Assembly (NCBI RefSeq): GCF_014647375.1
Contig: NZ_BMPB01000004.1
Location: forward strand, 1 to 64,000
DNA from: Parabacteroides faecis
Lineage (GTDB): Bacteria; Bacteroidota; Bacteroidia; Bacteroidales; Tannerellaceae
DNA length: 64,000 bases
Direction: 5' to 3'
Shown: positions 1 through 64,000 of the stretch, one piece after another
How the letters are laid out: each line of letters starts with the position of its first letter
Position numbering within the stretch: the stretch's first letter is position 1
Position numbers and translations under genes: made by a program
Notes under the pieces: generated by a model
Seen by the model: only the letters and a program-made list of their open reading frames with translations
Told to the model about the DNA's origin: nothing
Database searches by the model: none

Positions 1-39
1 CTGACGGCAAATAAACCTGTAATGGCTAAGTCACTTTGA
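1..39 (+). CDS. C-terminal tail of an upstream gene (partial)
   Basis: The only frame open from the left edge gives a 12-residue tail ending at a TGA at 37-39. The next gene is an ABC permease, and substrate-binding proteins often precede such permeases, so this may be the end of the binding protein. Twelve residues are too few to identify a family. The 65 bases up to the permease start show no clear promoter. Confidence 0.3.
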   Translation: MTANKPVMAKSL

Positions 40-104
40 TAAAGGGATAGCTCATTATTGATAGTATCTGAAACAATTGCATCTGAAACAACAGAATAAA
101 GTAT

Positions 105-1139
105 ATGCAAAAACGAATAACCTGGCCCCCCATACTATTGACCATCCTGATAGTCTTGCTATTCCTGGGTGGCTTGGTATACGGTGCCGTATCCATCCCT
201 TTGGAAAGCGTAATAGATATCCTTCTGGGAAAAGACATCGGCCGTCCGGCCTGGCAAAGCATCATCCTGCAATCCCGTTTCCCGCAGGTGGTGACGGCCT
301 TGCTTGCCGGTGCTTCGCTCGCTACCAGCGGTTTGTTGTTGCAGACCTTGTTCCGAAATCCGTTGGCAGGTCCTTCTATCCTGGGTATCAGCGACGGGGC
401 AAACCTGGGAGTAGCTGCCATCATGCTTTACTTCGGCGGTACCCTCGGTATGGTGACCGAACTGCCGATCAGCGGTTATCTGGCAGTCATCATTGCCGCT
501 TTTGCCGGTGCTGCCTGTATCCTGGGACTGATCATCTGGTTCTCAGCCAAAGTGAAGAATAATGTCATGCTGCTAATCATCGGAATCATGATCGGCTATC
601 TGGCATCCTCCCTGATATCCGTACTGAATTATTACGCATCGACCGATAAAGTACATGCCTTCGTCATGTGGGGCCTGGGTAATTTCTCCGGAGTCTCCCT
701 CATGCAATTGCCTTACTTTCTATTTTTCACCATTACCGGCCTGCTCCTGGCTGTTCTGCTGATCAAGCCGCTGAATGCCTTGCTTCTGGGAGAGATGTAC
801 GCCGCCAACCTGGGGATAAAGATTAAACGGACCCGTATCGGAATTCTGTTCTGTACCGGTCTGCTGACGGCTACGACCACCGCTTTCTGCGGTCCTATCT
901 CTTTTATCGGTCTTGCCGTCCCGCATATTGCCCGCCTGATGCTAGGCTCGTCCAATCATAAGATGCTGGTGCCGGTTACGATGCTGGCAGGCTCCTGTAT
1001 CGCCTTACTCTGTAATATACTGATGGTCATGCCCGGAACTAATAATATCCTGCCTCTGAATGCGGTGACCCCCATGTTGGGTGCTCCGGTCATTATCTAT
1101 GTGATCGTAAATCGTAAAAACATCCAATACTTTGACTGA
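105..1139 (+). CDS. FecCD/BtuC-type ABC transporter permease
   Basis: Inner-membrane permease of a type II importer for iron-siderophore, haem or cobalamin. The 344-residue length and the run of hydrophobic segments along the whole protein fit the FecCD family (usually about ten helices). A FecCD-like stretch near residues 80-105 contains TLFRNPLAGPSILGIS, and FCGPISFIGLAVPHIARL lies near residues 263-280; this conserved region precedes the last helices and contacts the ATPase. The stop overlaps the ATPase start by one base (TGATG), so the two are translationally coupled. The substrate cannot be read from the sequence. Confidence 0.92.
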   Translation: MQKRITWPPILLTILIVLLFLGGLVYGAVSIPLESVIDILLGKDIGRPAWQSIILQSRFPQVVTALLAGASLATSGLLLQTLFRNPLAGPSILGISDGANLGVAAIMLYFGGTLGMVTELPISGYLAVIIAAFAGAACILGLIIWFSAKVKNNVMLLIIGIMIGYLASSLISVLNYYASTDKVHAFVMWGLGNFSGVSLMQLPYFLFFTITGLLLAVLLIKPLNALLLGEMYAANLGIKIKRTRIGILFCTGLLTATTTAFCGPISFIGLAVPHIARLMLGSSNHKMLVPVTMLAGSCIALLCNILMVMPGTNNILPLNAVTPMLGAPVIIYVIVNRKNIQYFD

Positions 1140-2182
1140 TGAGGACACAGGAACCAGTAATAGAAACAAATCATCTCAGCATAGGCTACCTGCTGAAAGG
1201 CGGCAGGCGCAAGATCATCCACGAGGACCTGAACCTGCGTCTCCAACCCGGTGAAGTCACCTGCCTGTTAGGGCTGAACGGAGCCGGTAAATCGACCCTG
1301 TTGCGTACCCTATGCGGTTTCCAGCCCCCGTTGTCGGGTGAGATCCGCCTGATGGGAAAACCGTTGGCATCCTATTCACAAAGCAACTTTTCGCTGACTG
1401 TAGGTGTTGTACTGACGGAGAAGACAAACGCGGGCGGAATCACTGTTTACGAACTCGTTTCATTAGGACGCCACCCGTACACAGGTTTCTTCGGCCAACT
1501 GAAGAAGCACGACAGGGAGATCATCGAACAATCGCTGGAGGCAGCCGGTATTGCCCACAAAGCACAAAATTACGTATCCGAACTGAGCGACGGCGAACGG
1601 CAGAAAGCTATGATCGCGAAAGCCCTTGCGCAGCAATGCCCGATCATCCTGCTGGATGAGCCGACCGCTTTCCTGGATGTCACCAGCCGCATAGAGACTA
1701 TGGTGCTGCTGCACCGCCTGGCAACGGAACAACATAAAGCCATCCTTCTCTCCACCCACGACCTCGATCTGGCTATCCAGATGGGCGACTGTCTTTGGCT
1801 GCAGGAGAAAGGCCGCCCGATGGCCTGCGGTACACCCGAAGACCTGATATTGAGCGGTGCCTTCGAATCCTTTTTCGGTAAGGAGGGCATCGTGTTCGAT
1901 CCCTCTACAGGGAAACTGAATACCAAAGCTCCTGTCGATCCGATAGGGGTCGAGGGCGACTTCCTTGTCTCTTATTGGGTGGGGAATGCCCTTATCCGGA
2001 ACGGTTTCCGTCCTGCCCCGGCGAAAGAGGGACAGGTAAATGTAAATTGTCTGTCTCCCAGTGATCTCCTGCTGACTTTGCCTGATGGGAAAGTGAGAAA
2101 ACTGGACGGAGTGGCTGCTTTGATTGAAGCGGTAAGGGAAGAGGAATTTAGCACTAAAGTGTCGCCCCTATCAGCACAATAG
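1139..2182 (+). CDS. ABC transporter ATP-binding protein (iron/cobalamin type)
   Basis: ATPase partner of the preceding permease. Walker A GLNGAGKS lies at residues 45-52, the signature reads LSDGE at 149-153 (canonical LSGGQ), Walker B with ILLDEP is at 170-175 and the switch His is at about 207. The nucleotide-binding domain ends near residue 250. A further 90 or so residues form a C-terminal extension not present in minimal FecE/BtuD ATPases; its role is unknown. The last 11 codons run into a 23-bp-period repeat array, so the extreme C-terminus (TKVSPLSAQ) is partly written by repeat DNA. Start ATG overlaps the permease stop. Confidence 0.92.
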   Translation: MRTQEPVIETNHLSIGYLLKGGRRKIIHEDLNLRLQPGEVTCLLGLNGAGKSTLLRTLCGFQPPLSGEIRLMGKPLASYSQSNFSLTVGVVLTEKTNAGGITVYELVSLGRHPYTGFFGQLKKHDREIIEQSLEAAGIAHKAQNYVSELSDGERQKAMIAKALAQQCPIILLDEPTAFLDVTSRIETMVLLHRLATEQHKAILLSTHDLDLAIQMGDCLWLQEKGRPMACGTPEDLILSGAFESFFGKEGIVFDPSTGKLNTKAPVDPIGVEGDFLVSYWVGNALIRNGFRPAPAKEGQVNVNCLSPSDLLLTLPDGKVRKLDGVAALIEAVREEEFSTKVSPLSAQ

Positions 2183-2287
2183 TGTCATTGGCATCAGCAC
2201 GGTAGTGCTACGGGTACTGACATAATAGTGTTGACAAAAGTATCTTAGTGTCGTTATTGTCAGTAACTTGGCAGTGTTACTAAGAAT
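2150..2287. repeat. Degenerate 23-bp tandem array A (six units)
   Basis: Six consecutive 23-bp units start at 2150, 2173, 2196, 2219, 2242 and 2265. The first three begin AGCAC and carry the small palindrome AGCAC-n4-GTGTC/GTGCT; the core AGTG recurs at 2158, 2181, 2204, 2227 and 2273, with unit five shifted three bases (2247). The array starts inside the 3' end of the ABC ATPase gene and ends about 45 bp before the MATE gene. Units are too degenerate for a simple satellite but the period is strict. Confidence 0.65.
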
Positions 2288-2330
2288 GAAAGAATAATAA
2301 AAGATATAATAAGATAAGTACAGATGAATT

Positions 2331-3683
2331 ATGGCAAATGAAATAACCTGGCGGTTAGAGAATGAGAAAGTAAGCCGTCTGCTGTTACAGTATGCTATCC
2401 CGGCGGTGATCGGGACGATGGTGAACTCTTTATACAATATCGTAGACCGGGTTTTTATCGGTCAGGGTGTCGGTGCGCTGGCGATTGCTGGGCTTACATT
2501 GACTTTCCCTATCCTGCTTTTCCTGCAGGCATTCGGTATGTTGGTGGGGGCCGGTGCCGCGACGCGTGTCTCTATCCATCTGGGGAGGAAGGCGAATGAT
2601 ATGGCGGAGAAGGTATTGGGAAATGCCTTTACACTGACTTTCATCATAACGATCCTTACGGTAGTCCCCTGTATGATCTGGATGGACGACCTGCTGCTTG
2701 CCTTTGGCGGTAGCGAACAGACCATCCCTTATGCAAAGGACTATCTGAATATTGTCATCCCCGGAACGATCCTTACTTCGTTGAGCTTCGGCTTTAATGC
2801 CGTCATGCGAGCTTCCGGTTACCCGAAAAAGGCCATGTTCACCATGCTGATCGGAGCCATAGCTAATGTAATCCTCGACCCGATCTTTATTTTCTGGCTG
2901 GATATGGGTATACAGGGGGCGGCAATCGCTACGATTATCTCCATGCTCTTGAGTACCGCTTTCGTGATGAACCACTTTATTCAGAAAGACAGTATCGTCC
3001 GCTTCCACAAGGGAACGTTCAAGCTGGAAGGACATGTCGTGTGGAATATCCTGACGATCGGTGTTTCACCGTTCGCCATGCAGCTGGCAGGTAGCCTGGT
3101 AGTCGTTATCCAGAACTATGCGCTTAAAGTACATGGCGGCGACCTGGCGCTCGGTGCGAACGGGATCATTACCAGCGTCGGCATGCTACTCGTCATGCTT
3201 ATCATCGGTATCGCCCAGGGGATGCAACCTATTGTCGGTTTCAACTACGGGGCGGGGCATCATAAGCGTGTGCAGGATACCCTTTGGCTCGTTATCATCA
3301 CTTCGACCGTCATAATGGGGATCGGGTGTATATGCAGCATCCTTTTCCCGGAAACGATCTCCCGTGCTTTCACAAACGATCCGGCACTGATAGAGGTGAC
3401 GGCAAACGGTTTACGGATCAGTTTGCTGGTCTTCGTGGTGGTCGGTTCGCAGATCTCCATCAGCCAGTTTTTCCAGAGTATCGGTATTGCCTGGAAAGCG
3501 ATGTTCCTTAGTCTGAGCCGCCAGTGCCTTTTCCTGATACCGGCCCTGCTGGTTTTCCCGAACATCTGGGGGCTCGACGGCGTGTGGTATGCCTCGCCGT
3601 TTTCAGACTTCATTGCGGCCGTAACTGCCTGGGGGTTCTTATGGTATCATGTTAAAAACATAAAAAGTACAGGAGTAAATTGA
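2331..3683 (+). CDS. MATE family efflux transporter
   Basis: Inner-membrane multidrug/Na+ or H+ antiporter of the MATE (NorM/DinF-like) superfamily. The 450 residues form about twelve hydrophobic helices in two related halves, each with MATE-type motifs: PAVIGTMVNSLYNIVDRVFIG near residues 25-45 and GVSPFAMQLAGSLVVVIQN near 244-262, plus GIAQGMQPIVGFNYGAG near 299-315. The start is the ATG in MANEITWRLEN, a typical cytoplasmic N-terminus. It lies just downstream of array A and appears to be a separate unit from the ABC genes. Substrate unknown. Confidence 0.93.
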   Translation: MANEITWRLENEKVSRLLLQYAIPAVIGTMVNSLYNIVDRVFIGQGVGALAIAGLTLTFPILLFLQAFGMLVGAGAATRVSIHLGRKANDMAEKVLGNAFTLTFIITILTVVPCMIWMDDLLLAFGGSEQTIPYAKDYLNIVIPGTILTSLSFGFNAVMRASGYPKKAMFTMLIGAIANVILDPIFIFWLDMGIQGAAIATIISMLLSTAFVMNHFIQKDSIVRFHKGTFKLEGHVVWNILTIGVSPFAMQLAGSLVVVIQNYALKVHGGDLALGANGIITSVGMLLVMLIIGIAQGMQPIVGFNYGAGHHKRVQDTLWLVIITSTVIMGIGCICSILFPETISRAFTNDPALIEVTANGLRISLLVFVVVGSQISISQFFQSIGIAWKAMFLSLSRQCLFLIPALLVFPNIWGLDGVWYASPFSDFIAAVTAWGFLWYHVKNIKSTGVN

Positions 3684-3754
3684 ACTTCCTGGCATGTTAT
3701 TTGTCTATATAATGAAAAGTGATTCACAACGTATTAATTATAAAGAATAGAAGT

Positions 3755-4333
3755 ATGAAAAGAGTATTATTATTGCTAGCTGTCCTACTGTTTAGTGCCG
3801 GTTCAGGGACAATGATGGCACAACAGGATAAAGCAGCACAGAAGGCTGCCAAGAAAGCAGAGAAAGAAGCCAAGAAAGCAGCAGAGGAAGCTGAAAATAT
3901 GGCCTTGTTCGAACAGGCTGTCCAGGCTCTTAACGCTAAAGATTTCGTGCTCGAAGCAGATCGTGTGGAATTTAAACGCGGACGCTTTGTTTATGTCACT
4001 CCTAGCACCAACTTCGTATCGATGGATGGCAACCGTGCAACGATCCAGTTGGCTTTCAACGGAGCATATGCCGGACCTAACGGCATCGGGGGGATCACTG
4101 TAGAAGGTAACGCTTCGAATGTCGAAATGAAGACCGACAAGAAAGGAAATGTCACTTTCAGTATGATGGTACAAGGTGTAGCTGTTTCAGCAAATGTCAC
4201 TTTCCGTATGGTTAAAGGCTCCAATAAATGTACGGCTACTGTGAGCCCGAACTTCAACAGCAACCGTGTTTCATTCACCGGTTCACTGTATCCGACAGAA
4301 CAATCCAATGTGTTTAAGGGACGTTCCATTTAA
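3755..4333 (+). CDS. DUF4251-type secreted protein
   Basis: Secreted protein of about 192 residues. The chosen ATG gives a clean signal peptide (MKRVLLLLAVLLFSAGSG) with a site near MMAQ; an in-frame codon 36 bases upstream would put charged residues before it. After the signal there is an Ala/Lys/Glu-rich helix of about 30 residues, likely a coiled coil or linker, then a beta-rich domain starting at NMALFEQAVQALNAKDFVLEAD that resembles DUF4251 of Bacteroidales. No catalytic motif is visible. Function unknown. A strong hairpin terminator follows. Confidence 0.7.
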   Translation: MKRVLLLLAVLLFSAGSGTMMAQQDKAAQKAAKKAEKEAKKAAEEAENMALFEQAVQALNAKDFVLEADRVEFKRGRFVYVTPSTNFVSMDGNRATIQLAFNGAYAGPNGIGGITVEGNASNVEMKTDKKGNVTFSMMVQGVAVSANVTFRMVKGSNKCTATVSPNFNSNRVSFTGSLYPTEQSNVFKGRSI

Positions 4334-4378
4334 ACCGGTTGAATGACTGTCGCAGGAGCGAAGTCGGATATAAAATAG

Positions 4379-4421
4379 CATGTGTCAGAAACGGATGAGT
4401 TGTCCGGTTTTCTGACACATG
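4379..4421. terminator. Hairpin terminator between convergent genes
   Basis: CATGTGTCAGAAA pairs with TTTCTGACACATG (with an extended CGGA/TCCGG part) around a short loop, followed by GTTGTTTTAT. It sits between the convergent DUF4251 and beta-propeller genes and could serve both. Confidence 0.75.
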
Positions 4422-4437
4422 TTGTTTTATGCGAGGT

Positions 4438-5649
4438 TTATTTCTTCACTTGATCGACATCGTGGAATATCATTATCTGCAGTACCGGATTCGCGTCGTC
4501 GTCGAGTGTTTTGATAAGCTTTTTCAGTTCCTCGTCCCCATGTTGGCCTTCGGCTTCCTGTAAAGCATATACCTGGCGAGTGCGAACCGCAATATGGCTG
4601 TTCTGCGTCGTATTCCAGTTGGTGATGTGCGGATAGTCGTCCATCAGTGTCCAGTAGGAATTGCCCGTATAGTCTGTCATTTTGTAGATCTGGTTCTCTT
4701 TCTTGTCGTAGATGTAGAAATGCTCGTCGACATACGGCTTGTACGAATGGCTGCGGAGGATATAAAACATCAGGTAACGCCCGGTTTCGATCGTCGGATG
4801 TATTTGTGCGAAGGTGGTGGGGTATTGGCTTTGGTCGATGATACGCGGAACGACCTGCAGGTCTTGCTGCCGGATTTCAAAGATCGTGTCGTTGCCCAGG
4901 TTAGCCATAAATGCTCCCTTGGGACTCTTTATCAGGCTTCCGTAGGCCAGGCGTCCGTGGCTGTCGTGAGGCAATTGGGTAGGGAAACGGATCGGTAGTT
5001 TTTTTACCGTGCTTCCATCTTCTTTGCGGATGACCGAATAGCGGGGGCCTCCGGGGTTGTATCTGAAATAATTGAGCAGGAGCGAGTCATTGAGTATTAC
5101 GATCTCTTTTGCTTTGTTGGGGAAGGTCCGTTTGAAGTTCCCTTCCAGGTCGTAGACGTATGTGCAGCCTTTCTTTAAGTTGGCATCTTGAACGAATATC
5201 TCTTTCCGGAGGGTATCGACGGCATAGCTGCTAATGTAACTATATTCGCCCGGTCCTCCGCCTCGGTGGTCGATTTTACGGACCAGGCTGCCGTCTTTCT
5301 TGAATATATAGATGGCGGTTTGCTCTTCCTGGGCGTAGATAAAGTCGTTGGTCAGCAGATATTCGTTGCCCTCGCAGGTGCCGCGTTGCCTCAGGAGGGT
5401 CGTATCGTTGGTCTCCAATGGAATATACAAAGCGTCGGAGAGGTCGCTCAAGCGGATATTCGTTTCCGGATAGTTCTCTTCTACATTGAAGTAGATAGGT
5501 TTTTCTCCCTCATACCAGACGGGGGCAGCCGGCAGAGTCACTCTTTCAGATACCTCTTTTCCGGTATCTTCCGTCCGGGATTCTTTTTTTGTGCCGGAAC
5601 AACAGATTGTCAGGGAGAAAGTGAAAAATAGAAGAGGGAATGTTTTCAT
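4438..5649 (-). CDS. 6-bladed beta-propeller lipoprotein
   Basis: Predicted lipoprotein of 403 residues. The chosen start (MKTFPLLFFTFSLTICCSGT) gives a signal peptide with a lipobox-like LTICC; a longer frame upstream has no signal and overlaps the neighbouring promoter. The body resembles the Bacteroidales 6-bladed beta-propeller family: an early ALYIPLETND segment, then blade-like repeats such as YIFKKDGSLVRKIDHRGGGPGEY and YVYDLEGNFKRTF. Such proteins are outer-membrane-associated and of unknown ligand. It is divergent from the GroES-like gene. Specific function cannot be inferred. Confidence 0.75.
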   Translation of the reverse strand: MKTFPLLFFTFSLTICCSGTKKESRTEDTGKEVSERVTLPAAPVWYEGEKPIYFNVEENYPETNIRLSDLSDALYIPLETNDTTLLRQRGTCEGNEYLLTNDFIYAQEEQTAIYIFKKDGSLVRKIDHRGGGPGEYSYISSYAVDTLRKEIFVQDANLKKGCTYVYDLEGNFKRTFPNKAKEIVILNDSLLLNYFRYNPGGPRYSVIRKEDGSTVKKLPIRFPTQLPHDSHGRLAYGSLIKSPKGAFMANLGNDTIFEIRQQDLQVVPRIIDQSQYPTTFAQIHPTIETGRYLMFYILRSHSYKPYVDEHFYIYDKKENQIYKMTDYTGNSYWTLMDDYPHITNWNTTQNSHIAVRTRQVYALQEAEGQHGDEELKKLIKTLDDDANPVLQIMIFHDVDQVKK

Positions 5650-5802
5650 GGTATAGTATATCTGATTGTTAAACGCAAACAATATAGATATAAAGGAGGA
5701 TACAGCAAAGTGGTGGGGCTGTTTTTTAACTTTGTTTGTTCCGCATATAAAGATATTTTGTAGATTTGTTCTCATTAATCCTATAGTTAAAGTTAAGTTA
5801 TT

Positions 5803-6186
5803 ATGCAATTATCAATCGACCAAAAAGACATCGATAAATTCATCATGATAGGCGATAAAGTGCTTATCAAACCGAAGAATCCGCAGAGCCAGACTAAATC
5901 AGGTCTTTACCTGCCGCCTACGGTGCAGCAGGATAAGATACAGAGCGGTTATATCATCAAGGTAGGTCCCGGTTTTCCTCTGCCTTCGCAAAAGGAAGAG
6001 CATGAAGTATGGGAAAAGAAGGAAGATGAAGCTGTCCATTACCTGCCTTTGCAGGCGCGTGAAGGCGATCTGGCTGTCTATTTGCAGAATGCAGCCTATG
6101 AGATCAACTTTAATGAAGAAAAGTTTCTGATCGTGCCTCATTCTGCTATTTTGATGCTGCTCCGCGACGAAGGATTGTTCGAATAA
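5803..6186 (+). CDS. GroES-like co-chaperonin family protein
   Basis: 127 residues with the Cpn10 pattern: GDKVLIKPK at about 17-25, then KSGLYLPPT at 32-40, matching the beta-barrel opening and the position of the mobile loop of GroES. It is longer than true GroES (about 95 residues), with an insert rich in Lys/Glu (QKEEHEVWEKKEDE). It is not next to groL, so it is probably a paralogue that may not serve GroEL. The start follows a possible -7 element TAGATTTG at 5761-5768. Confidence 0.75.
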   Translation: MQLSIDQKDIDKFIMIGDKVLIKPKNPQSQTKSGLYLPPTVQQDKIQSGYIIKVGPGFPLPSQKEEHEVWEKKEDEAVHYLPLQAREGDLAVYLQNAAYEINFNEEKFLIVPHSAILMLLRDEGLFE

Positions 6187-6281
6187 AGCCTTTTTCTTTG
6201 GCAAAATACTAATAGATATACTTTTTTGATGTATTTTTGCAAGCAAATCAACAAAATAAACTATCAACAGTAGCGATTAGA

Positions 6282-7079
6282 ATGAATAAAATTGTAAGTA
6301 AAGAACATTTCTCTGCCAACGTCGTGAAGCTGGAAGTGGAAGCTCCGCTGATTGCCCGCTCACGCAAAGCCGGTCACTTTGTGATCGTAAAGGTGGGAGA
6401 GAAAGGTGAACGTATCCCTTTAACCATTGCAGGAGCAGATACTCAGAAAGGAACCATCACCCTGGTTATCCAGGCCGTAGGCGGTTCATCCAAAAAGATC
6501 TGCGATTTGAACGTAGGCGACTATATTACCGATCTGGTAGGTCCGCTGGGACAAGCCACCCATATCGAAAAGGTAGGGACGGTAGTTTGTGCCGGAGGTG
6601 GTGTAGGTGTAGCCCCGCTGCTGCCTATCGTTGAGGCTTTCCATAAGGCCGGCAACCGCGTGATCGTCGTGCTGGCTGCCCGTACGAAAGACCTGGTGAT
6701 CCTCGAGGAACAGATGAAAGCCAATTCCGATGAAGTGATCGTGATGACCGACGATGGCTCATACGGCACGAAGGGACTGGTGACGAACGGTGTGGAAAGT
6801 GTGATCAATCGTGAGAAGGTAGACCTGTGTGTAACCATCGGTCCGGCCATCATGATGAAATTCGTTTCGGCTCTTACAAAGAAATACGAGATACCTACCG
6901 TCGCTTCCCTGAATACAATCATGGTAGACGGTACGGGCATGTGCGGCGCTTGCCGTATCACGGTGGGCGGAAAGACCAAGTTCGTCTGTGTGGACGGACC
7001 TGAATTCGATGCTCATCAGGTTGATTTCGACGAGATGCTTATGCGTCTGGGTGCTTATAAAGATATTGAAAAGAAATAA
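6282..7079 (+). CDS. FAD/NAD-binding ferredoxin-reductase subunit (NfnA/PyrK-like)
   Basis: About 265 residues of the ferredoxin-NADP reductase fold: an FAD-binding barrel with ERIPLTIA near residue 45, a nucleotide-binding half with CAGGGVGVAPLLP near 103-115, and a C-terminal 2Fe-2S site MCGACRITVGG plus VCVDGPEF. These match the small subunit of NADH-dependent ferredoxin:NADP oxidoreductase (NfnA), often annotated as a sulfide/dihydroorotate dehydrogenase-like protein. The ATG at 6282 starts the conserved MNKIVSKEHF; an upstream TTG overlaps a -7-like TATTTTTG at 6232 and is less likely. The next gene, 12 bp on, encodes the large subunit. Confidence 0.85.
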   Translation: MNKIVSKEHFSANVVKLEVEAPLIARSRKAGHFVIVKVGEKGERIPLTIAGADTQKGTITLVIQAVGGSSKKICDLNVGDYITDLVGPLGQATHIEKVGTVVCAGGGVGVAPLLPIVEAFHKAGNRVIVVLAARTKDLVILEEQMKANSDEVIVMTDDGSYGTKGLVTNGVESVINREKVDLCVTIGPAIMMKFVSALTKKYEIPTVASLNTIMVDGTGMCGACRITVGGKTKFVCVDGPEFDAHQVDFDEMLMRLGAYKDIEKK

Positions 7080-7091
7080 CCACTTAAACAA

Positions 7092-8564
7092 ATGACAACA
7101 GCAGAACTAATTGCAGCCCGCCGTTCCGAACCCTGGAGGGAAGAACTGCGCAAGAGCAAAAAAAATAAAGAACGCACGGATATTCCCCGTGTGGAAATGA
7201 ACGAACTCGATCCGGAATACCGCAGTCATACCCGCCTGGAAGAGGTGAACCTGGGTTTGACAAAAGAGCAGGCTATGCAGGAGGCACAACGTTGCCTGGA
7301 CTGTCCGAATCCAACCTGTATGGAAGGTTGTCCGGTAAGTATCAATATCCCGACATTCATCAAGAATATCGAACGGGGTGAATTTCTCGAAGCAGCGAAG
7401 GTATTGAAAGAAACCAGTGCCTTGCCTGCCGTTTGTGGCCGCGTATGTCCGCAGGAGAAACAGTGCGAAAGCAAATGTATCCACCTGAAGATGAAGAAGG
7501 CCCCGGTAGCCATCGGTTACCTGGAACGTTTCGCTGCCGACTATGAACGTGAGAGCGGTCAGATTTCTGTGCCTGAGATTGCTGAAAAGAACGGTATCAA
7601 GGTTGCCGTGATCGGTTCCGGTCCTGCCGGTCTGTCTTTTGCTGGTGATATGGCGAAACGCGGTTACGATGTGACGGTGTTCGAAGCGTTGCATGAGATT
7701 GGCGGCGTACTGAAATACGGTATTCCTGAATTCCGTCTGCCGAACAAGATTGTGGACGTAGAGATCGAAGGACTTCGTAAGATGGGCGTGAAGTTCATCA
7801 CGAACTGTATCGTTGGTAAGACGATCAGTTATGAAGATTTGCACGAAGAAGGCTTCAAAGGCTTCTTTGCTGCCAGCGGTGCCGGTCTGCCTAATTTCAT
7901 GAACATACCGGGCGAAAACCTGATTGGCGTCATGTCGTCCAACGAATACCTGACACGTGTTAATCTGATGGATGCTGCCAATCCCGAAAGCGATACGCCT
8001 GTGTTGCAGGGTAAGAAGGTGGCAGTGATCGGCGGAGGTAACACGGCGATGGACTCTGTACGTACGGCCCGTCGTCTGGGAGCTGAACGTGCTATGATCG
8101 TTTACCGTCGTAGCGAAGAAGAAATGCCTGCCCGTGTGGAAGAGGTGAAACATGCGAAGGAAGAGGGTGTGGAATTTATGACTCTCCATAACCCGGTCGA
8201 ATATATCGGTGACGATCGTGGCCGTGTAAAACAGATGCGTCTGCAGAAGATGGAACTGGGTGAACCGGATGCTTCCGGACGTCGCCGTCCTGTTGCTATC
8301 GAAGGAGCTATCGATACGATCGATGTGGACGAAGTAATCGTCAGCGTCGGTGTTTCTCCTAACCCGCTTATCCCGCGTGCCTTCAGTGGTCTGGAAGTAA
8401 GCAAATGGGGCACGATCGTGGTCGATCAGGATACTATGCGTTCAGCATTGCCTGATGTGTATGCCGGAGGTGACATCGTTCGCGGTGGTGCGACAGTGAT
8501 CCTGGCTATGGGCGACGGACGTAAAGCTGCTGCCGCCATGGATGCCAGCCTGCAGGGAAAATGA
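7092..8564 (+). CDS. gltA: GltD/NfnB-type NADPH-dependent oxidoreductase large subunit
   Basis: 490 residues: an N-terminal Fe-S domain with CLDCPNPTCMEGCP (near residues 74-87) and CGRVCPQEKQCESKC (near 116-130) to bind 4Fe-4S clusters, then an FAD domain with VAVIGSGPAGLSFAGDMA (near 173-190) and an NADPH domain with VAVIGGGNTAMDSVRTARRLG (near 311-331). The family is labelled NADPH-dependent glutamate synthase (GltA), but pairing with an NfnA-like subunit and no glutamate synthase large chain suggests electron bifurcation between NADH, NADPH and ferredoxin (NfnB). This last step is inference. Confidence 0.88.
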   Translation: MTTAELIAARRSEPWREELRKSKKNKERTDIPRVEMNELDPEYRSHTRLEEVNLGLTKEQAMQEAQRCLDCPNPTCMEGCPVSINIPTFIKNIERGEFLEAAKVLKETSALPAVCGRVCPQEKQCESKCIHLKMKKAPVAIGYLERFAADYERESGQISVPEIAEKNGIKVAVIGSGPAGLSFAGDMAKRGYDVTVFEALHEIGGVLKYGIPEFRLPNKIVDVEIEGLRKMGVKFITNCIVGKTISYEDLHEEGFKGFFAASGAGLPNFMNIPGENLIGVMSSNEYLTRVNLMDAANPESDTPVLQGKKVAVIGGGNTAMDSVRTARRLGAERAMIVYRRSEEEMPARVEEVKHAKEEGVEFMTLHNPVEYIGDDRGRVKQMRLQKMELGEPDASGRRRPVAIEGAIDTIDVDEVIVSVGVSPNPLIPRAFSGLEVSKWGTIVVDQDTMRSALPDVYAGGDIVRGGATVILAMGDGRKAAAAMDASLQGK

Positions 8565-8586
8565 TCCATATAACAGTATAAACAGA

Positions 8587-8616
8587 AGCCCGGCCCTGAC
8601 AGGTCGGGCTTTTTCT
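8587..8616 (+). terminator. Rho-independent terminator of the nfnAB-like operon
   Basis: AGCCCGGCC / GGTCGGGCT hairpin with a CTGACA-type loop, directly followed by TTTTTCTTT, 22 bases after the large-subunit stop. Confidence 0.85.
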
Positions 8617-8677
8617 TTGCCAAAACGTCAGTAAATCTCTATATCTTCTAATTTTTAAGAGCTTCCTCCTAAAAGGT

Positions 8678-8708
8678 ATTGCAAATGAGAAATTTATTTT
8701 TAAATTTG
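8678..8708 (+). promoter_or_regulatory. Bacteroidetes-type promoter without a downstream gene
   Basis: ATTG at 8678-8681, 19-base spacer, TAAATTTG at 8701-8708, a close match to the -33 TTTG / -7 TAnnTTTG consensus. No open reading frame follows on the plus strand; the next feature on that strand is a terminator at 8798. Confidence 0.5.
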
Positions 8709-8714
8709 CGTTTA

Positions 8715-8829
8715 ACTGATTATCCAGGAAAAGACATATATGAGGTAAAGAAAATATTTATACAATAGTTGTAAATATTGGTGTGTCTATGAAGGGGGGA
8801 CTATGGCAGAAATGCTATGGTCCTTTTTT
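8715..8829 (+). ncRNA. Candidate small RNA of about 115 nt
   Basis: Interval between a good plus-strand promoter and a strong plus-strand terminator, lying between the terminator of the nfnAB-like operon and the 3' end of hepT (opposite strand). Only very short, stop-interrupted frames exist inside. The 3' end is a hairpin with a GAAA tetraloop and a T tract, typical of sRNA ends. The transcript end comes within about 10 bases of the hepT stop. No known RNA family is recognised; existence of the transcript is inferred. Confidence 0.4.
8798..8829 (+). terminator. Rho-independent terminator with GAAA tetraloop
   Basis: GGACTATGGCA-GAAA-TGCTATGGTCC, an 11-bp stem with two G-T pairs, followed by TTTTTT. 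On the minus strand there is no T tract, so it serves plus-strand transcription. Confidence 0.75.
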
Positions 8830-8835
8830 ATTTAG

Positions 8836-9177
8836 TTATTCTGATTTTAGTAATGCTATTGCTTCTTGTTTTAATTTAGGCAAATGGTTTACAACGATAC
8901 TCCACAATATATCGATAGACAGACTGTCGTATCCATGTATGATGTAATTACGAGCATCGACGATCTTACGTGAGTTAGTGATTGTAATGTCGGAATTTAC
9001 TTTTAGGATCCGGTTCATGGCTTCTCCGATAATTTCAACATTTCTTTCCACTGCGCGTCTAAGGCGTAGATCTCTGTTAAATTCTTCAAATAACTTCGGT
9101 TGGTTTTCAAAGAAACTTTCTATTTCTTCGATGGCCGTTATGATGTCCTGTAAATGTTTTTTTATATAGTTATCCAT
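8836..9177 (-). CDS. hepT: HepT-like HEPN toxin (DUF86)
   Basis: 113 residues starting at MDNYIKKHLQD. All-helical HEPN protein with the catalytic motif R-x4-H-x-Y: Arg76, His81 and Tyr83 in RNYIIHGY. HepT acts as the toxin (RNase) of the HepT/MntA type, and MntA neutralises it by adding AMP to the Tyr of this motif. The start lies eight bases inside the upstream mntA frame, so the pair is translationally coupled. All key residues are present, so it is probably functional. An upstream in-frame codon would add eight residues with no family support. Confidence 0.85.
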   Translation of the reverse strand: MDNYIKKHLQDIITAIEEIESFFENQPKLFEEFNRDLRLRRAVERNVEIIGEAMNRILKVNSDITITNSRKIVDARNYIIHGYDSLSIDILWSIVVNHLPKLKQEAIALLKSE

Positions 9178-9469
9178 ATAATTGTACTTTAGTTGTGTCA
9201 ATACTTTCTTTCAAATATGGGTTTCGTACAGCTTTGCCTTCCAATAGATCAACATCTCGTCCTAAAAGGCTTTCCAGTGCGTATTTTAAATCAAAGTAAT
9301 TATCTGCATAATCTTCTAAATTGACACCTTCGAAGTCTACTAACAGATCGATATCACTCTTGTCTGTAAATCGATTAGTAAGTACAGAACCGAAAGCAAA
9401 CAAATTCTTTACCTTATGCTTTTTGCATAAAGCTATAATCTTTGGTAGATAATTGCTGAAGAAGTTCAT
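9170..9469 (-). CDS. mntA: MntA-like minimal nucleotidyltransferase antitoxin
   Basis: 99 residues from MNFFSNYLPK. It carries the minimal nucleotidyltransferase motif GS-x10-DxD: Gly27-Ser28 and Asp39-Ile40-Asp41, with a further acidic residue in the RDVDLLEG segment. In the HepT/MntA (type VII) system this enzyme AMPylates the toxin. It is first in the operon and overlaps hepT by eight bases. A -7-like TACTTTTG lies just upstream on the minus strand. The pair may stabilise this tRNA-adjacent locus or act in phage defence; the sequence does not show which. Confidence 0.85.
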   Translation of the reverse strand: MNFFSNYLPKIIALCKKHKVKNLFAFGSVLTNRFTDKSDIDLLVDFEGVNLEDYADNYFDLKYALESLLGRDVDLLEGKAVRNPYLKESIDTTKVQLYG

Positions 9470-9490
9470 ATGCCTTGTATTTAGTTGTAA

Positions 9491-9522
9491 CAAAAGTAGA
9501 TATTATTCTTTAAAAGAGCAAT
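9491..9522 (-). promoter_or_regulatory. Promoter of mntA-hepT
   Basis: On the minus strand TACTTTTG (9491-9498) is preceded by an ATTGC-like -33 around 9517-9521, spacing about 19. It ends about 22 bases before the mntA start. Confidence 0.45.
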
Positions 9523-9542
9523 AGGAGGGATAGACTATCAAT

Positions 9543-9580
9543 AAAAAGCCCCGATATTGCAAGCAATACCGAGGCCTTTT
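9543..9580 (-). terminator. Terminator of the tRNA operon
   Basis: Minus strand AAAAGGCCTCGGTATTGC pairs with GCAATATCGGGGCTTTTT around a TT-containing loop, ending in a T tract. It lies 8 bases after the last tRNA. Confidence 0.85.
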
Positions 9581-9587
9581 GGAAGCG

Positions 9588-9660
9588 AGCGAAAGACGGG
9601 ACTCGAACCCGCGACCCTAACCTTGGCAAGGTTATGCTCTACCAACTGAGCTACTTTCGC
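9588..9660 (-). tRNA. tRNA-Gly (GCC)
   Basis: Cloverleaf reads GCGAAAG acceptor, GCTC/GAGC D stem, anticodon stem TAACC/GGTTA with loop TTGCCAA (anticodon GCC), T arm CGGGTTCGAGTCCCG and discriminator T. 73 nt, CCA not encoded. Identical to the copy at 9780-9852. It is the third tRNA of the operon in transcription order. Confidence 0.97.
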
Positions 9661-9675
9661 AATTAAATCAAACTG

Positions 9676-9760
9676 TACTCGAAGCGGGACTTGAACCCGC
9701 ACAGCCGCAATGGCCAAAGGATTTTAAGTCCTTCGTGTCTACCGATTCCACCATTCGAGC
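9676..9760 (-). tRNA. tRNA-Leu (UAA)
   Basis: 85-nt class II tRNA with a long variable arm. Acceptor GCTCGAA / TTCGAGT (closing G-U pair), anticodon loop CTTAAAA within AAGGA/TCCTT stems (anticodon TAA), T arm GCGGGTTCAAGTCCCGC, discriminator A. It sits between two identical tRNA-Gly genes. Confidence 0.96.
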
Positions 9761-9779
9761 ATCCCTTCTCTTAGAGATG

Positions 9780-9852
9780 AGCGAAAGACGGGACTCGAAC
9801 CCGCGACCCTAACCTTGGCAAGGTTATGCTCTACCAACTGAGCTACTTTCGC
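9780..9852 (-). tRNA. tRNA-Gly (GCC), first gene of the operon
   Basis: Same 73-base sequence as the copy at 9588-9660, with anticodon GCC. First in transcription order, about 20 bases downstream of a consensus promoter on the minus strand. Confidence 0.97.
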
Positions 9853-9872
9853 ATTGTTTCCGTTTGCGTGTG

Positions 9873-9903
9873 CAAAGGTAGATAACTTTTTTGTATTTGC
9901 AAA
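9873..9903 (-). promoter_or_regulatory. Promoter of the Gly-Leu-Gly tRNA operon
   Basis: On the minus strand TTTG (9900-9903), 19-base spacer, TACCTTTG (9873-9880): both elements match the Bacteroidetes consensus. The expected start falls about 12 bases before the first tRNA. Confidence 0.75.
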
Positions 9904-9940
9904 TATTTGATTAAAAAAATCTCTTTAGCTGCTGATTTTT

Positions 9941-10393
9941 TTAATACCGGATCATTAATTTGTTTCCCTGCTGAGTCACGTCAAATCTTGTCAGGGCAAA
10001 TTCTGATGGGCCATCTGACGGTGTACCAGAACCATACGCTATTTCGTACTTGGTTCCGCACTTAGGACATTGTGCCCACCCGGTGTTATCTGCTTCTACG
10101 GTTACATTTTTGTTTGCTTCATAAGGACAGCAAAGATCATAAGCGTAATATTTGGTATTACCGGAAGAGTCGAACCCGCTAACCACCAATACACCGGAAA
10201 ATCCGAGCTGTGTGCCGTAATTTTGACCGTTGGTGGAAGTTATCTCCTTGTGGTTAAGTGCACCGACCAGATCCTTATCTTTGAAAGCCAGATCCAGTTC
10301 AAGATATACCCGTGCATAAGGTATATTCGATACATTAACCTTGTTGCATGACATTACCAACAGCACTACCAAACAAAAAAATATCCTTTTCAT
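9941..10393 (-). CDS. Rieske-fold-like lipoprotein lacking the His ligands
   Basis: 150 residues with lipoprotein signal MKRIFFCLVVLLVMSCNK. The second half has the spacing of a Rieske domain (LCCPYEAN ... QCPKCGTKYEIAYGSG), but the CxH and CxxH pairs of a 2Fe-2S Rieske site are replaced by CPY and CPKC, leaving Cys-only ligands. It could bind zinc or have lost its metal; this is inference from the motif. The start is four bases after the argH stop, so it is the last gene of the pyrE-SRPBCC-argH operon, probably by convenience. Family otherwise unknown. Confidence 0.65.
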   Translation of the reverse strand: MKRIFFCLVVLLVMSCNKVNVSNIPYARVYLELDLAFKDKDLVGALNHKEITSTNGQNYGTQLGFSGVLVVSGFDSSGNTKYYAYDLCCPYEANKNVTVEADNTGWAQCPKCGTKYEIAYGSGTPSDGPSEFALTRFDVTQQGNKLMIRY

Positions 10394-10397
10394 ATTA

Positions 10398-11735
10398 TTA
10401 TGCTAACAGTTCCTTTTCAGCTTCGTTTACTTTACTAAACGAGAAACCGTCAATAATATTTTGCATCAGAGCAGAAATACTGTCATTGCATAAATTGCCG
10501 ATACTACCTTCGTGTGTATGGCTAACCTCCTTATTCGGAGTGAATTTACCTGCTTCGATGTTCAAACCCACCTGTTTGTAAGCGTCGCGGAAAGGAACAC
10601 CCTCCAGCACGAGGCGGTTTACTTCCTCTACGCTGAACAACAGAGCATATTTGTCATCTTCCAGGATATGTTTGTTCACCTTCACTTCGCGCATCATATG
10701 CGTTACCATGCGAATGCAATCCTTCAGTTCGTCGAAAGCAGGCAGGAACACCTCTTTGATGATCTGCAGGTCGCGGAAATAGCCCGACGGCAGGTTGTTG
10801 CATATTAAAGTGATCTGTTGAGGCAATCCCTGTATCTTGTTACATTTTGCCCGTGTCAGCTCGAATACGTCCGGATTCTTCTTATGCGGCATAATACTCG
10901 AACCTGTCGTGAACTGGTCGGGCAGCTTGATGAACCCGAAGTTCTGGCTGTTGAACATACAAGCATCGAACGCCAGTTTTGAAAGCGTTGCGGCGATACC
11001 CGCCATTGCGAAAGCCACCGTACGCTCCATCTTGCCACGCCCCATCTGCGCATAGACCACATTGTAATCCAGCGAATCGAAACCCAGCAGATTGGTTGTC
11101 ATCTGGCGGTTCAGCGGGAACGAAGAACCATATCCGGCAGCCGAACCCAACGGGTTACGGTTGCAAACCTTATAAGCCGCCTGCATCATCTGCAAATCAT
11201 CCGCCAGGCTCTCGGCATACGCCCCGAACCACAGGCCGAATGAAGAAGGCATCGCTATCTGTAGATGCGTATACCCCGGCATCAGTATATCCTTGTAACG
11301 GTTGCTTTGGCTGATCAAGACCTCGAACAGGCCGTTAGTCAGCTCTACCAGCTCCTGTATCTGCGCACGTGTGAACAGTTTCAGATCCAGTAACACCTGG
11401 TCGTTGCGCGAACGTCCGCTATGTATCTTCTTGCCGATATCACCCAAACGGCGCGTCAGCATCAGTTCCACCTGCGAATGGACATCTTCCACGCCCTCTT
11501 CGATCACGAACTCGCCGCGGTCGGCCACGGCATAGATGTTTTTCAGCTCGGCAAGTAGAACCGTCAGTTCGTCTTTTGCGAGCAACCCGATACTTTCCAG
11601 CATCGTTATATGAGCCATCGAGCCAAGAACGTCGTATTTAGCGAGGTAAAGATCCATTTCACGATCCTTACCTACGGTAAATGTTTCGACTTCCTTGTCT
11701 ACCTGTACATTTTTTTCCCAAAGTTTCTGAGCCAT
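10398..11735 (-). CDS. argH: Argininosuccinate lyase
   Basis: Cytoplasmic enzyme that splits argininosuccinate into arginine and fumarate, the last step of arginine synthesis. 445 residues, close to the usual 450-460. Family motifs are present: HSGRSRNDQVLLDLKLF (N-terminal substrate-binding loop) and the fumarase/lyase signature GSSIMPHKKNPD in the second half, holding the catalytic serine loop. The start MAQKLWEKN was chosen because the frame extends 55 codons further upstream across the SRPBCC gene. It follows that gene after 11 bases, in an operon with pyrE. No other arg genes lie in the window. Confidence 0.95.
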   Translation of the reverse strand: MAQKLWEKNVQVDKEVETFTVGKDREMDLYLAKYDVLGSMAHITMLESIGLLAKDELTVLLAELKNIYAVADRGEFVIEEGVEDVHSQVELMLTRRLGDIGKKIHSGRSRNDQVLLDLKLFTRAQIQELVELTNGLFEVLISQSNRYKDILMPGYTHLQIAMPSSFGLWFGAYAESLADDLQMMQAAYKVCNRNPLGSAAGYGSSFPLNRQMTTNLLGFDSLDYNVVYAQMGRGKMERTVAFAMAGIAATLSKLAFDACMFNSQNFGFIKLPDQFTTGSSIMPHKKNPDVFELTRAKCNKIQGLPQQITLICNNLPSGYFRDLQIIKEVFLPAFDELKDCIRMVTHMMREVKVNKHILEDDKYALLFSVEEVNRLVLEGVPFRDAYKQVGLNIEAGKFTPNKEVSHTHEGSIGNLCNDSISALMQNIIDGFSFSKVNEAEKELLA

Positions 11736-11746
11736 AATGCGGAGAA

Positions 11747-12157
11747 TTAATAGGGCAGGGAGGCAATCACAGTTGAAATCTTGTCGAGAGCGTCCTGCAA
11801 CGGTTTTGATACCATCGGTTTGATAAACGGATTCAGATCGGCGCGGATCGTCATTTTCAATCGCGTGTCGGCTTCTTCCACCTGTTTCAGTTGAATCCAC
11901 AGGAAGAGAGGGACGGGCGAGTTGGTTGTAGTAAATTTGATTGTTTTGTTCGGTTCGCGTTCTACGATCTCGAAGCGTATTTTACCTACGGGATCGACAG
12001 CGAAGCTACAAGAGTCGCTGTCGAACTCGAAGTCTTTGATCTTATCTTGTGGAATGCGGTCCTTAACCCGTTCCAGATTGGAAAGGTCGGACAGCATTGC
12101 ATAGACACGATCCTCGTTATAGGGGATCGTTTTGATTTCACTTACAAATTCTGTCAT
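11747..12157 (-). CDS. SRPBCC (START-like) family protein
   Basis: 136-residue protein with the pattern of the SRPBCC/polyketide-cyclase fold: N-terminal strand and helix with VYAMLSDLSNLERV (residues 18-31), repeated strands such as IRFEIVEREPNKTIKFTT, and a long C-terminal helix PMVSKPLQDALDKISTVIA. Such proteins bind small hydrophobic ligands in a cavity. No signal peptide, so cytoplasmic. It sits between pyrE and argH with short gaps, a synteny that suggests co-transcription but does not reveal the ligand. Confidence 0.8.
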   Translation of the reverse strand: MTEFVSEIKTIPYNEDRVYAMLSDLSNLERVKDRIPQDKIKDFEFDSDSCSFAVDPVGKIRFEIVEREPNKTIKFTTTNSPVPLFLWIQLKQVEEADTRLKMTIRADLNPFIKPMVSKPLQDALDKISTVIASLPY

Positions 12158-12173
12158 CCTGTGTCGTTAAAAA

Positions 12174-12812
12174 TTAAGCTTCAGGATTCCAGTTAGCAGG
12201 ATCTTTGCGCCATTCCTGCAAAGTGGCGATTTCCGATTCGTCGATATAGTCTGTGCGTACAGCTTCTTCGATAACGGCGTCGTAGTTGCTCAGTGTAGTC
12301 AGCGTAACTTTTGCATCCTTGAATTGCTGTGTAGCAACAGGGAAACCGTGAGTAAAGATGGCAACCATACCAACAACATCGCAACCGAAGTTACGTACAG
12401 CCTGTACAGCTTTTAAGCTACTACCGCCTGTTGATACCAGGTCTTCGATAATTACTACTTTTGAACCCGGTTTCAGTTCACCTTCAATAAGGTTTTCCAA
12501 TCCATGATCTTTCGGCGTTGCGCGGATATAAACAAAAGGCAGTCCAAGCAGATCGGCAACCAATGCACCCTGTGCGATGGCGCCTGTGGCAACTCCTGCG
12601 ATAGCATCTGCGTTCTCGTATTTTTCGCTAATCACACGTGCCAGTTCCAATTTGATGAAACTACGAACAGCCGGATAAGAAAGCGTTTTTCTATTATCAC
12701 AGTAGATCGGTGACTTCCAGCCCGAAGCCCATGTAAACGGATTTGCCGGTTGTAATTTAACGGCTTTAATCTTTAATAATTTCTCTGCAACTAATCTTTC
12801 CAGTGTTTTCAT
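12174..12812 (-). CDS. pyrE: Orotate phosphoribosyltransferase
   Basis: Converts orotate and PRPP to orotidine monophosphate in pyrimidine synthesis; cytoplasmic, active as a dimer. 212 residues. The PRPP-binding motif VVIIEDLVSTGGSS lies at about residues 119-132, the catalytic-loop region with RATPKDHG at 97-104, and GVATGAIAQGALVA near 73-86. First gene of the operon continuing with SRPBCC, argH and a lipoprotein. Its -7-like element lies inside a 9-bp inverted repeat (12836-12861), a possible operator. Confidence 0.95.
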   Translation of the reverse strand: MKTLERLVAEKLLKIKAVKLQPANPFTWASGWKSPIYCDNRKTLSYPAVRSFIKLELARVISEKYENADAIAGVATGAIAQGALVADLLGLPFVYIRATPKDHGLENLIEGELKPGSKVVIIEDLVSTGGSSLKAVQAVRNFGCDVVGMVAIFTHGFPVATQQFKDAKVTLTTLSNYDAVIEEAVRTDYIDESEIATLQEWRKDPANWNPEA

Positions 12813-12835
12813 ACAATCCTACATATATATTTATA

Positions 12836-12861
12836 TCAGTTTGCAAAAGTAGGCAAACTGA
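12836..12861 (-). promoter_or_regulatory. pyrE promoter overlapped by a palindrome (possible operator)
   Basis: Minus strand TACTTTTG at 12844-12851 fits the -7 element about 30 bases before pyrE. It is framed by a perfect 9-bp inverted repeat, TCAGTTTGC (12836-12844) and GCAAACTGA (12853-12861), with an 8-base spacer. No good -33 box is visible, which would fit a regulated promoter. Confidence 0.4.
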
Positions 12862-12923
12862 ATGAGATAACCTTATAGAACCCGAAAAAAATGAAGGTTT
12901 AAAAAGATATTTTTGAAAATAAA

Positions 12924-12965
12924 AGGCTACCGGTCAGCTTCTAGAAGAAGTTCGACCGGTAGCCT
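12924..12965 (-). terminator. Strong minus-strand terminator with no obvious minus-strand gene
   Basis: Perfect 12-bp arms AGGCTACCGGTC and GACCGGTAGCCT with a partly self-complementary loop. On the minus strand the hairpin is followed by TTTTATTTTC; on the plus strand there is no T tract. It lies about 110 bases upstream of pyrE, and nothing convincing is encoded on the minus strand to its right up to 13.84 kb. Confidence 0.7.
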
Positions 12966-13839
12966 GTCGGGGATGGCGGTTAATAGAAGCAATCTTCTTA
13001 ATATTTTATCAATTTTGAATCATCAGGCATGTATTTTACCTGCTACATACGAGAACTTATCATGCACGTTTCAGCCTTCAGGGTTCTCCTGTCTTTGATA
13101 ATCATAGTTTAATCCTGAAGGATGAAAATGTAATGACATGTTTTATTCTCCTTTCAGGGTAATGCATTATAAATCAATATTGTAAAGTAGCTGAAGGCTG
13201 AAAGGTAACTCTATGGAGCTCGCTTGTAGAAGCTATTTTGGGTAGCTGCTACAGTCATTTCCAGTAGTTGCCGCAGTCCTGAAAAGTCGTTGCAGCACTC
13301 ATTTCAAATGGCTGCCTACCCGTTCTGAAAAAGACGTAAGCTTTTCGACAAAAAGACGTAAGCTTTTTCTCTGGGGGGCGCCGACGTTTGTGAGCTTTCA
13401 ATGCCCAGCGTAAAAAGCTGGATCGTTATCTTTGAACGTGAATATTATAATGTACGTGTGTTCGGTAATGATCCTGCAGGAGACCTGCGTCCGCGGTATC
13501 AGATGTGCGAGTGTATTCCGGATGTTGAAAAAGATGTAGGAGTATGGCTTACTGATCTTATTAGGAGCTGGTTGCTGCCAGAAAACGGATGCTGGCAAAA
13601 ATATCGTATTTTCAGAAATAGGATAGAGATTTTTGAGACTTTTGAGACTCCACACTATTTTTGTTCCGAAAACAGCTTTTTCTCCGATGGGTTACTATCG
13701 GCTCCAAAACCACTAGGCATCGGGGTTCTGACGCATAAGCACCGATTTGAAGGGTATAGGTGAAAAATGCTTGATTTTACTTTGTCGAAAAAGTGCTTGT
13801 AGAGTATGATTATTATTGATTGAGTGAACAGAAAGTAGT
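12966..13839. other. Long non-coding stretch before the first S-layer-like gene
   Basis: No supported gene. It holds a 13-bp inverted repeat (TTTCAGCCTTCAG at 13069-13081, complement at 13191-13203), a related partial copy near 13113, then the 22-bp tandem array. Short open frames on both strands at 13.4-13.76 kb overlap each other and resemble no family. Confidence 0.5.
13220..13373. repeat. Degenerate 22-bp tandem array B (six to seven units)
   Basis: Units of exactly 22 bp start at 13242, 13264, 13286, 13308, 13330 and 13352, with a plausible earlier one at 13220. The first share a GTaGyTGCnnCAGTCnT-type pattern; the last two are near identical and both contain AAAGACGTAAGCTTTT. The character changes along the array while the period is kept. 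Confidence 0.6.
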
Positions 13840-14042
13840 GACTAAAAAAATCGTTCCTTTTTTCTCGCCAGCAAAATTACGACATTCTTTTAAACCACCA
13901 ATGTTTTTACAAATATTTTTTCTTCTCTTATATTCTTTCTTATCAACACAATAGCAAAGTTAGTACAAAATTCCTCTTTTTTTCCACGAAGTGAAAAGAG
14001 ACATCAAATAATGGCGAGAAAAAAGGAACGTTTAATCTAGTC
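13840..14042. promoter_or_regulatory. Probable invertible promoter cassette 1 (203 bp)
   Basis: Two 31-bp arms in inverted orientation, 13840-13870 and 14012-14042, agree at 27 of 31 positions, with a perfect 19-bp core CGTTCCTTTTTTCTCGCCA. The 141-bp centre carries TAACTTTG on the minus strand (13955-13962), a -7-type element pointing away from the S-layer-like gene that starts 80 bases after the right arm. No comparable plus-strand element is seen. Phase variation of S-layer-like glycoproteins by promoter inversion is known in Parabacteroides distasonis. The invertase is not in this window. Confidence 0.7.
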
Positions 14043-14121
14043 ATTTAACAATTGATGACATTTAAACGGGGTTATAGATAGGACTTTTATAACACTATTA
14101 TTAATATTAAATTTATTGATT

Positions 14122-17100
14122 ATGAACAAAAAGTTTTTTACTTTGATGGCTGCCGCCCTGGTAACCGGATCAGTAGCTGCGCAGAATTATGATGCAGGTA
14201 CTGATTTTGTATATCGTCTGGGTACTACCGGCTATACAAACATCGTTGGGTCTGGAGCTAATAATCCGACGCTCGATCCGTCCAGCTCTCCTCTTGCAAC
14301 AGTTACAGGTGCTGAATGGAACAAAAATGTGATGAAAATCAATTCTGATTACTGGTATCAGTTGGAAGTAAATGATCCTTCTACTCCTGCTGCAGATGTC
14401 TTGATTCAGGAACGCGACGAAGAAACAGGTAAAATCTATTTACGTGTTGTTGAAAAAGACGGAACTGCAACAGCTCCTCTGACTGCTTCTCTGTGGAAGA
14501 TTGAATACAGTAAAGAAGATGGTGTAAGTGGTGGCTATTTTTCTTTTGTAAATAAAGAAACTGGCTATAAATTGTCTTTCGACCAGCTTTTGGCAACCAG
14601 TGGTAATGTAGAAGCTCTGAGCAAAGGTGTTTCTGATTGGAGCTGGTATATCAATAATGATAACGGTGCAACAGCACTGGGTTGGACTCCTCTTTACTCT
14701 GTTTATACAGATGCTAATAACAAAAAGCAGGTAATGTATTTGGATAAAGCTACAGCTACAGCAGAAAGCAATGCAATCAATACGGCATTAGCAACTAACG
14801 GTTATAACTGTCAGACTTCTGCTAGTGCTCCTGTTGCTGCTACATCATTGGTTGCTGTTAAGATTAGTGATGTTCCGGCTAACATTTCTTCCTTGAATGC
14901 TTTGGAGATCAAACCGGTTATGGCTGCTCCTTTCTTTATGACTGTAGATGATTTCAACAATCGTTTGGATTCAGACGGTGACGGAAGTTTCAAATTCACA
15001 GTTGAAGAAACAAATGTAATTGGTGAAGGTGTTTTGGAACAGGAGTTTGTTGCAGAAGAAGGTTTAGTAGCTAATCCTGAAACAGCTTTTGGAAACGCTG
15101 ATTATGAAAACTTCAATTTGTCATTCAAGGCTGGCGCTAATTATTTGCAGATCAGCACTGAACGCTATGAAGAAAATAAGCTTCCGAGCGTATCTCCTAG
15201 CGTGAAAGTAATTGCTGCAGCTGCTCCGACAGGTAGTGATTATTTGAAAGCGCGTGCAATGTTCCGTGCAACTTACTTCCCGTCAGAAGACCGCGTATTC
15301 ATCGAACCGTTGAATGCTGGTATTATGACAGATAAAGAATATAACGATGGAACATTGTTTGCTTCATGTGCTGCTGCAACTTCCTTTACAGTAAAAGGTA
15401 CTAACGGTCAGCTTACATCTGCCAACTCTGTAGTTAATGAAGCAGTAGCTGATTATGCTGAAAAATCTGTATCTTTTACAACTGTAAAATTGTCAGATGG
15501 TAGCAAGGTTATTACTGTAGCACCGGCTTCTAAAGATGGTTTTGCTATTACAACTTCTATCGAACAGGCATTCTCTTATCTGCAGCGTGCAGAATTTGCT
15601 TCTAACCTTTATACTATCAAAGATGGTAGCGAATATATCGTATGCAATTTCGCCGGTGACATGCAACTGGATGTTCCGACAGAAAATCAGAACTACGACA
15701 ATATGCCTGCAACAATGTGGACTATTGAGAAAAAAGGTAACGAACAAGTAATCGTTAAGAACCGCGAATTCGGTGTTCCGACAGTATTCGAAGGTCAGCT
15801 TTATGTAAAAGATGGCAAATACTTTGCTATTGATAAAACTTATGCAGGTTTGGCTGCTAAGCAATTGAACGATCGTGAAGCTTATGATATTGCAGCTGTT
15901 ACAGCTAATAATGCATTGACAAGTGCAGATCATGGTTACTATAACGCAGGTGACAAATTGTTGGTTAACAAATTCACTTTCGAATTCAACGATAATCTGG
16001 TTGATGATCACTTCCTGAACTTGACTGATGGTAACTTCTTCGTTCCTACTAAGGGTGTGAATAGCTATTACGAATTCTATGAAGCAGGTACTGTTGCATT
16101 TGGAAGTCAAGTTGCTTCTCTTCCTGCTTTGTCAAGAAAAGCATATACTGTAAAGGTATTGGATGAAACATTGATCGACAACGACAAAACTTGGATTTAT
16201 CAGGTTGAAGAAAACGGTAAGCCGACTTATTACAAGGCTATGACTGAAGCTGAAGGTACTGCTGCAAACTTGAAAAAAGCTGTATTCTTCTTCAAATCAG
16301 ACGAAGTAATGGGTGAAACTGAAACGTATGTATTGATCAAAACAGACGGTACTACTGCTAACACTGCTATCAGTCAGGCTTCTTTGGAATCTACATCTAA
16401 ATTGGCTTACGATGACTTGAATAATATTCCTAGCGAACCGAGCTCAACATTTGCTATTGCATTGGCTGATGTACAGTTGTATCGTGATTTGACAGCTGAG
16501 AAAACTGTTAAGTTCTTCCTGAAGAGAGGTGCAGCTAATGAATATCTGTATGAAGGAAATGGTTCTGAAACATTCGGATTCCTTGGTTTGACTTCTGAAG
16601 GTGTTCACCAGGCTGAAGGTTACAATCCTTCAATGGCTTCATTTAAGGTTAGCGATAATGCAGGTATCATGCCTGAATTCTTGTTCGCTGTTGATACAGC
16701 AACTGTAGCTGATGGTTACTGGTGTGATATTCATGGTTACGAAGTAACTGATCCTTGCGGACATGCTGATCCTTATAAAGGTTATATGACAGGTCGCTTC
16801 CTGATCAACATGAAAGATTACGGTAAAGATTACAAGTTTGAAAGCTATGACCGTCTGGGCTTCGTAGAAGGTATTTATCAGAATGGTAAACTTTATATTC
16901 TGTCAAATGATCCTTTAAATGAAGACGCTGTAACTCTTGCAAGCCTTAAGGTTAGCGAAGAAAAAGGTGGTGTTATCGATCCTGCTAAATTGGCCGCATT
17001 GACTCCGGTAACTATGGGATCTCCTTATACATTCTCACTGCGTCTGATCAACAGAGGTGACGAAGAAAACTTCTTCATCGAATCAGAACGTGTAGCTGCT

Positions 17101-17496
17101 GGTTCATTCACTGGTGGATGGATTAAAGTACAGAACGGTTGTCCGGTGATTGCACGTCATACAGCAACAACTGGTTCATCTGAAGATCATGAAGGTGCTA
17201 ATGGCTCTATCGACGAAATCATGCGTGATGCTCAGATCTTCTCACTGTCTGAAGGTGACGACGTTCCTACTTCAAACGAAGCTATCGATGCTGAAAGCAC
17301 TGTTAAGGTGGTAACAGTAAACGGTGGTATCCAGGTATTGAACGCAGCTGGTAAGACTGTAACAGTTACTAATGTATTAGGCCAGACTGTAGCTAGCACA
17401 GTAGTTTCTTCTGATAACGCAACAATCGCAACTCCTGCTGGTGTAGTAGTTGTAGCCGTTGAAGGTGAAGCAGCTGTAAAAGCTATCGTAAAATAA
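14122..17496 (+). CDS. Giant S-layer-like surface protein with DUF6383-type C-terminus
   Basis: 1124 residues starting with a Sec signal MNKKFFTLMAAALVTGSVAAQ. A TTG two codons earlier is less likely. The body is acidic, Ser/Thr/Ala-rich and beta-predicted, with no enzyme motif. The last 70 or so residues (GIQVLNAAGKTVTVTNVLGQ to the terminal AIVK) match the second S-layer-like protein almost exactly and fit the DUF6383 domain, similar in layout to type IX secretion C-terminal signals. Such proteins form the surface glycoprotein layer of Parabacteroides. Only the signal and C-terminus are strongly shared with the paralogue; the middle has diverged, as expected for exchangeable surface antigens. 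Expression probably depends on cassette 1. Confidence 0.8.
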   Translation: MNKKFFTLMAAALVTGSVAAQNYDAGTDFVYRLGTTGYTNIVGSGANNPTLDPSSSPLATVTGAEWNKNVMKINSDYWYQLEVNDPSTPAADVLIQERDEETGKIYLRVVEKDGTATAPLTASLWKIEYSKEDGVSGGYFSFVNKETGYKLSFDQLLATSGNVEALSKGVSDWSWYINNDNGATALGWTPLYSVYTDANNKKQVMYLDKATATAESNAINTALATNGYNCQTSASAPVAATSLVAVKISDVPANISSLNALEIKPVMAAPFFMTVDDFNNRLDSDGDGSFKFTVEETNVIGEGVLEQEFVAEEGLVANPETAFGNADYENFNLSFKAGANYLQISTERYEENKLPSVSPSVKVIAAAAPTGSDYLKARAMFRATYFPSEDRVFIEPLNAGIMTDKEYNDGTLFASCAAATSFTVKGTNGQLTSANSVVNEAVADYAEKSVSFTTVKLSDGSKVITVAPASKDGFAITTSIEQAFSYLQRAEFASNLYTIKDGSEYIVCNFAGDMQLDVPTENQNYDNMPATMWTIEKKGNEQVIVKNREFGVPTVFEGQLYVKDGKYFAIDKTYAGLAAKQLNDREAYDIAAVTANNALTSADHGYYNAGDKLLVNKFTFEFNDNLVDDHFLNLTDGNFFVPTKGVNSYYEFYEAGTVAFGSQVASLPALSRKAYTVKVLDETLIDNDKTWIYQVEENGKPTYYKAMTEAEGTAANLKKAVFFFKSDEVMGETETYVLIKTDGTTANTAISQASLESTSKLAYDDLNNIPSEPSSTFAIALADVQLYRDLTAEKTVKFFLKRGAANEYLYEGNGSETFGFLGLTSEGVHQAEGYNPSMASFKVSDNAGIMPEFLFAVDTATVADGYWCDIHGYEVTDPCGHADPYKGYMTGRFLINMKDYGKDYKFESYDRLGFVEGIYQNGKLYILSNDPLNEDAVTLASLKVSEEKGGVIDPAKLAALTPVTMGSPYTFSLRLINRGDEENFFIESERVAAGSFTGGWIKVQNGCPVIARHTATTGSSEDHEGANGSIDEIMRDAQIFSLSEGDDVPTSNEAIDAESTVKVVTVNGGIQVLNAAGKTVTVTNVLGQTVASTVVSSDNATIATPAGVVVVAVEGEAAVKAIVK

Positions 17497-17528
17497 GAAA
17501 TATTTATAATCAAAATAATTTTAAATTG

Positions 17529-17638
17529 TTTACCGCGAGGTGTCATCAGACTCCAACTACCCTGTGAAGGCGAACAAGCGGTAAATATTAATACTAAAGT
17601 AATGAAATAAAGTTCTTCTGTTCCACCTCTGTGAAGAG
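17529..17638 (+). ncRNA. Conserved structured RNA in the 3' UTR of S-layer-like gene 1
   Basis: Closing stem P1 TTTACCGC (17529-17536) with GCGGTAAA (17578-17585). Inside are a stem GGTGTC/GACTCC and a hairpin CCT-GTGA-AGG, then the single-stranded GAACAAGC joined to P1. Downstream come TAATACTAAAGTAAT and hairpin CTCT-GTGA-AGAG (17627-17638). The same order, spacing and single-stranded words occur after the paralogous gene with a compensated P1. Role unknown; mRNA stability is one option. Confidence 0.55.
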
Positions 17639-17654
17639 TGAAAACAGACAAAAC

Positions 17655-17685
17655 AAAGCCCGGTAGGATTAACCTGCCGGGCTTT
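17655..17685. terminator. Terminator of S-layer-like gene 1, usable from both strands
   Basis: GCCCGGTAGG-ATTAA-CCTGCCGGGC followed by TTTCGTT on the plus strand and TTTGTTTTG on the minus strand. The minus-strand version would stop any transcript leaving cassette 2 in its present orientation. The 270 bases between it and cassette 2 hold no gene that I can see. Confidence 0.85.
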
Positions 17686-17959
17686 CGTTGTTTATTCGCG
17701 GTGTGAAGTATTGTTGGCTTAATTTATGTAAAAACTTTTTGGGGTGTTTTATTTATCGGGTGGAGTATTCGGCTTGTTTTCTTATGATGAAAAAGTAAAG
17801 GATTCTGATCTTTTTTTACTTTTTGCCTGTATTGATAGGAAAAATGTCATATTACTACGTACGTGTGCGTACACTAACGTAATTATATCAATAATTCGAA
17901 TAAAGTGATATTTGTGATTTATGCTTTGATTTACAAAATCTAGGGAGTATATATCTTGT

Positions 17960-18162
17960 GACTAAAGAAAACGGTCCTTTTTTCTCGTCACAAAAATACA
18001 ACAATCTTTTTAACCGACAATCTTTTATCCAATCTTTTTTACCGTTTATATCACCTTTCTTATCAGGATGATAGAAAAATAAGGACGAAGTTATCCCTTT
18101 TTGACATGAAATAAAAACCGGGCTCAAAAAATGACTAGAAAAAACGACCGTTTAAACTCGTC
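17960..18162. promoter_or_regulatory. Probable invertible promoter cassette 2 (203 bp)
   Basis: Arms 17960-17990 and 18132-18162, 31 bp each, agree at 24 of 31 positions in inverted orientation and resemble those of cassette 1 (shared core CGkTCcTTTTTTCTCGyCA). The total length is again exactly 203 bp. The word CTTATCA occurs at the same offset (101) in both centres. At the offset of the cassette 1 -7 element, the minus strand here reads TTATTTTT, a weaker match. The right arm ends 80 bases before the S-layer-like gene, as in cassette 1. Confidence 0.65.
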
Positions 18163-18242
18163 ATTTAACGAATATCAACGGTTGAGAGGATTTTATACAT
18201 TAACTTTTAGTATAGTAATATTATTAATTAAATTTATTGATT

Positions 18243-21200
18243 ATGAACAAAAAGTTTTCTACTTTGGTAGCCGGTGCTTTGCTGCTTGGTTCCGTTTCCG
18301 CCTATGCACAGGTGAAAGCGGATAAGGTGACAGAGATTGAAAAGGGCTATTATGTGCTTTCAGGTGAACAGATTAGTGCAGACGATGGTACTGCTGCTGT
18401 GGCTGAATTTTTCAAACTGGATGATGGTAAACTCGTTAAAGTGACAGGTGATTTAGATGCTGATTACAATCAGTCACTATGGACTATTGCCGCAAGTGCC
18501 TCCAATTCAAACCACTTTACATTTGTAAATAAAGCTACTGGTTTGACTATCTCTTTTGATCCGAAGAACGCTGTAGCTGCAGATGACGGAGGTGTAGTAA
18601 CCGCTCCGACAGGTGTTACAGATCCTAGCTTGGTTGTTACCGGTGTTAATATGGCATGGGCATGGGTTGCGAACTCGGCAGATGCAACAGGTTTAGCCGA
18701 TGTGAAAGGTTTAACTTATGCAATCGACACCGACTCGACCATGGCGTTAGGCGTAACGAATATTAGCGGAACAGATTATGTGTATGCTTATAAATACGCT
18801 AATAAAAACATGGGTAGCTTGGGTACGACCAATGCTGATATTCAGGCTGTAAAACCGACTTCAGTTGTTATGAAAGCTGACGATCTGAATGTTTTGACAG
18901 ATGCGACGAACGGTGATTACTTCACAATGACCCCGAACAAAACACCATTGTTCGTTGATGCGATCAGCAATGTGAAATTTCATGCAGAAAATGGTATTCC
19001 CGGTTTTGTTACATTAAAAGAACTCGGTACACAAAAGTACTTACGTGTGGACACGGCTGTTCATGCTGCAACAGGTCTGAATGAAAATAATTTATACCAG
19101 TTGGCTCGTAAAGCATTGAAGACCGGTGAAGATGCATCAGCTCTGGTTCCGAATAATTTCAAGATCGAAAAAGATCTGTTTAGAGACAGTGTTTTCGTTT
19201 CTATAGCGAAAGTAAATTCAAGATTCACTTATGATGAGACTCCTGATGTTGATGGTTCACATTGGTATACAGCTTTGGCTAGCGGTACTCCTTATGAGTA
19301 TTGCACATTGTCGAGTATTCTATTGACACCTACGACAGAGGTGATGACATTTTATTCTCCTGAAACTCCGACGTATGCTACATTAGAAAAAGAAAACCTC
19401 CTTTTCTCTGTGTCTGATGCTGCAACGGCAGTAGATAGCAGAACTTCAATCGCAGATGGTTTGTATTATATCAGAAATGCAAAAGGTCAGTACCTGGCAT
19501 CTCCGATCTACGATAATGGTGAATTGGCTGAATGGGTTACTGTAAATGCTGACGAACAGAATGTGGCTCATATGCCGGCATACCAGTGGGTTGTTTTGAA
19601 AGACAATATTACTGAATATGCGAAAGACAAGTCTACTGTGACATTGACAAACCGTGAGTTTGCTAACTATGCTAAAGCTCCAGCTATACAGTTGTATAAG
19701 AACAGTGGTGCTACTTATTATTCTGTGGCAAGTAATATCTCAATGAATAGCGTTAAGGCTATCGACTCAAAAGACTCTTTGAACTTCATTCAGATCACTG
19801 ACCTGACTGTTTTAGGTGATAGTTTGCTTGGTTACAAGAACTTTGACAGCAACGATTTGAAAGTAAATCGTTATACATTCAACTACTTTAACCCGTATGT
19901 AAGCGATAAGTATATTGGCAAGTCTACGGATTCGCTGTTGGTTGTTAAAGACAATATCCAGCCGTTTGTAGTGAACGCTGTAGGTACTATTGCTGATTAT
20001 GGTTATACGGTAGCAAATGCTAACGGTCGTATCAGTGGTTTGAAGCAATTACGGCGTCAGGCTTATCAGATGACTGTTCCTGCTGCTGATGGTAATTTGA
20101 AATTCGGTGTAGATGCAGAAAACCAATACGCTATTTCTGCGGATCCTGACTTTGATCTTGTAACATTCTTCTTCAAAGAAAATAATGATGTACAGAGAAC
20201 CAGCGACGAACAGAAAAATGATTTCTATACATTGGTAGTTCGTGATAATCCTTTAAAGATTAAAGCCGGTGTTTCTGACGAAACTCAGGATGCTACTTTG
20301 AAAGCACAGTTGATCGCAGAAGCCAGAACTTCTTCTTTCCTGATCTCTCCTTATGATGCTCCTCTCTATCGTCGTTTCAACACGACTCTGGAAGGTGCGG
20401 TAGCCGGTGACGGTCCTGATACTGTAAGATTCGTTGAACAATATCGTAAAGAATACCTGCAGATCGAAGGTAACGAGAACTTTACTCACAAAGGTATCGA
20501 CTTCCTGGGTATCTACACAGACGCGAAAGCTCCTTCCGGATTGGCGTTTATCGTTGATACGGCTTGGGTGAATCGTGGTGCCGGTTATATCAAACCGCAG
20601 TATCTGATCTCTATTGAACGTACTGATAAAGCGGCAACTCCGGGTGTGCCTTGTACTGAAACAGGTAAGCATTATGATAAAAATGGAAAGGAAACCGATG
20701 CAGAACATTGTGGTCATGCTACACCTGCTGTTCCGGGCTTCGAATTCGGAAAATATCTGGTGAATTTCAAAGACTCTGCTGCTGTAGCCGGTAATGAAGA
20801 AGTTTACGCATGGAAGAAATATATTCGCGCTGGTTTCGTGAAAGCGGCTCATGTAGGTGACAGTCTGTATATCCTGAACGGTATGTTTGCTGACGTTACT
20901 GCCAAAGATTTTGATCCTGCGGCTGTTCGTGAAGCAGTTAAAGCCGGTAAATATTCAGCCGACTATATCGTTAACCTGAGAGGTGACCGCCATAAAACGG
21001 TGACCTGGTCTTTCCGTTATCTGAATCCGGCTAAGGCTGCAACTGACGATAAGAGATTCCTGATCGAATCGATCGCTGTGAATCCTGCAGACGAAATCGC
21101 TCCGGTGAATGCGAACTGGTTGAAGATGCAGAACGGTTGTCTGGTTCTTTCTGACGACGATTCTAAGTTCGATCTCTTTACCCGTGATGACGATGCTTTG

Positions 21201-21464
21201 ATCTTCGATGTAGAATATAAGGCAGATGACGAAGTGGCAACAGATGCTGTTACTCCTTCCGTATCTACGATCAGTGTAACTGCAACAGAAGGTGCTGTTG
21301 TCGTTAAGGGTGCACAAGGCAAGAAGGTGGCTGTCAGCAATGTTCTCGGCCAGACTGTAGCCAGCACGCTGATTACTTCCGACGAAGCTACTATCGCTGC
21401 TCCTGCTGGTGTTGTGGTTGTTGCTGTCGAAGGCGAAGCTGCTGTGAAAGCGATTGTAAAATAA
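18243..21464 (+). CDS. Second giant S-layer-like surface protein with DUF6383-type C-terminus
   Basis: 1073 residues with signal peptide MNKKFSTLVAGALLLGSVSAYAQ. The leader (TTTATTGATT before the ATG), signal and last 50 residues (SNVLGQTVASTLITSDEATI onwards) closely match the first protein, while the centre is only loosely similar. Scattered shared words support paralogy, for example ILNREF/TNREFA and GFVKAAH/GFVEGIY-type segments followed by FLIES. No enzyme motif is visible. It probably forms an alternative S-layer. A His/Cys-rich loop near residues 800-835 (PCTETGKHYDKNGKETD) is paralleled by a shorter CDIHGY...DPCGH loop in protein 1. Expression probably depends on cassette 2. Confidence 0.8.
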   Translation: MNKKFSTLVAGALLLGSVSAYAQVKADKVTEIEKGYYVLSGEQISADDGTAAVAEFFKLDDGKLVKVTGDLDADYNQSLWTIAASASNSNHFTFVNKATGLTISFDPKNAVAADDGGVVTAPTGVTDPSLVVTGVNMAWAWVANSADATGLADVKGLTYAIDTDSTMALGVTNISGTDYVYAYKYANKNMGSLGTTNADIQAVKPTSVVMKADDLNVLTDATNGDYFTMTPNKTPLFVDAISNVKFHAENGIPGFVTLKELGTQKYLRVDTAVHAATGLNENNLYQLARKALKTGEDASALVPNNFKIEKDLFRDSVFVSIAKVNSRFTYDETPDVDGSHWYTALASGTPYEYCTLSSILLTPTTEVMTFYSPETPTYATLEKENLLFSVSDAATAVDSRTSIADGLYYIRNAKGQYLASPIYDNGELAEWVTVNADEQNVAHMPAYQWVVLKDNITEYAKDKSTVTLTNREFANYAKAPAIQLYKNSGATYYSVASNISMNSVKAIDSKDSLNFIQITDLTVLGDSLLGYKNFDSNDLKVNRYTFNYFNPYVSDKYIGKSTDSLLVVKDNIQPFVVNAVGTIADYGYTVANANGRISGLKQLRRQAYQMTVPAADGNLKFGVDAENQYAISADPDFDLVTFFFKENNDVQRTSDEQKNDFYTLVVRDNPLKIKAGVSDETQDATLKAQLIAEARTSSFLISPYDAPLYRRFNTTLEGAVAGDGPDTVRFVEQYRKEYLQIEGNENFTHKGIDFLGIYTDAKAPSGLAFIVDTAWVNRGAGYIKPQYLISIERTDKAATPGVPCTETGKHYDKNGKETDAEHCGHATPAVPGFEFGKYLVNFKDSAAVAGNEEVYAWKKYIRAGFVKAAHVGDSLYILNGMFADVTAKDFDPAAVREAVKAGKYSADYIVNLRGDRHKTVTWSFRYLNPAKAATDDKRFLIESIAVNPADEIAPVNANWLKMQNGCLVLSDDDSKFDLFTRDDDALIFDVEYKADDEVATDAVTPSVSTISVTATEGAVVVKGAQGKKVAVSNVLGQTVASTLITSDEATIAAPAGVVVVAVEGEAAVKAIVK

Positions 21465-21494
21465 ACAGACAATTATTTAATCAAATAATTTTTC

Positions 21495-21606
21495 AATACT
21501 GCGCAGCTTTTTATATGAGCTAAATACCCTGCGACAGGAGAACAAGCAGTATTAGTAATACTAAAGTAATAAAAATAAAGTAACTCTGTTTTATCTCTGT
21601 GAAGAG
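21495..21606 (+). ncRNA. Conserved structured RNA in the 3' UTR of S-layer-like gene 2
   Basis: P1 AATACTGC (21495-21502) with GCAGTATT (21546-21553), inner stem AGCT/AGCT, hairpin CCTG-CGA-CAGG, then GAACAAGC, TAATACTAAAGTAAT and hairpin CTCT-GTGA-AGAG (21595-21606). Relative to the copy after gene 1, P1 differs at three base pairs and all three remain paired. The interval from P1 to the last hairpin is 41 bases in both. Confidence 0.55.
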
Positions 21607-21620
21607 AGAGTGCAGGAGGA

Positions 21621-21648
21621 AGCCCGGTCAGTAACTCTGTCGGGCTTT
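21621..21648 (+). terminator. Terminator of S-layer-like gene 2
   Basis: GCCCG / CGGGC stem extended by a GTCAG/CTGT part, followed by TTTCTGTATTT. It lies 27 bases before the stop of the convergent comF gene. Confidence 0.75.
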
Positions 21649-21674
21649 CTGTATTTATAGTTGTTTGCTGTTTT

Positions 21675-22361
21675 TCAGGCGATCGCTACAGCCAGTATGC
21701 TTACCCGTACTCCGGGCACGGTCAGTAAGGCTTCGGCACATGCTCCGATGGTCGAACCGGTGGTGATGACGTCGTCTATCAGGAGGATATGTTTGCCTTC
21801 CAGTTCTTTCGGGGCGACCACCGAGAAGATATCCTGTACGTTCTGCCAGCGCTCGTAGGTCGGTTTGTTTGTCTGTGTGTCTGTCTCTTTGATGCGGCGG
21901 AGGCTGGTGGTATCTATGGGGAGTTGTAACAGGCTGTTCAGTCCCCGGGCTATCCATTCGGATTGGTTGTAACCGCGCTTTTTCTTTTTTCCGGGATGAA
22001 GTGGGACGGGAAGGAGCAGGTCGGGACAGTCTGACTGGATGGCTTGCCGGTAATGCAGACCTGCCATGCGTCCCAGCCGGAAGCCGATCTCACGGTTGTC
22101 GTGGTATTTCAGGGAATGGATGAGTTGTTGTACGTGGCCGCCTTTCTCATAACGAAGGAAAGCGGTAGCCCGGTAAACGGGAACTTTTCCTGCGAACAGG
22201 AATGTGGCAGGATTCTCTTTCAGGAAATCATAACCTGTACGGGGAAGATCGCAAAGACATTTCAGGCAGATATGTTCTTCCCCTCCGACAAGAGGAGTCT
22301 GGCATATCATGCAAAGTTTAGGAAAGAAGAGATTCAGCAGGTCGTTAAAAATCTTCCTCAT
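21675..22361 (-). CDS. comF: ComF family phosphoribosyltransferase-like protein
   Basis: 228 residues. The N-terminus has a zinc-ribbon-like Cys set (CMICQTPLVGGEEHICLKC, residues 17-35), and the C-terminal half is a type I phosphoribosyltransferase fold with the PRPP loop LLIDDVITTGSTIGACAEAL near residues 192-211. ComF proteins take part in DNA uptake in competent bacteria, though in Bacteroidales the role is untested. The start overlaps the recX stop by 17 bases, making it the last gene of prmC-recX-comF. PVPLHPGKKKKRGYNQSE is a typical ComF segment. Confidence 0.88.
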   Translation of the reverse strand: MRKIFNDLLNLFFPKLCMICQTPLVGGEEHICLKCLCDLPRTGYDFLKENPATFLFAGKVPVYRATAFLRYEKGGHVQQLIHSLKYHDNREIGFRLGRMAGLHYRQAIQSDCPDLLLPVPLHPGKKKKRGYNQSEWIARGLNSLLQLPIDTTSLRRIKETDTQTNKPTYERWQNVQDIFSVVAPKELEGKHILLIDDVITTGSTIGACAEALLTVPGVRVSILAVAIA

Positions 22362-22833
22362 AATCGTTACCGTTGAATAATTGTTTCAGGCAACGGGATA
22401 CTTCGCGGTTCTCAAAACCACGGCCAGCGGCAAAACGGAGAAGTTTGATGTAAATATCCCGGTCGTCTTTTCCTTTGGTCGACTTCTTTTTCGCCTTTAG
22501 CAACGATTGGAGGATATGGGCATATTCTGTTTCATCTATCCCTTCCAACGCATCTGTACGTATGGCGGCGGGGATATTTCTTTTTTGAAGTTCGTAGGCG
22601 ATTTTGATGCGTCCCCATTTGTTGAAACGGAACTTATCATTCACAAAGTAGCGGGCGAACCGGTGTTCGTCGATGAACTTTTCCTGAAGCAGGCGTGCGA
22701 TGATGCGTTCGCCTTCCTCCTGAGTGAGTCCGGCAGCCTTGATCTTTTTTTGTACGTCCTGGATGCAACGTTCGGCTGTCGAACAATAGGCGGCAGCACG
22801 GCGTAACATTTCTGCTTCGGTTATCTGTTCCAT
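22345..22833 (-). CDS. recX: Regulatory protein RecX
   Basis: 162 residues of repeated three-helix units, as in RecX, which binds RecA filaments and limits recombinase activity. Recognisable segments are AAAYCSTAERCIQDVQKKI, EKFIDEHRFARYFVNDKFRFNKWG (family-typical around the second helix set) and IAYELQKRNI. It overlaps prmC by 13 bases and comF by 17, so the three form a tightly coupled operon. recA is not nearby. Confidence 0.88.
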   Translation of the reverse strand: MEQITEAEMLRRAAAYCSTAERCIQDVQKKIKAAGLTQEEGERIIARLLQEKFIDEHRFARYFVNDKFRFNKWGRIKIAYELQKRNIPAAIRTDALEGIDETEYAHILQSLLKAKKKSTKGKDDRDIYIKLLRFAAGRGFENREVSRCLKQLFNGNDYEEDF

Positions 22834-23678
22834 GTCTGTGCTTTTACGAAGCGGTCTTTGCCGGACAGGTCCTGTATCAGTTCTACATTTTTGAATTCCA
22901 TCATGCGCAGCATGTTCACGACGGCTTCACCCATCTGTGCGTTTATTTCGAAATAGAGATACCCTTTTTTCTTCAGTTTCTGTTCGGCAAAACGCGTAAT
23001 GTTGTTATAATACAACAGAGGATTGTCGTCGGGGACGAACAGGGCGAGCGACGGTTCGTAGTCGAGCACGTTTTTCTCCATTTCCGATTTTTCCTTTTCC
23101 ATGACATAAGGAGGATTGCTGACAATGACATCAAACTCCTCTTCTATGGAATCGGCTGTTTTGGAGGGCTGAAGAATATCTCTTTCATAAAACGTGAGCT
23201 GCACACGGTTGAGCCCGGCATTCTTTCGGGCGATTTTCAGGGCCTCGGGTGAGATGTCGAGTGCAGAAACCTGCGCTTTGCTCAATAATTTTCTTAACGT
23301 GATAGCGATGCAACCACTTCCTGTGCCTACATCCAATATGTCGATGCTTTTTTTCGCATAATCATGTACGATCAGCTCGACCAGCTCTTCCGTTTCCGGA
23401 CGCGGGATCAGGACAGACGGGTCTACCAGAAACTCGAATCCGTAAAAGTCGGTTTTACCGAAAATATACTGGATCGGTTCATATTTTGTCAATCGTTCTA
23501 CGATATTATAAATTTGTGTCTTTTCCTTATCGGATAATTCTTTATCTTTGCAGAGTAAGAATTGATGCGGCTGGATATCGCACACGCGCTCCATTATCAA
23601 GCGAATGAAAGCTTTAATTTCACTAAGCGGATAATAGTCTTTAAGCGTATCTTGTATGTAGGCGACAGTCTCGGTCAT
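22821..23678 (-). CDS. prmC: Release factor glutamine N5-methyltransferase
   Basis: 285 residues. It methylates the Gln of the GGQ motif in peptide-chain release factors using S-adenosylmethionine. The catalytic NPPY motif is in VIVSNPPYV near residues 185-193, and the SAM-binding motif ILDVGTGSGCIAITL lies near residues 115-129. The N-terminal helical domain that grips the release factor is present. First gene of the operon, with a consensus promoter 19-50 bases upstream. Divergent from ribD across a 54-base gap. Confidence 0.93.
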   Translation of the reverse strand: MTETVAYIQDTLKDYYPLSEIKAFIRLIMERVCDIQPHQFLLCKDKELSDKEKTQIYNIVERLTKYEPIQYIFGKTDFYGFEFLVDPSVLIPRPETEELVELIVHDYAKKSIDILDVGTGSGCIAITLRKLLSKAQVSALDISPEALKIARKNAGLNRVQLTFYERDILQPSKTADSIEEEFDVIVSNPPYVMEKEKSEMEKNVLDYEPSLALFVPDDNPLLYYNNITRFAEQKLKKKGYLYFEINAQMGEAVVNMLRMMEFKNVELIQDLSGKDRFVKAQTWNR

Positions 23679-23696
23679 AAAATTGTAATTTTAATG

Positions 23697-23728
23697 CAAA
23701 AGTAATGCAAAAACCATTTATAAGCAAA
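23697..23728 (-). promoter_or_regulatory. Consensus promoter of prmC-recX-comF
   Basis: Minus strand TTTG (23725-23728), 20-base spacer, TACTTTTG (23697-23704): a full match to the Bacteroidetes consensus. The predicted start leaves a leader of about 10 bases before prmC. Confidence 0.8.
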
Positions 23729-23732
23729 GAAA

Positions 23733-24794
23733 ATGGTCGAGGTTGAAAATAAATATATGGCTCGCTGTATTTCACTAGCTCGCGGTGGAGCGGGTTGTGT
23801 GGCACCGAATCCGATGGTAGGAGCCGTGGTTGTACACCAAGGTAAAATTATCGGAGAAGGTTATCATCGGAAGTATGGCGAAGCGCATGCCGAAGTGAAT
23901 GCAATCGCTTCGGTCCGTGATGAGTCTTTGTTGAAAGAGGCTACCATGTATGTTAGCCTGGAACCCTGTTCGCATTATGGGAAAACTCCTCCCTGTGCCG
24001 AACTGATCATAAAGAAACAGATTCCGCGTGTGGTGATCGGGTGTCTGGACCCTTTTCCGGAAGTGTCGGGAAGAGGGGTGAGGATGCTCCGGGAGGCAGG
24101 CGTGGAAGTGGTGACCGGCGTAATGGAGAAGGAAGCTTGGGAGTTGAACCGGGTGTTTATGACTTTCCAGGAAAAACGGCGCCCTTATATTTATTTGAAA
24201 TGGGCGCAGAGTGCGGATGGCTTTATGGACCGCCTACGGACGGATAATTCGTCGCCGGCTGTCGTGTTGTCCTCTCCGGAGACTATGCGCAGGGTACATT
24301 GTTTGCGGGCGGATGTGGCGGCTATCATGGTCGGGACACAGACGGCTTTGCTGGATAATCCTTCGTTGACGGTACGTCATTGGGCGGGAAAGTCGCCTGT
24401 CAGGGTGGTACTCGACCGAACTTTACGTATTCCGTCTCATTATCATTTGTTAGACGGAACGGTAAAAACGTTGGTTTTTACGGCAGCAGATGCGATAAGC
24501 CGGGAGAATGTGGAATATGTCACCATTGATTTTTCACAACCGGTTTTGCCGCAGGTGATGCATGAGTTGTATATCCGTAAATTAAATTCCCTGATGGTGG
24601 AGGGGGGAGCTACGCTTCTCGGCCATTTTCTAAAGGAAGGTTTATGGGATCAAATGTTGGTTGAAACAGCCCCTGTCAGTCTGGAATCGGGTGTGAAAGC
24701 TCCGGATCTGGGTAGGGTGGCCTCTCTGGTACTGACGGACGTGAAAAAAGTGCAGGATCATGTAATCTCTATTTTTTCAAGGAAGAATCAGTGA
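23733..24794 (+). CDS. ribD: Bifunctional riboflavin deaminase/reductase
   Basis: 353 residues. The N-terminal cytidine-deaminase-type domain holds the zinc site HAE (52-54) and PC-x8-C (Cys79 and Cys88); it deaminates the pyrimidine product of GTP cyclohydrolase II. The C-terminal RibD reductase domain (from about residue 150, YLKWAQSADGFMD) reduces the ribosyl side chain with NADPH, and contains MVEGGATLLGHFL near 290. Two early steps of riboflavin synthesis are thus on one chain. Other rib genes are absent from the window. No riboswitch fits in the short upstream gap. Confidence 0.93.
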   Translation: MVEVENKYMARCISLARGGAGCVAPNPMVGAVVVHQGKIIGEGYHRKYGEAHAEVNAIASVRDESLLKEATMYVSLEPCSHYGKTPPCAELIIKKQIPRVVIGCLDPFPEVSGRGVRMLREAGVEVVTGVMEKEAWELNRVFMTFQEKRRPYIYLKWAQSADGFMDRLRTDNSSPAVVLSSPETMRRVHCLRADVAAIMVGTQTALLDNPSLTVRHWAGKSPVRVVLDRTLRIPSHYHLLDGTVKTLVFTAADAISRENVEYVTIDFSQPVLPQVMHELYIRKLNSLMVEGGATLLGHFLKEGLWDQMLVETAPVSLESGVKAPDLGRVASLVLTDVKKVQDHVISIFSRKNQ

Positions 24795-24839
24795 GCGAAG
24801 TAGTTTAATGGAACTAAAATATTATAAATATTAGCCGAT

Positions 24840-24873
24840 ATTGGGAATAAAGCAAAAAATGTTTCTACTTTTG
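24840..24873 (+). promoter_or_regulatory. Promoter of the DUF6242-uppS-bamA block
   Basis: TTGG at 24841, 21-base spacer, TACTTTTG at 24866-24873. It rules out a TTG start at 24841 for the next gene and supports the ATG at 24904. Confidence 0.6.
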
Positions 24874-24903
24874 TGGCTTTATATGCAACAAACTTATTTT
24901 TGG

Positions 24904-26289
24904 ATGAAAAATAGAATAGTACTATTTGTAGCGGGATGTATTGCATTGTTTCTGTCTTCTTGTCTGAATTCAGACGATCAGGAGTATGATGTACCTAAGG
25001 ATTGTCAGTTGACATCTTTTTATATAAGTCATGACTCCATACTGGGAGGAAAGTTGGATACAGTGAAGTTTGTGATCGATCAGGTAAACGGAAAGATTTT
25101 TAATCCGGACTCTCTGCCTTTCGGTACGGAAGTAGGGAAAGTCGTTTGTAAGGTAACGAATGGCTTAGGGTTGGTTTCTATCGAGGTGACACAGGAAGCG
25201 TTGCCGGATTCTACCTTTTATTGGAATAAAGAAGATTCGTTGGACTTCTCCAAACCTGTTCAATTTGTGACAAAGGCTTATGATGGTCTTTCATCAAAGG
25301 TTTATAAAGCTTGGGTTAATATTCATCAGGTGGTACCTGATTCTATGACCTGGGAGCTATATGCAAGTAATGTACTTGGCTTCCCCGTAAAAGAGCAGAA
25401 AGTCATAACGTGGGGTGAGGAAGGTAATGAGTACTATTATATGTACGCACAAGCAACTGATGCAAGTAAAGGATATTCATTGCATAGCTCTTCAGTTTCG
25501 AATGCCAGAAGCTGGACGGATATGACTTTGAATGGTCTGCCAGCCGGTGAAGTTCGTCTTTCACAGATGACTGAATACGGGGATGCATTGTATGTGCCGA
25601 CAACAAAAGGTGCGCTTTATCGCTCTGTCAACGGACAAGACTGGACGATTGTAGAGCAGACTTATTCAATAAAGGCTTTATTGGGAGCGGTCAATAACGA
25701 AAAAGGCTTGGGACAGTCTTCTTTCCTGTCTGCCATTGCTGATAATAACGGTACATTGGACTTTATTTATATGAATAAAGACCTGGAATGGAAAGCGGGT
25801 GAAGCTGTACACGACGGATTCCCGGTTAGTGGCTTTGGTTCTTTGGCTTCTTATTCTTCGGGTAGCAAACAAAACAGTCTGACTGTTGTTGCCGGAAAAG
25901 ATAGAAACGGTAAGTTGCTCAATTCTGCCTGGGGTACCATGAACGGTGGACAGTGGGTATTGCTGACTGATCAGGAATCGGATTATTTTGATAAGAGAGA
26001 GGGTGTTCTGCTTTCTGCTTATGATGATAAATTCTGCCTGGTAGGCGGTATCGACGAGGCTAATAAAGCACAGAAAGATATGTATTTCTCCAGAGACGGT
26101 GGTGTGACATGGATTTTATCGGACACATTGGCTGTAATGCCGGAAGATTATAAAGCACGGGGTTTTGCATCCGTTTTAGTGGATAAAGATAATTTCATGC
26201 TGATTTTCGGAGGAAAAGAGAATAATAATGCGAATGATCTGGATCAGATCTGGAAGGGTCGTATAAACCGTTTAGGTTTTAAGGATTAA
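24904..26289 (+). CDS. Lipoprotein with propeller-like body (DUF6242 type)
   Basis: 461 residues with lipoprotein signal MKNRIVLFVAGCIALFLSSC. Residues 30-160 form a beta-rich domain (QLTSFYISHDSILGGKLDTV), followed by repeated segments such as LYRSVNGQDWTIVEQ and MYFSRDGGVTWILSD, typical Asp-box turns of sialidase-like beta-propellers. It matches my recollection of the DUF6242 family of Bacteroidales, position inferred. It leads a run of envelope genes (DUF6089, uppS, bamA, ompH), and the 82-base gap to the next gene allows co-transcription. Molecular role unknown. Confidence 0.65.
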   Translation: MKNRIVLFVAGCIALFLSSCLNSDDQEYDVPKDCQLTSFYISHDSILGGKLDTVKFVIDQVNGKIFNPDSLPFGTEVGKVVCKVTNGLGLVSIEVTQEALPDSTFYWNKEDSLDFSKPVQFVTKAYDGLSSKVYKAWVNIHQVVPDSMTWELYASNVLGFPVKEQKVITWGEEGNEYYYMYAQATDASKGYSLHSSSVSNARSWTDMTLNGLPAGEVRLSQMTEYGDALYVPTTKGALYRSVNGQDWTIVEQTYSIKALLGAVNNEKGLGQSSFLSAIADNNGTLDFIYMNKDLEWKAGEAVHDGFPVSGFGSLASYSSGSKQNSLTVVAGKDRNGKLLNSAWGTMNGGQWVLLTDQESDYFDKREGVLLSAYDDKFCLVGGIDEANKAQKDMYFSRDGGVTWILSDTLAVMPEDYKARGFASVLVDKDNFMLIFGGKENNNANDLDQIWKGRINRLGFKD

Positions 26290-26371
26290 TCAAAGTTCGT
26301 GGATGGTTGTATAATTTTAAGAAGGTTTTACCGTTAGAAAAAGAAGTGTAGTAACATAACAGCATTGCAAT

Positions 26372-27091
26372 ATGACTTCAACTTTTTTTCAACGGGTTCT
26401 TATACTGATACTGCTGGTCGGTTCATTTTCCGGTCTCCACGCACAGGAATATAAATATGAAATAGGCGGAATGGCCGGGGGGGCCTTCTATATGGGAGAT
26501 GCCAACAAGAATGCTTTCTTTAAAGGAATGAATCCGGCAGTGGGAGCAGTATTCCGCTATAATGCCAACTTCAGATGGGCTTTTAAGGCAAATCTGATGT
26601 GGGGACAGGTTTCGGGCAGCACGGAAGGACTGGAAAATGTTTTTCCGGACAATGCGCAGGCATCGTTCAGCCGTAGCCTGGTGGAACTGGGCGGACAGAT
26701 GGAATTTAACTTCTTTCCGTACAGTGATAAATTTGATTATGCAGGAGCGAAGCGCTTTACTCCGTATGTATTCCTGGGATTGGGAGTTACATACGGCACA
26801 GGAAATGAAGCGTTTTTCGGACCGAATATCCCGTTAGGGGTAGGCGTAAAATATAAGATCAAGAACAGGATTAACCTGGGTTGCGAGTTCTCTTTCCGTA
26901 AATTGTTCGGAGATAAATTCGATGTTACGAACGGAGATAATGCAATGTTGGATAATCCTTATCAGATAAGCGGCAGTTTTTTGAAGAACAAGGATTGGTA
27001 TTCATTTTTACTGCTATCTGTTACCTGGGACTTCGGTCCGCGTAACAGGCCATGTAATAGTATAAACAGTAACAGTACGTTTAGATACTGA
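26372..27091 (+). CDS. DUF6089-type outer-membrane beta-barrel protein
   Basis: 239 residues with signal peptide ending at SGLHAQ. It opens with the barrel-like [21 protein letters not shown] and shows alternating strands throughout ([51 protein letters not shown]), matching the DUF6089 outer-membrane family. It directly precedes uppS (8-base gap) and bamA, an arrangement that suggests a role in envelope assembly, but no activity is shown by the sequence. The strand pattern suggests a small eight-stranded barrel. Confidence 0.8.
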
Positions 27092-27099
27092 GAAACACT

Positions 27100-27843
27100 A
27101 TGTCATTGATAGAGGAAATAGACAAAAATCGCTTGCCGCAACATGTGGCGATTATTATGGATGGAAACGGACGTTGGGCCAAAGCGCAAGGGAAAGACCG
27201 GAGCTATGGACATCAGGAAGGTGTTGTTTCTGTTCGTAAAGTGGTAGAGGCGGCAACGGCTATTGGGCTGAAATACCTGACAGTGTATACGTTTTCTACA
27301 GAAAATTGGAACCGGCCGGAAGAAGAAGTGAAGGCATTGATGAGTTTGCTTGTCTCTGCTATTCATCGGGAGACCCCGGATTTGATGAAAAATAATGTAC
27401 GTCTGATGGCGATCGGTAATCTGGACCGTCTGCCGGAAGATGCACACGCTACGTTGCTGGATTGCATCGAACAAACTTCTGCCAATACGGGGACTACTCT
27501 GGTATTGGCTCTTAGTTATTCATCCCGCTGGGAAATAACAGAAGCTGTCAAACAGCTCGCTATTCTTGTAGAGGAAAAGAAAATAACCCCCAACGATATA
27601 ACCGAGGCAGTTGTCTCGGACCACCTGACGACTAAAGGCATTCCCGATCCGGATCTGTTGATCAGGACCGGAGGAGAAAAACGCATCAGTAACTTTTTGC
27701 TGTGGCAATGTTCGTATGCGGAGTTCTACTTTACCGATGTCTTTTGGCCGGCATTCAGAGAAGAAGAGTTGTATGAAGCTATATTGTATTACCAGCAACG
27801 TGAACGCCGTTTCGGTAAGACAAGTGAGCAATTAATCTTATAA
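27100..27843 (+). CDS. uppS: Isoprenyl transferase (undecaprenyl diphosphate synthase type)
   Basis: 247 residues of the cis-prenyltransferase family. The catalytic motif [17 protein letters not shown] (residues 15-31) contains the essential Asp21. The conserved C-terminal [23 protein letters not shown] with the FTDVFWPAF segment follows near 190-225. It makes the C55 lipid carrier for peptidoglycan and polysaccharide export. Located between two outer-membrane genes, with 14 bases to bamA, so envelope synthesis and assembly are co-expressed. Confidence 0.94.
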
Positions 27844-27857
27844 ACAATAGCTGTTAT

Positions 27858-30539
27858 ATGTACAAAAGAATAGTGCTGTTTTTTATTTTCCTAGGTTTTG
27901 CCTGCGGAGCATTTGCCCAGGAAAGTGACACTACCCAGGTTGAAGCACCGGCAGAAGTGCCGGTCATTGATTATTCGTTAGCGCCGAAACGGTATAAAAT
28001 TGCCGATATCAAGGTAACGGGTATTAAAAATTATGATGATTTCGTGTTAATCGGTTTCTCCGGACTATCGGTCGGTGACATGGTCACTATCCCCGGTGAT
28101 GAGATTACAACAGCGGTAAAGCGTTTTTGGAAACACGGATTGTTCTCGGATGTAAAAATCCTGGCAACCAAGATTGAAGGTGACGAGATCTGGCTGGAGA
28201 TCCAGTTGAAGCAACGTCCCCGTATATCAGAAGTAAATTATCATGGTATAAAGAAAGGGGAACGGGAAGACCTTGAAGCCAAGTTGGGCTTGAAGAAGGG
28301 TTTCCAGGTAACTCCCAACCTGATGGACCGTGCAAAGATCGTTATTCAGAAGTTCTTTGACGGCAAAGGTTTTAAGAATGTAGACGTCGATATTGTACAA
28401 CGTGATGATTTGTCCAAAGAGGGCGAAGTGATCGTCGATATCAATATCGATAAGAATGAAAAGACGAAGATTCATCGTATTTATTTTGAAGGAAACAAGG
28501 CTTTGTCTAACAGGGACCTGAAGAAGGCGATGAAGAAGACGAATGAAAAATTCAGTATTCCGAACGACTGGAAGACCAGTATCCTGGAAGCATTCAGCAC
28601 GAAGAAGTTCACTACGGAAGAATACGAAAAAGATAAGCAGAACATTATCTCCAAATATAACGAACATGGTTATCGTGACGCTGTATTGCTGGCTGATAGT
28701 GTTGTGAATTTTAATGAGAAGAAGGTCGATATCTTCCTGAAACTGGAAGAAGGAGACAAGTATTATCTGAAAGACATTCGTTTTGTGGGTAATACGCAGT
28801 ACGCATCTGATTATCTGGAAGCGATCCTCGGAATGAAGCCGGGTGAGGTGTATAACCAGAAAAAGCTGACGGAACGTTTGTCGACAGATGAAGATGCCGT
28901 ATCCAATGTCTATTATAATAATGGTTACATCTTCTTTAGTGCCGACCCGGTAGAAGTAGATGTGGATAACGACTCTATCTCTTTGGAAGTGCGTATTCAG
29001 GAAGGTCCGCAGGCTACCATCAACCGTGTGATCATTAACGGTAACGACCGTCTGTATGAAGATATCGTGCGTCGTGAGCTTCGTACCAAACCAGGTATGT
29101 TGTTCAGCCGTGAAGATTTGATGCGTTCCGTTCGTGAAATTGCCCAGATGGGACACTTCGACCCTGAAAATATGGAACCGAAGCCATTACCTGATCCTGA
29201 AAACGGAACAGTGGATATCCAGTATAACCTGACATCAAAGGCTAATGACCAGATCGAATTCTCGGCCGGTTGGGGACAGACAGGTGTGATCGGTAAGTTG
29301 AGTCTGAAGTTTACGAACTTCTCTATGAAGAACTTCCTGAATCCGAAGACCTATAAAGGTATCATTCCGCAAGGTGAAGGCCAGACTTTGACATTAAGCG
29401 GTCAGACCAACGGACGCTACTACCAGGCATACAGTATTTCATTTATGGACCCATGGTTCGGAGGTAGACGCCCGAATACGCTTTCCGTAAGTGCTTACTT
29501 CTCTAAACAGACTGATATCAGTAGTAACTACTATAATAATAGTATGTCTAATTATTATGGTAGTGGTTATGGTTATCCTTATTATGGCGGCTATGGTGGT
29601 ATGTATGGCGGTTATGGCGGCAGTTATGGTTATGGCGGGTATAACAACTACGAATTGGCATACGACCCGGATAAGTCAATCATGATGTTCGGACTTTCTG
29701 CCGGTTACGGTAAACGTTTGAACTGGCCGGATGACTACTTCCAGTTCATGGCTACATTGAATTATCAGTTGTATATGATGCACGACTGGGCATACTTCCT
29801 GGTACAGAATGGCAATTGCCATAATATAAACCTGGAATTGATGTTGCAGCGTAACTCTATCGACAACCCGCTGTATACTCGTCGTGGTTCACAGTTCTCT
29901 TTGTCTGTCAGTGCAACTCCTCCTTACTCTTTATGGGATGGAAAGGATTATGCAAACATGAGCGATAATGACGAAAGTAAGTTTAAGCTTATCGAATACC
30001 ATAAGTGGAAGTTCAAAGCAAAGATCTTCTCTCCGTTGGCTCCTTCGGCAGTTAAGCGTACACCGGTATTGATGACCCGTGTGGAATACGGCTTCCTGGG
30101 ATCTTACAACAAACATAAACGTTCTCCGTTCGAAACCTTCTATATGGGTGGTGACGGTATGAGTGGATACTCCAGTACATACGCAACGGAAACGATTGGT
30201 TTGAGAGGTTACGAAAATGGTAGTATCGCCGGTAACGGTGGATATAGTTCTTACGGTTATGCTTACTCCCGCTTGGCAATGGAGTTACGTTATCCGTTCT
30301 TGTTGGAACCGTCTTCTACGATTTACGGTCTTGTATTTGCTGAAGCCGGTAATGCTTGGAGAGATTTGAAGAGCTTTAATCCGTTTGACTTGAAGCGTTC
30401 CGCCGGTGTCGGTGTTCGTATCTTCCTTCCGATGATCGGTTTGATGGGTATCGACTGGGCATACGGTTTCGACAAGGTCGATGGTTCACGTAGTGCTGGT
30501 GGTAGTAACTTCCACTTCATTATTGGACAGGAGTTCTAA
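27858..30539 (+). CDS. bamA: Outer-membrane protein assembly factor BamA
   Basis: 893 residues. After the signal peptide (to about residue 21) come several POTRA domains (about 45-430; for example YKIADIKVTGIKNYDDFVLI and TKIHRIYFEGNKALSNRDLK) and then the Omp85 barrel. The barrel contains FMDPWFGGRRPNTLSVSAYF and ends in a typical barrel C-terminus, FHFIIGQEF. It folds and inserts outer-membrane proteins. An unusual Gly/Tyr-rich insertion lies at residues about 560-598, probably an extracellular loop. Two ompH/skp chaperone genes follow. Confidence 0.94.
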   Translation: MYKRIVLFFIFLGFACGAFAQESDTTQVEAPAEVPVIDYSLAPKRYKIADIKVTGIKNYDDFVLIGFSGLSVGDMVTIPGDEITTAVKRFWKHGLFSDVKILATKIEGDEIWLEIQLKQRPRISEVNYHGIKKGEREDLEAKLGLKKGFQVTPNLMDRAKIVIQKFFDGKGFKNVDVDIVQRDDLSKEGEVIVDINIDKNEKTKIHRIYFEGNKALSNRDLKKAMKKTNEKFSIPNDWKTSILEAFSTKKFTTEEYEKDKQNIISKYNEHGYRDAVLLADSVVNFNEKKVDIFLKLEEGDKYYLKDIRFVGNTQYASDYLEAILGMKPGEVYNQKKLTERLSTDEDAVSNVYYNNGYIFFSADPVEVDVDNDSISLEVRIQEGPQATINRVIINGNDRLYEDIVRRELRTKPGMLFSREDLMRSVREIAQMGHFDPENMEPKPLPDPENGTVDIQYNLTSKANDQIEFSAGWGQTGVIGKLSLKFTNFSMKNFLNPKTYKGIIPQGEGQTLTLSGQTNGRYYQAYSISFMDPWFGGRRPNTLSVSAYFSKQTDISSNYYNNSMSNYYGSGYGYPYYGGYGGMYGGYGGSYGYGGYNNYELAYDPDKSIMMFGLSAGYGKRLNWPDDYFQFMATLNYQLYMMHDWAYFLVQNGNCHNINLELMLQRNSIDNPLYTRRGSQFSLSVSATPPYSLWDGKDYANMSDNDESKFKLIEYHKWKFKAKIFSPLAPSAVKRTPVLMTRVEYGFLGSYNKHKRSPFETFYMGGDGMSGYSSTYATETIGLRGYENGSIAGNGGYSSYGYAYSRLAMELRYPFLLEPSSTIYGLVFAEAGNAWRDLKSFNPFDLKRSAGVGVRIFLPMIGLMGIDWAYGFDKVDGSRSAGGSNFHFIIGQEF

Positions 30540-30599
30540 TAAAAAACAATGGATTAATCTAAATTTAACAATTCATCGTCAAGCGTTAACCATAATTCG

Positions 30600-30630
30600 T
30601 TGGAACAAAGTAAACCCTCCGCTATATTTG
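30600..30630 (+). promoter_or_regulatory. Promoter of ompH 1
   Basis: TTGG at 30600-30603, 19-base spacer, TATATTTG at 30623-30630, with about 33 bases to the ompH start. Suggests that the chaperones can be expressed apart from bamA. Confidence 0.55.
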
Positions 30631-30663
30631 TAGTCAGAGAGTGAAACTATAAAAAGAAAGCGT

Positions 30664-31179
30664 ATGAAGAAGATTATTGTTTTGAGTTGTATGATGCTCC
30701 TCTGCTCTTTTGCCGGTATGGCGCAAAAGTTTGCTTTGATAGATATGGAATATATTCTTAAAAATATTCCGGCTTATGAAATGACAAACGAACAGTTGAG
30801 CCAGGTGTCAAAGAAATGGCAGAACGAGGTGGAAGCTATTCAGCAGGAAGCGCAAAATATGTATAAGACCTATCAGAGTGACTTGGTGTTTCTTTCTGCC
30901 GAGATGAAAACGAAGCGTGAAGAGGAAATTGTGAAGAAGGAACAGGAAGCACAAGACTTGAAACGTCAGTATTTCGGGCCGGAAGGTGAGTTGTATAAGA
31001 AGCGTGAAAGTCTGATGAAGCCTATTCAGGATGAGATATACAACGCAGTGAAAGAAATTTCGGATGACAAAGGATATCAAATGGTTGTTGACCGTGCTGC
31101 TGCTATGAATATTATTTATGCTTCTCCGAAGATAGATATTAGCAATGAAGTGCTGTTAAAGTTAGGATATTCAAAATAA
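30664..31179 (+). CDS. OmpH/Skp family periplasmic chaperone 1
   Basis: 171 residues: signal peptide MKKIIVLSCMMLLCSFAGMAQ, then a short strand FALIDMEYILKNIP and a long charged helix pair (about 40-125) rich in Lys/Glu that forms the coiled-coil tentacles of Skp, closing with strand YQMVVDRAAAMNIIYASP. Skp trimers carry unfolded outer-membrane proteins to BamA; the position right after bamA agrees. A related second copy follows after 69 bases. Confidence 0.9.
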   Translation: MKKIIVLSCMMLLCSFAGMAQKFALIDMEYILKNIPAYEMTNEQLSQVSKKWQNEVEAIQQEAQNMYKTYQSDLVFLSAEMKTKREEEIVKKEQEAQDLKRQYFGPEGELYKKRESLMKPIQDEIYNAVKEISDDKGYQMVVDRAAAMNIIYASPKIDISNEVLLKLGYSK

Positions 31180-31248
31180 ATGCTTACATTTGTGCGCTTT
31201 ATGCACAAAAAAAATGATTGATTAATAACAAGTAATATTTTATAGAAA

Positions 31249-31752
31249 ATGAAGAAACTGATTATTTTTTTGTTGATGATCCTCCCGTTAGGAGTTTTTG
31301 CTCAGGAAATGAAAGTAGCGATCGTAAATTCTCAGGAAATTATGTCTGTAATGCCGGAAATAACGGCTATGCAGGAAACGTTAAAGCAAATGAATGACAA
31401 ATATGCCGGCGAGATGAAAACGATGGAAGATGAATGGCAGAAAAAATATGCTGATTATATCGCCCAACAGGACTCAATGACTGAAAATATCAAAGTAAGA
31501 AGAATGCAGGAATTGCAGGATATTCAGCAGAGAGTGGATAACTTTACTCAGGTTGCACAACAGGATATGAGTAAAAAACAGCAGGAATTGCTGGCTCCGA
31601 TCCAGGAAAAGCTCAGAGCTGCTATCAAAGCTGTAGGAGATGAAAAAGGCTATACATATATGCTTGATAACAATCCTGGCATCGTTCTTTATACTGGTAA
31701 TTCTGCAATCGATGCAACTCCGCTGGTAAAAGCTAAATTAGGTTTGAAATAA
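31249..31752 (+). CDS. OmpH/Skp family periplasmic chaperone 2
   Basis: 167 residues, same layout as the previous gene: signal to about residue 19, MKVAIVNSQEIMSVMP strand, long helices (about 40-120) rich in Gln/Glu/Lys, and C-terminal strand YTYMLDNNPGIVLYTG with the family-typical VKAKLGLK end. A -7-like TACATTTG at 31185-31192 hints at a separate start site. The two copies are divergent enough to suggest different clients or heteromeric assembly, which is inference. Confidence 0.9.
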   Translation: MKKLIIFLLMILPLGVFAQEMKVAIVNSQEIMSVMPEITAMQETLKQMNDKYAGEMKTMEDEWQKKYADYIAQQDSMTENIKVRRMQELQDIQQRVDNFTQVAQQDMSKKQQELLAPIQEKLRAAIKAVGDEKGYTYMLDNNPGIVLYTGNSAIDATPLVKAKLGLK

Positions 31753-31777
31753 TAATTCTAATTAGAGATATAATAAA

Positions 31778-31806
31778 GGATGCCTTTCTATGGAGGGCAT
31801 CCTTTG
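31778..31806 (+). terminator. Terminator after the ompH pair
   Basis: GGATGCC / GGCATCC stem with an 11-base loop followed by TTTG. It separates the chaperone genes from murI. Confidence 0.65.
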
Positions 31807-31831
31807 TTGTATTATAAAAGAAGGAAGAAAT

Positions 31832-32665
31832 ATGTTTTCACAACAAACAGGACCGATAGGGATTTTTGATTCCGGTTATGGCGGGTTGACTGTCTTTGAT
31901 AAAATCCGCCAGGCAATGCCTGAATATGACTATATTTATTTGGGTGATAATGCACGTGCCCCGTATGGGCAACGTTCGTTTGAGGTCGTTTACCGGTTTA
32001 CCCGTCAGGCTGTATTGAAGTTGTTTGAAGAAGGATGCCAATTAGTTATTTTGGCTTGTAACACAGCTTCGGCAAAAGCGTTGCGTTCCATTCAGCAGCT
32101 AGATCTTCCTGAATGGGATGCAGAACGCCGTGTGCTAGGCGTCATTCGTCCGACAGTGGAGATAATGGACCGGATCAGTACAACAAAGCATATCGGTATT
32201 TTAGGCACTTCCGGTACGATCTCTTCTCAATCTTATTCGCTTGAGATTGGTAAAATGTTTCCACATATTAAGGTGACGGGGGAAGCTTGTCCGATGTGGG
32301 CTCCTTTGGTTGAGAATAATGAGTTCGATTCTCCGGGGGCAGACTATTTTGTAAAAAAGCATTTGGATCATATTTTATCTGTGGATCCCAGGATAGACAC
32401 TCTGGTATTGGGATGCACGCATTATCCTCTTTTAATTGGCAAAATCAAGCAATATTTACCAGCCGGTATAACAGTGCTCCCTCAGGGCGAATACGTGGCG
32501 GAGAGCCTGATAGATTACTTAAACAGACATCCGGAAATGAACCGGCGGCTTACCCATGGTGGAGAATGCCGGTTTCTGACAACGGAATCGGCTGCAAAGT
32601 TTTCAGATGCCGCCTCTGTCTTCCTGAATGACCCTATAGAGGTAGAGCAGATTTCTATAGATTAA
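31832..32665 (+). CDS. murI: Glutamate racemase
   Basis: 277 residues. It interconverts L- and D-glutamate for peptidoglycan synthesis. IGIFDSGYGGLTVFD (about 9-23) holds the conserved Asp-Ser, YIYLGDNARAPYG follows, and the two catalytic Cys regions are present: ILACNTASAKALR near residues 72-84 and LVLGCTHYPLLIG near 190-202. The ATG at 31832 was preferred over one 42 bases upstream, because the longer form would add a tail that overlaps the terminator. Just upstream of a cell-wall dipeptidase gene. Confidence 0.94.
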   Translation: MFSQQTGPIGIFDSGYGGLTVFDKIRQAMPEYDYIYLGDNARAPYGQRSFEVVYRFTRQAVLKLFEEGCQLVILACNTASAKALRSIQQLDLPEWDAERRVLGVIRPTVEIMDRISTTKHIGILGTSGTISSQSYSLEIGKMFPHIKVTGEACPMWAPLVENNEFDSPGADYFVKKHLDHILSVDPRIDTLVLGCTHYPLLIGKIKQYLPAGITVLPQGEYVAESLIDYLNRHPEMNRRLTHGGECRFLTTESAAKFSDAASVFLNDPIEVEQISID

Positions 32666-32676
32666 AATGATTTCCA

Positions 32677-33345
32677 ATGAGTTGGCAAAAACATATTTTC
32701 CTGTTGGTAGTATTCCTTTTTTGTGCTCGCGGTAGTGCAGAGGAATTGGATACTTATTTACATAATAAGGGATTGGTGGATATTGCTACATTGGACTCAA
32801 CAATACGTGTACAGCTGGTTTATGCAACAACCGATAATTTTATGAAAGAAGCCGTTTATACCGGAATAACACGTGCCTGGCTTCATCCGGATGCAGCAAA
32901 AAAGCTTATAGCTGCGCAACGATTATTGAAAAAAGAACAGCCAGGCTTCACTTTGGTCGTCTACGATGCCGCCCGTCCGATGTCGGTGCAACGTAAAATG
33001 TGGGCACTTGTCCGCGGAACGGATAAAGTGAATTATGTGAGTAATCCGGCAAATGGAGGAGGACTGCATAATTATGGAATGGCTGTAGATGTGACTATTC
33101 TGGACGAGACAGGCGAACCTCTTCCTATGGGAACACCTTTCGATTTCTTTGGGGAAGAAGCTCATACGAATAATGAGGATACCTTATTGAATGCCGGTAA
33201 AATAGACCGTGCAGCATATAATAACCGTCGGCTGTTGCGCCGGGTCATGAAACAAGCCGGATTCCGTATCATTCCATACGAATGGTGGCATTTTAATGCT
33301 TGTAGCCGGGCAGAAGCCCGGCAAAGTTATCCGGTACTGGATTAA
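32677..33345 (+). CDS. VanX-type D-Ala-D-Ala dipeptidase (M15)
   Basis: 222 residues with a signal peptide (to about 22), so periplasmic. Zinc site of family M15D: GGLHNYGMAVDVTI (consensus SxHxxGxAxD; here LHNYGMAVD) and the second part YEWWHFNACS (ExxH). VanX-like enzymes split D-Ala-D-Ala dipeptide. In Bacteroidales they are common chromosomal genes and are more likely used for wall turnover than for glycopeptide resistance, since no vanHA genes are present. The pairing with murI fits wall metabolism. Its 3' end overlaps the yccF stop by four bases on the opposite strand. Confidence 0.85.
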   Translation: MSWQKHIFLLVVFLFCARGSAEELDTYLHNKGLVDIATLDSTIRVQLVYATTDNFMKEAVYTGITRAWLHPDAAKKLIAAQRLLKKEQPGFTLVVYDAARPMSVQRKMWALVRGTDKVNYVSNPANGGGLHNYGMAVDVTILDETGEPLPMGTPFDFFGEEAHTNNEDTLLNAGKIDRAAYNNRRLLRRVMKQAGFRIIPYEWWHFNACSRAEARQSYPVLD

Positions 33346-33710
33346 TTGATATTCTTTCCGAAAGGAGTCAGCGCAAGGGCAGCCATTTTGAAATGTTGCC
33401 TACCCCAGGGAATACCGATGATTGTAATACATAGCAACAGGCCGAACCCCAGGTGAGTCAAACAAATCCAGAATCCCCCCAGTATGATCCAGAGTATATT
33501 CATAATGATACAAAGACAACCGCCGGAATTCCCATTATCCGTAACCGTACTACCGAAAGGCCACAAGGCCAGTAAAGCCAGTTTCAGTGTCTGTAATCCG
33601 AAAGGAATGCCAATGATCGTGATCATCAGTAGCAGACTTGAGACCAGATATTCGATACTGGTGATCAGTCCACCGAATATTAACCAGATGATATTGCCTA
33701 AAAATTTCAT
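33342..33710 (-). CDS. YccF family inner-membrane protein
   Basis: 122 residues made of two similar halves, each with a short loop and paired hydrophobic helices: LGNIIWLIFGGLITSIEYLV and IIMNILWIILGGFWICLTHLG, each followed by IIGIPFG/IIGIPWG and ALWPFG/ALTPFG. This duplicated pattern is the YccF signature. Four predicted membrane segments. Function unknown. Convergent with the VanX-like gene. Confidence 0.88.
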   Translation of the reverse strand: MKFLGNIIWLIFGGLITSIEYLVSSLLLMITIIGIPFGLQTLKLALLALWPFGSTVTDNGNSGGCLCIIMNILWIILGGFWICLTHLGFGLLLCITIIGIPWGRQHFKMAALALTPFGKNIN

Positions 33711-33796
33711 ATATCAATACATTTATCGTGTTTACAAATGTACCATAAATCTCATTAAAAGCAATAGTTATCGGTTCTGAAATCGATAGTCACCCG

Positions 33797-35059
33797 TCAG
33801 TTAGCGGGTAGGCACTCATTGGATAGCTTCTGCATGCTATCCAGTTCGGCAAAAAATTGTTGTTTAGCCAACTGAAAACTGTCACGTAATTCAGGCTTGA
33901 CAGGAAGAGAGGGCGGTGCTTCCATATTTAAAGGATTTATCGGTTGCCCGTTCTTATGTACCCGGAAATCCAGGTGTGGACCGGTTGAAAGGCCGGTTGA
34001 ACCGACATAGGCAATGACTTCGCCTTGCTGAACATGGCTACCTACTTGTATGCCTTTGGCAAACCTACTGAGGTGCATATAGGTGGTGGTATATACGGAG
34101 TTATGCTGTACTTTCAGGAAGTTCCCTCCGCCATTCTGATATCCTTTGGCTATGACAGTCCCGGCCCCGATACTCTTGACGGGAGTCCCGACCGGTGCCG
34201 CGTAATCGACACCGTGGTGTGCACGATAGCGTTTCAGGATCGGATGAAAACGGGCATTCGTAAAACGTGAGGTGATACGGAAGATATCCAGAGGAGCTTT
34301 CAGGAAAGCCTTTCTCAAACTGTTCCCATCCTGATCGAAGTATTCGAAGACACTGTCCTGGGTAAAGGGAATGGCCACAAAATCTTTTCCCTGATGGGTA
34401 AATATAGCTCCCTGAATGCTACTTATATTTAAAGCGGTTGTATCGTCTATATAAGCAATATCGTATAGTACGCGGAAAGAATCCCCCTCTTTGACATCAT
34501 AAAAGTCGATCTGCCAGGCAAAAACATCGGCTATATTAATTGCCAGTAACGGGTTTACACCATTCGATTGCAGTACGTTCCATAGCGAAGAGTTTATAGT
34601 ACCTTCCACATATTGGCGTTTTAAAGTGATCGGCTTATTAAATTCATAGGCGCTGATAGTATCACCGGTAAAATCGATCACGGCATAGTCTGTCTTTGTT
34701 TTGGCAAAAGCGATGTAGCGGATTTGGGCGGTACTATCTTGCATGCTGAATGTATAATAGTGCATGCCTGCTTGTAATTTGGTAGGATCCAGCACCTCGA
34801 GAGACGATCTGCTGATACTGTCGGCCATAAGAGCGGAAAAACCGAGGCTTGAGAATATAGCGGCAGGGTTATCGCCGTTTTTCATCTTATATTCTTTTAT
34901 ATCCAGTGTATCGATGCAGATGCCGTATTGGTATACACGTTGCAGACTGTCGATCCATTCGCTGTCTACTTCTTCTTCGCATTGTTTAGGTGTGTTTTTA
35001 CAGGAGATACCTAATATAAATAGTAAAATCAAAATAGGTGCAATGCCCGATCCCTTCAT
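33797..35059 (-). CDS. M23 (LytM-type) peptidase lipoprotein
   Basis: 420 residues with lipoprotein signal ending LGISCKN. Residues about 30-260 form a non-catalytic beta domain, and the M23 domain follows: HHGVDYAAPVGTPV (HxxxD zinc motif), THMHLSRFA-like TTYMHLSRF and the last motif SGL...GPHLDFRV. The canonical HxH is HxD here, replacing a usual zinc-ligand His by Asp; I recall similar forms in other Bacteroidetes, so activity is uncertain. Probably a peptidoglycan DD-endopeptidase or an activator, anchored in the periplasm. Divergent from the META genes. Confidence 0.88.
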   Translation of the reverse strand: MKGSGIAPILILLFILGISCKNTPKQCEEEVDSEWIDSLQRVYQYGICIDTLDIKEYKMKNGDNPAAIFSSLGFSALMADSISRSSLEVLDPTKLQAGMHYYTFSMQDSTAQIRYIAFAKTKTDYAVIDFTGDTISAYEFNKPITLKRQYVEGTINSSLWNVLQSNGVNPLLAINIADVFAWQIDFYDVKEGDSFRVLYDIAYIDDTTALNISSIQGAIFTHQGKDFVAIPFTQDSVFEYFDQDGNSLRKAFLKAPLDIFRITSRFTNARFHPILKRYRAHHGVDYAAPVGTPVKSIGAGTVIAKGYQNGGGNFLKVQHNSVYTTTYMHLSRFAKGIQVGSHVQQGEVIAYVGSTGLSTGPHLDFRVHKNGQPINPLNMEAPPSLPVKPELRDSFQLAKQQFFAELDSMQKLSNECLPAN

Positions 35060-35150
35060 TATATCCTCATTTATAGTTTGTTCGTCGGGTGCAAACTTAC
35101 AGAAAATAATGTAAAACCTCAGAAGGATGAGAGAGGCTATGCAGGAATGG

Positions 35151-35182
35151 ATTGTTAATGTTAACTAAATACAGTACCTTTG
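35151..35182 (+). promoter_or_regulatory. Promoter of the META-domain pair
   Basis: ATTG at 35151-35154, 20-base spacer, TACCTTTG at 35175-35182. A second -7-like TATCTTTG at 35211-35218 lies nearer the gene but lacks a matching -33. Confidence 0.5.
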
Positions 35183-35245
35183 GGGAACAATTTAGATGGA
35201 TTTGGCGTCTTATCTTTGTAAGTGATATAACAAATAGTATAGATT

Positions 35246-35671
35246 ATGAAAAGAGTGATTTTTTATGTATTGATGCTCCCGATGGTACTTGGGATGATGA
35301 TTTCTTGTTCTGAAGCCAAAACAGATGCCAAGAAACTGGAAGGTAAATGGAATGTAATAGAGGTGAAAGGTGAAAAGATTCTGAAGGAAGGATTACCCTA
35401 TATGGAGTTTGATATGGCGCAGAATAAATTGCATGGCAATGCAGGCTGTAATATGTTCAATTCTTCTTTTACATTGGATGATAAAGACATTTCTGCAATA
35501 ACCATTGCACCGGGTGCTGCAACGATGATGGCTTGTCCGGATATGGCTACAGAAGATGCCATTATGCAGGCTATGGGCAATGTGAAAGCGGTAAAAGCCG
35601 GTAGTTCCGAGAGTGAAATGACATTGATCGATCAGGACGGTAATGTTCTGCTTGTTTTATCTAAAAACTAA
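35246..35671 (+). CDS. META-domain lipoprotein 1
   Basis: 141 residues; lipoprotein signal ends GMMISCSEA. The body is a single META (HslJ-like) domain: KLEGKWNVIEVKGE, then NKLHGNAGCNMFNSSF with the family hallmark GxxGCN, then ATMMACPDMATEDAIMQAM with the matching MxCP motif. The paired Cys of these motifs suggest a disulfide. META-domain proteins are small periplasmic beta-barrels linked to stress, including HslJ in E. coli. Five bases before its paralogue. Confidence 0.88.
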   Translation: MKRVIFYVLMLPMVLGMMISCSEAKTDAKKLEGKWNVIEVKGEKILKEGLPYMEFDMAQNKLHGNAGCNMFNSSFTLDDKDISAITIAPGAATMMACPDMATEDAIMQAMGNVKAVKAGSSESEMTLIDQDGNVLLVLSKN

Positions 35672-35676
35672 CAGAA

Positions 35677-36120
35677 ATGAAGAAGTATTTATATCTATGC
35701 CTGGCAGTTGTGGGAATAGCCGTATTTGCTTCCTGTAAATCACAAAAAGCAGTGGTCGCATCTTATTCCGATTTGAATGGAGAATGGAGTGTGGTAGAAC
35801 TGAACGGTAAAAAGTTAGACCCGTCAGAAAGTAACCAGCTCATAGTCATTGACGTTGCACGCAACCATTTGTCAGGAAATGCAGGTTGTAACCGTATGAA
35901 TGGGAATATTGAATATTCGGAAGCCAGAAAAAACATCATTAAGTTTCCTCAAGTGGCAACAACACGTATGGCGTGTCCTAATTTGAAGGGAGAACAGGAG
36001 TTTCTGGAAGCTCTGAACAAAGTAGTCCGTTTTGAGGCAGAAGGAAATGTGAAACCTGTGAATACGATTGCTTTTTACGGGACCGATAACGGGAAACTGA
36101 TGGTTATCGAAAAGAAATGA
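35677..36120 (+). CDS. META-domain lipoprotein 2
   Basis: 147 residues; lipoprotein signal ends AVFASCKSQ. Same META pattern as the previous gene: LNGEWSVVELNGKKL, HLSGNAGCNRMNGN and TTRMACPNLKGEQEF. The pair are tandem paralogues and certainly one operon (5-base gap). A strong bidirectional terminator follows at 36142. Confidence 0.88.
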   Translation: MKKYLYLCLAVVGIAVFASCKSQKAVVASYSDLNGEWSVVELNGKKLDPSESNQLIVIDVARNHLSGNAGCNRMNGNIEYSEARKNIIKFPQVATTRMACPNLKGEQEFLEALNKVVRFEAEGNVKPVNTIAFYGTDNGKLMVIEKK

Positions 36121-36141
36121 TAATACAAACATTATAAATTA

Positions 36142-36178
36142 GAAGAGGTGGCCCTGTTGAAGGAGGCCACCTCTTTTC
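36142..36178. terminator. Bidirectional terminator
   Basis: AGAGGTGGCC / GGCCACCTCT perfect 10-bp stem with T-rich flank on the plus side and A-rich context on the other, between convergent genes; it overlaps the stop of the minus-strand gene by two bases. Confidence 0.85.
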
Positions 36179-36809
36179 AGTTCAAAGATAGAGCATAGTT
36201 GCATAATTTTTTAACTTCGCCAATAGTCTCAAAATCTATCTTATTACCATCAATGTATTGTTTAAGCTGCTCTTTGTGTTTAGAGAATATTTTTAAGAAT
36301 TGTTTTTCTGTAGAGAAACTCTTAAACCCTTTACCTTTTTCAATATAGAATTTATACTTTATCTTGTCTAAAAAAGTATTTGCTTGGTAATCTCCTGAAC
36401 CATATATGAGATTGCTATAGCCTTCGACAGAAGCTGTTTCTGTTTTACCACCATATGTCAAATCTTTTTTGATTTTCCTTGTTCCATTGTATTGGACAAG
36501 GATTTTAGGTTCAGATTGGATTAATTCAGCTGTTTCTTTGCTTGAAACCGGTAGAAAAGTTCTTTCTCCTATTTTGAGAGAAGTAACCATATTCGGATCG
36601 GAAAACTCTTTCTTTATATTATCATTGTCAATGAAGAAAAACTTTCCATTGAATAAATTATAGTTGAGCGGTACATGGAATATTCTTCCGTCTTTGTAAT
36701 AAACATATCCTTTCGTAAATTCAGGAAAAAGATAAGGTGTATTATCTTCTTGGGAATAAACGTTGAACAATTCGAAACAAGAAATTAAAAGAATTAGAAT
36801 GTATTTCAT
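36177..36809 (-). CDS. Secreted protein of unknown family
   Basis: 210 residues with signal peptide MKYILILLISCFELFNVYSQ. The first 130 residues look beta-rich (GYVYYKDGRIFHVPLNYNLF); the last 60 are helical and Lys/Phe-rich (KQFLKIFSKHKEQLKQYIDG). I do not recognise a family. Base composition is visibly more A+T-rich than in the flanking genes, which hints at recent arrival. It stands alone between a terminator and the SusCD operon. Confidence 0.7.
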   Translation of the reverse strand: MKYILILLISCFELFNVYSQEDNTPYLFPEFTKGYVYYKDGRIFHVPLNYNLFNGKFFFIDNDNIKKEFSDPNMVTSLKIGERTFLPVSSKETAELIQSEPKILVQYNGTRKIKKDLTYGGKTETASVEGYSNLIYGSGDYQANTFLDKIKYKFYIEKGKGFKSFSTEKQFLKIFSKHKEQLKQYIDGNKIDFETIGEVKKLCNYALSLN

Positions 36810-36914
36810 TTTGACTTATTTATGGGGTAAATGAATATAGTCGTATAAAATTCCCGTAAATAGTAATTGAGTTAGTAGAGCTGTGAAGCTCTACTAACAT
36901 AAAAAGTTATCGTT

Positions 36915-37658
36915 TTATTTTAATAGCTGCACCTGAATTTCATACAACCGTCTTGTTTCAGGAACACCTTCCGGTCTGAAAGTTGTATTAATAACCATAT
37001 ATTGATGTGGTTTGGTGAAATCTCCAGGGGCACCTAAAGTCGGTGCTCCGTTAACCGGTTCCACCCGGCATGCATACATATCTTCCAGGATAAGTTCTAT
37101 GACTAATGCGTCTTGCCTTACCGGTACGATTGCGGAACGATATTTACCTGTTTCAACTTCTTCAACGAATACGGGGTGTAGATTGTCACCATCAAAAGCA
37201 GATGCTACAAACAGATGTCCTTTGTTGGGTGTTGTGTACATCACGTTTGCCGGAGAAAAGACATGGATTATATATTTCTTCCCGTCGGGGGCAGAACTGT
37301 CGTCCACAACTTCCAATGTATTTTGTACGAACATCGTTTCTCCCGTTTTTAGCACTTTACCCATGATAGTAACATCTGAACCGGTGTTATTGGTATAATC
37401 TATTCCGTTTTGGAAACTTTCACTGATAAGCGTTTGAGCAAGCCAGTTTTCTAACCACTGACCTTTTCCATCGTTATGGTTTACTTGCCAGATCTTGTTT
37501 GTAAACAGTTCACGGACACGGACTTTAGCCAGGCCGGATCCCAAATTTACGTTTGTATAAATGGATTCGGGTACTTCATCGTAGACTAATCCGCTTTGAC
37601 AACCTGATAGAGCTGTCAGGCAACATACTGCTGCGATTAATATATTTTTAAGTTTCAT
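36915..37658 (-). CDS. Lipoprotein of a SusCD locus, family unknown
   Basis: 247 residues; lipoprotein signal ends ALSGCQSG. After YDEVPESIYTNVNLGSG the protein looks like a beta-rich carbohydrate- or protein-binding lipoprotein, with no recognised domain. It follows susD after 19 bases and is the last gene of the operon; in SusCD loci this place usually holds a surface glycan-binding protein. No glycoside hydrolase is present here, so the locus may take up something other than a plant polysaccharide. Ligand unknown. Confidence 0.7.
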   Translation of the reverse strand: MKLKNILIAAVCCLTALSGCQSGLVYDEVPESIYTNVNLGSGLAKVRVRELFTNKIWQVNHNDGKGQWLENWLAQTLISESFQNGIDYTNNTGSDVTIMGKVLKTGETMFVQNTLEVVDDSSAPDGKKYIIHVFSPANVMYTTPNKGHLFVASAFDGDNLHPVFVEEVETGKYRSAIVPVRQDALVIELILEDMYACRVEPVNGAPTLGAPGDFTKPHQYMVINTTFRPEGVPETRRLYEIQVQLLK

Positions 37659-37677
37659 ACTTATTTCTGTTTAAATG

Positions 37678-39660
37678 TTATTGATAGCTTCTGTTTTCCC
37701 AACCCGGATTCTGAACCAGATTCTTGTCACTTTCCAAAGTTGTTTTTGCAAAAGGAAGTTTATAAAACACTGCGTTGTTGAATTTGCGTTCGTAATATGA
37801 GTTATCTATCGGACGCACTTCGAAGTACGGAGTGAAATATTTAGGATCTGTTTCCGGTGCCGGATAGCCGTTATCTTCCACTTTTTCGCTTTCGACACCC
37901 TTGCGGAAAATAAACATACCGGAAGAAGGCTTGTTTAATTCTTCGATTACAGTTTTACCTTCTGATTCACCCCATCTGAGCAAATCGAAATAGCGGTGAG
38001 ACGGTACTTCGAATGCAAATTCAATACGGCGTTGCAATTGGTATTCTTCCCATAAATTATGTCCGACAACAGATGCATCGAAGTTGTCCAAGCCGGCACG
38101 ATTACGGATCTGGTTGATGGCATCTACAACCTCACTTTCTTTTCCTCCCAGCTTGTATGCAGCTTCGGCCATATTTAGCAGTGCTTCGGCGTAACGTACC
38201 ATGAAGAATGAAATAGATGTTTGTTTTGTCTCCAGGGTTCCATCTTCCTTAAATTTTCCGGGAACATATTTAGCAGTATAATATCCGGTCATCGAAGACT
38301 GGCCGCGGCCTGCTATTTCCAGTTTTTCCGAAGATTTGTAAGTGGTATGCAATGCGCTGTATTTTTCAGTTTTTGTTGGTACCGAATAATCGATCCATAC
38401 ACCAACCAGACATTTTTCAACTCCTTCTTTATCTGCATAATAAGAACCGTCATAAAGTACAGTCGTATAGAAACGTTTGTCTCTGTCGGTATACATCAAC
38501 TGATAATCTTTTGTTGTTGCTTTTAAAGCTCCGTTTGCTCCGGCTTCAACCCCCATCTCTTTAGCTTGCTGTGTTTTCCACCATTGCATCCATTTGCCTG
38601 TTGCTTTGTCTTTCTGGTAATAACAGTCGACTAACTCCTGGGTAGGATAAGCACCTCCATGATCTCCGCCCCAGTCAGGACTATGATCGGTCGTTGCCCC
38701 GTACATTCTTCCTCCGGGATGTGCATAATTAGCCGGGTTAAATCCGCTTCTGTTGGATTCATTGAACATCATCGGCCAAATAGACTCAACAGAGGTATGA
38801 CCTGTTGCTCCGTTGAACAGATTCCGGTAATCCGGATCTAACGAATACTTGCCGATAACAGATTTGGCTGCATTATAAGCAATCTGATAATAATGATTCG
38901 CATCTTTGGTGAACCTGTAAAGAGCTTTGCTTTTGTCTGAACCGGCCAACTTATCATACAGACCTTTAGATGATGCTGCCGCAGCACAGGCAGCAGTCAG
39001 GGCAGCACGTGATTTCAACACCTGAACAGCATCTGCATTAATCAGACCTAATGTCGGTTTGCTGGTCATTTTGCCAAAGTATTCCAATGATTTGTCATAA
39101 TCGGCCAGAATCTGGTCGAAGACTTCTTCACGGGTATTTTGTGCGAGCATTGTCTCATCAAATATGGTCATAGAGTTTGTAACGATAGGTAATCCTCCCC
39201 AGTACCTTTCCATATCGAAATAAAACTGAGCTCTGAAAGCATAGCTTTCTGCCATTAGTTGATCTCTTACTTCTTCCGTCATATTCGGAACACTGGGAAT
39301 TCGCTCGATGGCAAGGTTGACCTGACGAATATTTTTGTAGCCGTCTCCCCATGGAGCTCCTGTCAGGCTGGTAATGCCGGTTAATTCATCATACCGCCTA
39401 TTGTTAAAGTCATATTGGCGGAAGGTAGTCTGGTCACGGTCAACATTACCGACTGCGTTGTCAGACCATTGTTCTGATCTGAAAGCATGATTGGCACCGG
39501 CAGGAGCCCACAGGTAAAATTGATTGACAAAGGAACGGGACAACTGCGGGTTTTCCCAGAACTGGTCTTCGAAAACGCTGGTAGTCGGTTCGATTCCTAA
39601 TGGATCGCAACTCGAGAAACATACGGCTGCGAGTAACGCGAATATATTTATTTTCTTCAT
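37678..39660 (-). CDS. SusD/RagB family outer-membrane lipoprotein
   Basis: 660 residues, longer than the average SusD (about 550). Lipoprotein signal ends CFSSCDP. SusD marks include EPTTSVFEDQFWENPQLSRSF near the N-terminus, AESYAFRAQFYFDMERYWGGLPIV in the TPR helices and NMAEAAYKLGG...INQIRNRAGLDNF near the end, then the family tail RRIEFAFEVPSHRYFDLLRWGE. It forms the lid over its SusC barrel partner, encoded 23 bases upstream. Substrate cannot be told from sequence. Confidence 0.92.
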   Translation of the reverse strand: MKKINIFALLAAVCFSSCDPLGIEPTTSVFEDQFWENPQLSRSFVNQFYLWAPAGANHAFRSEQWSDNAVGNVDRDQTTFRQYDFNNRRYDELTGITSLTGAPWGDGYKNIRQVNLAIERIPSVPNMTEEVRDQLMAESYAFRAQFYFDMERYWGGLPIVTNSMTIFDETMLAQNTREEVFDQILADYDKSLEYFGKMTSKPTLGLINADAVQVLKSRAALTAACAAAASSKGLYDKLAGSDKSKALYRFTKDANHYYQIAYNAAKSVIGKYSLDPDYRNLFNGATGHTSVESIWPMMFNESNRSGFNPANYAHPGGRMYGATTDHSPDWGGDHGGAYPTQELVDCYYQKDKATGKWMQWWKTQQAKEMGVEAGANGALKATTKDYQLMYTDRDKRFYTTVLYDGSYYADKEGVEKCLVGVWIDYSVPTKTEKYSALHTTYKSSEKLEIAGRGQSSMTGYYTAKYVPGKFKEDGTLETKQTSISFFMVRYAEALLNMAEAAYKLGGKESEVVDAINQIRNRAGLDNFDASVVGHNLWEEYQLQRRIEFAFEVPSHRYFDLLRWGESEGKTVIEELNKPSSGMFIFRKGVESEKVEDNGYPAPETDPKYFTPYFEVRPIDNSYYERKFNNAVFYKLPFAKTTLESDKNLVQNPGWENRSYQ

Positions 39661-39683
39661 ATTTCTTAATTTGTCTGTTGTGA

Positions 39684-42600
39684 TTACAATGTTAATGTAG
39701 CACTGAGTGTGAAAGAGCGTTGGGTAGGATAGCTACCGAATTTATTTCCGCCCCAGATCGAGTTGGCCGGCAGATATTCCGGGTCCGTTAAATTTTTGAA
39801 CGGATTACTTTTCTTAACCCAGGTATGTACATTGTTGGCAATGAAGTTCAGCTGTAAACCTTTGATGTAGCTTACGTTTTTAAGTACTCTTCGTTTTAAA
39901 TCGTAACTTACGCTGATATTCTTGAGCTTCAGGTAAGATGCGTCATATACCCAAGAATCGACAAAGCTGTATCCCCAGCCATAAGTGGAGTTAGTAGGCA
40001 ACGGCAGCTTGTTTGTGATCGGGTTGCTTGGTGTGTAAGATTCCTGCCACAGGTATTTAGCGTATTTCCAATAGTAATCCTGTTGTGAACGGGCAGGAGA
40101 GACTACATCTCCGGTAACGTTGGCGGCTCCCTGCAGGAAGATTTCAAAGCTGAAATCTTTCCAGCCCAGGCCAAGTGTGATACCGTACAGCGTTTGTGGA
40201 ACTTCGCCGCCTCTTTCATCCCAAACCTGGTCGCCGCCGTTCAATACACCGTCACCATTGATATCTTGCATCCTGAATGTACCGAGAGTGTGGTTACGGG
40301 TGAAATGCAGGTAGGAATTGTACATATCTTCATAAGATGTGAACAGGCCGTTTGTTTGCCATGCTACTGTATAAGTTTTCACTTGGTTTCTTTTACCCAG
40401 ATTCGTTAAGTTCGGATAGTAATAGTCAGTATCTTCTTTGGTGTGTCTTACCGTTATTTTATCCCAATAGGTGTAGTTAGCTCCGATTTTATAAGTGAAA
40501 TCACCGATCTGGTCATTCCAGTTTAAATTGAATTCAACACCACCTTGATGCGTGGTCACGTAAGGAGCATTCATTTTCGGGGTATTGGGCAAACCCAGGA
40601 CAGGCGTGTAAGTCAGTTTAGGATTCATATCCATTTCGTCACCTTTGTTCAGATATAAATAAGTATCGAATGAACCGCTTAACCGATCCTTGAAAAATCC
40701 GAAGTCAACTCCACCACTGATCTGTTGCGATTCACCCCAGGTCAGATTGCTGGATACGTTACTTTCTTTCCAGGCGGAGCTTGAACTCATGTTTTCACCT
40801 GTCAAGATAGTTTTTGACAACTCATACTGGTTCATATAACTGAACGGTTCTGAAAGTTCTTTACCAACCACACCATATCCGGCGCGGATCTTGAACATAT
40901 TGATATAATCCGTGTTGATGATATCCTTGATAAAGCTTTCTTCTGTCAGAACCCAACCGCCTGATATTGCATAGAAAAATCCCCAACGCTTGTCCGGGTG
41001 GTAGCATAGAGAACCGTTATAGTTTGCGCTAAATTGCAACAAATATTTGCTGTCGTAATCATATGAAACACGTCCGACCCAGCTTGCCGAACCCCATTGT
41101 CCTTCTGTACCACTCATACTTTCCATGGTTGATCCGCCGTCTATTTGCGGATAGAAAGTGGTCGGATAACCATATTTTTTAGCCATGGTTTTGTTGGTAT
41201 TTCTTACCTGGCTTTGGTAGTTGGCCATGGCCGACAGATTATGCTTACCAAAAGAACGGTTATAATCCACCTGGAAGATACCGGTTGTCAAAGAATAGTT
41301 ATTCCATGTCTGTGTCAGATGGGCATCATTCGGGTTGAAGTTATTTTCCTGTGTTGCATACGGATTTGCATATACTCCTTCTTCCGGATGTTTGAAGACT
41401 TTGTTCATAGAATAACTGTGGTTGAAGTTGAGGCTTGCGCTGGCTGCCAGACCTTCTACCCAGGGTATATTCCATTTTAATCCCATACTGGCCTGTAAAC
41501 GGTAGTCGTCTGTATTATTAAAACCATTGCGCAGTCTGGAGTCCAAACCTCCGGCTCTGTCCAAACCGGTTGTCCAGTTACGTGGTATTGAATGGATTTC
41601 ATCACCTTCAATCAAAACCGAGTTGAAGATACCGTCGCCGCCTTCCGGTTGTTTCTTTTTAGCCATGATCCCATTCAGGTTCATGGTGAACCGCAGGCTT
41701 TTGTCTTTAAGCAAAAAGGCTTCCGTATTGACGATGGCATTGTACTGTTCGTAGTTATACGTATCGCTGATACCTGACTGGTTTAAATATCCTAAACTGG
41801 AATAGTATCTGACGCGTTCGCCACCACCACGTACACTTATGTTCGTTTGTGTCATCGGCTGTGTGTTGTTGAACCAGTCCCAGGGATCTTCATATGTATA
41901 GTAGTTGTTAATGTCACCGCCCTGGGTTACAAACGGATTGAACAGATCGTTTACATCTTGTAATGAATATCCCATATTATATTTCTGGTTGACCATATCG
42001 GTGATTTCCTGGCGGCCATATCCTTGCTGGCTCAGATGCCCCATATAATATTTGGACAATTGTGTCGTATTGTATGCCGGATTTTCTTCCATATTGGCTG
42101 CATACAATTCATTTTTCATATTCACATAGTCCCATGAGCTCATAGATTTAGGTCTGTAAGAGGGAGTCATAAGTGTGAACTTTTGGTTTACCGTGATATC
42201 CAGGGAGCCTTCCTGGCCTCTTTTCGTCGTTACCACTACTACACCGTCGCTGGCACGCGGACCATATACGGCTGTAGCCGATGCATCTTTCAGAATAGTC
42301 ATGGAAGCGATATCTTCCGGACGCAGACGGTTAAAGAATACTTCACCCTGTTCTGTTTCCATTACTACATCGTCGACTACATACAAAATATCGCTACCAC
42401 CACGGATCCAAATCTTAGAAGTTTCACCCGGAGCACCGGAACGTGCCTGTGAGATGATACCGGCTACGCGGCCTCCCAAACCGTCGCTGACGGAAGTCAC
42501 CGGCAATTTGGCAATCGATTCCATCTTTACGGTAACGGCAGAAGCGGTCAATGTCTTGGCTTTCTGTACGCCGCTGAAACCGGTTACGACTACTTCGTCC

Positions 42601-42953
42601 AGGGTCTGTGAGTCCTCCATTAACTTTACATTAATAGATGCCTGACCTGTGTACTTGATTTCCTGCGTAGTGTAACCGATGAAAGAGATTTGGATGATGT
42701 TTCCTTGTTTTACACCCTCTAATGTGAAATTACCGTCCATGTCGGTAATAATACCGTTTGTGGTTCCTTTCACAATGACTGAGGCTCCGGCTACGGGACC
42801 GAATTCATCTTCTACTGTTCCTGTCACTTTCCCGTTTTGTTGGGAAATGCTCACACTCGGTCTAATGGGTGTTGTGTCGGCTTTTATGCTCTCGGGAGAA
42901 CATAATATGCCTGCAAACAGCATTAAACCAATCGGTTTGAAGTTTTTTAGCAT
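39684..42953 (-). CDS. SusC/RagA family TonB-dependent outer-membrane receptor
   Basis: 1089 residues. After the signal peptide (to about 25) comes a carboxypeptidase-regulatory-like domain (GKVTGTVEDEFGPVAGASVIVKG, about 40-120), the TonB box/plug start DEVVVTGFSGVQKAK and the plug with YVVDDVVMETEQGE and ASATAVYGPRASDGVVVVTT. The barrel ends RSFTLSATLTL. It imports a nutrient captured by SusD. It is preceded in the same direction by a DUF4469-type gene, with array C in the 180-base gap, and all four genes probably answer to the invertible promoter at 43.9-44.1 kb. Confidence 0.95.
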   Translation of the reverse strand: MLKNFKPIGLMLFAGILCSPESIKADTTPIRPSVSISQQNGKVTGTVEDEFGPVAGASVIVKGTTNGIITDMDGNFTLEGVKQGNIIQISFIGYTTQEIKYTGQASINVKLMEDSQTLDEVVVTGFSGVQKAKTLTASAVTVKMESIAKLPVTSVSDGLGGRVAGIISQARSGAPGETSKIWIRGGSDILYVVDDVVMETEQGEVFFNRLRPEDIASMTILKDASATAVYGPRASDGVVVVTTKRGQEGSLDITVNQKFTLMTPSYRPKSMSSWDYVNMKNELYAANMEENPAYNTTQLSKYYMGHLSQQGYGRQEITDMVNQKYNMGYSLQDVNDLFNPFVTQGGDINNYYTYEDPWDWFNNTQPMTQTNISVRGGGERVRYYSSLGYLNQSGISDTYNYEQYNAIVNTEAFLLKDKSLRFTMNLNGIMAKKKQPEGGDGIFNSVLIEGDEIHSIPRNWTTGLDRAGGLDSRLRNGFNNTDDYRLQASMGLKWNIPWVEGLAASASLNFNHSYSMNKVFKHPEEGVYANPYATQENNFNPNDAHLTQTWNNYSLTTGIFQVDYNRSFGKHNLSAMANYQSQVRNTNKTMAKKYGYPTTFYPQIDGGSTMESMSGTEGQWGSASWVGRVSYDYDSKYLLQFSANYNGSLCYHPDKRWGFFYAISGGWVLTEESFIKDIINTDYINMFKIRAGYGVVGKELSEPFSYMNQYELSKTILTGENMSSSSAWKESNVSSNLTWGESQQISGGVDFGFFKDRLSGSFDTYLYLNKGDEMDMNPKLTYTPVLGLPNTPKMNAPYVTTHQGGVEFNLNWNDQIGDFTYKIGANYTYWDKITVRHTKEDTDYYYPNLTNLGKRNQVKTYTVAWQTNGLFTSYEDMYNSYLHFTRNHTLGTFRMQDINGDGVLNGGDQVWDERGGEVPQTLYGITLGLGWKDFSFEIFLQGAANVTGDVVSPARSQQDYYWKYAKYLWQESYTPSNPITNKLPLPTNSTYGWGYSFVDSWVYDASYLKLKNISVSYDLKRRVLKNVSYIKGLQLNFIANNVHTWVKKSNPFKNLTDPEYLPANSIWGGNKFGSYPTQRSFTLSATLTL

Positions 42954-43032
42954 AATGTGCGTTTTTAGTTTAATATTAATATGTATAGGTAAAAAAACTC
43001 TCTGATTTTGTTTTGGTATTTTTCTGATGGTT

Positions 43033-43137
43033 GGAAGAGTACGCTTCCACTCATCGGAAGAGCACGCTTCCAGCTATCGGAAGAGCACACTTCCAGTCAT
43101 CGGAAGAACACTCTTCCGGTCACCGGAAATGATTTAT
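43033..43137. repeat. 23-bp palindromic tandem array C (four full units plus one partial)
   Basis: Units start at exactly 43033, 43056, 43079 and 43102, each a near-palindrome of the type GGAAGAGCACGCTTCC followed by a 7-base spacer (ACTCATC, AGCTATC, AGTCATC). A fifth GGAAA at 43125 keeps the 23-bp register and reaches the 3' end of the DUF4469-type gene. It fills the DUF4469-susC gap and could fold into a row of small hairpins in the operon mRNA. Confidence 0.75.
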
Positions 43138-43901
43138 TCTATTTCCGGCCTGTCGCTTCCTCCAACTGTCAGCACGTAGGGGAAACGGTTGCGGCGGGGT
43201 TCGCTTACTAAAAATTTTGTATTACCGCTTGACTGGGTTGCAATTTCCAGATAGTAAGTACCGGCTGCCAAAGGCGGAATGATGAAAGAGAAATAGGATG
43301 GATCGTTGCGTAACAACGAGGCTACCGGAACCTTTGTCTCTGTTTTGTCTGCTATGGAAACAAAATAGAAACCGACTTCTTTCCCTTCTTCGCCGATAAT
43401 TCTTACGCGGTTTCCTTCTCCGTTCAGGCCGCCTCCCGGTGTGATCTGATTGTTTACGCTTCCTGTCGTTACATCTGTCACTACTGTTATGACCGGTAGA
43501 CCCTCAGATGTTCCGGAGATGATGACAGTTATATTGTCGAGATCTTTTTTTAGTTCGGCGAGGGGAACACTTCGTAGAACGACCTTGTTTTTCGTTTGAT
43601 TGAATTTCGCATCCGGACCGATGAACGGGCCGTCAGCTCCTAATGAGTTAGTCGTAAAACCAAATTCTACGGTAGAAGCATTGTATAATTCGATTTTTGC
43701 CTGTTCTTTCAGGGCGTTGTAAGCACTTTCCAGTTCTGAGGCAGAGAATTTACTGTTTGCTGCGGCTAACTGGCAAAGAGCTTTTATGTCTCGGTTTGCC
43801 TGATAAACAATATTACAAGTGAAGTCGTCTTCGCGTTCAGTCAATTTGTTCGGTGTTAATTTTCCTGTAATGCTGCGCATTTTAGGTTCTGTTGCTGCCA
43901 T
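43134..43901 (-). CDS. HU-like/DUF4469-type protein heading the SusCD operon
   Basis: 255 residues without signal peptide. Residues about 1-125 resemble the HU/IHF-like domain found in Bacteroidetes (KLTPNKLTEREDDFTCNIV, then RDIKALCQLAAANSKFSASELESAY), and residues about 130-255 are an immunoglobulin-like part (NRVRIIGEEGKEVGFYFVS) fitting DUF4469. It may bind DNA or structure the nucleoid; this is inference. It starts 18 bases left of the recombination arm at 43919, so it is the first gene read if the cassette inverts. The distribution of function between the two halves is unknown. Confidence 0.72.
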   Translation of the reverse strand: MAATEPKMRSITGKLTPNKLTEREDDFTCNIVYQANRDIKALCQLAAANSKFSASELESAYNALKEQAKIELYNASTVEFGFTTNSLGADGPFIGPDAKFNQTKNKVVLRSVPLAELKKDLDNITVIISGTSEGLPVITVVTDVTTGSVNNQITPGGGLNGEGNRVRIIGEEGKEVGFYFVSIADKTETKVPVASLLRNDPSYFSFIIPPLAAGTYYLEIATQSSGNTKFLVSEPRRNRFPYVLTVGGSDRPEIE

Positions 43902-43918
43902 ATTAATATTAGTTTATT

Positions 43919-44134
43919 TAGTCCTTGGAGAACTAAGTACTTTAACGAGGTTTTATTTACTTTTGAAGTAGATTGAACACTTAAAATGGAGTTTGACATG
44001 AATTTGCATGCACTTATAGAGATGAAATGTTAATTGATTTAGTTAAAAAAACAATATTTCAAATAAATATTATTGTTATTTAAAATTAATCTATATTTTT
44101 GCGGGGTAAAACAACCTTAGTTCTCCAAGGACTA
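43919..44134. promoter_or_regulatory. Probable invertible promoter of the DUF4469-SusCD operon
   Basis: Perfect 19-bp inverted repeats TAGTCCTTGGAGAACTAAG (43919-43937) and its complement (44116-44134) flank 178 bp. Inside, TATTTTTG at 44094-44101 with an ATTG-like -33 at 44072 points to the plus strand, away from the operon; another -7-like TACTTTTG lies at 43958-43965 on the same strand. No minus-strand TAnnTTTG is seen. Inversion would place the promoter in front of the DUF4469-type gene. No invertase lies in the window. Confidence 0.65.
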
Positions 44135-44149
44135 GGGTTGTTTTGTTTT
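44108..44149 (+). terminator. Terminator hairpin that contains the right recombination arm
   Basis: AAAACAACCTTAGTTCT (44108-44124) pairs over all 17 positions (two G-T pairs) with 44128-44144, loop CCA, followed by TTTTGTTTTG. The expected start of the 44094 promoter is at about 44108, so the transcript would end at once. Confidence 0.8.
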
Positions 44150-44256
44150 GTAATGTAAATGATTCAAAGTGTCTGGTTGCCTTGTTTATTCTAGGGGTAA
44201 ATATTGTGTTGATTTTATTTTTATAAATAATGTTGTGTGTATTGTGATTTTTTTTA

Positions 44257-44382
44257 TATGTTTGCGAGATTCTTGATTGGAGTTTTGGAATATATATTAT
44301 GAATTCATTTAGTTACAATAGAAAATTTCTTACCATAGGCTGCATCTAAGAGAATAGGTGGGAAGATGTAGCTGTGTTTTTT
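44257..44382 (+). promoter_or_regulatory. Leader with promoter, 16-codon frame and terminator
   Basis: TATGTTTG at 44257-44264 with GTTG 21 bases upstream forms a promoter. A 16-codon frame (44299-44349, MNSFSYNRKFLTIGCI) stops inside the left arm of hairpin GCTGCATCT/AGATGTAGC (44339-44372), which is followed by TTTTTT. This could be a leader-attenuator for the lipoprotein gene at 44431 or a separate small RNA. The flanking bases 44150-44256 hold nothing else that I see. Confidence 0.4.
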
Positions 44383-44430
44383 AACCACGCATTATATTCA
44401 GTTGTTTTAATCTTCTAATACATTTATACT

Positions 44431-45165
44431 ATGAAATCAAGTGTCTTATATTTTATATTGATTATGGCTGTTTTAGTTGGCTGTACAAATGATAATGAAC
44501 CAGTATTGGATCAGGTTATTAATCAAAATGAAGTAAATATCAATCAATTAAAGCAGATAGCAGCAAGTTCCGGCTGGCGTGTTTCTCCGAAAGTGGAGAT
44601 GGGGGATAGGATAACTCCGTTGACGGAAGGGGAGATAAAGAATTTCCAGGAAGATTTGCAAGAGTATTCTGTTTATCCCAAGATGCAGGAGGAACGAGAG
44701 GTCGAAGTGATACCTATTGGGGATCAGTATATATTCATGTTACCATTTACTCCGAAGCTTTTAACAAAGTCTTATTCCGGTGGGTCTGTAATTGTGTATG
44801 CGACTTATGGTGAGTGTTTTCTAAATGTTTGTAATCAGGTTGAAATAAAAGTGTGTTATGACTTAGATGAGTATGGCAATATTGTGTATGCTTTCGCTGG
44901 TTCAGAATCGTTAATATCTGCAGGTTCTACCTTTTGCCCTTATGGTACTATTCGTTATACAACGGCGTATTATGAGTGCAGTTGGGGAAGTGATACTGTT
45001 TCTCTTAAATTATGGCTTAATCGTACAAGGTATGACAACTCTTTTAGTGATAAAGAGCATTTTATGGTAACAGGTTCTGTTAATATTAAAACAGGAACTG
45101 CTAATCTAGAGTCTAAGTATGTAGGAAAAGGACTTTGGTCTCCTATTATTACAACACAAAAGTAG
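44431..45165 (+). CDS. Lipoprotein of unknown family
   Basis: 244 residues; signal MKSSVLYFILIMAVLVGCTN with lipobox LVGC. A short helical start (NQNEVNINQLKQIAASSGW) is followed by a beta-rich body containing several aromatic strands and five Cys (YGECFLNVCNQVEIKVCY) that could form disulfides. I do not recognise a family. It is convergent with the MG2-type gene and separated by a shared hairpin. Its relation to the SusCD cassette upstream is unclear: the plus-strand promoter inside the cassette is terminated before reaching it. Confidence 0.7.
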   Translation: MKSSVLYFILIMAVLVGCTNDNEPVLDQVINQNEVNINQLKQIAASSGWRVSPKVEMGDRITPLTEGEIKNFQEDLQEYSVYPKMQEEREVEVIPIGDQYIFMLPFTPKLLTKSYSGGSVIVYATYGECFLNVCNQVEIKVCYDLDEYGNIVYAFAGSESLISAGSTFCPYGTIRYTTAYYECSWGSDTVSLKLWLNRTRYDNSFSDKEHFMVTGSVNIKTGTANLESKYVGKGLWSPIITTQK

Positions 45166-45199
45166 TTGATCAAATTGAAGAATTTTTCGACTACTTTTG
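45157..45199. terminator. Shared terminator between convergent genes
   Basis: CAAAAGTAGT (45157-45166) and ACTACTTTTG (45190-45199) form a perfect 10-bp stem. The left arm contains the stop of the lipoprotein gene, and either side offers an A/T-rich tract. Confidence 0.65.
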
Positions 45200-45216
45200 T
45201 TACTACAATAATAAAT

Positions 45217-47880
45217 CTATTCTTTGACTATCATCTCTTTCTCGAAGCGTATAAGTTTGCCATTTTGAGTACCTCCTTCTATAACTACTGAATAAGGACT
45301 ATCTCCATCTGCCGTGTAAAATTCGACAAATGCTTTCCCTCGTCTATTGGTTTGGATATTAGGATTCCAGTAGATTGTAGTACGTAAATCGTGACTCTCG
45401 CTGTTTTTCAGTTGTGGAGTCTCATACTTGGGAGAATAGAAAGCCACCGGTTTCTGATGGCCCAGTAACTGTACTTGTTGTATGTTTTTGGGCATGTAAT
45501 CGTATGGTTCTGCTTCTTTTTTTAATGTAATGGCGATAAAAGCTGATCCGGTCATAGGGAACCATGCTAATCCTTCTGCGGCTTCTTTGTTGTAGTCGAT
45601 TTGTTCAATATCTCGTAATTGTAATGTCTCTAATATCATTTTAGCAGTTTGTGTATCATAAATTGGAAATCCATTTAAAATGATCTGAATAGGCTTTGGA
45701 ATAGGACCTCCTAGTTCCTTTATTTGGAATAAACCTTGTGGTAGAGCTATTAGTCCAGGTAGTCTGGATGCTAAAAATGTGGGAAGCTCTATCATCGAAG
45801 ACTGTTTAATATCTTCCTCTTTGATGGTTATAGCACTAGGGATACTTTCATAAGGTGTCTTATATACTTTTTTTCTGGCTGTTACCATAACATCTTCCAA
45901 GAATATATTACGTATGCCGTTTTCGTATGTCATTCTTCTGTTTGTCTTGTCCAAAAATTCAACTGATGCCGGAAGATCGGAATAGATGTAGTTTGCTGTA
46001 CATTGGGCGCTATGAGAACGGACAGGCCATATTTGATCGGCTTCCGGAAAGGTTTCCGGGTCGAGTGACAGCAGAACATTCCTGCCATTCTTTTTCGTTG
46101 TAGCCTGTATGTTGTAGATGGTACTGTCCGGGAACTCGAAAAAATCGAACTCGAACTTACCGTCTTCTCCGGCATGAATCTCTTCCAAAACCCTTTCTTT
46201 TGGGATATGGATTTGTATTTTGGCATTGGCAATCGCTTTGTTGCCGACCAGCCGTTTAACGGAGCCGGTAATTCGTTGGCTGGTTTCGGGGAGGATAGCC
46301 GGTTGTTTGTAGTTGGCTGTCAATGCGTTTTCTACATTATATTTTCGCCATCCTTGTGTCAGCATCAACAGGTCCAGTCCCTCTTTGCGTGCGTTATTAT
46401 CTCCTCGGAAGTACCATCCCGGATCTTCGATATACCCTTTCAAATCGGAAGAAAGCAGGAGAGAGGTGTATATGGTATAGGAGGAATCAGGCAGGATATC
46501 GGCATTGTCGGTGACGGCGAGAGAGAAGTTCCCTTGAACAGGTTTACCTTCTACATCTTGTAATGTGATATCCAGACGTACTTTTTCCCTTTGGGTATAT
46601 GTTTCCTTATCAGTCTGTATATGGGCTGTAACTTGTTTTTCAGATTGAACGAATACCTGGCGTTCGCTGATTATTTGACCTTGTGAAGAAAGTAATAACA
46701 GATGTATGATGCCAGGCGAGAATGCCTTCTTGTCGATACTGATCCGATGGGTTTGGCGGAAAGGTTGTACAAACAGCGGGAAACCTCGTTGGTGAATTAG
46801 CAAAGTCTGTGTTTCGTCGGTTGCGATTCCGTTGGAGTAAAGGATATTTATATGATAGTCAGAGTAGCTTTCTTCTATATTCAGTGTACTTATGTTCATT
46901 TCGGGGGCAGGCAGTTCAAAGCGTTTTTCAACACCGGTTTTAGAGATACACTCTGCATAATACTTTTTACCTGTTTCCGGAATCCAACTGAAGCGTCCCA
47001 TACCGGCATGTAGCGTTTGGAAAGAGCAGATTTCTTTTCCGGCTTCGTCTTTAACGGTTCCGGTTATGTCTTCAGATAGCCCGTAAGTATTTAGAGCTTT
47101 GAAAGCCATTGTCGATGAAACTCCGGCAGGCAGGTTTCCTCCTTCAGGCAGGAAATCGACGTGGTAGTCGTTGGCCGGAAGCGAAACGGGCAGGAACTGC
47201 TGGAAGTTTGCTGCTTCCAGTTTGATGACTTTATGTTTATATTTGTCCGGAGATATTTTGAACCGGGATTGTTTTCCCTCTGTCCAGTATTCAATTTTGC
47301 CGTTTTCGTCGTAAATGGATACGTTTTCCATTGAAATTTCTTCTTTTGTGAGGGTATTGGTCAGTCCGATCAATCCTTTAATTTGGTTTTGTTGTGGCTT
47401 CCCTTCAAAAGTGACGGTTGTTGTCAGAGAGTGGCTGAAAGGGGAAACGATATGTATCGGTTTGCGGAAAAAGTATTCCTCTCCGCTGTTCGTCATGTAA
47501 CGGGTATAAGCCCTTATGATATATTCTCCGGCAGGGATATCTTCCTCCAATGGCAGATAACCATAAAACAAGCTGTCTTTATCCTCTCTTATTTTGACTC
47601 TTGAGACTACGTTCCCAAAAGGATTGATAAGTTCGGAATAGATATAGCGGCTGGTGGTTTCCGGTTGGTTGTTAACAGCATTCACCAGGTATGCCCTAAA
47701 CCAAATCGTATCACTGCCGGCATATACCGATCTGTCGGTATGTACATGAATTTTTTCGTTAGGGAACAGGCTGCTTTGCTGCCAAAGTCTATTCCTGATA
47801 GTATCTGGTGATAAATTGTTCTGGGCAACGGAGGTGAAGGTTGTCAGAGTATATAATATAAGGTATACGGCTTTTTTCAT
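45217..47880 (-). CDS. Large secreted MG2/TonB-plug-like protein
   Basis: 887 residues with signal peptide (to about 19). The first part shows the Bacteroidetes MG2-like opening EKIHVHTDRSVYAGSDTIWFRAY, followed by several Ig-like domains with YIIRAYTRYM and DYHVDFLPEGGNLPAGVSSTMAFKA. A carboxypeptidase-regulatory-like domain lies near 555-620 (ITGSVKRLVGNKAIANAKI) and a plug-like part near 690-780 (ITIKEEDIKQSSMIELPTFL, GFPIYDTQTAKMILETLQL). It ends with a macroglobulin-like strand set (YWNPNIQTNRRGKAFVEFYT). It may be an outer-membrane-associated structural or inhibitor-like protein; function unknown. Confidence 0.75.
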   Translation of the reverse strand: MKKAVYLILYTLTTFTSVAQNNLSPDTIRNRLWQQSSLFPNEKIHVHTDRSVYAGSDTIWFRAYLVNAVNNQPETTSRYIYSELINPFGNVVSRVKIREDKDSLFYGYLPLEEDIPAGEYIIRAYTRYMTNSGEEYFFRKPIHIVSPFSHSLTTTVTFEGKPQQNQIKGLIGLTNTLTKEEISMENVSIYDENGKIEYWTEGKQSRFKISPDKYKHKVIKLEAANFQQFLPVSLPANDYHVDFLPEGGNLPAGVSSTMAFKALNTYGLSEDITGTVKDEAGKEICSFQTLHAGMGRFSWIPETGKKYYAECISKTGVEKRFELPAPEMNISTLNIEESYSDYHINILYSNGIATDETQTLLIHQRGFPLFVQPFRQTHRISIDKKAFSPGIIHLLLLSSQGQIISERQVFVQSEKQVTAHIQTDKETYTQREKVRLDITLQDVEGKPVQGNFSLAVTDNADILPDSSYTIYTSLLLSSDLKGYIEDPGWYFRGDNNARKEGLDLLMLTQGWRKYNVENALTANYKQPAILPETSQRITGSVKRLVGNKAIANAKIQIHIPKERVLEEIHAGEDGKFEFDFFEFPDSTIYNIQATTKKNGRNVLLSLDPETFPEADQIWPVRSHSAQCTANYIYSDLPASVEFLDKTNRRMTYENGIRNIFLEDVMVTARKKVYKTPYESIPSAITIKEEDIKQSSMIELPTFLASRLPGLIALPQGLFQIKELGGPIPKPIQIILNGFPIYDTQTAKMILETLQLRDIEQIDYNKEAAEGLAWFPMTGSAFIAITLKKEAEPYDYMPKNIQQVQLLGHQKPVAFYSPKYETPQLKNSESHDLRTTIYWNPNIQTNRRGKAFVEFYTADGDSPYSVVIEGGTQNGKLIRFEKEMIVKE

Positions 47881-47945
47881 AACATTCTTTATTTGCTGTA
47901 AATATGCAAATAAATATTTTATTTGTCACCAATTTACTTATGACA

Positions 47946-50204
47946 TTATAATTTAACCGGAATCTTTAAAGTAAACCGGCTCCCTTTCCCTTCTTCTGAC
48001 GAGATCAGGATATCGCCTTCCAAACGTTCGGCAATCGTTTTACAGATGGAAAGACCTAAGCCTGTTCCCTGGGCGAATTCGTCTTGTTTATAGAAACGTT
48101 CGAATACTTTTTCGATGGCTTCCCGGGAAATGCCGATACCGGAGTCTTCTACATAGATATAGACATTGTTTTCTTCTTTTTTGAATTCATATCCCAGTTT
48201 GATATATCCTTGTTTGGTGAATTTTACTGCATTATTGATGAAGTTCGTGATCACTTGGGTAAACCTGAAACGGTCGACATAGACATTGATCTCTGCGGAA
48301 GGTGCATCTTTAATAAACTGAATATGCGGGGGAATAAGCAACAGGTGCGTCTGGTAGATTTCGTCGATCAGATCATTTAACCTGAATGTTTCGAAGTCAA
48401 ATGTCATGCGGCCCGATTCGATACGGGATAGTTCCAGGATATCATTGATCAGTTTTAAAAGCAGATCGCTGTTTTTATTGATCGTGTCTTTGAATGTCTC
48501 TTTCTCCTCTGGTGTAAGATCGCTTTCCTCCTGCAGCAGATTGGAAAAGCCGACGATCGCATTTAAAGGAGTCCGTATTTCATGACTCATATTTGCCAGG
48601 AAGGCAGATTTCATTTTATTGGCTTCCTCCGCCTTTTCCTGTAAGACCTTCAACCTGTCTTCTTTATCCTTGAACGATTGTATGTTCAGGCACAAACCTA
48701 TGACAGTCTGTTCAGCGTCAGCCTTATCTTCTCCATGATTATAGCGTAATTCCCACCAGCAATACTCTTTACTATTAAAATTGAACCGACATTGGATGGT
48801 CGTTTCTTCCCATATCCCGGCATAAATATCCCGGATGTGGCTACGTAAATGTTCCCGGTCGTCCGGATGTGTTATAGCTAATAAATCCGTAAGAGACATT
48901 TCCCTGGGATCGATCTTATTGTCTATAAAGAAATCATCTTCAAAGATAAAACGTCCTTTTTCCAGTTTCCAGGCGTATGTATTACCTCCTTCCAAAGCCA
49001 ATCGGAGGAAACGCCTTTCCTTGAACAGGTTTGTTTGTATTTGCTTTTTGCGGTTGAACTCCCGTTTATACATGAGAATTAATTGGGCGATAATATATAT
49101 GATCAGTAGTATGAATAAACTACCCCCGATGATCATCGCTTTATGATAACGTTCATAGAACGGAAGATTATAGATGACGCTGCCTTCCGGTAAATCTCTT
49201 TTTTTTATATTGAAACGTCCCATTTCGTTCCAGTCGAAAGCATAGGTTTTGGGACTTTCAATAATGGAATAGTTGGTAGGTGACGCGCCTTGTAAAATAT
49301 CGGCGGCTCTTTCCGAAACGATATCTGTTTGTATATCCAACGTTGTAAAATATCCTCCGGTAATACCTCTGTCATCATTAAATCCATTATTGATGACAGT
49401 GAAATTGGGAACATTCGCCAGGCGGCCTATAGTCAGGACATCAAAGTCGAGGATGATCTGCAGGCATGCCGTATAAGGCTTATTCTGAAAAATGGATAAC
49501 AAACTCTGGGCCGAAAGATAGGCTGTTTCAGTAGTATATAGAACAGATTTGCCAGGTTCACCAGGGCAAATATCGTCGGGATATTCATTTCTCTTTTGAT
49601 GAAATAAGCCTATTCGCAAGGTTCTGCCGGTATCTTTGATCTCTTCCTGGATAGCTCTGAACGACTCTCTGCTCATAAAGCGGGCATTCTTGAAAAACAG
49701 AATATTGGAAGGACCGTATAATTTCTCTATCAGTTCAATGGTCTTCATGTAGTTGGGTTTATCCCAGAAGCCGGTGAAGTTAGGATGTTGTTTCAGCAAG
49801 GACCAGTTAGGAAAGTTTACTCCCGAAAAGACAACGGGCGTAGTCTTTCCCAGCGGGTGGTTGCAAGCCATTAATGTATAGGTAGCCTGGTCGTCGTTGA
49901 CCAGAATGATATCGGGATTCCAGCTTTTGATAGAATCTAAATAATGATACATACGATCATTTTCTTCTTCCTCATTGTAACGCTCGCAGTCCAGATAAAA
50001 AGTCTGTGTGTTTGTCGGGATATTCTTTTTCTCCAGTTTTTCGGCAATCAGGTCGCTAAAACTGGAATATGTAATGAGATCCTCCGTATAAGAATGGAGG
50101 ATGAGTACTTTATAGGGGGAGTTGCTACCGGCAGCCTCTATATAATCCTTTATTCCAACGGAGAATAAAAGAAAGAACAGCAATATGTGCCAAAAACGTT
50201 TCAA
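47946..50204 (-). CDS. Sensor histidine kinase with periplasmic binding-protein-like domain
   Basis: 752 residues. Signal or membrane segment at the N-terminus, then a periplasmic domain (about 30-330) of the ABC substrate-binding type (VLILHSYTEDLITYSSFSDLI, DIILVNDDQATYTL). A transmembrane helix follows near 355-375, a PAS domain at about 395-515 (KGRFIFEDDFFIDNKIDPREM) and HisKA with MSHEIRTPLNAIVGFSNLLQ, where His541 is the phosphoacceptor. The HATPase_c part has YVEDSGIGISREAIEKVF and GTGLGLSICKTIAERLEGDI. No receiver or DNA-binding domain is on the chain and no response regulator is adjacent, so it is an orphan whose partner lies elsewhere. Confidence 0.9.
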   Translation of the reverse strand: MKRFWHILLFFLLFSVGIKDYIEAAGSNSPYKVLILHSYTEDLITYSSFSDLIAEKLEKKNIPTNTQTFYLDCERYNEEEENDRMYHYLDSIKSWNPDIILVNDDQATYTLMACNHPLGKTTPVVFSGVNFPNWSLLKQHPNFTGFWDKPNYMKTIELIEKLYGPSNILFFKNARFMSRESFRAIQEEIKDTGRTLRIGLFHQKRNEYPDDICPGEPGKSVLYTTETAYLSAQSLLSIFQNKPYTACLQIILDFDVLTIGRLANVPNFTVINNGFNDDRGITGGYFTTLDIQTDIVSERAADILQGASPTNYSIIESPKTYAFDWNEMGRFNIKKRDLPEGSVIYNLPFYERYHKAMIIGGSLFILLIIYIIAQLILMYKREFNRKKQIQTNLFKERRFLRLALEGGNTYAWKLEKGRFIFEDDFFIDNKIDPREMSLTDLLAITHPDDREHLRSHIRDIYAGIWEETTIQCRFNFNSKEYCWWELRYNHGEDKADAEQTVIGLCLNIQSFKDKEDRLKVLQEKAEEANKMKSAFLANMSHEIRTPLNAIVGFSNLLQEESDLTPEEKETFKDTINKNSDLLLKLINDILELSRIESGRMTFDFETFRLNDLIDEIYQTHLLLIPPHIQFIKDAPSAEINVYVDRFRFTQVITNFINNAVKFTKQGYIKLGYEFKKEENNVYIYVEDSGIGISREAIEKVFERFYKQDEFAQGTGLGLSICKTIAERLEGDILISSEEGKGSRFTLKIPVKL

Positions 50205-50355
50205 GAAATCTTCTATTATTAGCCCTGATAACTGATTAATATGATAACATTACAACAAACAGTGCTATGCCTGCAATAATATAGGACATAACACTGCTGT
50301 TCTATTTCTTGTTATGAGTTGGCAAAGATAATTAAAAACCTAATAGAATCAACGC

Positions 50356-51567
50356 TTATCGGTTCTTTGTTGCTTTTTGTGGGTAATCCGGATACAACAA
50401 GTACTTTTTTCGCATTTCTTTATACTTATCCAATTCCGGTTGCCAGCTGTCCCGGATCTCTTGTTCTGATAATCCCCTGACAATCTGATAGCGGAGTTCC
50501 TTGGTTCCGGCGAGCAGGTCGAACCATTGCGGGCGGGAGAAAAAGAAAGCCTGTTCATTCCCTGCCTTATTATAGAAATCGAGGAAGAAATGGAGTGTCA
50601 ACCCTCCTTCAAAAGGGTATTCCCGGAGATCGACGCCATAACATTCTTTGTCCTTCTGTAATGGATTGGTATCAAAGCCGGGTAATGAAACAGGGGTGAA
50701 TGCAAAATCACCATATTTTCTGTCCGGAAATCCGATAACCTGGAACGGATAATAAGTTCCGCGTCCGATACTGATATTGGTCGCTTCGAAGAAACATAAC
50801 GACGGGTACAGTCGGATTGACTGGTCGTTCGGCAGGTTGGGAGAAGGCTTGACAGGAAGCCAGTAAGGATCGCCATGCTGCCAGTTTTCCATTTTAACGA
50901 TATGGAGCTTGCAGCTGTCCGGCGAACTTTTCAACCAACCTTCGCTGTTTATCATCCAGGCCAGTTCTCCGACTGTTAAGCCGTGTAATAATGGAATAGG
51001 ATCGACACCTACAAACGACTCAAAACCTTTCTGACGGACCGGCCCGTCTACAAAATCATTCGGGTTCGGACGGTCGAGCACGATAAACTCGACGCCATTT
51101 TCAGCACAAGCCTCCATGACATAATGCATCGTACTTATATAAGTATAAAAACGGGCACCTACATCCTGGATGTCGAAGACGATAACGTCCAGTCCGCTTA
51201 ATTGCTCGGCTGTCGGCTTTTTATTTTTTCCATAGATAGAGACGATTGGGACACCCGTTTTCAGGTCGCGGCTGTCTTTTACCTCTTCTCCGGCATCGGC
51301 AGTGCCACGGAAACCATGTTCGGGGGCAAATACTTTTTTTACATGGATACCCCGTTCCATCAAAGCATCCAGTAAGTGTTTTTGCTGTTTTTCCAGGATA
51401 GATGTCTGGTTCACAACCAATCCGACTTGTTTATCTTTCAATAAGCGGGTGACCACATCCATACGCTCGGCACCCAGAACCAAAGCCCCCTGGGTGGTTG
51501 TAGCCTGTAGTTGTGGCATGAGCAGTATGCCGATAAACCAAAGTGTAAGCCTGAAAACTGTTTTCAT
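50356..51567 (-). CDS. NamZ-type exo-beta-N-acetylmuramidase (DUF1343)
   Basis: 403 residues with a signal peptide (to about 23). It matches DUF1343, now glycoside hydrolase family GH171: QVGLVVNQTSILEKQQKH, VKKVFAPEHGFRGTADAGE near residues 77-95, VPIVSIYGKNKKPT and VIVFDIQDVGARFYTYISTM near 129-148, FIVLDRPNP, and the C-terminal half with the NLPNDQSIRLYPSLCFFEATN segment. NamZ enzymes release MurNAc from the non-reducing end of wall fragments, allowing recovery of peptidoglycan sugars. It stands alone, divergent from the next small gene. Confidence 0.88.
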   Translation of the reverse strand: MKTVFRLTLWFIGILLMPQLQATTTQGALVLGAERMDVVTRLLKDKQVGLVVNQTSILEKQQKHLLDALMERGIHVKKVFAPEHGFRGTADAGEEVKDSRDLKTGVPIVSIYGKNKKPTAEQLSGLDVIVFDIQDVGARFYTYISTMHYVMEACAENGVEFIVLDRPNPNDFVDGPVRQKGFESFVGVDPIPLLHGLTVGELAWMINSEGWLKSSPDSCKLHIVKMENWQHGDPYWLPVKPSPNLPNDQSIRLYPSLCFFEATNISIGRGTYYPFQVIGFPDRKYGDFAFTPVSLPGFDTNPLQKDKECYGVDLREYPFEGGLTLHFFLDFYNKAGNEQAFFFSRPQWFDLLAGTKELRYQIVRGLSEQEIRDSWQPELDKYKEMRKKYLLYPDYPQKATKNR

Positions 51568-51722
51568 AATCCGTATCCTACTGTTTTATTGCATGCAAAA
51601 GTAGCAAATGTTCGCCTTATTAAAGCTATGAAACGATTAAATGTGTTTATATTTAACATGTTTGCCTTGAACTATCACGCTTCTTTTTATGTTGGATAAT
51701 TACAAACAAAAAGAATAATCAT

Positions 51723-51905
51723 ATGGCAACAAGACTTCCAAAAATCAAAGAAAAAGCGAAAACCGAAGCTTTAGTGTTAGATCATAAAGATGAACGGTAT
51801 CCTGTGCAACAGGTGGCAACGGATGGTAAAGTGACAAAAAAAGAGGTGAAAGAGGCGGTGAAGGAGATCAATCCCGATTTGAATAGCCTGGGCAGCAGAG
51901 GATAG
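51723..51905 (+). CDS. Small conserved-looking 60-residue protein
   Basis: Sixty residues, highly charged (about a third Lys/Glu/Asp), no membrane segment or Cys. Starts MATRLPKIKEKAKTEALVLD and ends DLNSLGSRG. A weak AGAATAATC-type leader precedes the ATG. The codons look like those of neighbouring genes, and the frame is free of stops with normal third-base use, supporting a real gene. Cytoplasmic; a binding or regulatory role is possible, but no family is recognised. The HD gene follows after 79 bases. Confidence 0.6.
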   Translation: MATRLPKIKEKAKTEALVLDHKDERYPVQQVATDGKVTKKEVKEAVKEINPDLNSLGSRG

Positions 51906-51984
51906 TTTTTATTCGCCGGATAATGATAGTCAATATAAAATATCTGTATCTTCGCAGTCGGATTAAGAATAAAGCGTAGATAAA

Positions 51985-52527
51985 ATGAATCCTATTGATA
52001 TTATCTCAAAATATTATCCGGTCGGATCGGATGCTTATCATATATTGGTTACCCATAGCCGGAGTGTGACGGATAAAGCATTGTGCCTGGCACACATGCA
52101 TCCGGAAATGAACCTGGATATCCCTTTTATAGAAGAAGCTGCTATGCTTCATGATATAGGTATCTTTTTGTGTAATGCACCGGAAATAGGTTGCTTTGGC
52201 GAGGCCGAATATATCTGTCATGGCTATCTGGGCGCCGATCTGATGCGTAAGGAAGGTTTTCCGCGGCATGCCCTGGTTTGTGAACGGCATACCGGGACCG
52301 GTATTACCGCTGCAATGATAGAAGAGAGGCATCTTCCGCTTCCTTCACGTGTAATGGTTCCGGTATCGTTGGAAGAACAACTCATCTGTTTTGCCGATAA
52401 GTTTTACAGTAAGACAAAACTGGATAAAGAAAAGCCGGTTGAAAAAGTAAAACAGAGCCTTTCGAAGTATGGAGAGGAGACCGTTATACGTTTTGATAAC
52501 TGGTGTAAACTCTTTTTAGGGGAATAA
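51985..52527 (+). CDS. HD-domain phosphohydrolase
   Basis: 180 residues. HD motif: THSRSVTDKAL (His25), then AAMLHDIGIFL with the His-Asp pair near residues 55-56 (LHD), later ICHGYLGADLMRKEGFPRHALVCERHTG and a final Asp in ADKFYSKTK. These are the metal ligands of HD hydrolases acting on nucleotides or phosphoesters. The substrate is not evident. It is probably co-transcribed with the 60-residue gene. Confidence 0.85.
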   Translation: MNPIDIISKYYPVGSDAYHILVTHSRSVTDKALCLAHMHPEMNLDIPFIEEAAMLHDIGIFLCNAPEIGCFGEAEYICHGYLGADLMRKEGFPRHALVCERHTGTGITAAMIEERHLPLPSRVMVPVSLEEQLICFADKFYSKTKLDKEKPVEKVKQSLSKYGEETVIRFDNWCKLFLGE

Positions 52528-52553
52528 AAGCTAAAGGGCTCATTAATTTATTA

Positions 52554-52645
52554 TACATTTGCACGCTGTAACGATTCAGTTGACAGTTGACAGATGACTT
52601 CGTTTTCACCTGTCAACTGTCATCTGTCAACTGTCAACTTAATTA
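52554..52645 (+). promoter_or_regulatory. lptD promoter and hairpin leader
   Basis: A -7 element TACATTTG lies at 52554-52561 (no clear -33). The leader holds a perfect 21-bp inverted repeat, 52578-52598 and 52619-52639, with a 20-base loop. The arms are built of 7-mer repeats (TTGACAG), and the loop side carries a further copy of TGTCAACT. The right arm ends six bases before the lptD ATG, so the hairpin would cover the ribosome-binding region or stop the ribosome. Confidence 0.6.
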
Positions 52646-55378
52646 ATGAGACACAGAGGGCTATTTATCCTATTATATTTCCTCGCCGGGGCTTTGATGA
52701 TGTATTCGCAGGAGCTGGTTGCCCCGCGGGATACCGTATTGCCTTTAAATGGGGATACGATAGTTCCAGCCGTCACGGACAGTACGGTCCTTGCCGCCGA
52801 TTCTACCCAGTCCAAAAAGGTCGGGCTCGATGCTCCGGTAGTTTATCAGGCAAAAGACTCTATGGTCATGACTGCCGGAAACTGGGCATATCTGTACGGC
52901 GAAGGAGATGTCAAATATCAACAGATCGGGTTGCAGGCTGAGAATATCGAAATGAGCCTGGACAGCAGTCTGGTATTTGCCAAGTTCGGTCTCGACTCCA
53001 TTGGCGATGAGTTCGGTTATCCCTTGTTTAAAGACGGCGATCAGGAGTACGAATCCAAAACGATGCGTTATAACTTCAATACCAAGAAGGGATATATTAC
53101 CGATGTGATTACCCAGCAGGGAGAAGGCTTTGTTACTGCCGGACGCACCAAGAAGATGGATGACGATGTACTGAATATGGTGGGGGGTAAATATACCACT
53201 TGCGACGAACACGATCATCCTCACTTTTATATCCAGATGACCAAGGCAAAGGTCCGCCCCAAAAAGAATATCGTGACCGGGCCTGTTTATATGGTGATCG
53301 AAGATGTTCCGTTGTATCCTATCGGCTTGCCGTTCTGTTTCTTCCCTTTCTCCAGTACCTATTCCTCAGGTGTGATCATGCCGACCTATCAGGACGATTC
53401 CCAGCGTGGTTTCGGTTTAAGGGACGGTGGATATTATTTTGCATTGAGCGACTATATCGATCTGGCGGTAACCGGAGAAATCTATACGAAAGGTTCCTGG
53501 GGGCTTCAGGCGCAGTCTTCCTATAAAAAGAGATATCTTTTCTCCGGTAATTTCAATGCCGCTTACCAGGTTAGTAAGTTCGGAGATAAAGGGCTGGCCG
53601 ACTATAGTTTGACGAAGGACTTCCGGATAAACTGGACGCACAGCCAGGACCCTAAGGCGAATCCGTACCGGACATTCTCCGCAAGTGTCAATTTTGCGAC
53701 TTCCAGCTTCGACCGTAACAGTGCAATGGGTATCTATAACCCGAACACGACGAACAATACAAAAGGTTCCAGTATCAATATCACGCAACGTTTCCCGAAC
53801 AATCCGCTGACTCTTTCGGCAACCATGAACGTGAACCAGAATTCCAAAGACTCGATGATCTCTGTGACCTTGCCTGACCTGACCATTACTTTGAGCCGTA
53901 TATTCCCGTTTAAGCGGAAGAATCCGGTAGGTAGAGAACGTTGGTATGAAAAGATATCCATGAGTTATTCCGGATATTTCAGGAATAGTATTACGACAAA
54001 AGAAAACCTGTTGTTCAAATCGAATATAATAAAGGATTGGAAGAACTCGATGGAGCATAGCATTCCGGTCAGTGCGACATTTACAGCATTCAAGTATATC
54101 AATATCTCTCCTTCGTTCAATTATAAGGAAAGTTGGTATACCAGCAAGATCACAAAGCAATTCGATCCGCAGTTGAATACATTGGTAAACCGCGATACGA
54201 CTTACGGATTCTATCGTATTTACAATTATAATGCCTCTTTATCTGCCTCTACGACTTTGTATGGTTTTTATAAACCGCTTCCTTTCCTGGGCGATAAAGT
54301 ACAGATGATCCGTCATCGTTTCGAGCCTTCCGTCAGTATCAGTGCGGCACCCGACTTCGGTGGCAGTATCTTCGGCTTCTATGATCATTATCAGTATATC
54401 GATTCCAATGGCGATCCGATCGATTATGTTTATTCACCTTTTGCGCATAATGGTTCTATCCCGAGCGGAAAGCAGGGAAGTTTGAACTTCTCGCTGGATA
54501 ATAACGTCGAAATGAAGGTCAAGTCGGATGCGGACAGTACCGGTTTTAAAAAGATCAGCCTGATCGATAAATTGTCATTAGGCATGAGCTATAATATGGC
54601 GGCGGACTCTTTCAAATGGAGCGACTTATCTGTCGGATTACGTTTGAAGTTCTCAAAAAGTTATACATTGAATCTGAACGGAACATTTGATACCTATACC
54701 TATGGTGCGGATAAAAACGGTAAGCCGGTCAGATTGGATATCCCCCGTTGGAAAGCAGGTAAAGGGATCGGCCGTTTGCGTTCGACAGGAACCAGCTTTT
54801 CCTATACATTTAATAACGATACGTTCAAGAAGTGGTTCGGTGGAAAGACGGACAGTAATATTCCCGAGGAAAATGCGGGTGACGGCGAACTGGAGAACCT
54901 GACAGCAGAAAATCAGGATGGAGAGAATGCCGATGCTGAGGGAACACAGGAAGGCGGACGTTTACGCGGAAAGAAAAAAGATACCGGCGAGTACGATGCC
55001 GATGGTTATCTGATCTCTAAGATACCCTGGAGCCTTTCCTTTAATTACAGTATGCAGCTGCGTTATGGCGATTTCGATCCGAACCGGTTGGAGTATAAGT
55101 ATAAGCTGACCCATGCGTTGAGCTTTAACGGAAATATTCAGCCGACGAAGAACTGGAGTTTTAACTTCAATGCGACATACGATTTCGATAATAAGAAGAT
55201 TTCGTTCATGACCTGTAACGTGACACGTAACCTGCACTGTTTCCAGATGTCTGCAAGTTTTGTGCCGGTAGGCCCCTACAAATCATATACATTCTCTGTT
55301 GCGGTAAGCTCTTCACTGCTGAAAGACTTGAAGTACAACCAGAGCAGCAGCGCCCGTGAAGGACAGGATTGGTATTGA
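52646..55378 (+). CDS. lptD: LPS transport outer-membrane protein LptD
   Basis: 910 residues; signal to about 20. An N-terminal LptA-like jelly-roll part (VKYQQIGLQAENIEMSLDSS, about 90-110) precedes the large LptD barrel: VYMVIEDVPLYPIGLPFCFF near 210-230, then FPFSSTYSSGVIMPTYQDDS. The barrel inserts lipopolysaccharide into the outer leaflet together with LptE. A Glu/Asp-rich segment at about 738-785 (PEENAGDGELENLTAENQDG and following) is probably a surface loop. It stands at the start of its unit behind a hairpin leader. Confidence 0.92.
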   Translation: MRHRGLFILLYFLAGALMMYSQELVAPRDTVLPLNGDTIVPAVTDSTVLAADSTQSKKVGLDAPVVYQAKDSMVMTAGNWAYLYGEGDVKYQQIGLQAENIEMSLDSSLVFAKFGLDSIGDEFGYPLFKDGDQEYESKTMRYNFNTKKGYITDVITQQGEGFVTAGRTKKMDDDVLNMVGGKYTTCDEHDHPHFYIQMTKAKVRPKKNIVTGPVYMVIEDVPLYPIGLPFCFFPFSSTYSSGVIMPTYQDDSQRGFGLRDGGYYFALSDYIDLAVTGEIYTKGSWGLQAQSSYKKRYLFSGNFNAAYQVSKFGDKGLADYSLTKDFRINWTHSQDPKANPYRTFSASVNFATSSFDRNSAMGIYNPNTTNNTKGSSINITQRFPNNPLTLSATMNVNQNSKDSMISVTLPDLTITLSRIFPFKRKNPVGRERWYEKISMSYSGYFRNSITTKENLLFKSNIIKDWKNSMEHSIPVSATFTAFKYINISPSFNYKESWYTSKITKQFDPQLNTLVNRDTTYGFYRIYNYNASLSASTTLYGFYKPLPFLGDKVQMIRHRFEPSVSISAAPDFGGSIFGFYDHYQYIDSNGDPIDYVYSPFAHNGSIPSGKQGSLNFSLDNNVEMKVKSDADSTGFKKISLIDKLSLGMSYNMAADSFKWSDLSVGLRLKFSKSYTLNLNGTFDTYTYGADKNGKPVRLDIPRWKAGKGIGRLRSTGTSFSYTFNNDTFKKWFGGKTDSNIPEENAGDGELENLTAENQDGENADAEGTQEGGRLRGKKKDTGEYDADGYLISKIPWSLSFNYSMQLRYGDFDPNRLEYKYKLTHALSFNGNIQPTKNWSFNFNATYDFDNKKISFMTCNVTRNLHCFQMSASFVPVGPYKSYTFSVAVSSSLLKDLKYNQSSSAREGQDWY

Positions 55379-55400
55379 TCGGTAGTGCAAAAAGAAATAA

Positions 55401-55432
55401 AAAAGGCAAGTTCTTCAACCTGCCTTTTTTTG
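55401..55432. terminator. Terminator between lptD and ung
   Basis: GGCA-A-GTT-CTTC-AAC-C-TGCC stem with A/T tracts on both sides (AAAAAA before, TTTTTTT after). Can serve both convergent genes. Confidence 0.75.
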
Positions 55433-55440
55433 TTATTTTA

Positions 55441-56103
55441 TTACCATTCTATCGGACCTTGTCCTGTGGCTATCAGATAATCATTCGCTTTGCTGAAATG
55501 TTTGTTTCCGAAGAATCCCCGGTAAGCGGAGAGGGGAGAAGGATGTGCCGATTTCAGGATCAGATTGCGTGAAGCATCGATCACGGCCCCTTTGCGTTGA
55601 GCATATGATCCCCAGAGAATATAAACGATATGGCTGCGTTCTTCCGCCAGGTTTCGGATCACGGCATCAGTGAATGTTTCCCATCCCCGGTTTTGATGTG
55701 AGCCTGCCTGATGTGCACGGACCGTCAGGGTGGCGTTCAATAACAGGACACCCTGATCTGCCCAGCGTAAAAGGTTACCGCTTGGGGGCATCGGTTTGCC
55801 CAGGTCGCTTTCTATCTCTTTGAAAATATTGATCAGGGAAGGCGGATAAGGTGTTCCGTCCTGCACGGAAAAGCAAAGCCCGTGTGCCTGTCCCGGCTCG
55901 TGATAAGGGTCTTGTCCCAGTATGACAACTTTTACTTTATCGAAAGGACAATGCTCGAAAGCATTAAAGATGTAGGGTCCCGGGGGATATACAGTTCCGT
56001 GACTGTATTCCTGTTTTACAAAGTTGATCAACTCTTTGAAATAATCTTTTTCAAATTCGGGGGCTAACCGTTCTTTCCAGCTTTGTTCGATCTTTACGTC
56101 CAT
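55441..56103 (-). CDS. ung: Uracil-DNA glycosylase
   Basis: 220 residues. It removes uracil from DNA to start base-excision repair. The water-activating loop [22 protein letters not shown] (about residues 58-79) contains Asp64-type catalytic aspartate, [15 protein letters not shown] follows, and the Leu-insertion loop is in [21 protein letters not shown] near 185-205. Starts four bases after the asnA stop, so co-transcribed with asnA. Length is typical. Confidence 0.95.
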
Positions 56104-56107
56104 AACT

Positions 56108-57145
56108 TTAAATTAAATACATTCCTGCAGCACGGGCTTCCTGACGCATTTCTTCCGGCCAGATACTTGCCTGGATTTCGCCGATATGGGCTTTACGCAG
56201 ATAAAACATACACAACCGACTTTGGCCGATACCGCCTCCGATACTTTGAGGCAGTTCGCCGTTTAAGAGGCGTTTGTGGAAATAGAGTTCTTTTTTCTCT
56301 TCTGCATTACATGTCTTCAATTGGCGTAGCAACGCTTCTTTATCTACGCGGATACCCATTGAAGATAGTTCCATCGAGCGGTTCAGGACATCGTCCCAGA
56401 CAAGCAAGTCACCGTTCAATCCGGTCTGTCCGTTTTCAGCAACAGTCGACCAGTCGTCGTAGTCCGGAGCACGTCCGTCATGTTTCTCCCCGTTGCTTAA
56501 CTGACATCCGATGCCGATGATGAATACTGCTCCGTATTCTTTGGCAATAGCGTCTTCCCGTTCTTTCGGTGTAAAGGTAGGATATTTTTGCAACAAATCC
56601 TCGGAATGTATGAAATGAATCTGCTGTGGAAGTGTCGGTCTTATCTGTGGGAACATTTCGTATACGAGATATTCAGTGCGCACCATGGCGGCATAAATGC
56701 GGCGTACCGTCTCTTTCAGAAATTCGATATTGCGTTCTTTAGGACTCATTACCCGTTCCCAGTCCCACTGGTCAACATATAATGAATGCAGGTTCCCCAG
56801 TTCTTCATCGGAACGGATAGCATTCATATCTGTATAAATACCGTATCCTTCTTCTATATTATAATCGGCTAAAGTGAGTCGTTTCCATTTAGCCAGTGAA
56901 TGTACGATCTCGGCTTTAGAATCATTCAGATCTTTGATGGGAAATGTAACAGCTCGCTCCGTTCCGTTCAGGTCATCATTGATACCCATCCCTTTAAGAA
57001 CGAACAAAGGTGCCGTGACACGACGCAGGCGTAACTCCGAAGACAGGTTTTGCTGGAAAAAGTCTTTGATCTTCTTGATTCCCATTTCTGTTTGAGACAG
57101 GTTTAGCAAAGCCTTATATCCCGCAGGTTTAATTAAATAGCTCAT
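56108..57145 (-). CDS. asnA: Aspartate-ammonia ligase (asparagine synthetase A)
   Basis: 345 residues. It forms asparagine from aspartate, ammonia and ATP; related to class II aminoacyl-tRNA synthetases. Conserved segments include [34 protein letters not shown] and [13 protein letters not shown], and motif 3 near [23 protein letters not shown]. The start is 37 bases downstream of a good promoter. First gene of the asnA-ung operon. Confidence 0.96.
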
Positions 57146-57182
57146 ATACTTGTTGTGCTTTGTGTTTGTTAAATATGAGTCG

Positions 57183-57213
57183 CAAAGATAATGATTAATG
57201 GCAAAATAGCAAT
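57183..57213 (-). promoter_or_regulatory. Promoter of asnA-ung
   Basis: Minus strand ATTG (57210-57213), 19-base spacer, TATCTTTG (57183-57190). About 37 bases before asnA. Confidence 0.6.
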
Positions 57214-57331
57214 GTTTATGCCTTTTTTATTTGCAAAATGGCAGTATATATGCTGAAGTGTGTTGCAAAATATCAAAACTTATGTTGTAGGGCAGAAAAA
57301 AGAAAGATAGATAAAACTCTTCGGCCGTTCG

Positions 57332-57363
57332 TTTGGTTTCTTCCGATATTATATTTACTTTTG
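57332..57363 (+). promoter_or_regulatory. Consensus promoter of tRNA-Arg
   Basis: TTTG (57332-57335), 20-base spacer, TACTTTTG (57356-57363), with the tRNA beginning 11 bases later. Confidence 0.8.
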
Positions 57364-57373
57364 CCCCGTCTTT

Positions 57374-57446
57374 GGCCTGGTAGCTTAGTGAATAGAGCGT
57401 CAGATTCCGGTTCTGAAGGTCGAGGGTTTGAATCCCTCCCGGGTCA
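57374..57446 (+). tRNA. tRNA-Arg (CCG)
   Basis: 73 nt. Acceptor GGCCTGG / CCGGGTC with two G-U pairs, D stem GCTT/GAGC, anticodon stem TCAGA/TCTGA around TTCCGGT (anticodon CCG), T arm GAGGGTTTGAATCCCTC, discriminator A, CCA not encoded. Confidence 0.95.
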
Positions 57447-57464
57447 CGATTAAAGTATTTTTGT

Positions 57465-57506
57465 AAAAGTCGATACCTCGCAAAGGGATATCGGCTTTTA
57501 TTTTTT
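57465..57506 (+). terminator. Terminator of tRNA-Arg
   Basis: AAAAGTCGATA / ATATCGGCTTTT stem followed by a T-rich tract, 19 bases after the tRNA. Confidence 0.75.
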
Positions 57507-57747
57507 ATATGTGTATCAAGATGTTATATACCTCAAAGTTTAATTGAGCGACTGAACATCTTTTGTTCAGCTAAAGTAATATAGGGTTAATTCCCATCCT
57601 TCCCACCTAACCTCTGAAATGTTTTTTGAAGTAGCAAAGATCATATATAATCTTTATGATACTGGCAGCATCGTTAACTTCTGCATTTTCTTAGTTATAA
57701 ACTCCTTTATTTGTAATCGTAAAATACCTGTTTACTAATACAAAGCT

Positions 57748-57845
57748 ACCTATCTTTTAATTTTTTGACCTAGGTAGTAAAGCTTTTTGACCTAGGTGGT
57801 AAACGTTTTCTACCTGGGTGATAAACGTTTTTGACCTAGGTCAAA
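57748..57845. repeat. 22-bp palindromic tandem array D (four units)
   Basis: Palindrome ACCTAGGT recurs at 57768, 57790 and 57834, with the variant ACCTGGGT at 57812: exact 22-bp steps. Units read TTTTTGACCTAGGTGGTAAA-like. A decayed copy (ACCTATCT) stands at 57748. The rest of the 544-base gap between the tRNA and the DoxX gene holds only a small CTGAACA/TGTTCAG hairpin at 57552 and A/T-rich sequence with no gene seen. Confidence 0.75.
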
Positions 57846-57990
57846 AATATGAAATAAAGGCATCTTTGAATTAGGAACCAGTTGTTTTGTAGTTAGAAGG
57901 CTATTGGGTTACAAGGAGTGGAAGCAATGAACATTTCTTAATTCCTTTTGTTTTATATATAGTTATTAATCTATGTAAAAACAAAATAAT

Positions 57991-58431
57991 ATGTTGGCGA
58001 TATACAGATTTTTATTCCCGTCTAAACCGGACGGCACAGCTATTTCACTGTTGTTATTAGCATTACGTATCCTTTTCGGAGGGTTATTGTTGTCTCATGG
58101 TATCCAGAAATGGACTAACTTTACAGAGATGTCTGCTGTTTTTCCCGATCCGCTGGGGGTTGGTAGTCAGGTGTCGTTAGGACTGGCTATTTTTGGAGAG
58201 TTGGCTTGTTCGATTGGTTTCATCTTCGGTGCGCTGTATCGTTTGGCGATGATCCCGATGATTTTTACCATGTGTATGGCCTTCTTCGTTATTCATGGCA
58301 ATGATGCGTTTGCTGTAAAAGAGTTGGCATTCATTTATCTGGTTGTCTTTATATTGATGTATATTACCGGTCCGGGTAAATTTTCGATAGACCGGATGAT
58401 ATCGATACCGCTATCGAAGAAGAGAAGGTAA
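57991..58431 (+). CDS. DoxX family membrane protein
   Basis: 146 residues with four predicted membrane helices and the DoxX pattern: ALRILFGGLLLSHGIQKWTNF (about 27-47), then FGELACSIGFIFGALYRLAMIPMIFTM and ELAFIYLVVFILMYITGPGKFSIDRMI. DoxX-like proteins are small inner-membrane proteins often linked to redox or respiratory functions; the precise role is unknown. Single gene, downstream of array D. Confidence 0.88.
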   Translation: MLAIYRFLFPSKPDGTAISLLLLALRILFGGLLLSHGIQKWTNFTEMSAVFPDPLGVGSQVSLGLAIFGELACSIGFIFGALYRLAMIPMIFTMCMAFFVIHGNDAFAVKELAFIYLVVFILMYITGPGKFSIDRMISIPLSKKRR

Positions 58432-58454
58432 AAATCAGACGATGCAGATTAGGG

Positions 58455-58853
58455 TTACGATCCCTTGTTTTGCCGGATAGGTAATATTAGTAGACTACAT
58501 TCTTTTGCGTTTGTATGTATCTGGATTATGGTATTCTGTGTGATCCATCCTTCAAGGAGCCGATCACACGGATAAGTTTTACTGCAATAATCGATATAAT
58601 GAATAAGTTCCGTTGTATCGTCGAGAAAAAGAAATGCTCCTTTGCATATCTTGTTGCGATCAAATAAACAAGTCAGTGTGGAAGACTCAAACCGGACTTC
58701 CAGGCTGGTTTCTTTTTGGGCTTTAAATATATAATGTTTTTCATTCTGCTCTCTGTCAACAAAAACCGTTTTTACAAAACTAAGGGGTTTATTGATTGCG
58801 AGGCATCCCAGGGTTATTTGCTCTGCATAATTCCTATTGTTCTTTTGAGTCAT
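58455..58853 (-). CDS. Hypothetical 132-residue protein
   Basis: No signal peptide, no membrane helix, Cys-containing (four Cys in the second half, CLFDRNKIC and YCSKTYPC). Beta/alpha mixture, family not recognised. A+T-rich. It lies between the DoxX gene and an XRE regulator and converges with DoxX; it may belong to the same acquired islet as the regulator. Confidence 0.55.
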   Translation of the reverse strand: MTQKNNRNYAEQITLGCLAINKPLSFVKTVFVDREQNEKHYIFKAQKETSLEVRFESSTLTCLFDRNKICKGAFLFLDDTTELIHYIDYCSKTYPCDRLLEGWITQNTIIQIHTNAKECSLLILPIRQNKGS

Positions 58854-59051
58854 ATTATTGTCTGTTTAAAAATGATAGGCAAAGGAATAAAATACAAGTC
58901 CAATGGTCTATTAAGTAATCCTATCTTTTATCAAATATTGGATTGATATTATTTCGAGGTTTTGTCTGATGATATTATTTCATTAAATAAAATATTATCC
59001 AGATTAATACTTACTTTTGCAATAGGTAAATCATATACAATTAATTAAATT

Positions 59052-59438
59052 ATGGAGGCAACAGCAAAAAGGAGCAATCATGGAGCGAATACACGTCGTT
59101 GGAGAGAATGGCGCAATATCAATCAAGATGTATTGGCTGAGCAGATTGGTGTATCACAGGCTACATTATCCGGTTATGAGAAAAGGGATAAATTGGAGCC
59201 TGATATTTTAGCAAAGATAGCTGAGGCTTTAAACATTCCAGTTGAAGCAATTACAGAGATGGAAGAAGGTGCATCTATTAATATTGTTGCAAATACATTT
59301 GATAATCAATCCTCTGCTGTTAATTGGTGTCCGACTTTCAACCCTATCGATAAAATAGTCGAACTTTATGATAAACTTCTGGAAGCAGAAAAGGAAAAGG
59401 TTGCGATGTTGCAAGAAGTTTTAAGGGATAAAAGATAG
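59052..59438 (+). CDS. XRE-type helix-turn-helix regulator
   Basis: 128 residues with an N-terminal HTH_3 domain (about 14-68): RRWREWRNINQDVLAEQIGV, SQATLSGYEKRDKLEPDILA and KIAEALNIPVEAIT. The rest is a linker and a C-terminal helix (KIVELYDKLLEAEKEKVAML) that may mediate dimerisation. DNA-binding, probably a local regulator. A -7-like TACTTTTG lies at 59012-59019. Three bases after its stop ends the truncated phosphate-transporter frame on the other strand, so the gene sits where the rest of that transporter would be expected. Confidence 0.82.
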   Translation: MEATAKRSNHGANTRRWREWRNINQDVLAEQIGVSQATLSGYEKRDKLEPDILAKIAEALNIPVEAITEMEEGASINIVANTFDNQSSAVNWCPTFNPIDKIVELYDKLLEAEKEKVAMLQEVLRDKR

Positions 59439-59441
59439 GCT

Positions 59442-59678
59442 TTATGTTGGGATGATGAAAGATGCTGATAATGAGCCTGTATAGATCGTGTTTTGGTAAA
59501 CCTGCTGAACGTCCAGGTCATCACTACAAGCGACAAGGCAAAAAAGGAGGCAAGTATGCAGCTGCATACAAACTGCCGAATTCATGAAATTGACCGCATC
59601 GTTACTAACTCCGACTGACAGGTCGAACACTGCCGGCACAAAGAGAAAAATGATCAGAAAGAGATAGAATGTCTCCAT
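59442..59678 (-). pseudogene. Truncated inorganic phosphate transporter (PiT family), N-terminal remnant
   Basis: The first 36 codons (59571-59678) resemble the N-terminal helix and conserved motif of Bacteroidales PiT phosphate permeases: a hydrophobic helix, then VFDLSVGVSNDAVNFMNSAV with the hallmark NDAVNF. Intact PiT proteins are several hundred residues; here similarity stops abruptly and the frame runs 42 further unrelated codons. Other frames of the tail give no continuation. The break may come from deletion or insertion of the neighbouring islet. Not likely functional. Confidence 0.65.
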
Positions 59679-59863
59679 AATTGCTTGTTATGTATTTGGT
59701 TGCAAAGGTCTGAAACAAATATTGCGCAATAAGGACATAGATGTTACAAGTCGAACTATACCCACACAGAAACAGTTGAATAAAAAAATAATGTTATCGA
59801 ACTAAGGGATTTTCTTTATATTCGCGACTCTTATTATAAGAACATTGTTAATCTTGCTCACAC

Positions 59864-60424
59864 TTGGGAGAGAATCGGGACGATATCATACAGTGGGTTT
59901 GTGAAATGGCCTTATCGAATTCGCAGACCGCTCTAAAATCGCTTTACATGGCCTATTTCGGTCCGCTAATGCGATTTACGGGCATGTATGTCTCATCGCC
60001 GGCAGAAGCCGAAGAGATTGTTTCCGATACCTTCTTAGCTATCTGGGACAACCGCAAGCAACTTCCCGGTATCTCCAATTTCGATTCTTACATTTATACG
60101 GTAGCCCGCCACAAAGCGATCAGCTATTATCGTAAACAGCACATGGAGCAGGTATCGCTGGACGAAATCTCCATCGACCTTTTCACCTCGACCGAAACGA
60201 CTCCCGAAGAGGAGCTTATCAGCCAGGAAGGGATCCGCCGCCTGAACCTGGCGATCGACTCGCTGCCCGCTAAATGCAAGATGGCTTTCAAACTCGTCCG
60301 CGAAGACAAGCTCAAATATAAAGAAGTGGCTGCCATCCTCGACATCTCCGTCAAAACACTGGAAGCACACTTGGCGAATGCCGTCCGCAAACTGCGGGAA
60401 ACACTTGCCGACGATTGCATCTGA
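59864..60424 (+). CDS. ECF-type RNA polymerase sigma factor
   Basis: Up to 186 residues. Region 2 has YFGPLMRFTGMYVSSPAEAEEIVSDTFLAIWDN (read in two parts) and the DSYIYTVARHKAISYYRK segment; region 4 is SLPAKCKMAFKLVREDKLKY followed by EVAAILDISVKTLEAHLANA. The 186-aa form needs a TTG start with no clear ribosome site; an ATG at 59906 would give 172 residues and keeps both regions. It belongs to the FecI-like group and is followed by fecR and a SusC receptor, the usual cell-surface signalling unit. Confidence 0.9.
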   Translation: MGENRDDIIQWVCEMALSNSQTALKSLYMAYFGPLMRFTGMYVSSPAEAEEIVSDTFLAIWDNRKQLPGISNFDSYIYTVARHKAISYYRKQHMEQVSLDEISIDLFTSTETTPEEELISQEGIRRLNLAIDSLPAKCKMAFKLVREDKLKYKEVAAILDISVKTLEAHLANAVRKLRETLADDCI

Positions 60425-60540
60425 AAAGCAACACTCCGGCAGGAAACAAAAGTTCCATTAAGTGAAATTTTTTATCTTTTTCTCATTTCGACTAAGGGGA
60501 TTCTCATTTCCCTGCGACTATACATATAGAAACACACAGA

Positions 60541-61533
60541 ATGGAAAACAGAATAAACCATATAATCGCACGTGTCCTGAGTGGAGAAAGTTCTTCGGAT
60601 GACATCCTTTCGCTAAGCGAATGGCTGAACGAAAACGAAAAGAACCGGGACGAATTCCGACGGCTCAAGAATTATTGGGATGCGGATGTCGCTTTCAAAC
60701 ATTCCGTCGCCCCTGCTTTCTCGGCCGACAAACTGCAACAAAAGATCAATGTACAAAAGAGGCAGACTTTCCGGCGGCAATTATGGAGAAACGCCATTCC
60801 ACTAATTGCCGCTGCCTGTTTGCTTTTCATTTTCTCAACAGGCTTTTTCCTTTATAATACAAATGACCGTACATCCGAATACTACACCTTGCTGACGGAC
60901 GAACATAAGTCTAACTTCACGATGGAAGACGGAACCGTCATCACATTGAACAAGAACAGCCGCCTAAGCTATTCCGACAAATACGGAAAAGACAGCCGCA
61001 GCGTCAAATTGGAAGGTGAAGCCTATTTCGAAGTGGCAAAAGATTCAGGCAAGCCCTTCCAAATAGAGATGAACGGTGCCTCTATCACCGTATTGGGCAC
61101 GCACTTCAACGTGAAAGCAGATGCAGAATCCGACGATATCACAGCAACCCTAGTGGAAGGTTCCATCCGTTTCGAAGGTGCAAAACAAAATATCGTGATG
61201 ACTCCGAACCAGCAACTAACTTTTAGCCGGTCGACAAACAAGGTTGATGTCAAACATGTTGATACAGATTCTTTTACTTCTTGGAAAGACGGTCTGTTGA
61301 AATATAAATCGATTCCGTTCATCGAACTTATCAAAGAGCTGCAGAGTACTTATAAAGTAGAAATCCAGATCGACAGTCAGGAACTGAAAAAAACAGCCGT
61401 GACCGTCTCCGGGACTTTCAGTCAAGAACAAAGCATCGAGCAGATCCTAAAAGTCATTTCCCGTAGCCTACCTATCCGGTGGCACAATAGCGACGGAGTT
61501 TATTACATACAATATGCAACACTTAAAAGATAA
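60541..61533 (+). CDS. FecR family anti-sigma factor
   Basis: 330 residues: cytoplasmic N-terminal domain (ILSLSEWLNENEKNRDEFRR) that binds the sigma factor, one membrane helix near 83-105 (IPLIAAACLLFIFSTGFFLY), then a periplasmic FecR domain (FTMEDGTVITLNKNSRLSYS, SVKLEGEAYFEVAKDSGKPF) and a C-terminal DUF4974-type part (IPFIELIKELQSTYKVEIQI). It conveys receptor occupancy to the sigma factor. Placed 116 bases after the sigma gene. Confidence 0.93.
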   Translation: MENRINHIIARVLSGESSSDDILSLSEWLNENEKNRDEFRRLKNYWDADVAFKHSVAPAFSADKLQQKINVQKRQTFRRQLWRNAIPLIAAACLLFIFSTGFFLYNTNDRTSEYYTLLTDEHKSNFTMEDGTVITLNKNSRLSYSDKYGKDSRSVKLEGEAYFEVAKDSGKPFQIEMNGASITVLGTHFNVKADAESDDITATLVEGSIRFEGAKQNIVMTPNQQLTFSRSTNKVDVKHVDTDSFTSWKDGLLKYKSIPFIELIKELQSTYKVEIQIDSQELKKTAVTVSGTFSQEQSIEQILKVISRSLPIRWHNSDGVYYIQYATLKR

Positions 61534-61566
61534 TGCCTATGAAGTAGCACCAGTGTTAACCTTAAT

Positions 61567-61660
61567 AAACCGGTCATACCTAAGAATACAACCGGTTTAA
61601 AATCATTAAATTTAATTTTCCGCTTCGTCCGCTCCGCGACCAAACATTGTGGATGAAGCG
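61567..61660 (+). promoter_or_regulatory. Two hairpins in the fecR-susC leader
   Basis: AAACCGGT (61567-61574) with ACCGGTTT (61591-61598), and CGCTTCGTCC (61621-61630) with GGATGAAGCG (61651-61660, one G-T pair). Neither is followed by a proper T tract; the first is followed by A/T-rich DNA. They lie in the 158-base gap between fecR and the receptor and may set the relative expression of the two. Confidence 0.35.
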
Positions 61661-61690
61661 AATTATCAATCTTTAAATCAGTACAAAAAT

Positions 61691-64000
61691 ATGGAAAATG
61701 TTTCGTATTACAAGTCTTTCTTACCCAAAGGTTTAAAAAAACTTTTTATAATTATGAGAATCACGATCATCTTACTATTCGTGGCTCTGTTTCAAACCGT
61801 AGCTGTGGAATCGTCTTATTCCCAGTCTGCAACTATATCACTCAAAGCAGAGCAAATATCCCTTACGGATCTATTCACCCAAATAGAAAAGCAAAGCGAA
61901 TTTCTTTTCTTTTATGTGGATGAAGAAGTTAAAAACGTACAGGTTAGCGTCCAAGTAAAAAGTCGTTCAATCGACGATGTTTTAACACTGGCTTTGGCCA
62001 AAACAGATTTGACTTATAAGATCAATGATCGTAACATCAACATTATCCGCAAAAACTATGCTATCCAACAACAAACCAAACGCATTACAGGTAAAGTTAT
62101 TGACAGTAATGGCGAACCAATTATCGGAGCTAATGTGGTGGAGAAAGGTACTACTAATGGATCTATCACTGATCTTGAAGGTACCTTCAAGATCAGTGTG
62201 GCATCAAATGCCACACTATCTATATCGTATATTGGATATAAATCAACAGATATAAAAATAGACACACGCAGTTCATATGAGATCATACTTAACGAAGACT
62301 CTGAAGCATTGGACGAAATTGTTGTAATTGGCTACGGTACAGCGCGCAAGATTGACTTGACCGGTTCAACATCTTCTTTAGGTGGTGATAAACTTAGAAT
62401 GAAAAGTACACCCCAACTTTCCAGCCAGCTACAAGGACAAATGGCCGGTGTACAGATCACACGTTCCAGCGGTGACCCATCAGCCGGAGCAACCATCCGT
62501 GTGCGCGGTATTACGACCATGTCAACTAATGATCCATTGGTAATCGTGGACGGTGTACCAGGAACTCTTACAGATATCGCTCCTGAAGATGTAAAAGACA
62601 TCCAAGTATTGAAAGACGCTGCTTCAGCAGCTATTTATGGTTCACGTGCAGCTGCCGGTGTTATTTTGGTTACAACCAAACGTGCCAAAAATAAGGAATT
62701 CCATCTTTCATATAATGGAGAATATGGCATCAATACACCAACAACCAAACCTAAATTTGCCAATGCAGTACAATGGATGAAAGGACTTAACGAATTAGCA
62801 TTCAATGATGGAGCTTCTTCTCCTCATTCATTGTATTCGGAAGATGTAATCAACAACTATGCACAACTGCGCGCCGAGGATCCTGATCGCTATGCAGACA
62901 CAGATTTTATGGATTTAGGTCTAAAAAGTAGCACACATCACCAACGTCATTCTCTCTCACTTAGTGGTGGTACCGATAAGTTGAAAACGAACTTCAGCTT
63001 TAACTATTATGATTCAGAAGCTCTTATTAATACAAAAAACTATGAACGTTTTAACATCCGAACTAATAATGACTATACAATCAATAGCTGGATCCATGCA
63101 AATGTAGACTTGAACCTGCTTTATTCTAATGCAACTGAACCACATGCTAGTATCGGTGAACTGATGGAGCGTGCACCAATCTATAATGCTTACTGGTCAG
63201 ACGGACGCTTTGCCGATGGTAAAGATGGTGATAACCCTATTGCTCAGCGTGAATTAAGTGGATCAATGAAAAAGCAAAACTATCGGGTTGGTGGAAAATT
63301 GCAATTAGATCTTACTCCTATAGAAGGACTGACTCTAACAGCAATCGTTGCCCCTCAATACTCTTTCTATAAGGGAAAAGATCATAAAAAAAGGTATGAG
63401 GTCTACCGGATTACTGGTGATCCGATTCCCGGAACCTTTTATTCTTCAACCAGTCTTAGCGAAAGTCGTAACGATAATCATAGTTTAACAAAGCAGTTTT
63501 ACGCAAACTATAAACTACAATTAAAACGCCATTCTATCGGACTAATGGCCGGTTACGAAGATTATTCTTACAAATGGGAAGAAGAAGGTGCTTCACGTAC
63601 TAACTATAGTTTGGTAAATTTCCCTTATTTGAATTTAGGTCCTGAAGATTATCAATTTAATAGTGGAAAAGCTGGACATAATGCCTATCGTTCGTTCTTC
63701 GGTCGTATCATGTACTCATGGGCGGATCGCTATATACTACAAGCTAATATCCGTTCCGATGGCTCCTCCCGTTTTGCTGATGGTCATCGTTGGGGTACGT
63801 TCCCATCTGTCAGCGCTGGATGGGTCATCTCTGAAGAGCCCTGGTTTAATAAGAGTGTTATCGATTTACTAAAACTACGTGGTTCTATCGGACAATTAGG
63901 AAATGAACGTATTGGTTCAGAATTCCCATATCAAGCCAAATTGACATTCGGTACAGGTTTTATACCTAATGCTTCTACTGGAGTTTCCGATGTTGTACAG
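61691..64000 (+). CDS. SusC/RagA TonB-dependent receptor with STN domain (cut off by window end)
   Basis: Open frame from ATG at 61691 through the window end (770 codons, no stop). After the membrane signal (about 18-45) comes the STN domain (ISLTDLFTQIEKQSEFLFFY, about 56-75), which contacts the FecR protein. A carboxypeptidase-regulatory-like part follows (RITGKVIDSNGEPIIGANVV, about 131-150), then the TonB box and plug (LDEIVVIGYGTARKIDLTGS, near 212-231) with VRGITTM and YGSRAAAGVILVTTK. The early barrel follows. With the ECF sigma and FecR it makes a trans-envelope signalling system; a susD gene is expected just outside the window. Confidence 0.95.
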   Translation, partial: MENVSYYKSFLPKGLKKLFIIMRITIILLFVALFQTVAVESSYSQSATISLKAEQISLTDLFTQIEKQSEFLFFYVDEEVKNVQVSVQVKSRSIDDVLTLALAKTDLTYKINDRNINIIRKNYAIQQQTKRITGKVIDSNGEPIIGANVVEKGTTNGSITDLEGTFKISVASNATLSISYIGYKSTDIKIDTRSSYEIILNEDSEALDEIVVIGYGTARKIDLTGSTSSLGGDKLRMKSTPQLSSQLQGQMAGVQITRSSGDPSAGATIRVRGITTMSTNDPLVIVDGVPGTLTDIAPEDVKDIQVLKDAASAAIYGSRAAAGVILVTTKRAKNKEFHLSYNGEYGINTPTTKPKFANAVQWMKGLNELAFNDGASSPHSLYSEDVINNYAQLRAEDPDRYADTDFMDLGLKSSTHHQRHSLSLSGGTDKLKTNFSFNYYDSEALINTKNYERFNIRTNNDYTINSWIHANVDLNLLYSNATEPHASIGELMERAPIYNAYWSDGRFADGKDGDNPIAQRELSGSMKKQNYRVGGKLQLDLTPIEGLTLTAIVAPQYSFYKGKDHKKRYEVYRITGDPIPGTFYSSTSLSESRNDNHSLTKQFYANYKLQLKRHSIGLMAGYEDYSYKWEEEGASRTNYSLVNFPYLNLGPEDYQFNSGKAGHNAYRSFFGRIMYSWADRYILQANIRSDGSSRFADGHRWGTFPSVSAGWVISEEPWFNKSVIDLLKLRGSIGQLGNERIGSEFPYQAKLTFGTGFIPNASTGVSDVVQ

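Follow-up and report, generated by a model that had tools for sequence, protein, structure and literature searches.

A predicted OFF-state terminator at an invertible promoter upstream of a DUF4469-SusC-SusD operon in Parabacteroides faecis

The promoter switch located upstream of a DUF4469-SusC-SusD operon, a set of surface genes for nutrient uptake, in Parabacteroides faecis adds a new member to a family of promoter switches that is already known. The best explanation of its layout, which we consider moderately probable as a whole, is a promoter that is flipped in trans, directed toward the operon in the ON orientation and toward an orientation-specific intrinsic terminator in the OFF orientation. 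The arms, the promoter and the hairpin are present in the DNA, and the predicted fold depends on orientation.

Layout of the switch and its neighboring genes

The window (i.e., the whole 64,000-nucleotide stretch of DNA that was analyzed) lies on contig C4 of a 6.66 Mb genome (G000). The switch and the genes around it contained the following features:

36915..37658, minus strand: lipoprotein-like ORF with a weak DUF5018-related match (Pfam PF22243); probably a further operon gene, judging from its spacing
37678..39660, minus strand: SusD-family lipoprotein (Pfam PF07980, PF14322)
39684..42953, minus strand: SusC/RagA TonB-linked outer membrane protein (NCBIfam TIGR04056)
43134..43901, minus strand: first operon gene, HU-like DNA-binding domain plus DUF4469 (Pfam PF14848, PF14734)
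43919..43937, plus strand: left inverted-repeat arm (recombination site) with core AGTCCTTGGAGAACT, 17 nt from the operon ATG
43938..44115, no strand: invertible segment of 178 bp, at present in the OFF orientation
44072..44101, plus strand: promoter directed away from the operon, consisting of ATTG (-33 like), an 18-nt spacer and TATTTTTG at 44094-44101 (-7)
44107..44145, plus strand: hairpin of 18 pairs in which the arm is extended by the inner flank on the promoter side and by the outer flank; this strong in the OFF orientation only
44116..44134, plus strand: right inverted-repeat arm, entirely within the hairpin
44138..44149, plus strand: T tract TTGTTTTGTTTT, comprising the 3' half of the stem base plus the tail
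44257..44264, plus strand: fixed promoter-like box TATGTTTG before the divergent right-hand gene, with a 3/4 match at -33 and a 19-nt spacer
44431..45165, plus strand: divergent lipoprotein-like ORF with no Pfam family at E <= 0.001

The two arms (43919-43937 and 44116-44134) were complementary at 19 of 19 positions with 178 nt between them, which reproduces base for base the perfect inverted repeats claimed in the original prediction from the sequence. In Markov-1 versions of the window (n = 30, spacing 80-650) the longest inverted repeat was 11-17 bp. The window therefore has one of the features of an inverton, namely near-perfect inverted repeats around a promoter (19/19 arms with TATTTTTG inside). 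The promoter was found, as claimed, on the plus strand and directed away from the operon (TATTTTTG at 44094-44101). The ATTG upstream of the box matched TTTG at three of four positions with 18-nt spacing, and the box was 17 nt from the arm core, the usual distance among family elements.

Three perfect TAnnTTTG boxes occurred in 43880-44440 (at 43958, 44094, and 44257), all on the plus strand. The operon looks OFF because no perfect TAnnTTTG box was found on the minus strand of the same interval. The original prediction had named a fixed minus-strand promoter as evidence against a switch; no Bacteroidota consensus box of that kind was found, but one 5/6 minus-strand box (TAATTTTA) was located within the segment at a distance of 146 nt from the left arm, and a sigma-70-type scan returned 11 sites on both strands together, versus 6.9 expected, with minus-strand sites among them. 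The OFF reading of the present orientation survives this testing.

Four relatives of the window DUF4469 protein were found in named genomes, all of them Parabacteroides. Additionally, the gap between the DUF4469 gene and susC contained a short hairpin (43113-43129; TTCCGGTCACCGGAA) that was terminator-like on both strands in a simple scan and is a possible site of attenuation inside the operon.

A strong hairpin that depends on orientation

The hairpin with a T tract, originally described as 17 bp, was found to have 18 pairs (44107-44124 with 44128-44145), a 3-nt loop and a folding energy of -21.8 kcal/mol (z -5.95); 0 of 200 shuffles folded as well. Two details of the original prediction held as stated: the right arm (44116-44134) is wholly contained in the hairpin, and the outer half of the stem (GGGTTGTTTT, 44135-44144) occurs only on the right side and is missing from the left flank. 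The ON junction, built in silico, reached only -6.0 to -7.8 and had an A-rich tail (AAATAAACTAATATT), in agreement with the claim that no terminator would form after inversion. The right outer flank joined to the other (non-promoter) inner end reached -8.9. Because these alternative junctions fold weakly, a hairpin of this strength can form only where the promoter-side inner flank meets the distal outer flank.

The stable short-loop hairpin followed by a U-rich tract that characterizes an intrinsic terminator was present, with the T tract partly paired in the full stem. The tail beyond the full stem is merely GTTTTG, and a long T-rich tail requires that the A/U stem base be open. A simple terminator scanner listed the site on the minus strand only, not on the plus strand. 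When the 739 hairpin-plus-T sites of the whole window, both strands included, were ordered by energy, the hairpin came fourth. Nine sites, including the switch hairpin, were at or below -19; six of these followed the end of a plus-strand ORF within 300 nt, and the remaining two were a reverse-strand copy of an ORF-end hairpin and a minus-strand site at 12923. Plus-strand ORFs in 36120-44107 were short (86-156 aa) and overlapped minus-strand genes, so there is no apparent plus-strand gene needing the hairpin. The switch promoter, rather than an upstream plus-strand gene, would need the terminator.

Read leftward, the two junctions had energies of -13.1 (OFF) and -6.5 (ON); the OFF fold may therefore weaken read-through into the operon, with a poor leftward tail. 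The claim that the OFF state wastes the promoter covers part of the predicted effect; besides this possible leftward effect, the divergent right-hand gene would be shielded by the hairpin.

A two-sided switch, with the divergent lipoprotein gene (44431-45165) as the target of the OFF promoter and the hairpin as a 5' leader, is improbable. The promoter does face this gene at a distance of about 320 nt, and the family includes elements flanked by alike genes (L042 and L114), but a hairpin-plus-T site intervenes between promoter and gene, and a separate promoter-like box precedes the gene at 44257. Even less probable is an OFF transcript that acts as a short stable RNA with its own function (a small RNA or a 5'-hairpin stabilizer). 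The predicted product, about 40 nt with one hairpin, would have a suitable form, but it has hardly any unpaired bases for a target and Rfam, searched up to E 1, had nothing that matched the hairpin; elsewhere Rfam gave two sub-threshold matches only.

A family of related elements

The genome contained many site pairs of the form AGTYC-N5-GRACT. Both strands of the window arms fit AGTYYYN4GDACT (by eye), the arm consensus of the Bacteroides fragilis Tsr0667 regions. Using a related pattern, AGTTCN5GAACTATG with at most one mismatch, 97 matches were found in the genome versus 9 for the control. About 35 candidate switches were recovered from the genome; a site pair was present in 35 of the 41 stretches examined, some of the pairs being weak. 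The family set comprised 123 elements with non-identical interiors from this genome, eleven same-genus genomes, and further records; one of the eleven (G019) contributed no elements. A search of 59 other Bacteroidales genomes with the 17-base site gave 1-2 matches per strand in seven of them, too few for replication.

The interiors of the 123 elements (loci L003-L166) contained 139 perfect TAnnTTTG boxes, and 78 of these were 14-19 nt from the arm core that they faced (mode 16). The position of the promoter relative to the recombination site therefore seems constrained; at this distance transcripts in both states should start just before the arm, so that the arm would be near the 5' end of ON and OFF transcripts alike. 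A smaller cluster of 12 boxes was found 30-34 nt from the arm core.

Counts were made on a subset of 65 elements having one clear promoter end and a gene side defined by homology (SusC, DUF4469, or sigma factor). The other 58 of the 123 were left out: 35 lacked one clear promoter end, 14 lacked one clear gene side, and nine lacked both. An earlier count (31 clusters) had 17 gene sides set by hand and nine elements skipped; later counts use homology. As assembled, 53 of the 65 selected elements were OFF and 12 were ON. HU/DUF4469-type elements made up 23 of the 65. Across several genomes, the ATG of an HU/DUF4469 gene was repeatedly preceded by an arm core at a distance of 17-20 nt (L010-L014, L016, L020-L022, L066, L099, and L102). 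In four elements (L042, L114, L122, and L125) genes with alike N-termini were present on both sides of the inverton; these are possibly A-or-B switches instead of ON/OFF switches.

Inversion and the recombinase

Family members have inverted between species. Among 58 element pairs in which flanks and interiors both aligned (rows that are not independent and include some paralogues), the interior was inverted relative to the flanks in 12. Three of the locus pairs were nearly identical over about 800 nt of flank and carried opposite interiors: L035/L094 (flanks 94.9%, interior 97.1%), L137/L151 (flanks 95.7%, interior 90.5%), and L138/L152 (flanks 98.2%, interior 97.4%). It is because of these three pairs that the family is taken to invert. 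The closest DUF4469 relative, L010 (the same locus as L063), was ON, and its interior does not align with that of the window. The window copy itself was seen in the OFF orientation only, in one assembly. From the family and homologue evidence, its inversion is very likely.

The genome contained 23 integrase-family matches, 22 of them over the cut-off. Twelve integrase loci, accounting for 15 of the 23 matches, were examined and contained no perfect arm site; the enzyme therefore probably acts in trans. From protein comparisons, the best candidate recombinase is C1:630543 (311 aa). Across 39 genomes, its orthologues at 75-76% identity occurred only in G009, G013, and G038, which are inverton-rich; G014 and G015 carry sites yet lack an orthologue that close (75-76%).

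A second instance of the hairpin

One family element, L019 (G013:C22), aligned with window positions 44040-44148 (73% over 118 nt), an alignment that includes the promoter half, the arm, and the outer flank. L019 is also OFF, and the start of its predicted transcript folds into a hairpin of -11.2 (z about -2.9) whose 3' foot is TTTTTTTT with a T8 run. The hairpin is kept though its letters differ from those of the window. L019 targets a different susC, with 36% identity over 439 aa. The original prediction had proposed to look in related genomes for the same pairing of arm and terminator; L019 does keep the arm and a terminator-like hairpin, but the extended stem is no rule of the family. As two sequences, L019 and the window lend support to a terminator rather than proof by covariation, and it counts against the preferred explanation that they are just two instances and that the window was selected for its hairpin.

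The pairing of inner and outer flanks could have arisen by chance in an AT-rich region, where flanks rich in T or in A are frequent, and a single element was picked out by a reader. This is highly unlikely: 1 of 20000 outer-flank shuffles reached the observed energy, and when the inner and outer flanks of 65 family elements were mismatched, 0 of 4160 pairings reached -21.8 (the lowest was -18.6). The changed letters of the L019 hairpin likewise speak against chance.

Generality of the OFF-state terminator

Extension of the stem was rejected as a family-wide rule, since matched and mismatched inner/outer pairings folded alike on average (-7.20 and -6.94, respectively). The comparison of promoter-distal and promoter-gene folds gave p 0.43 for 31 homology clusters and p 0.046 for 56 distal-flank clusters. 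The strongest stems after that of the window were found in L115 (-17.5) and L033 (-14.5).

The U-score of the 56 distal-flank clusters was higher on the distal side than on the gene side in 40 and lower in 16 (p 5e-5). Using a threshold of dG <= -5 and U >= 3, distal arms were called terminator-like in 14.5 of 56 clusters and gene-side arms in 3 of 56. When the distal side was combined with the other inner end instead, 13.2 of 56 clusters were terminator-like; in many members, therefore, the arm itself gives the stem in either orientation.

The T-tract idea was written down after the window and loci up to L062 had been read; L063-L066 had been fetched before this but were unread, L067-L166 were fetched afterwards, and the split into discovery and held-out sets was made later, with the pooled results already known. 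In the discovery set (29 clusters) the T tract differed between distal and gene sides with p 0.0004. In the held-out set (27 clusters) the distal side exceeded the gene side 17:10 (p 0.0245), the comparison with shifted positions was 14:13 (p 0.12), and T content near versus far gave p 0.15. The last-fetched loci alone (6 clusters) had no T-tract trend. In the DUF4469 subset the gene side was likewise above its shifted positions (p 0.001). Contrary members included L034, L039, and L057, which were terminator-like on the gene side, and L127, in which the gene side folds far better (-16.1 versus -3.8).

Reading outward from the core, the distal-outer, promoter-inner, and other-inner flanks of the 65 elements shared the motif A-[AT]-G-[GT]-[CT] followed by a T-rich stretch. 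Because this shared motif looks like a recombinase half-site, the distal T trend has a second explanation. For the window, the corresponding reading takes the extended dyad of the right arm not as an RNA terminator but as a strengthened site for recombinase binding, with two good half-sites that tune flipping. We regard this as unlikely, although it is the most serious of the alternatives. Both flanks of the window hairpin (AAGGTTGTTTT and AGGGTTGTTTT) fit the half-site motif, and near-core T content is similar in distal and promoter-side inner flanks (0.49 versus 0.47, p 0.41). Well-conserved flank positions, by our reading, end about 5 nt past the core, however, while the dyad pairs 12 nt past it. 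Distal flanks were also T-richer than the other inner end at nt 3-23 (0.44 versus 0.37, p 0.004), though not at nt 12-30 (p 0.45; elements not clustered in this comparison). The terminator and the extended binding site are compatible with each other. Overall, the T tract after the distal arm is only a trend, partly reproduced in later-fetched elements and confounded by the half-site. The predicted OFF-only terminator is probably an element-specific refinement with one homologous second case.

Comparison with known systems

Like the window and its family, the Tsr0667-type regions of B. fragilis (SusC/SusD phase variation) have palindromic arms that fit AGTYYYN4GDACT, an internal promoter, susC/susD operons downstream, and many scattered regions per genome. 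A susC/susD-type operon is likewise located downstream of the window switch. Printed comparisons were drawn from portions of PMC2784873, PMC4747536, PMC8748976, PMC11892184, PMC10994844, PMC12118408, PMC7366714, PMC10773633, PMC11852207. The role of Tsr0667 in B. fragilis inversions is described in PMC4747536 and PMC11852207; the portions of these two papers that were available make no mention of an OFF-orientation terminator like that predicted for the window switch. A partial literature survey, with thin coverage of subscription journals, found no OFF-orientation terminator for Bacteroidales invertible promoters.

The nearest parallel in termination is Clostridioides difficile CwpV, where an intrinsic terminator was proposed at the inverted-repeat junction in one orientation only (PMC2784873, in part). 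In CwpV, as predicted for the window switch, inversion would make or break an intrinsic terminator, but the inverted CwpV segment does not include the promoter, and the gene silenced by the terminator is the target itself (PMC2784873). The window promoter was found inside the segment, and its terminator would cap the misdirected transcript. Escherichia coli fimS/fimE also has orientation-dependent termination beside an invertible promoter; the fimE terminator, unlike that predicted for the window switch, is Rho-dependent and acts on the recombinase transcript, according to PMC2784873. For the B. fragilis IVp-I exopolysaccharide promoter, the available part of PMC4747536 cites an inverse relation, with less transcription as more repeats lie between promoter and genes. 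These intervening inverted-repeat copies suggest that arms can hamper transcription, as the right arm of the window switch would; unlike in the window, the effect is on the ON side and a terminator is not proposed there (PMC4747536).

Other inverted repeats in the window

A second perfect 19-bp inverted repeat (CGTTCCTTTTTTCTCGCCA) was found at 13852-14030, with 141 bp between its arms. It is 85 bp before a 1126-aa DUF6383 ORF (14116-17496), with TAATTTTG directed away from the gene, and looks like an inverton of another family that is now OFF. An imperfect copy of this repeat (CGGTCCTTTTTTCTCGTCA ... TGACTAGAAAAAACGACCG) was located at 17972-18150, before the next DUF6383 ORF (18237-21464). 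In the genome there were ten such repeat pairs with at most three mismatches, nine of them exactly 160 bp start to start. The arrangement is reminiscent of the phase-variable surface glycoproteins of P. distasonis.

Proposed mechanism and its meaning

In the mechanism that we propose, a tyrosine recombinase acting in trans would flip the 178-bp segment between the arms, as the family suggests. In the ON (leftward) orientation the promoter would transcribe the DUF4469-SusC-SusD operon. The ON RNA, which we infer to start about 8 nt before the arm, would carry a weak arm hairpin and an A-rich tail. In the OFF (rightward, present) orientation, the inner flank AAAACAACC would be put opposite GGGTTGTTTT of the fixed outer flank, and the 5' end of the transcript would fold into the 18-pair intrinsic terminator and presumably stop after about 40 nt. 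The terminator would keep stray transcripts out of the divergent right-hand gene, and leftward read-through toward the operon may be weaker as a result. A terminator in the OFF state is likely, on the evidence of the family and the L019 homologue.

With about 35 candidate switches in the genome, and with family elements mostly OFF (53 of the 65 selected), a means to stop stray antisense and read-through transcription is needed. A simple answer, if true, would be a terminator that only the OFF orientation puts together. Such a terminator would also add orientation-dependent termination, which in the CwpV precedent has another layout, to the invertible promoters of Bacteroidota. A wider version, which we put forward tentatively and think rather doubtful, is that in Parabacteroides switches of this family the fixed distal flank and the arm complete an intrinsic terminator, so that the promoter toggles between the operon and a terminator dock. 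If so, many OFF promoters per genome could fire without disturbing their neighbors.
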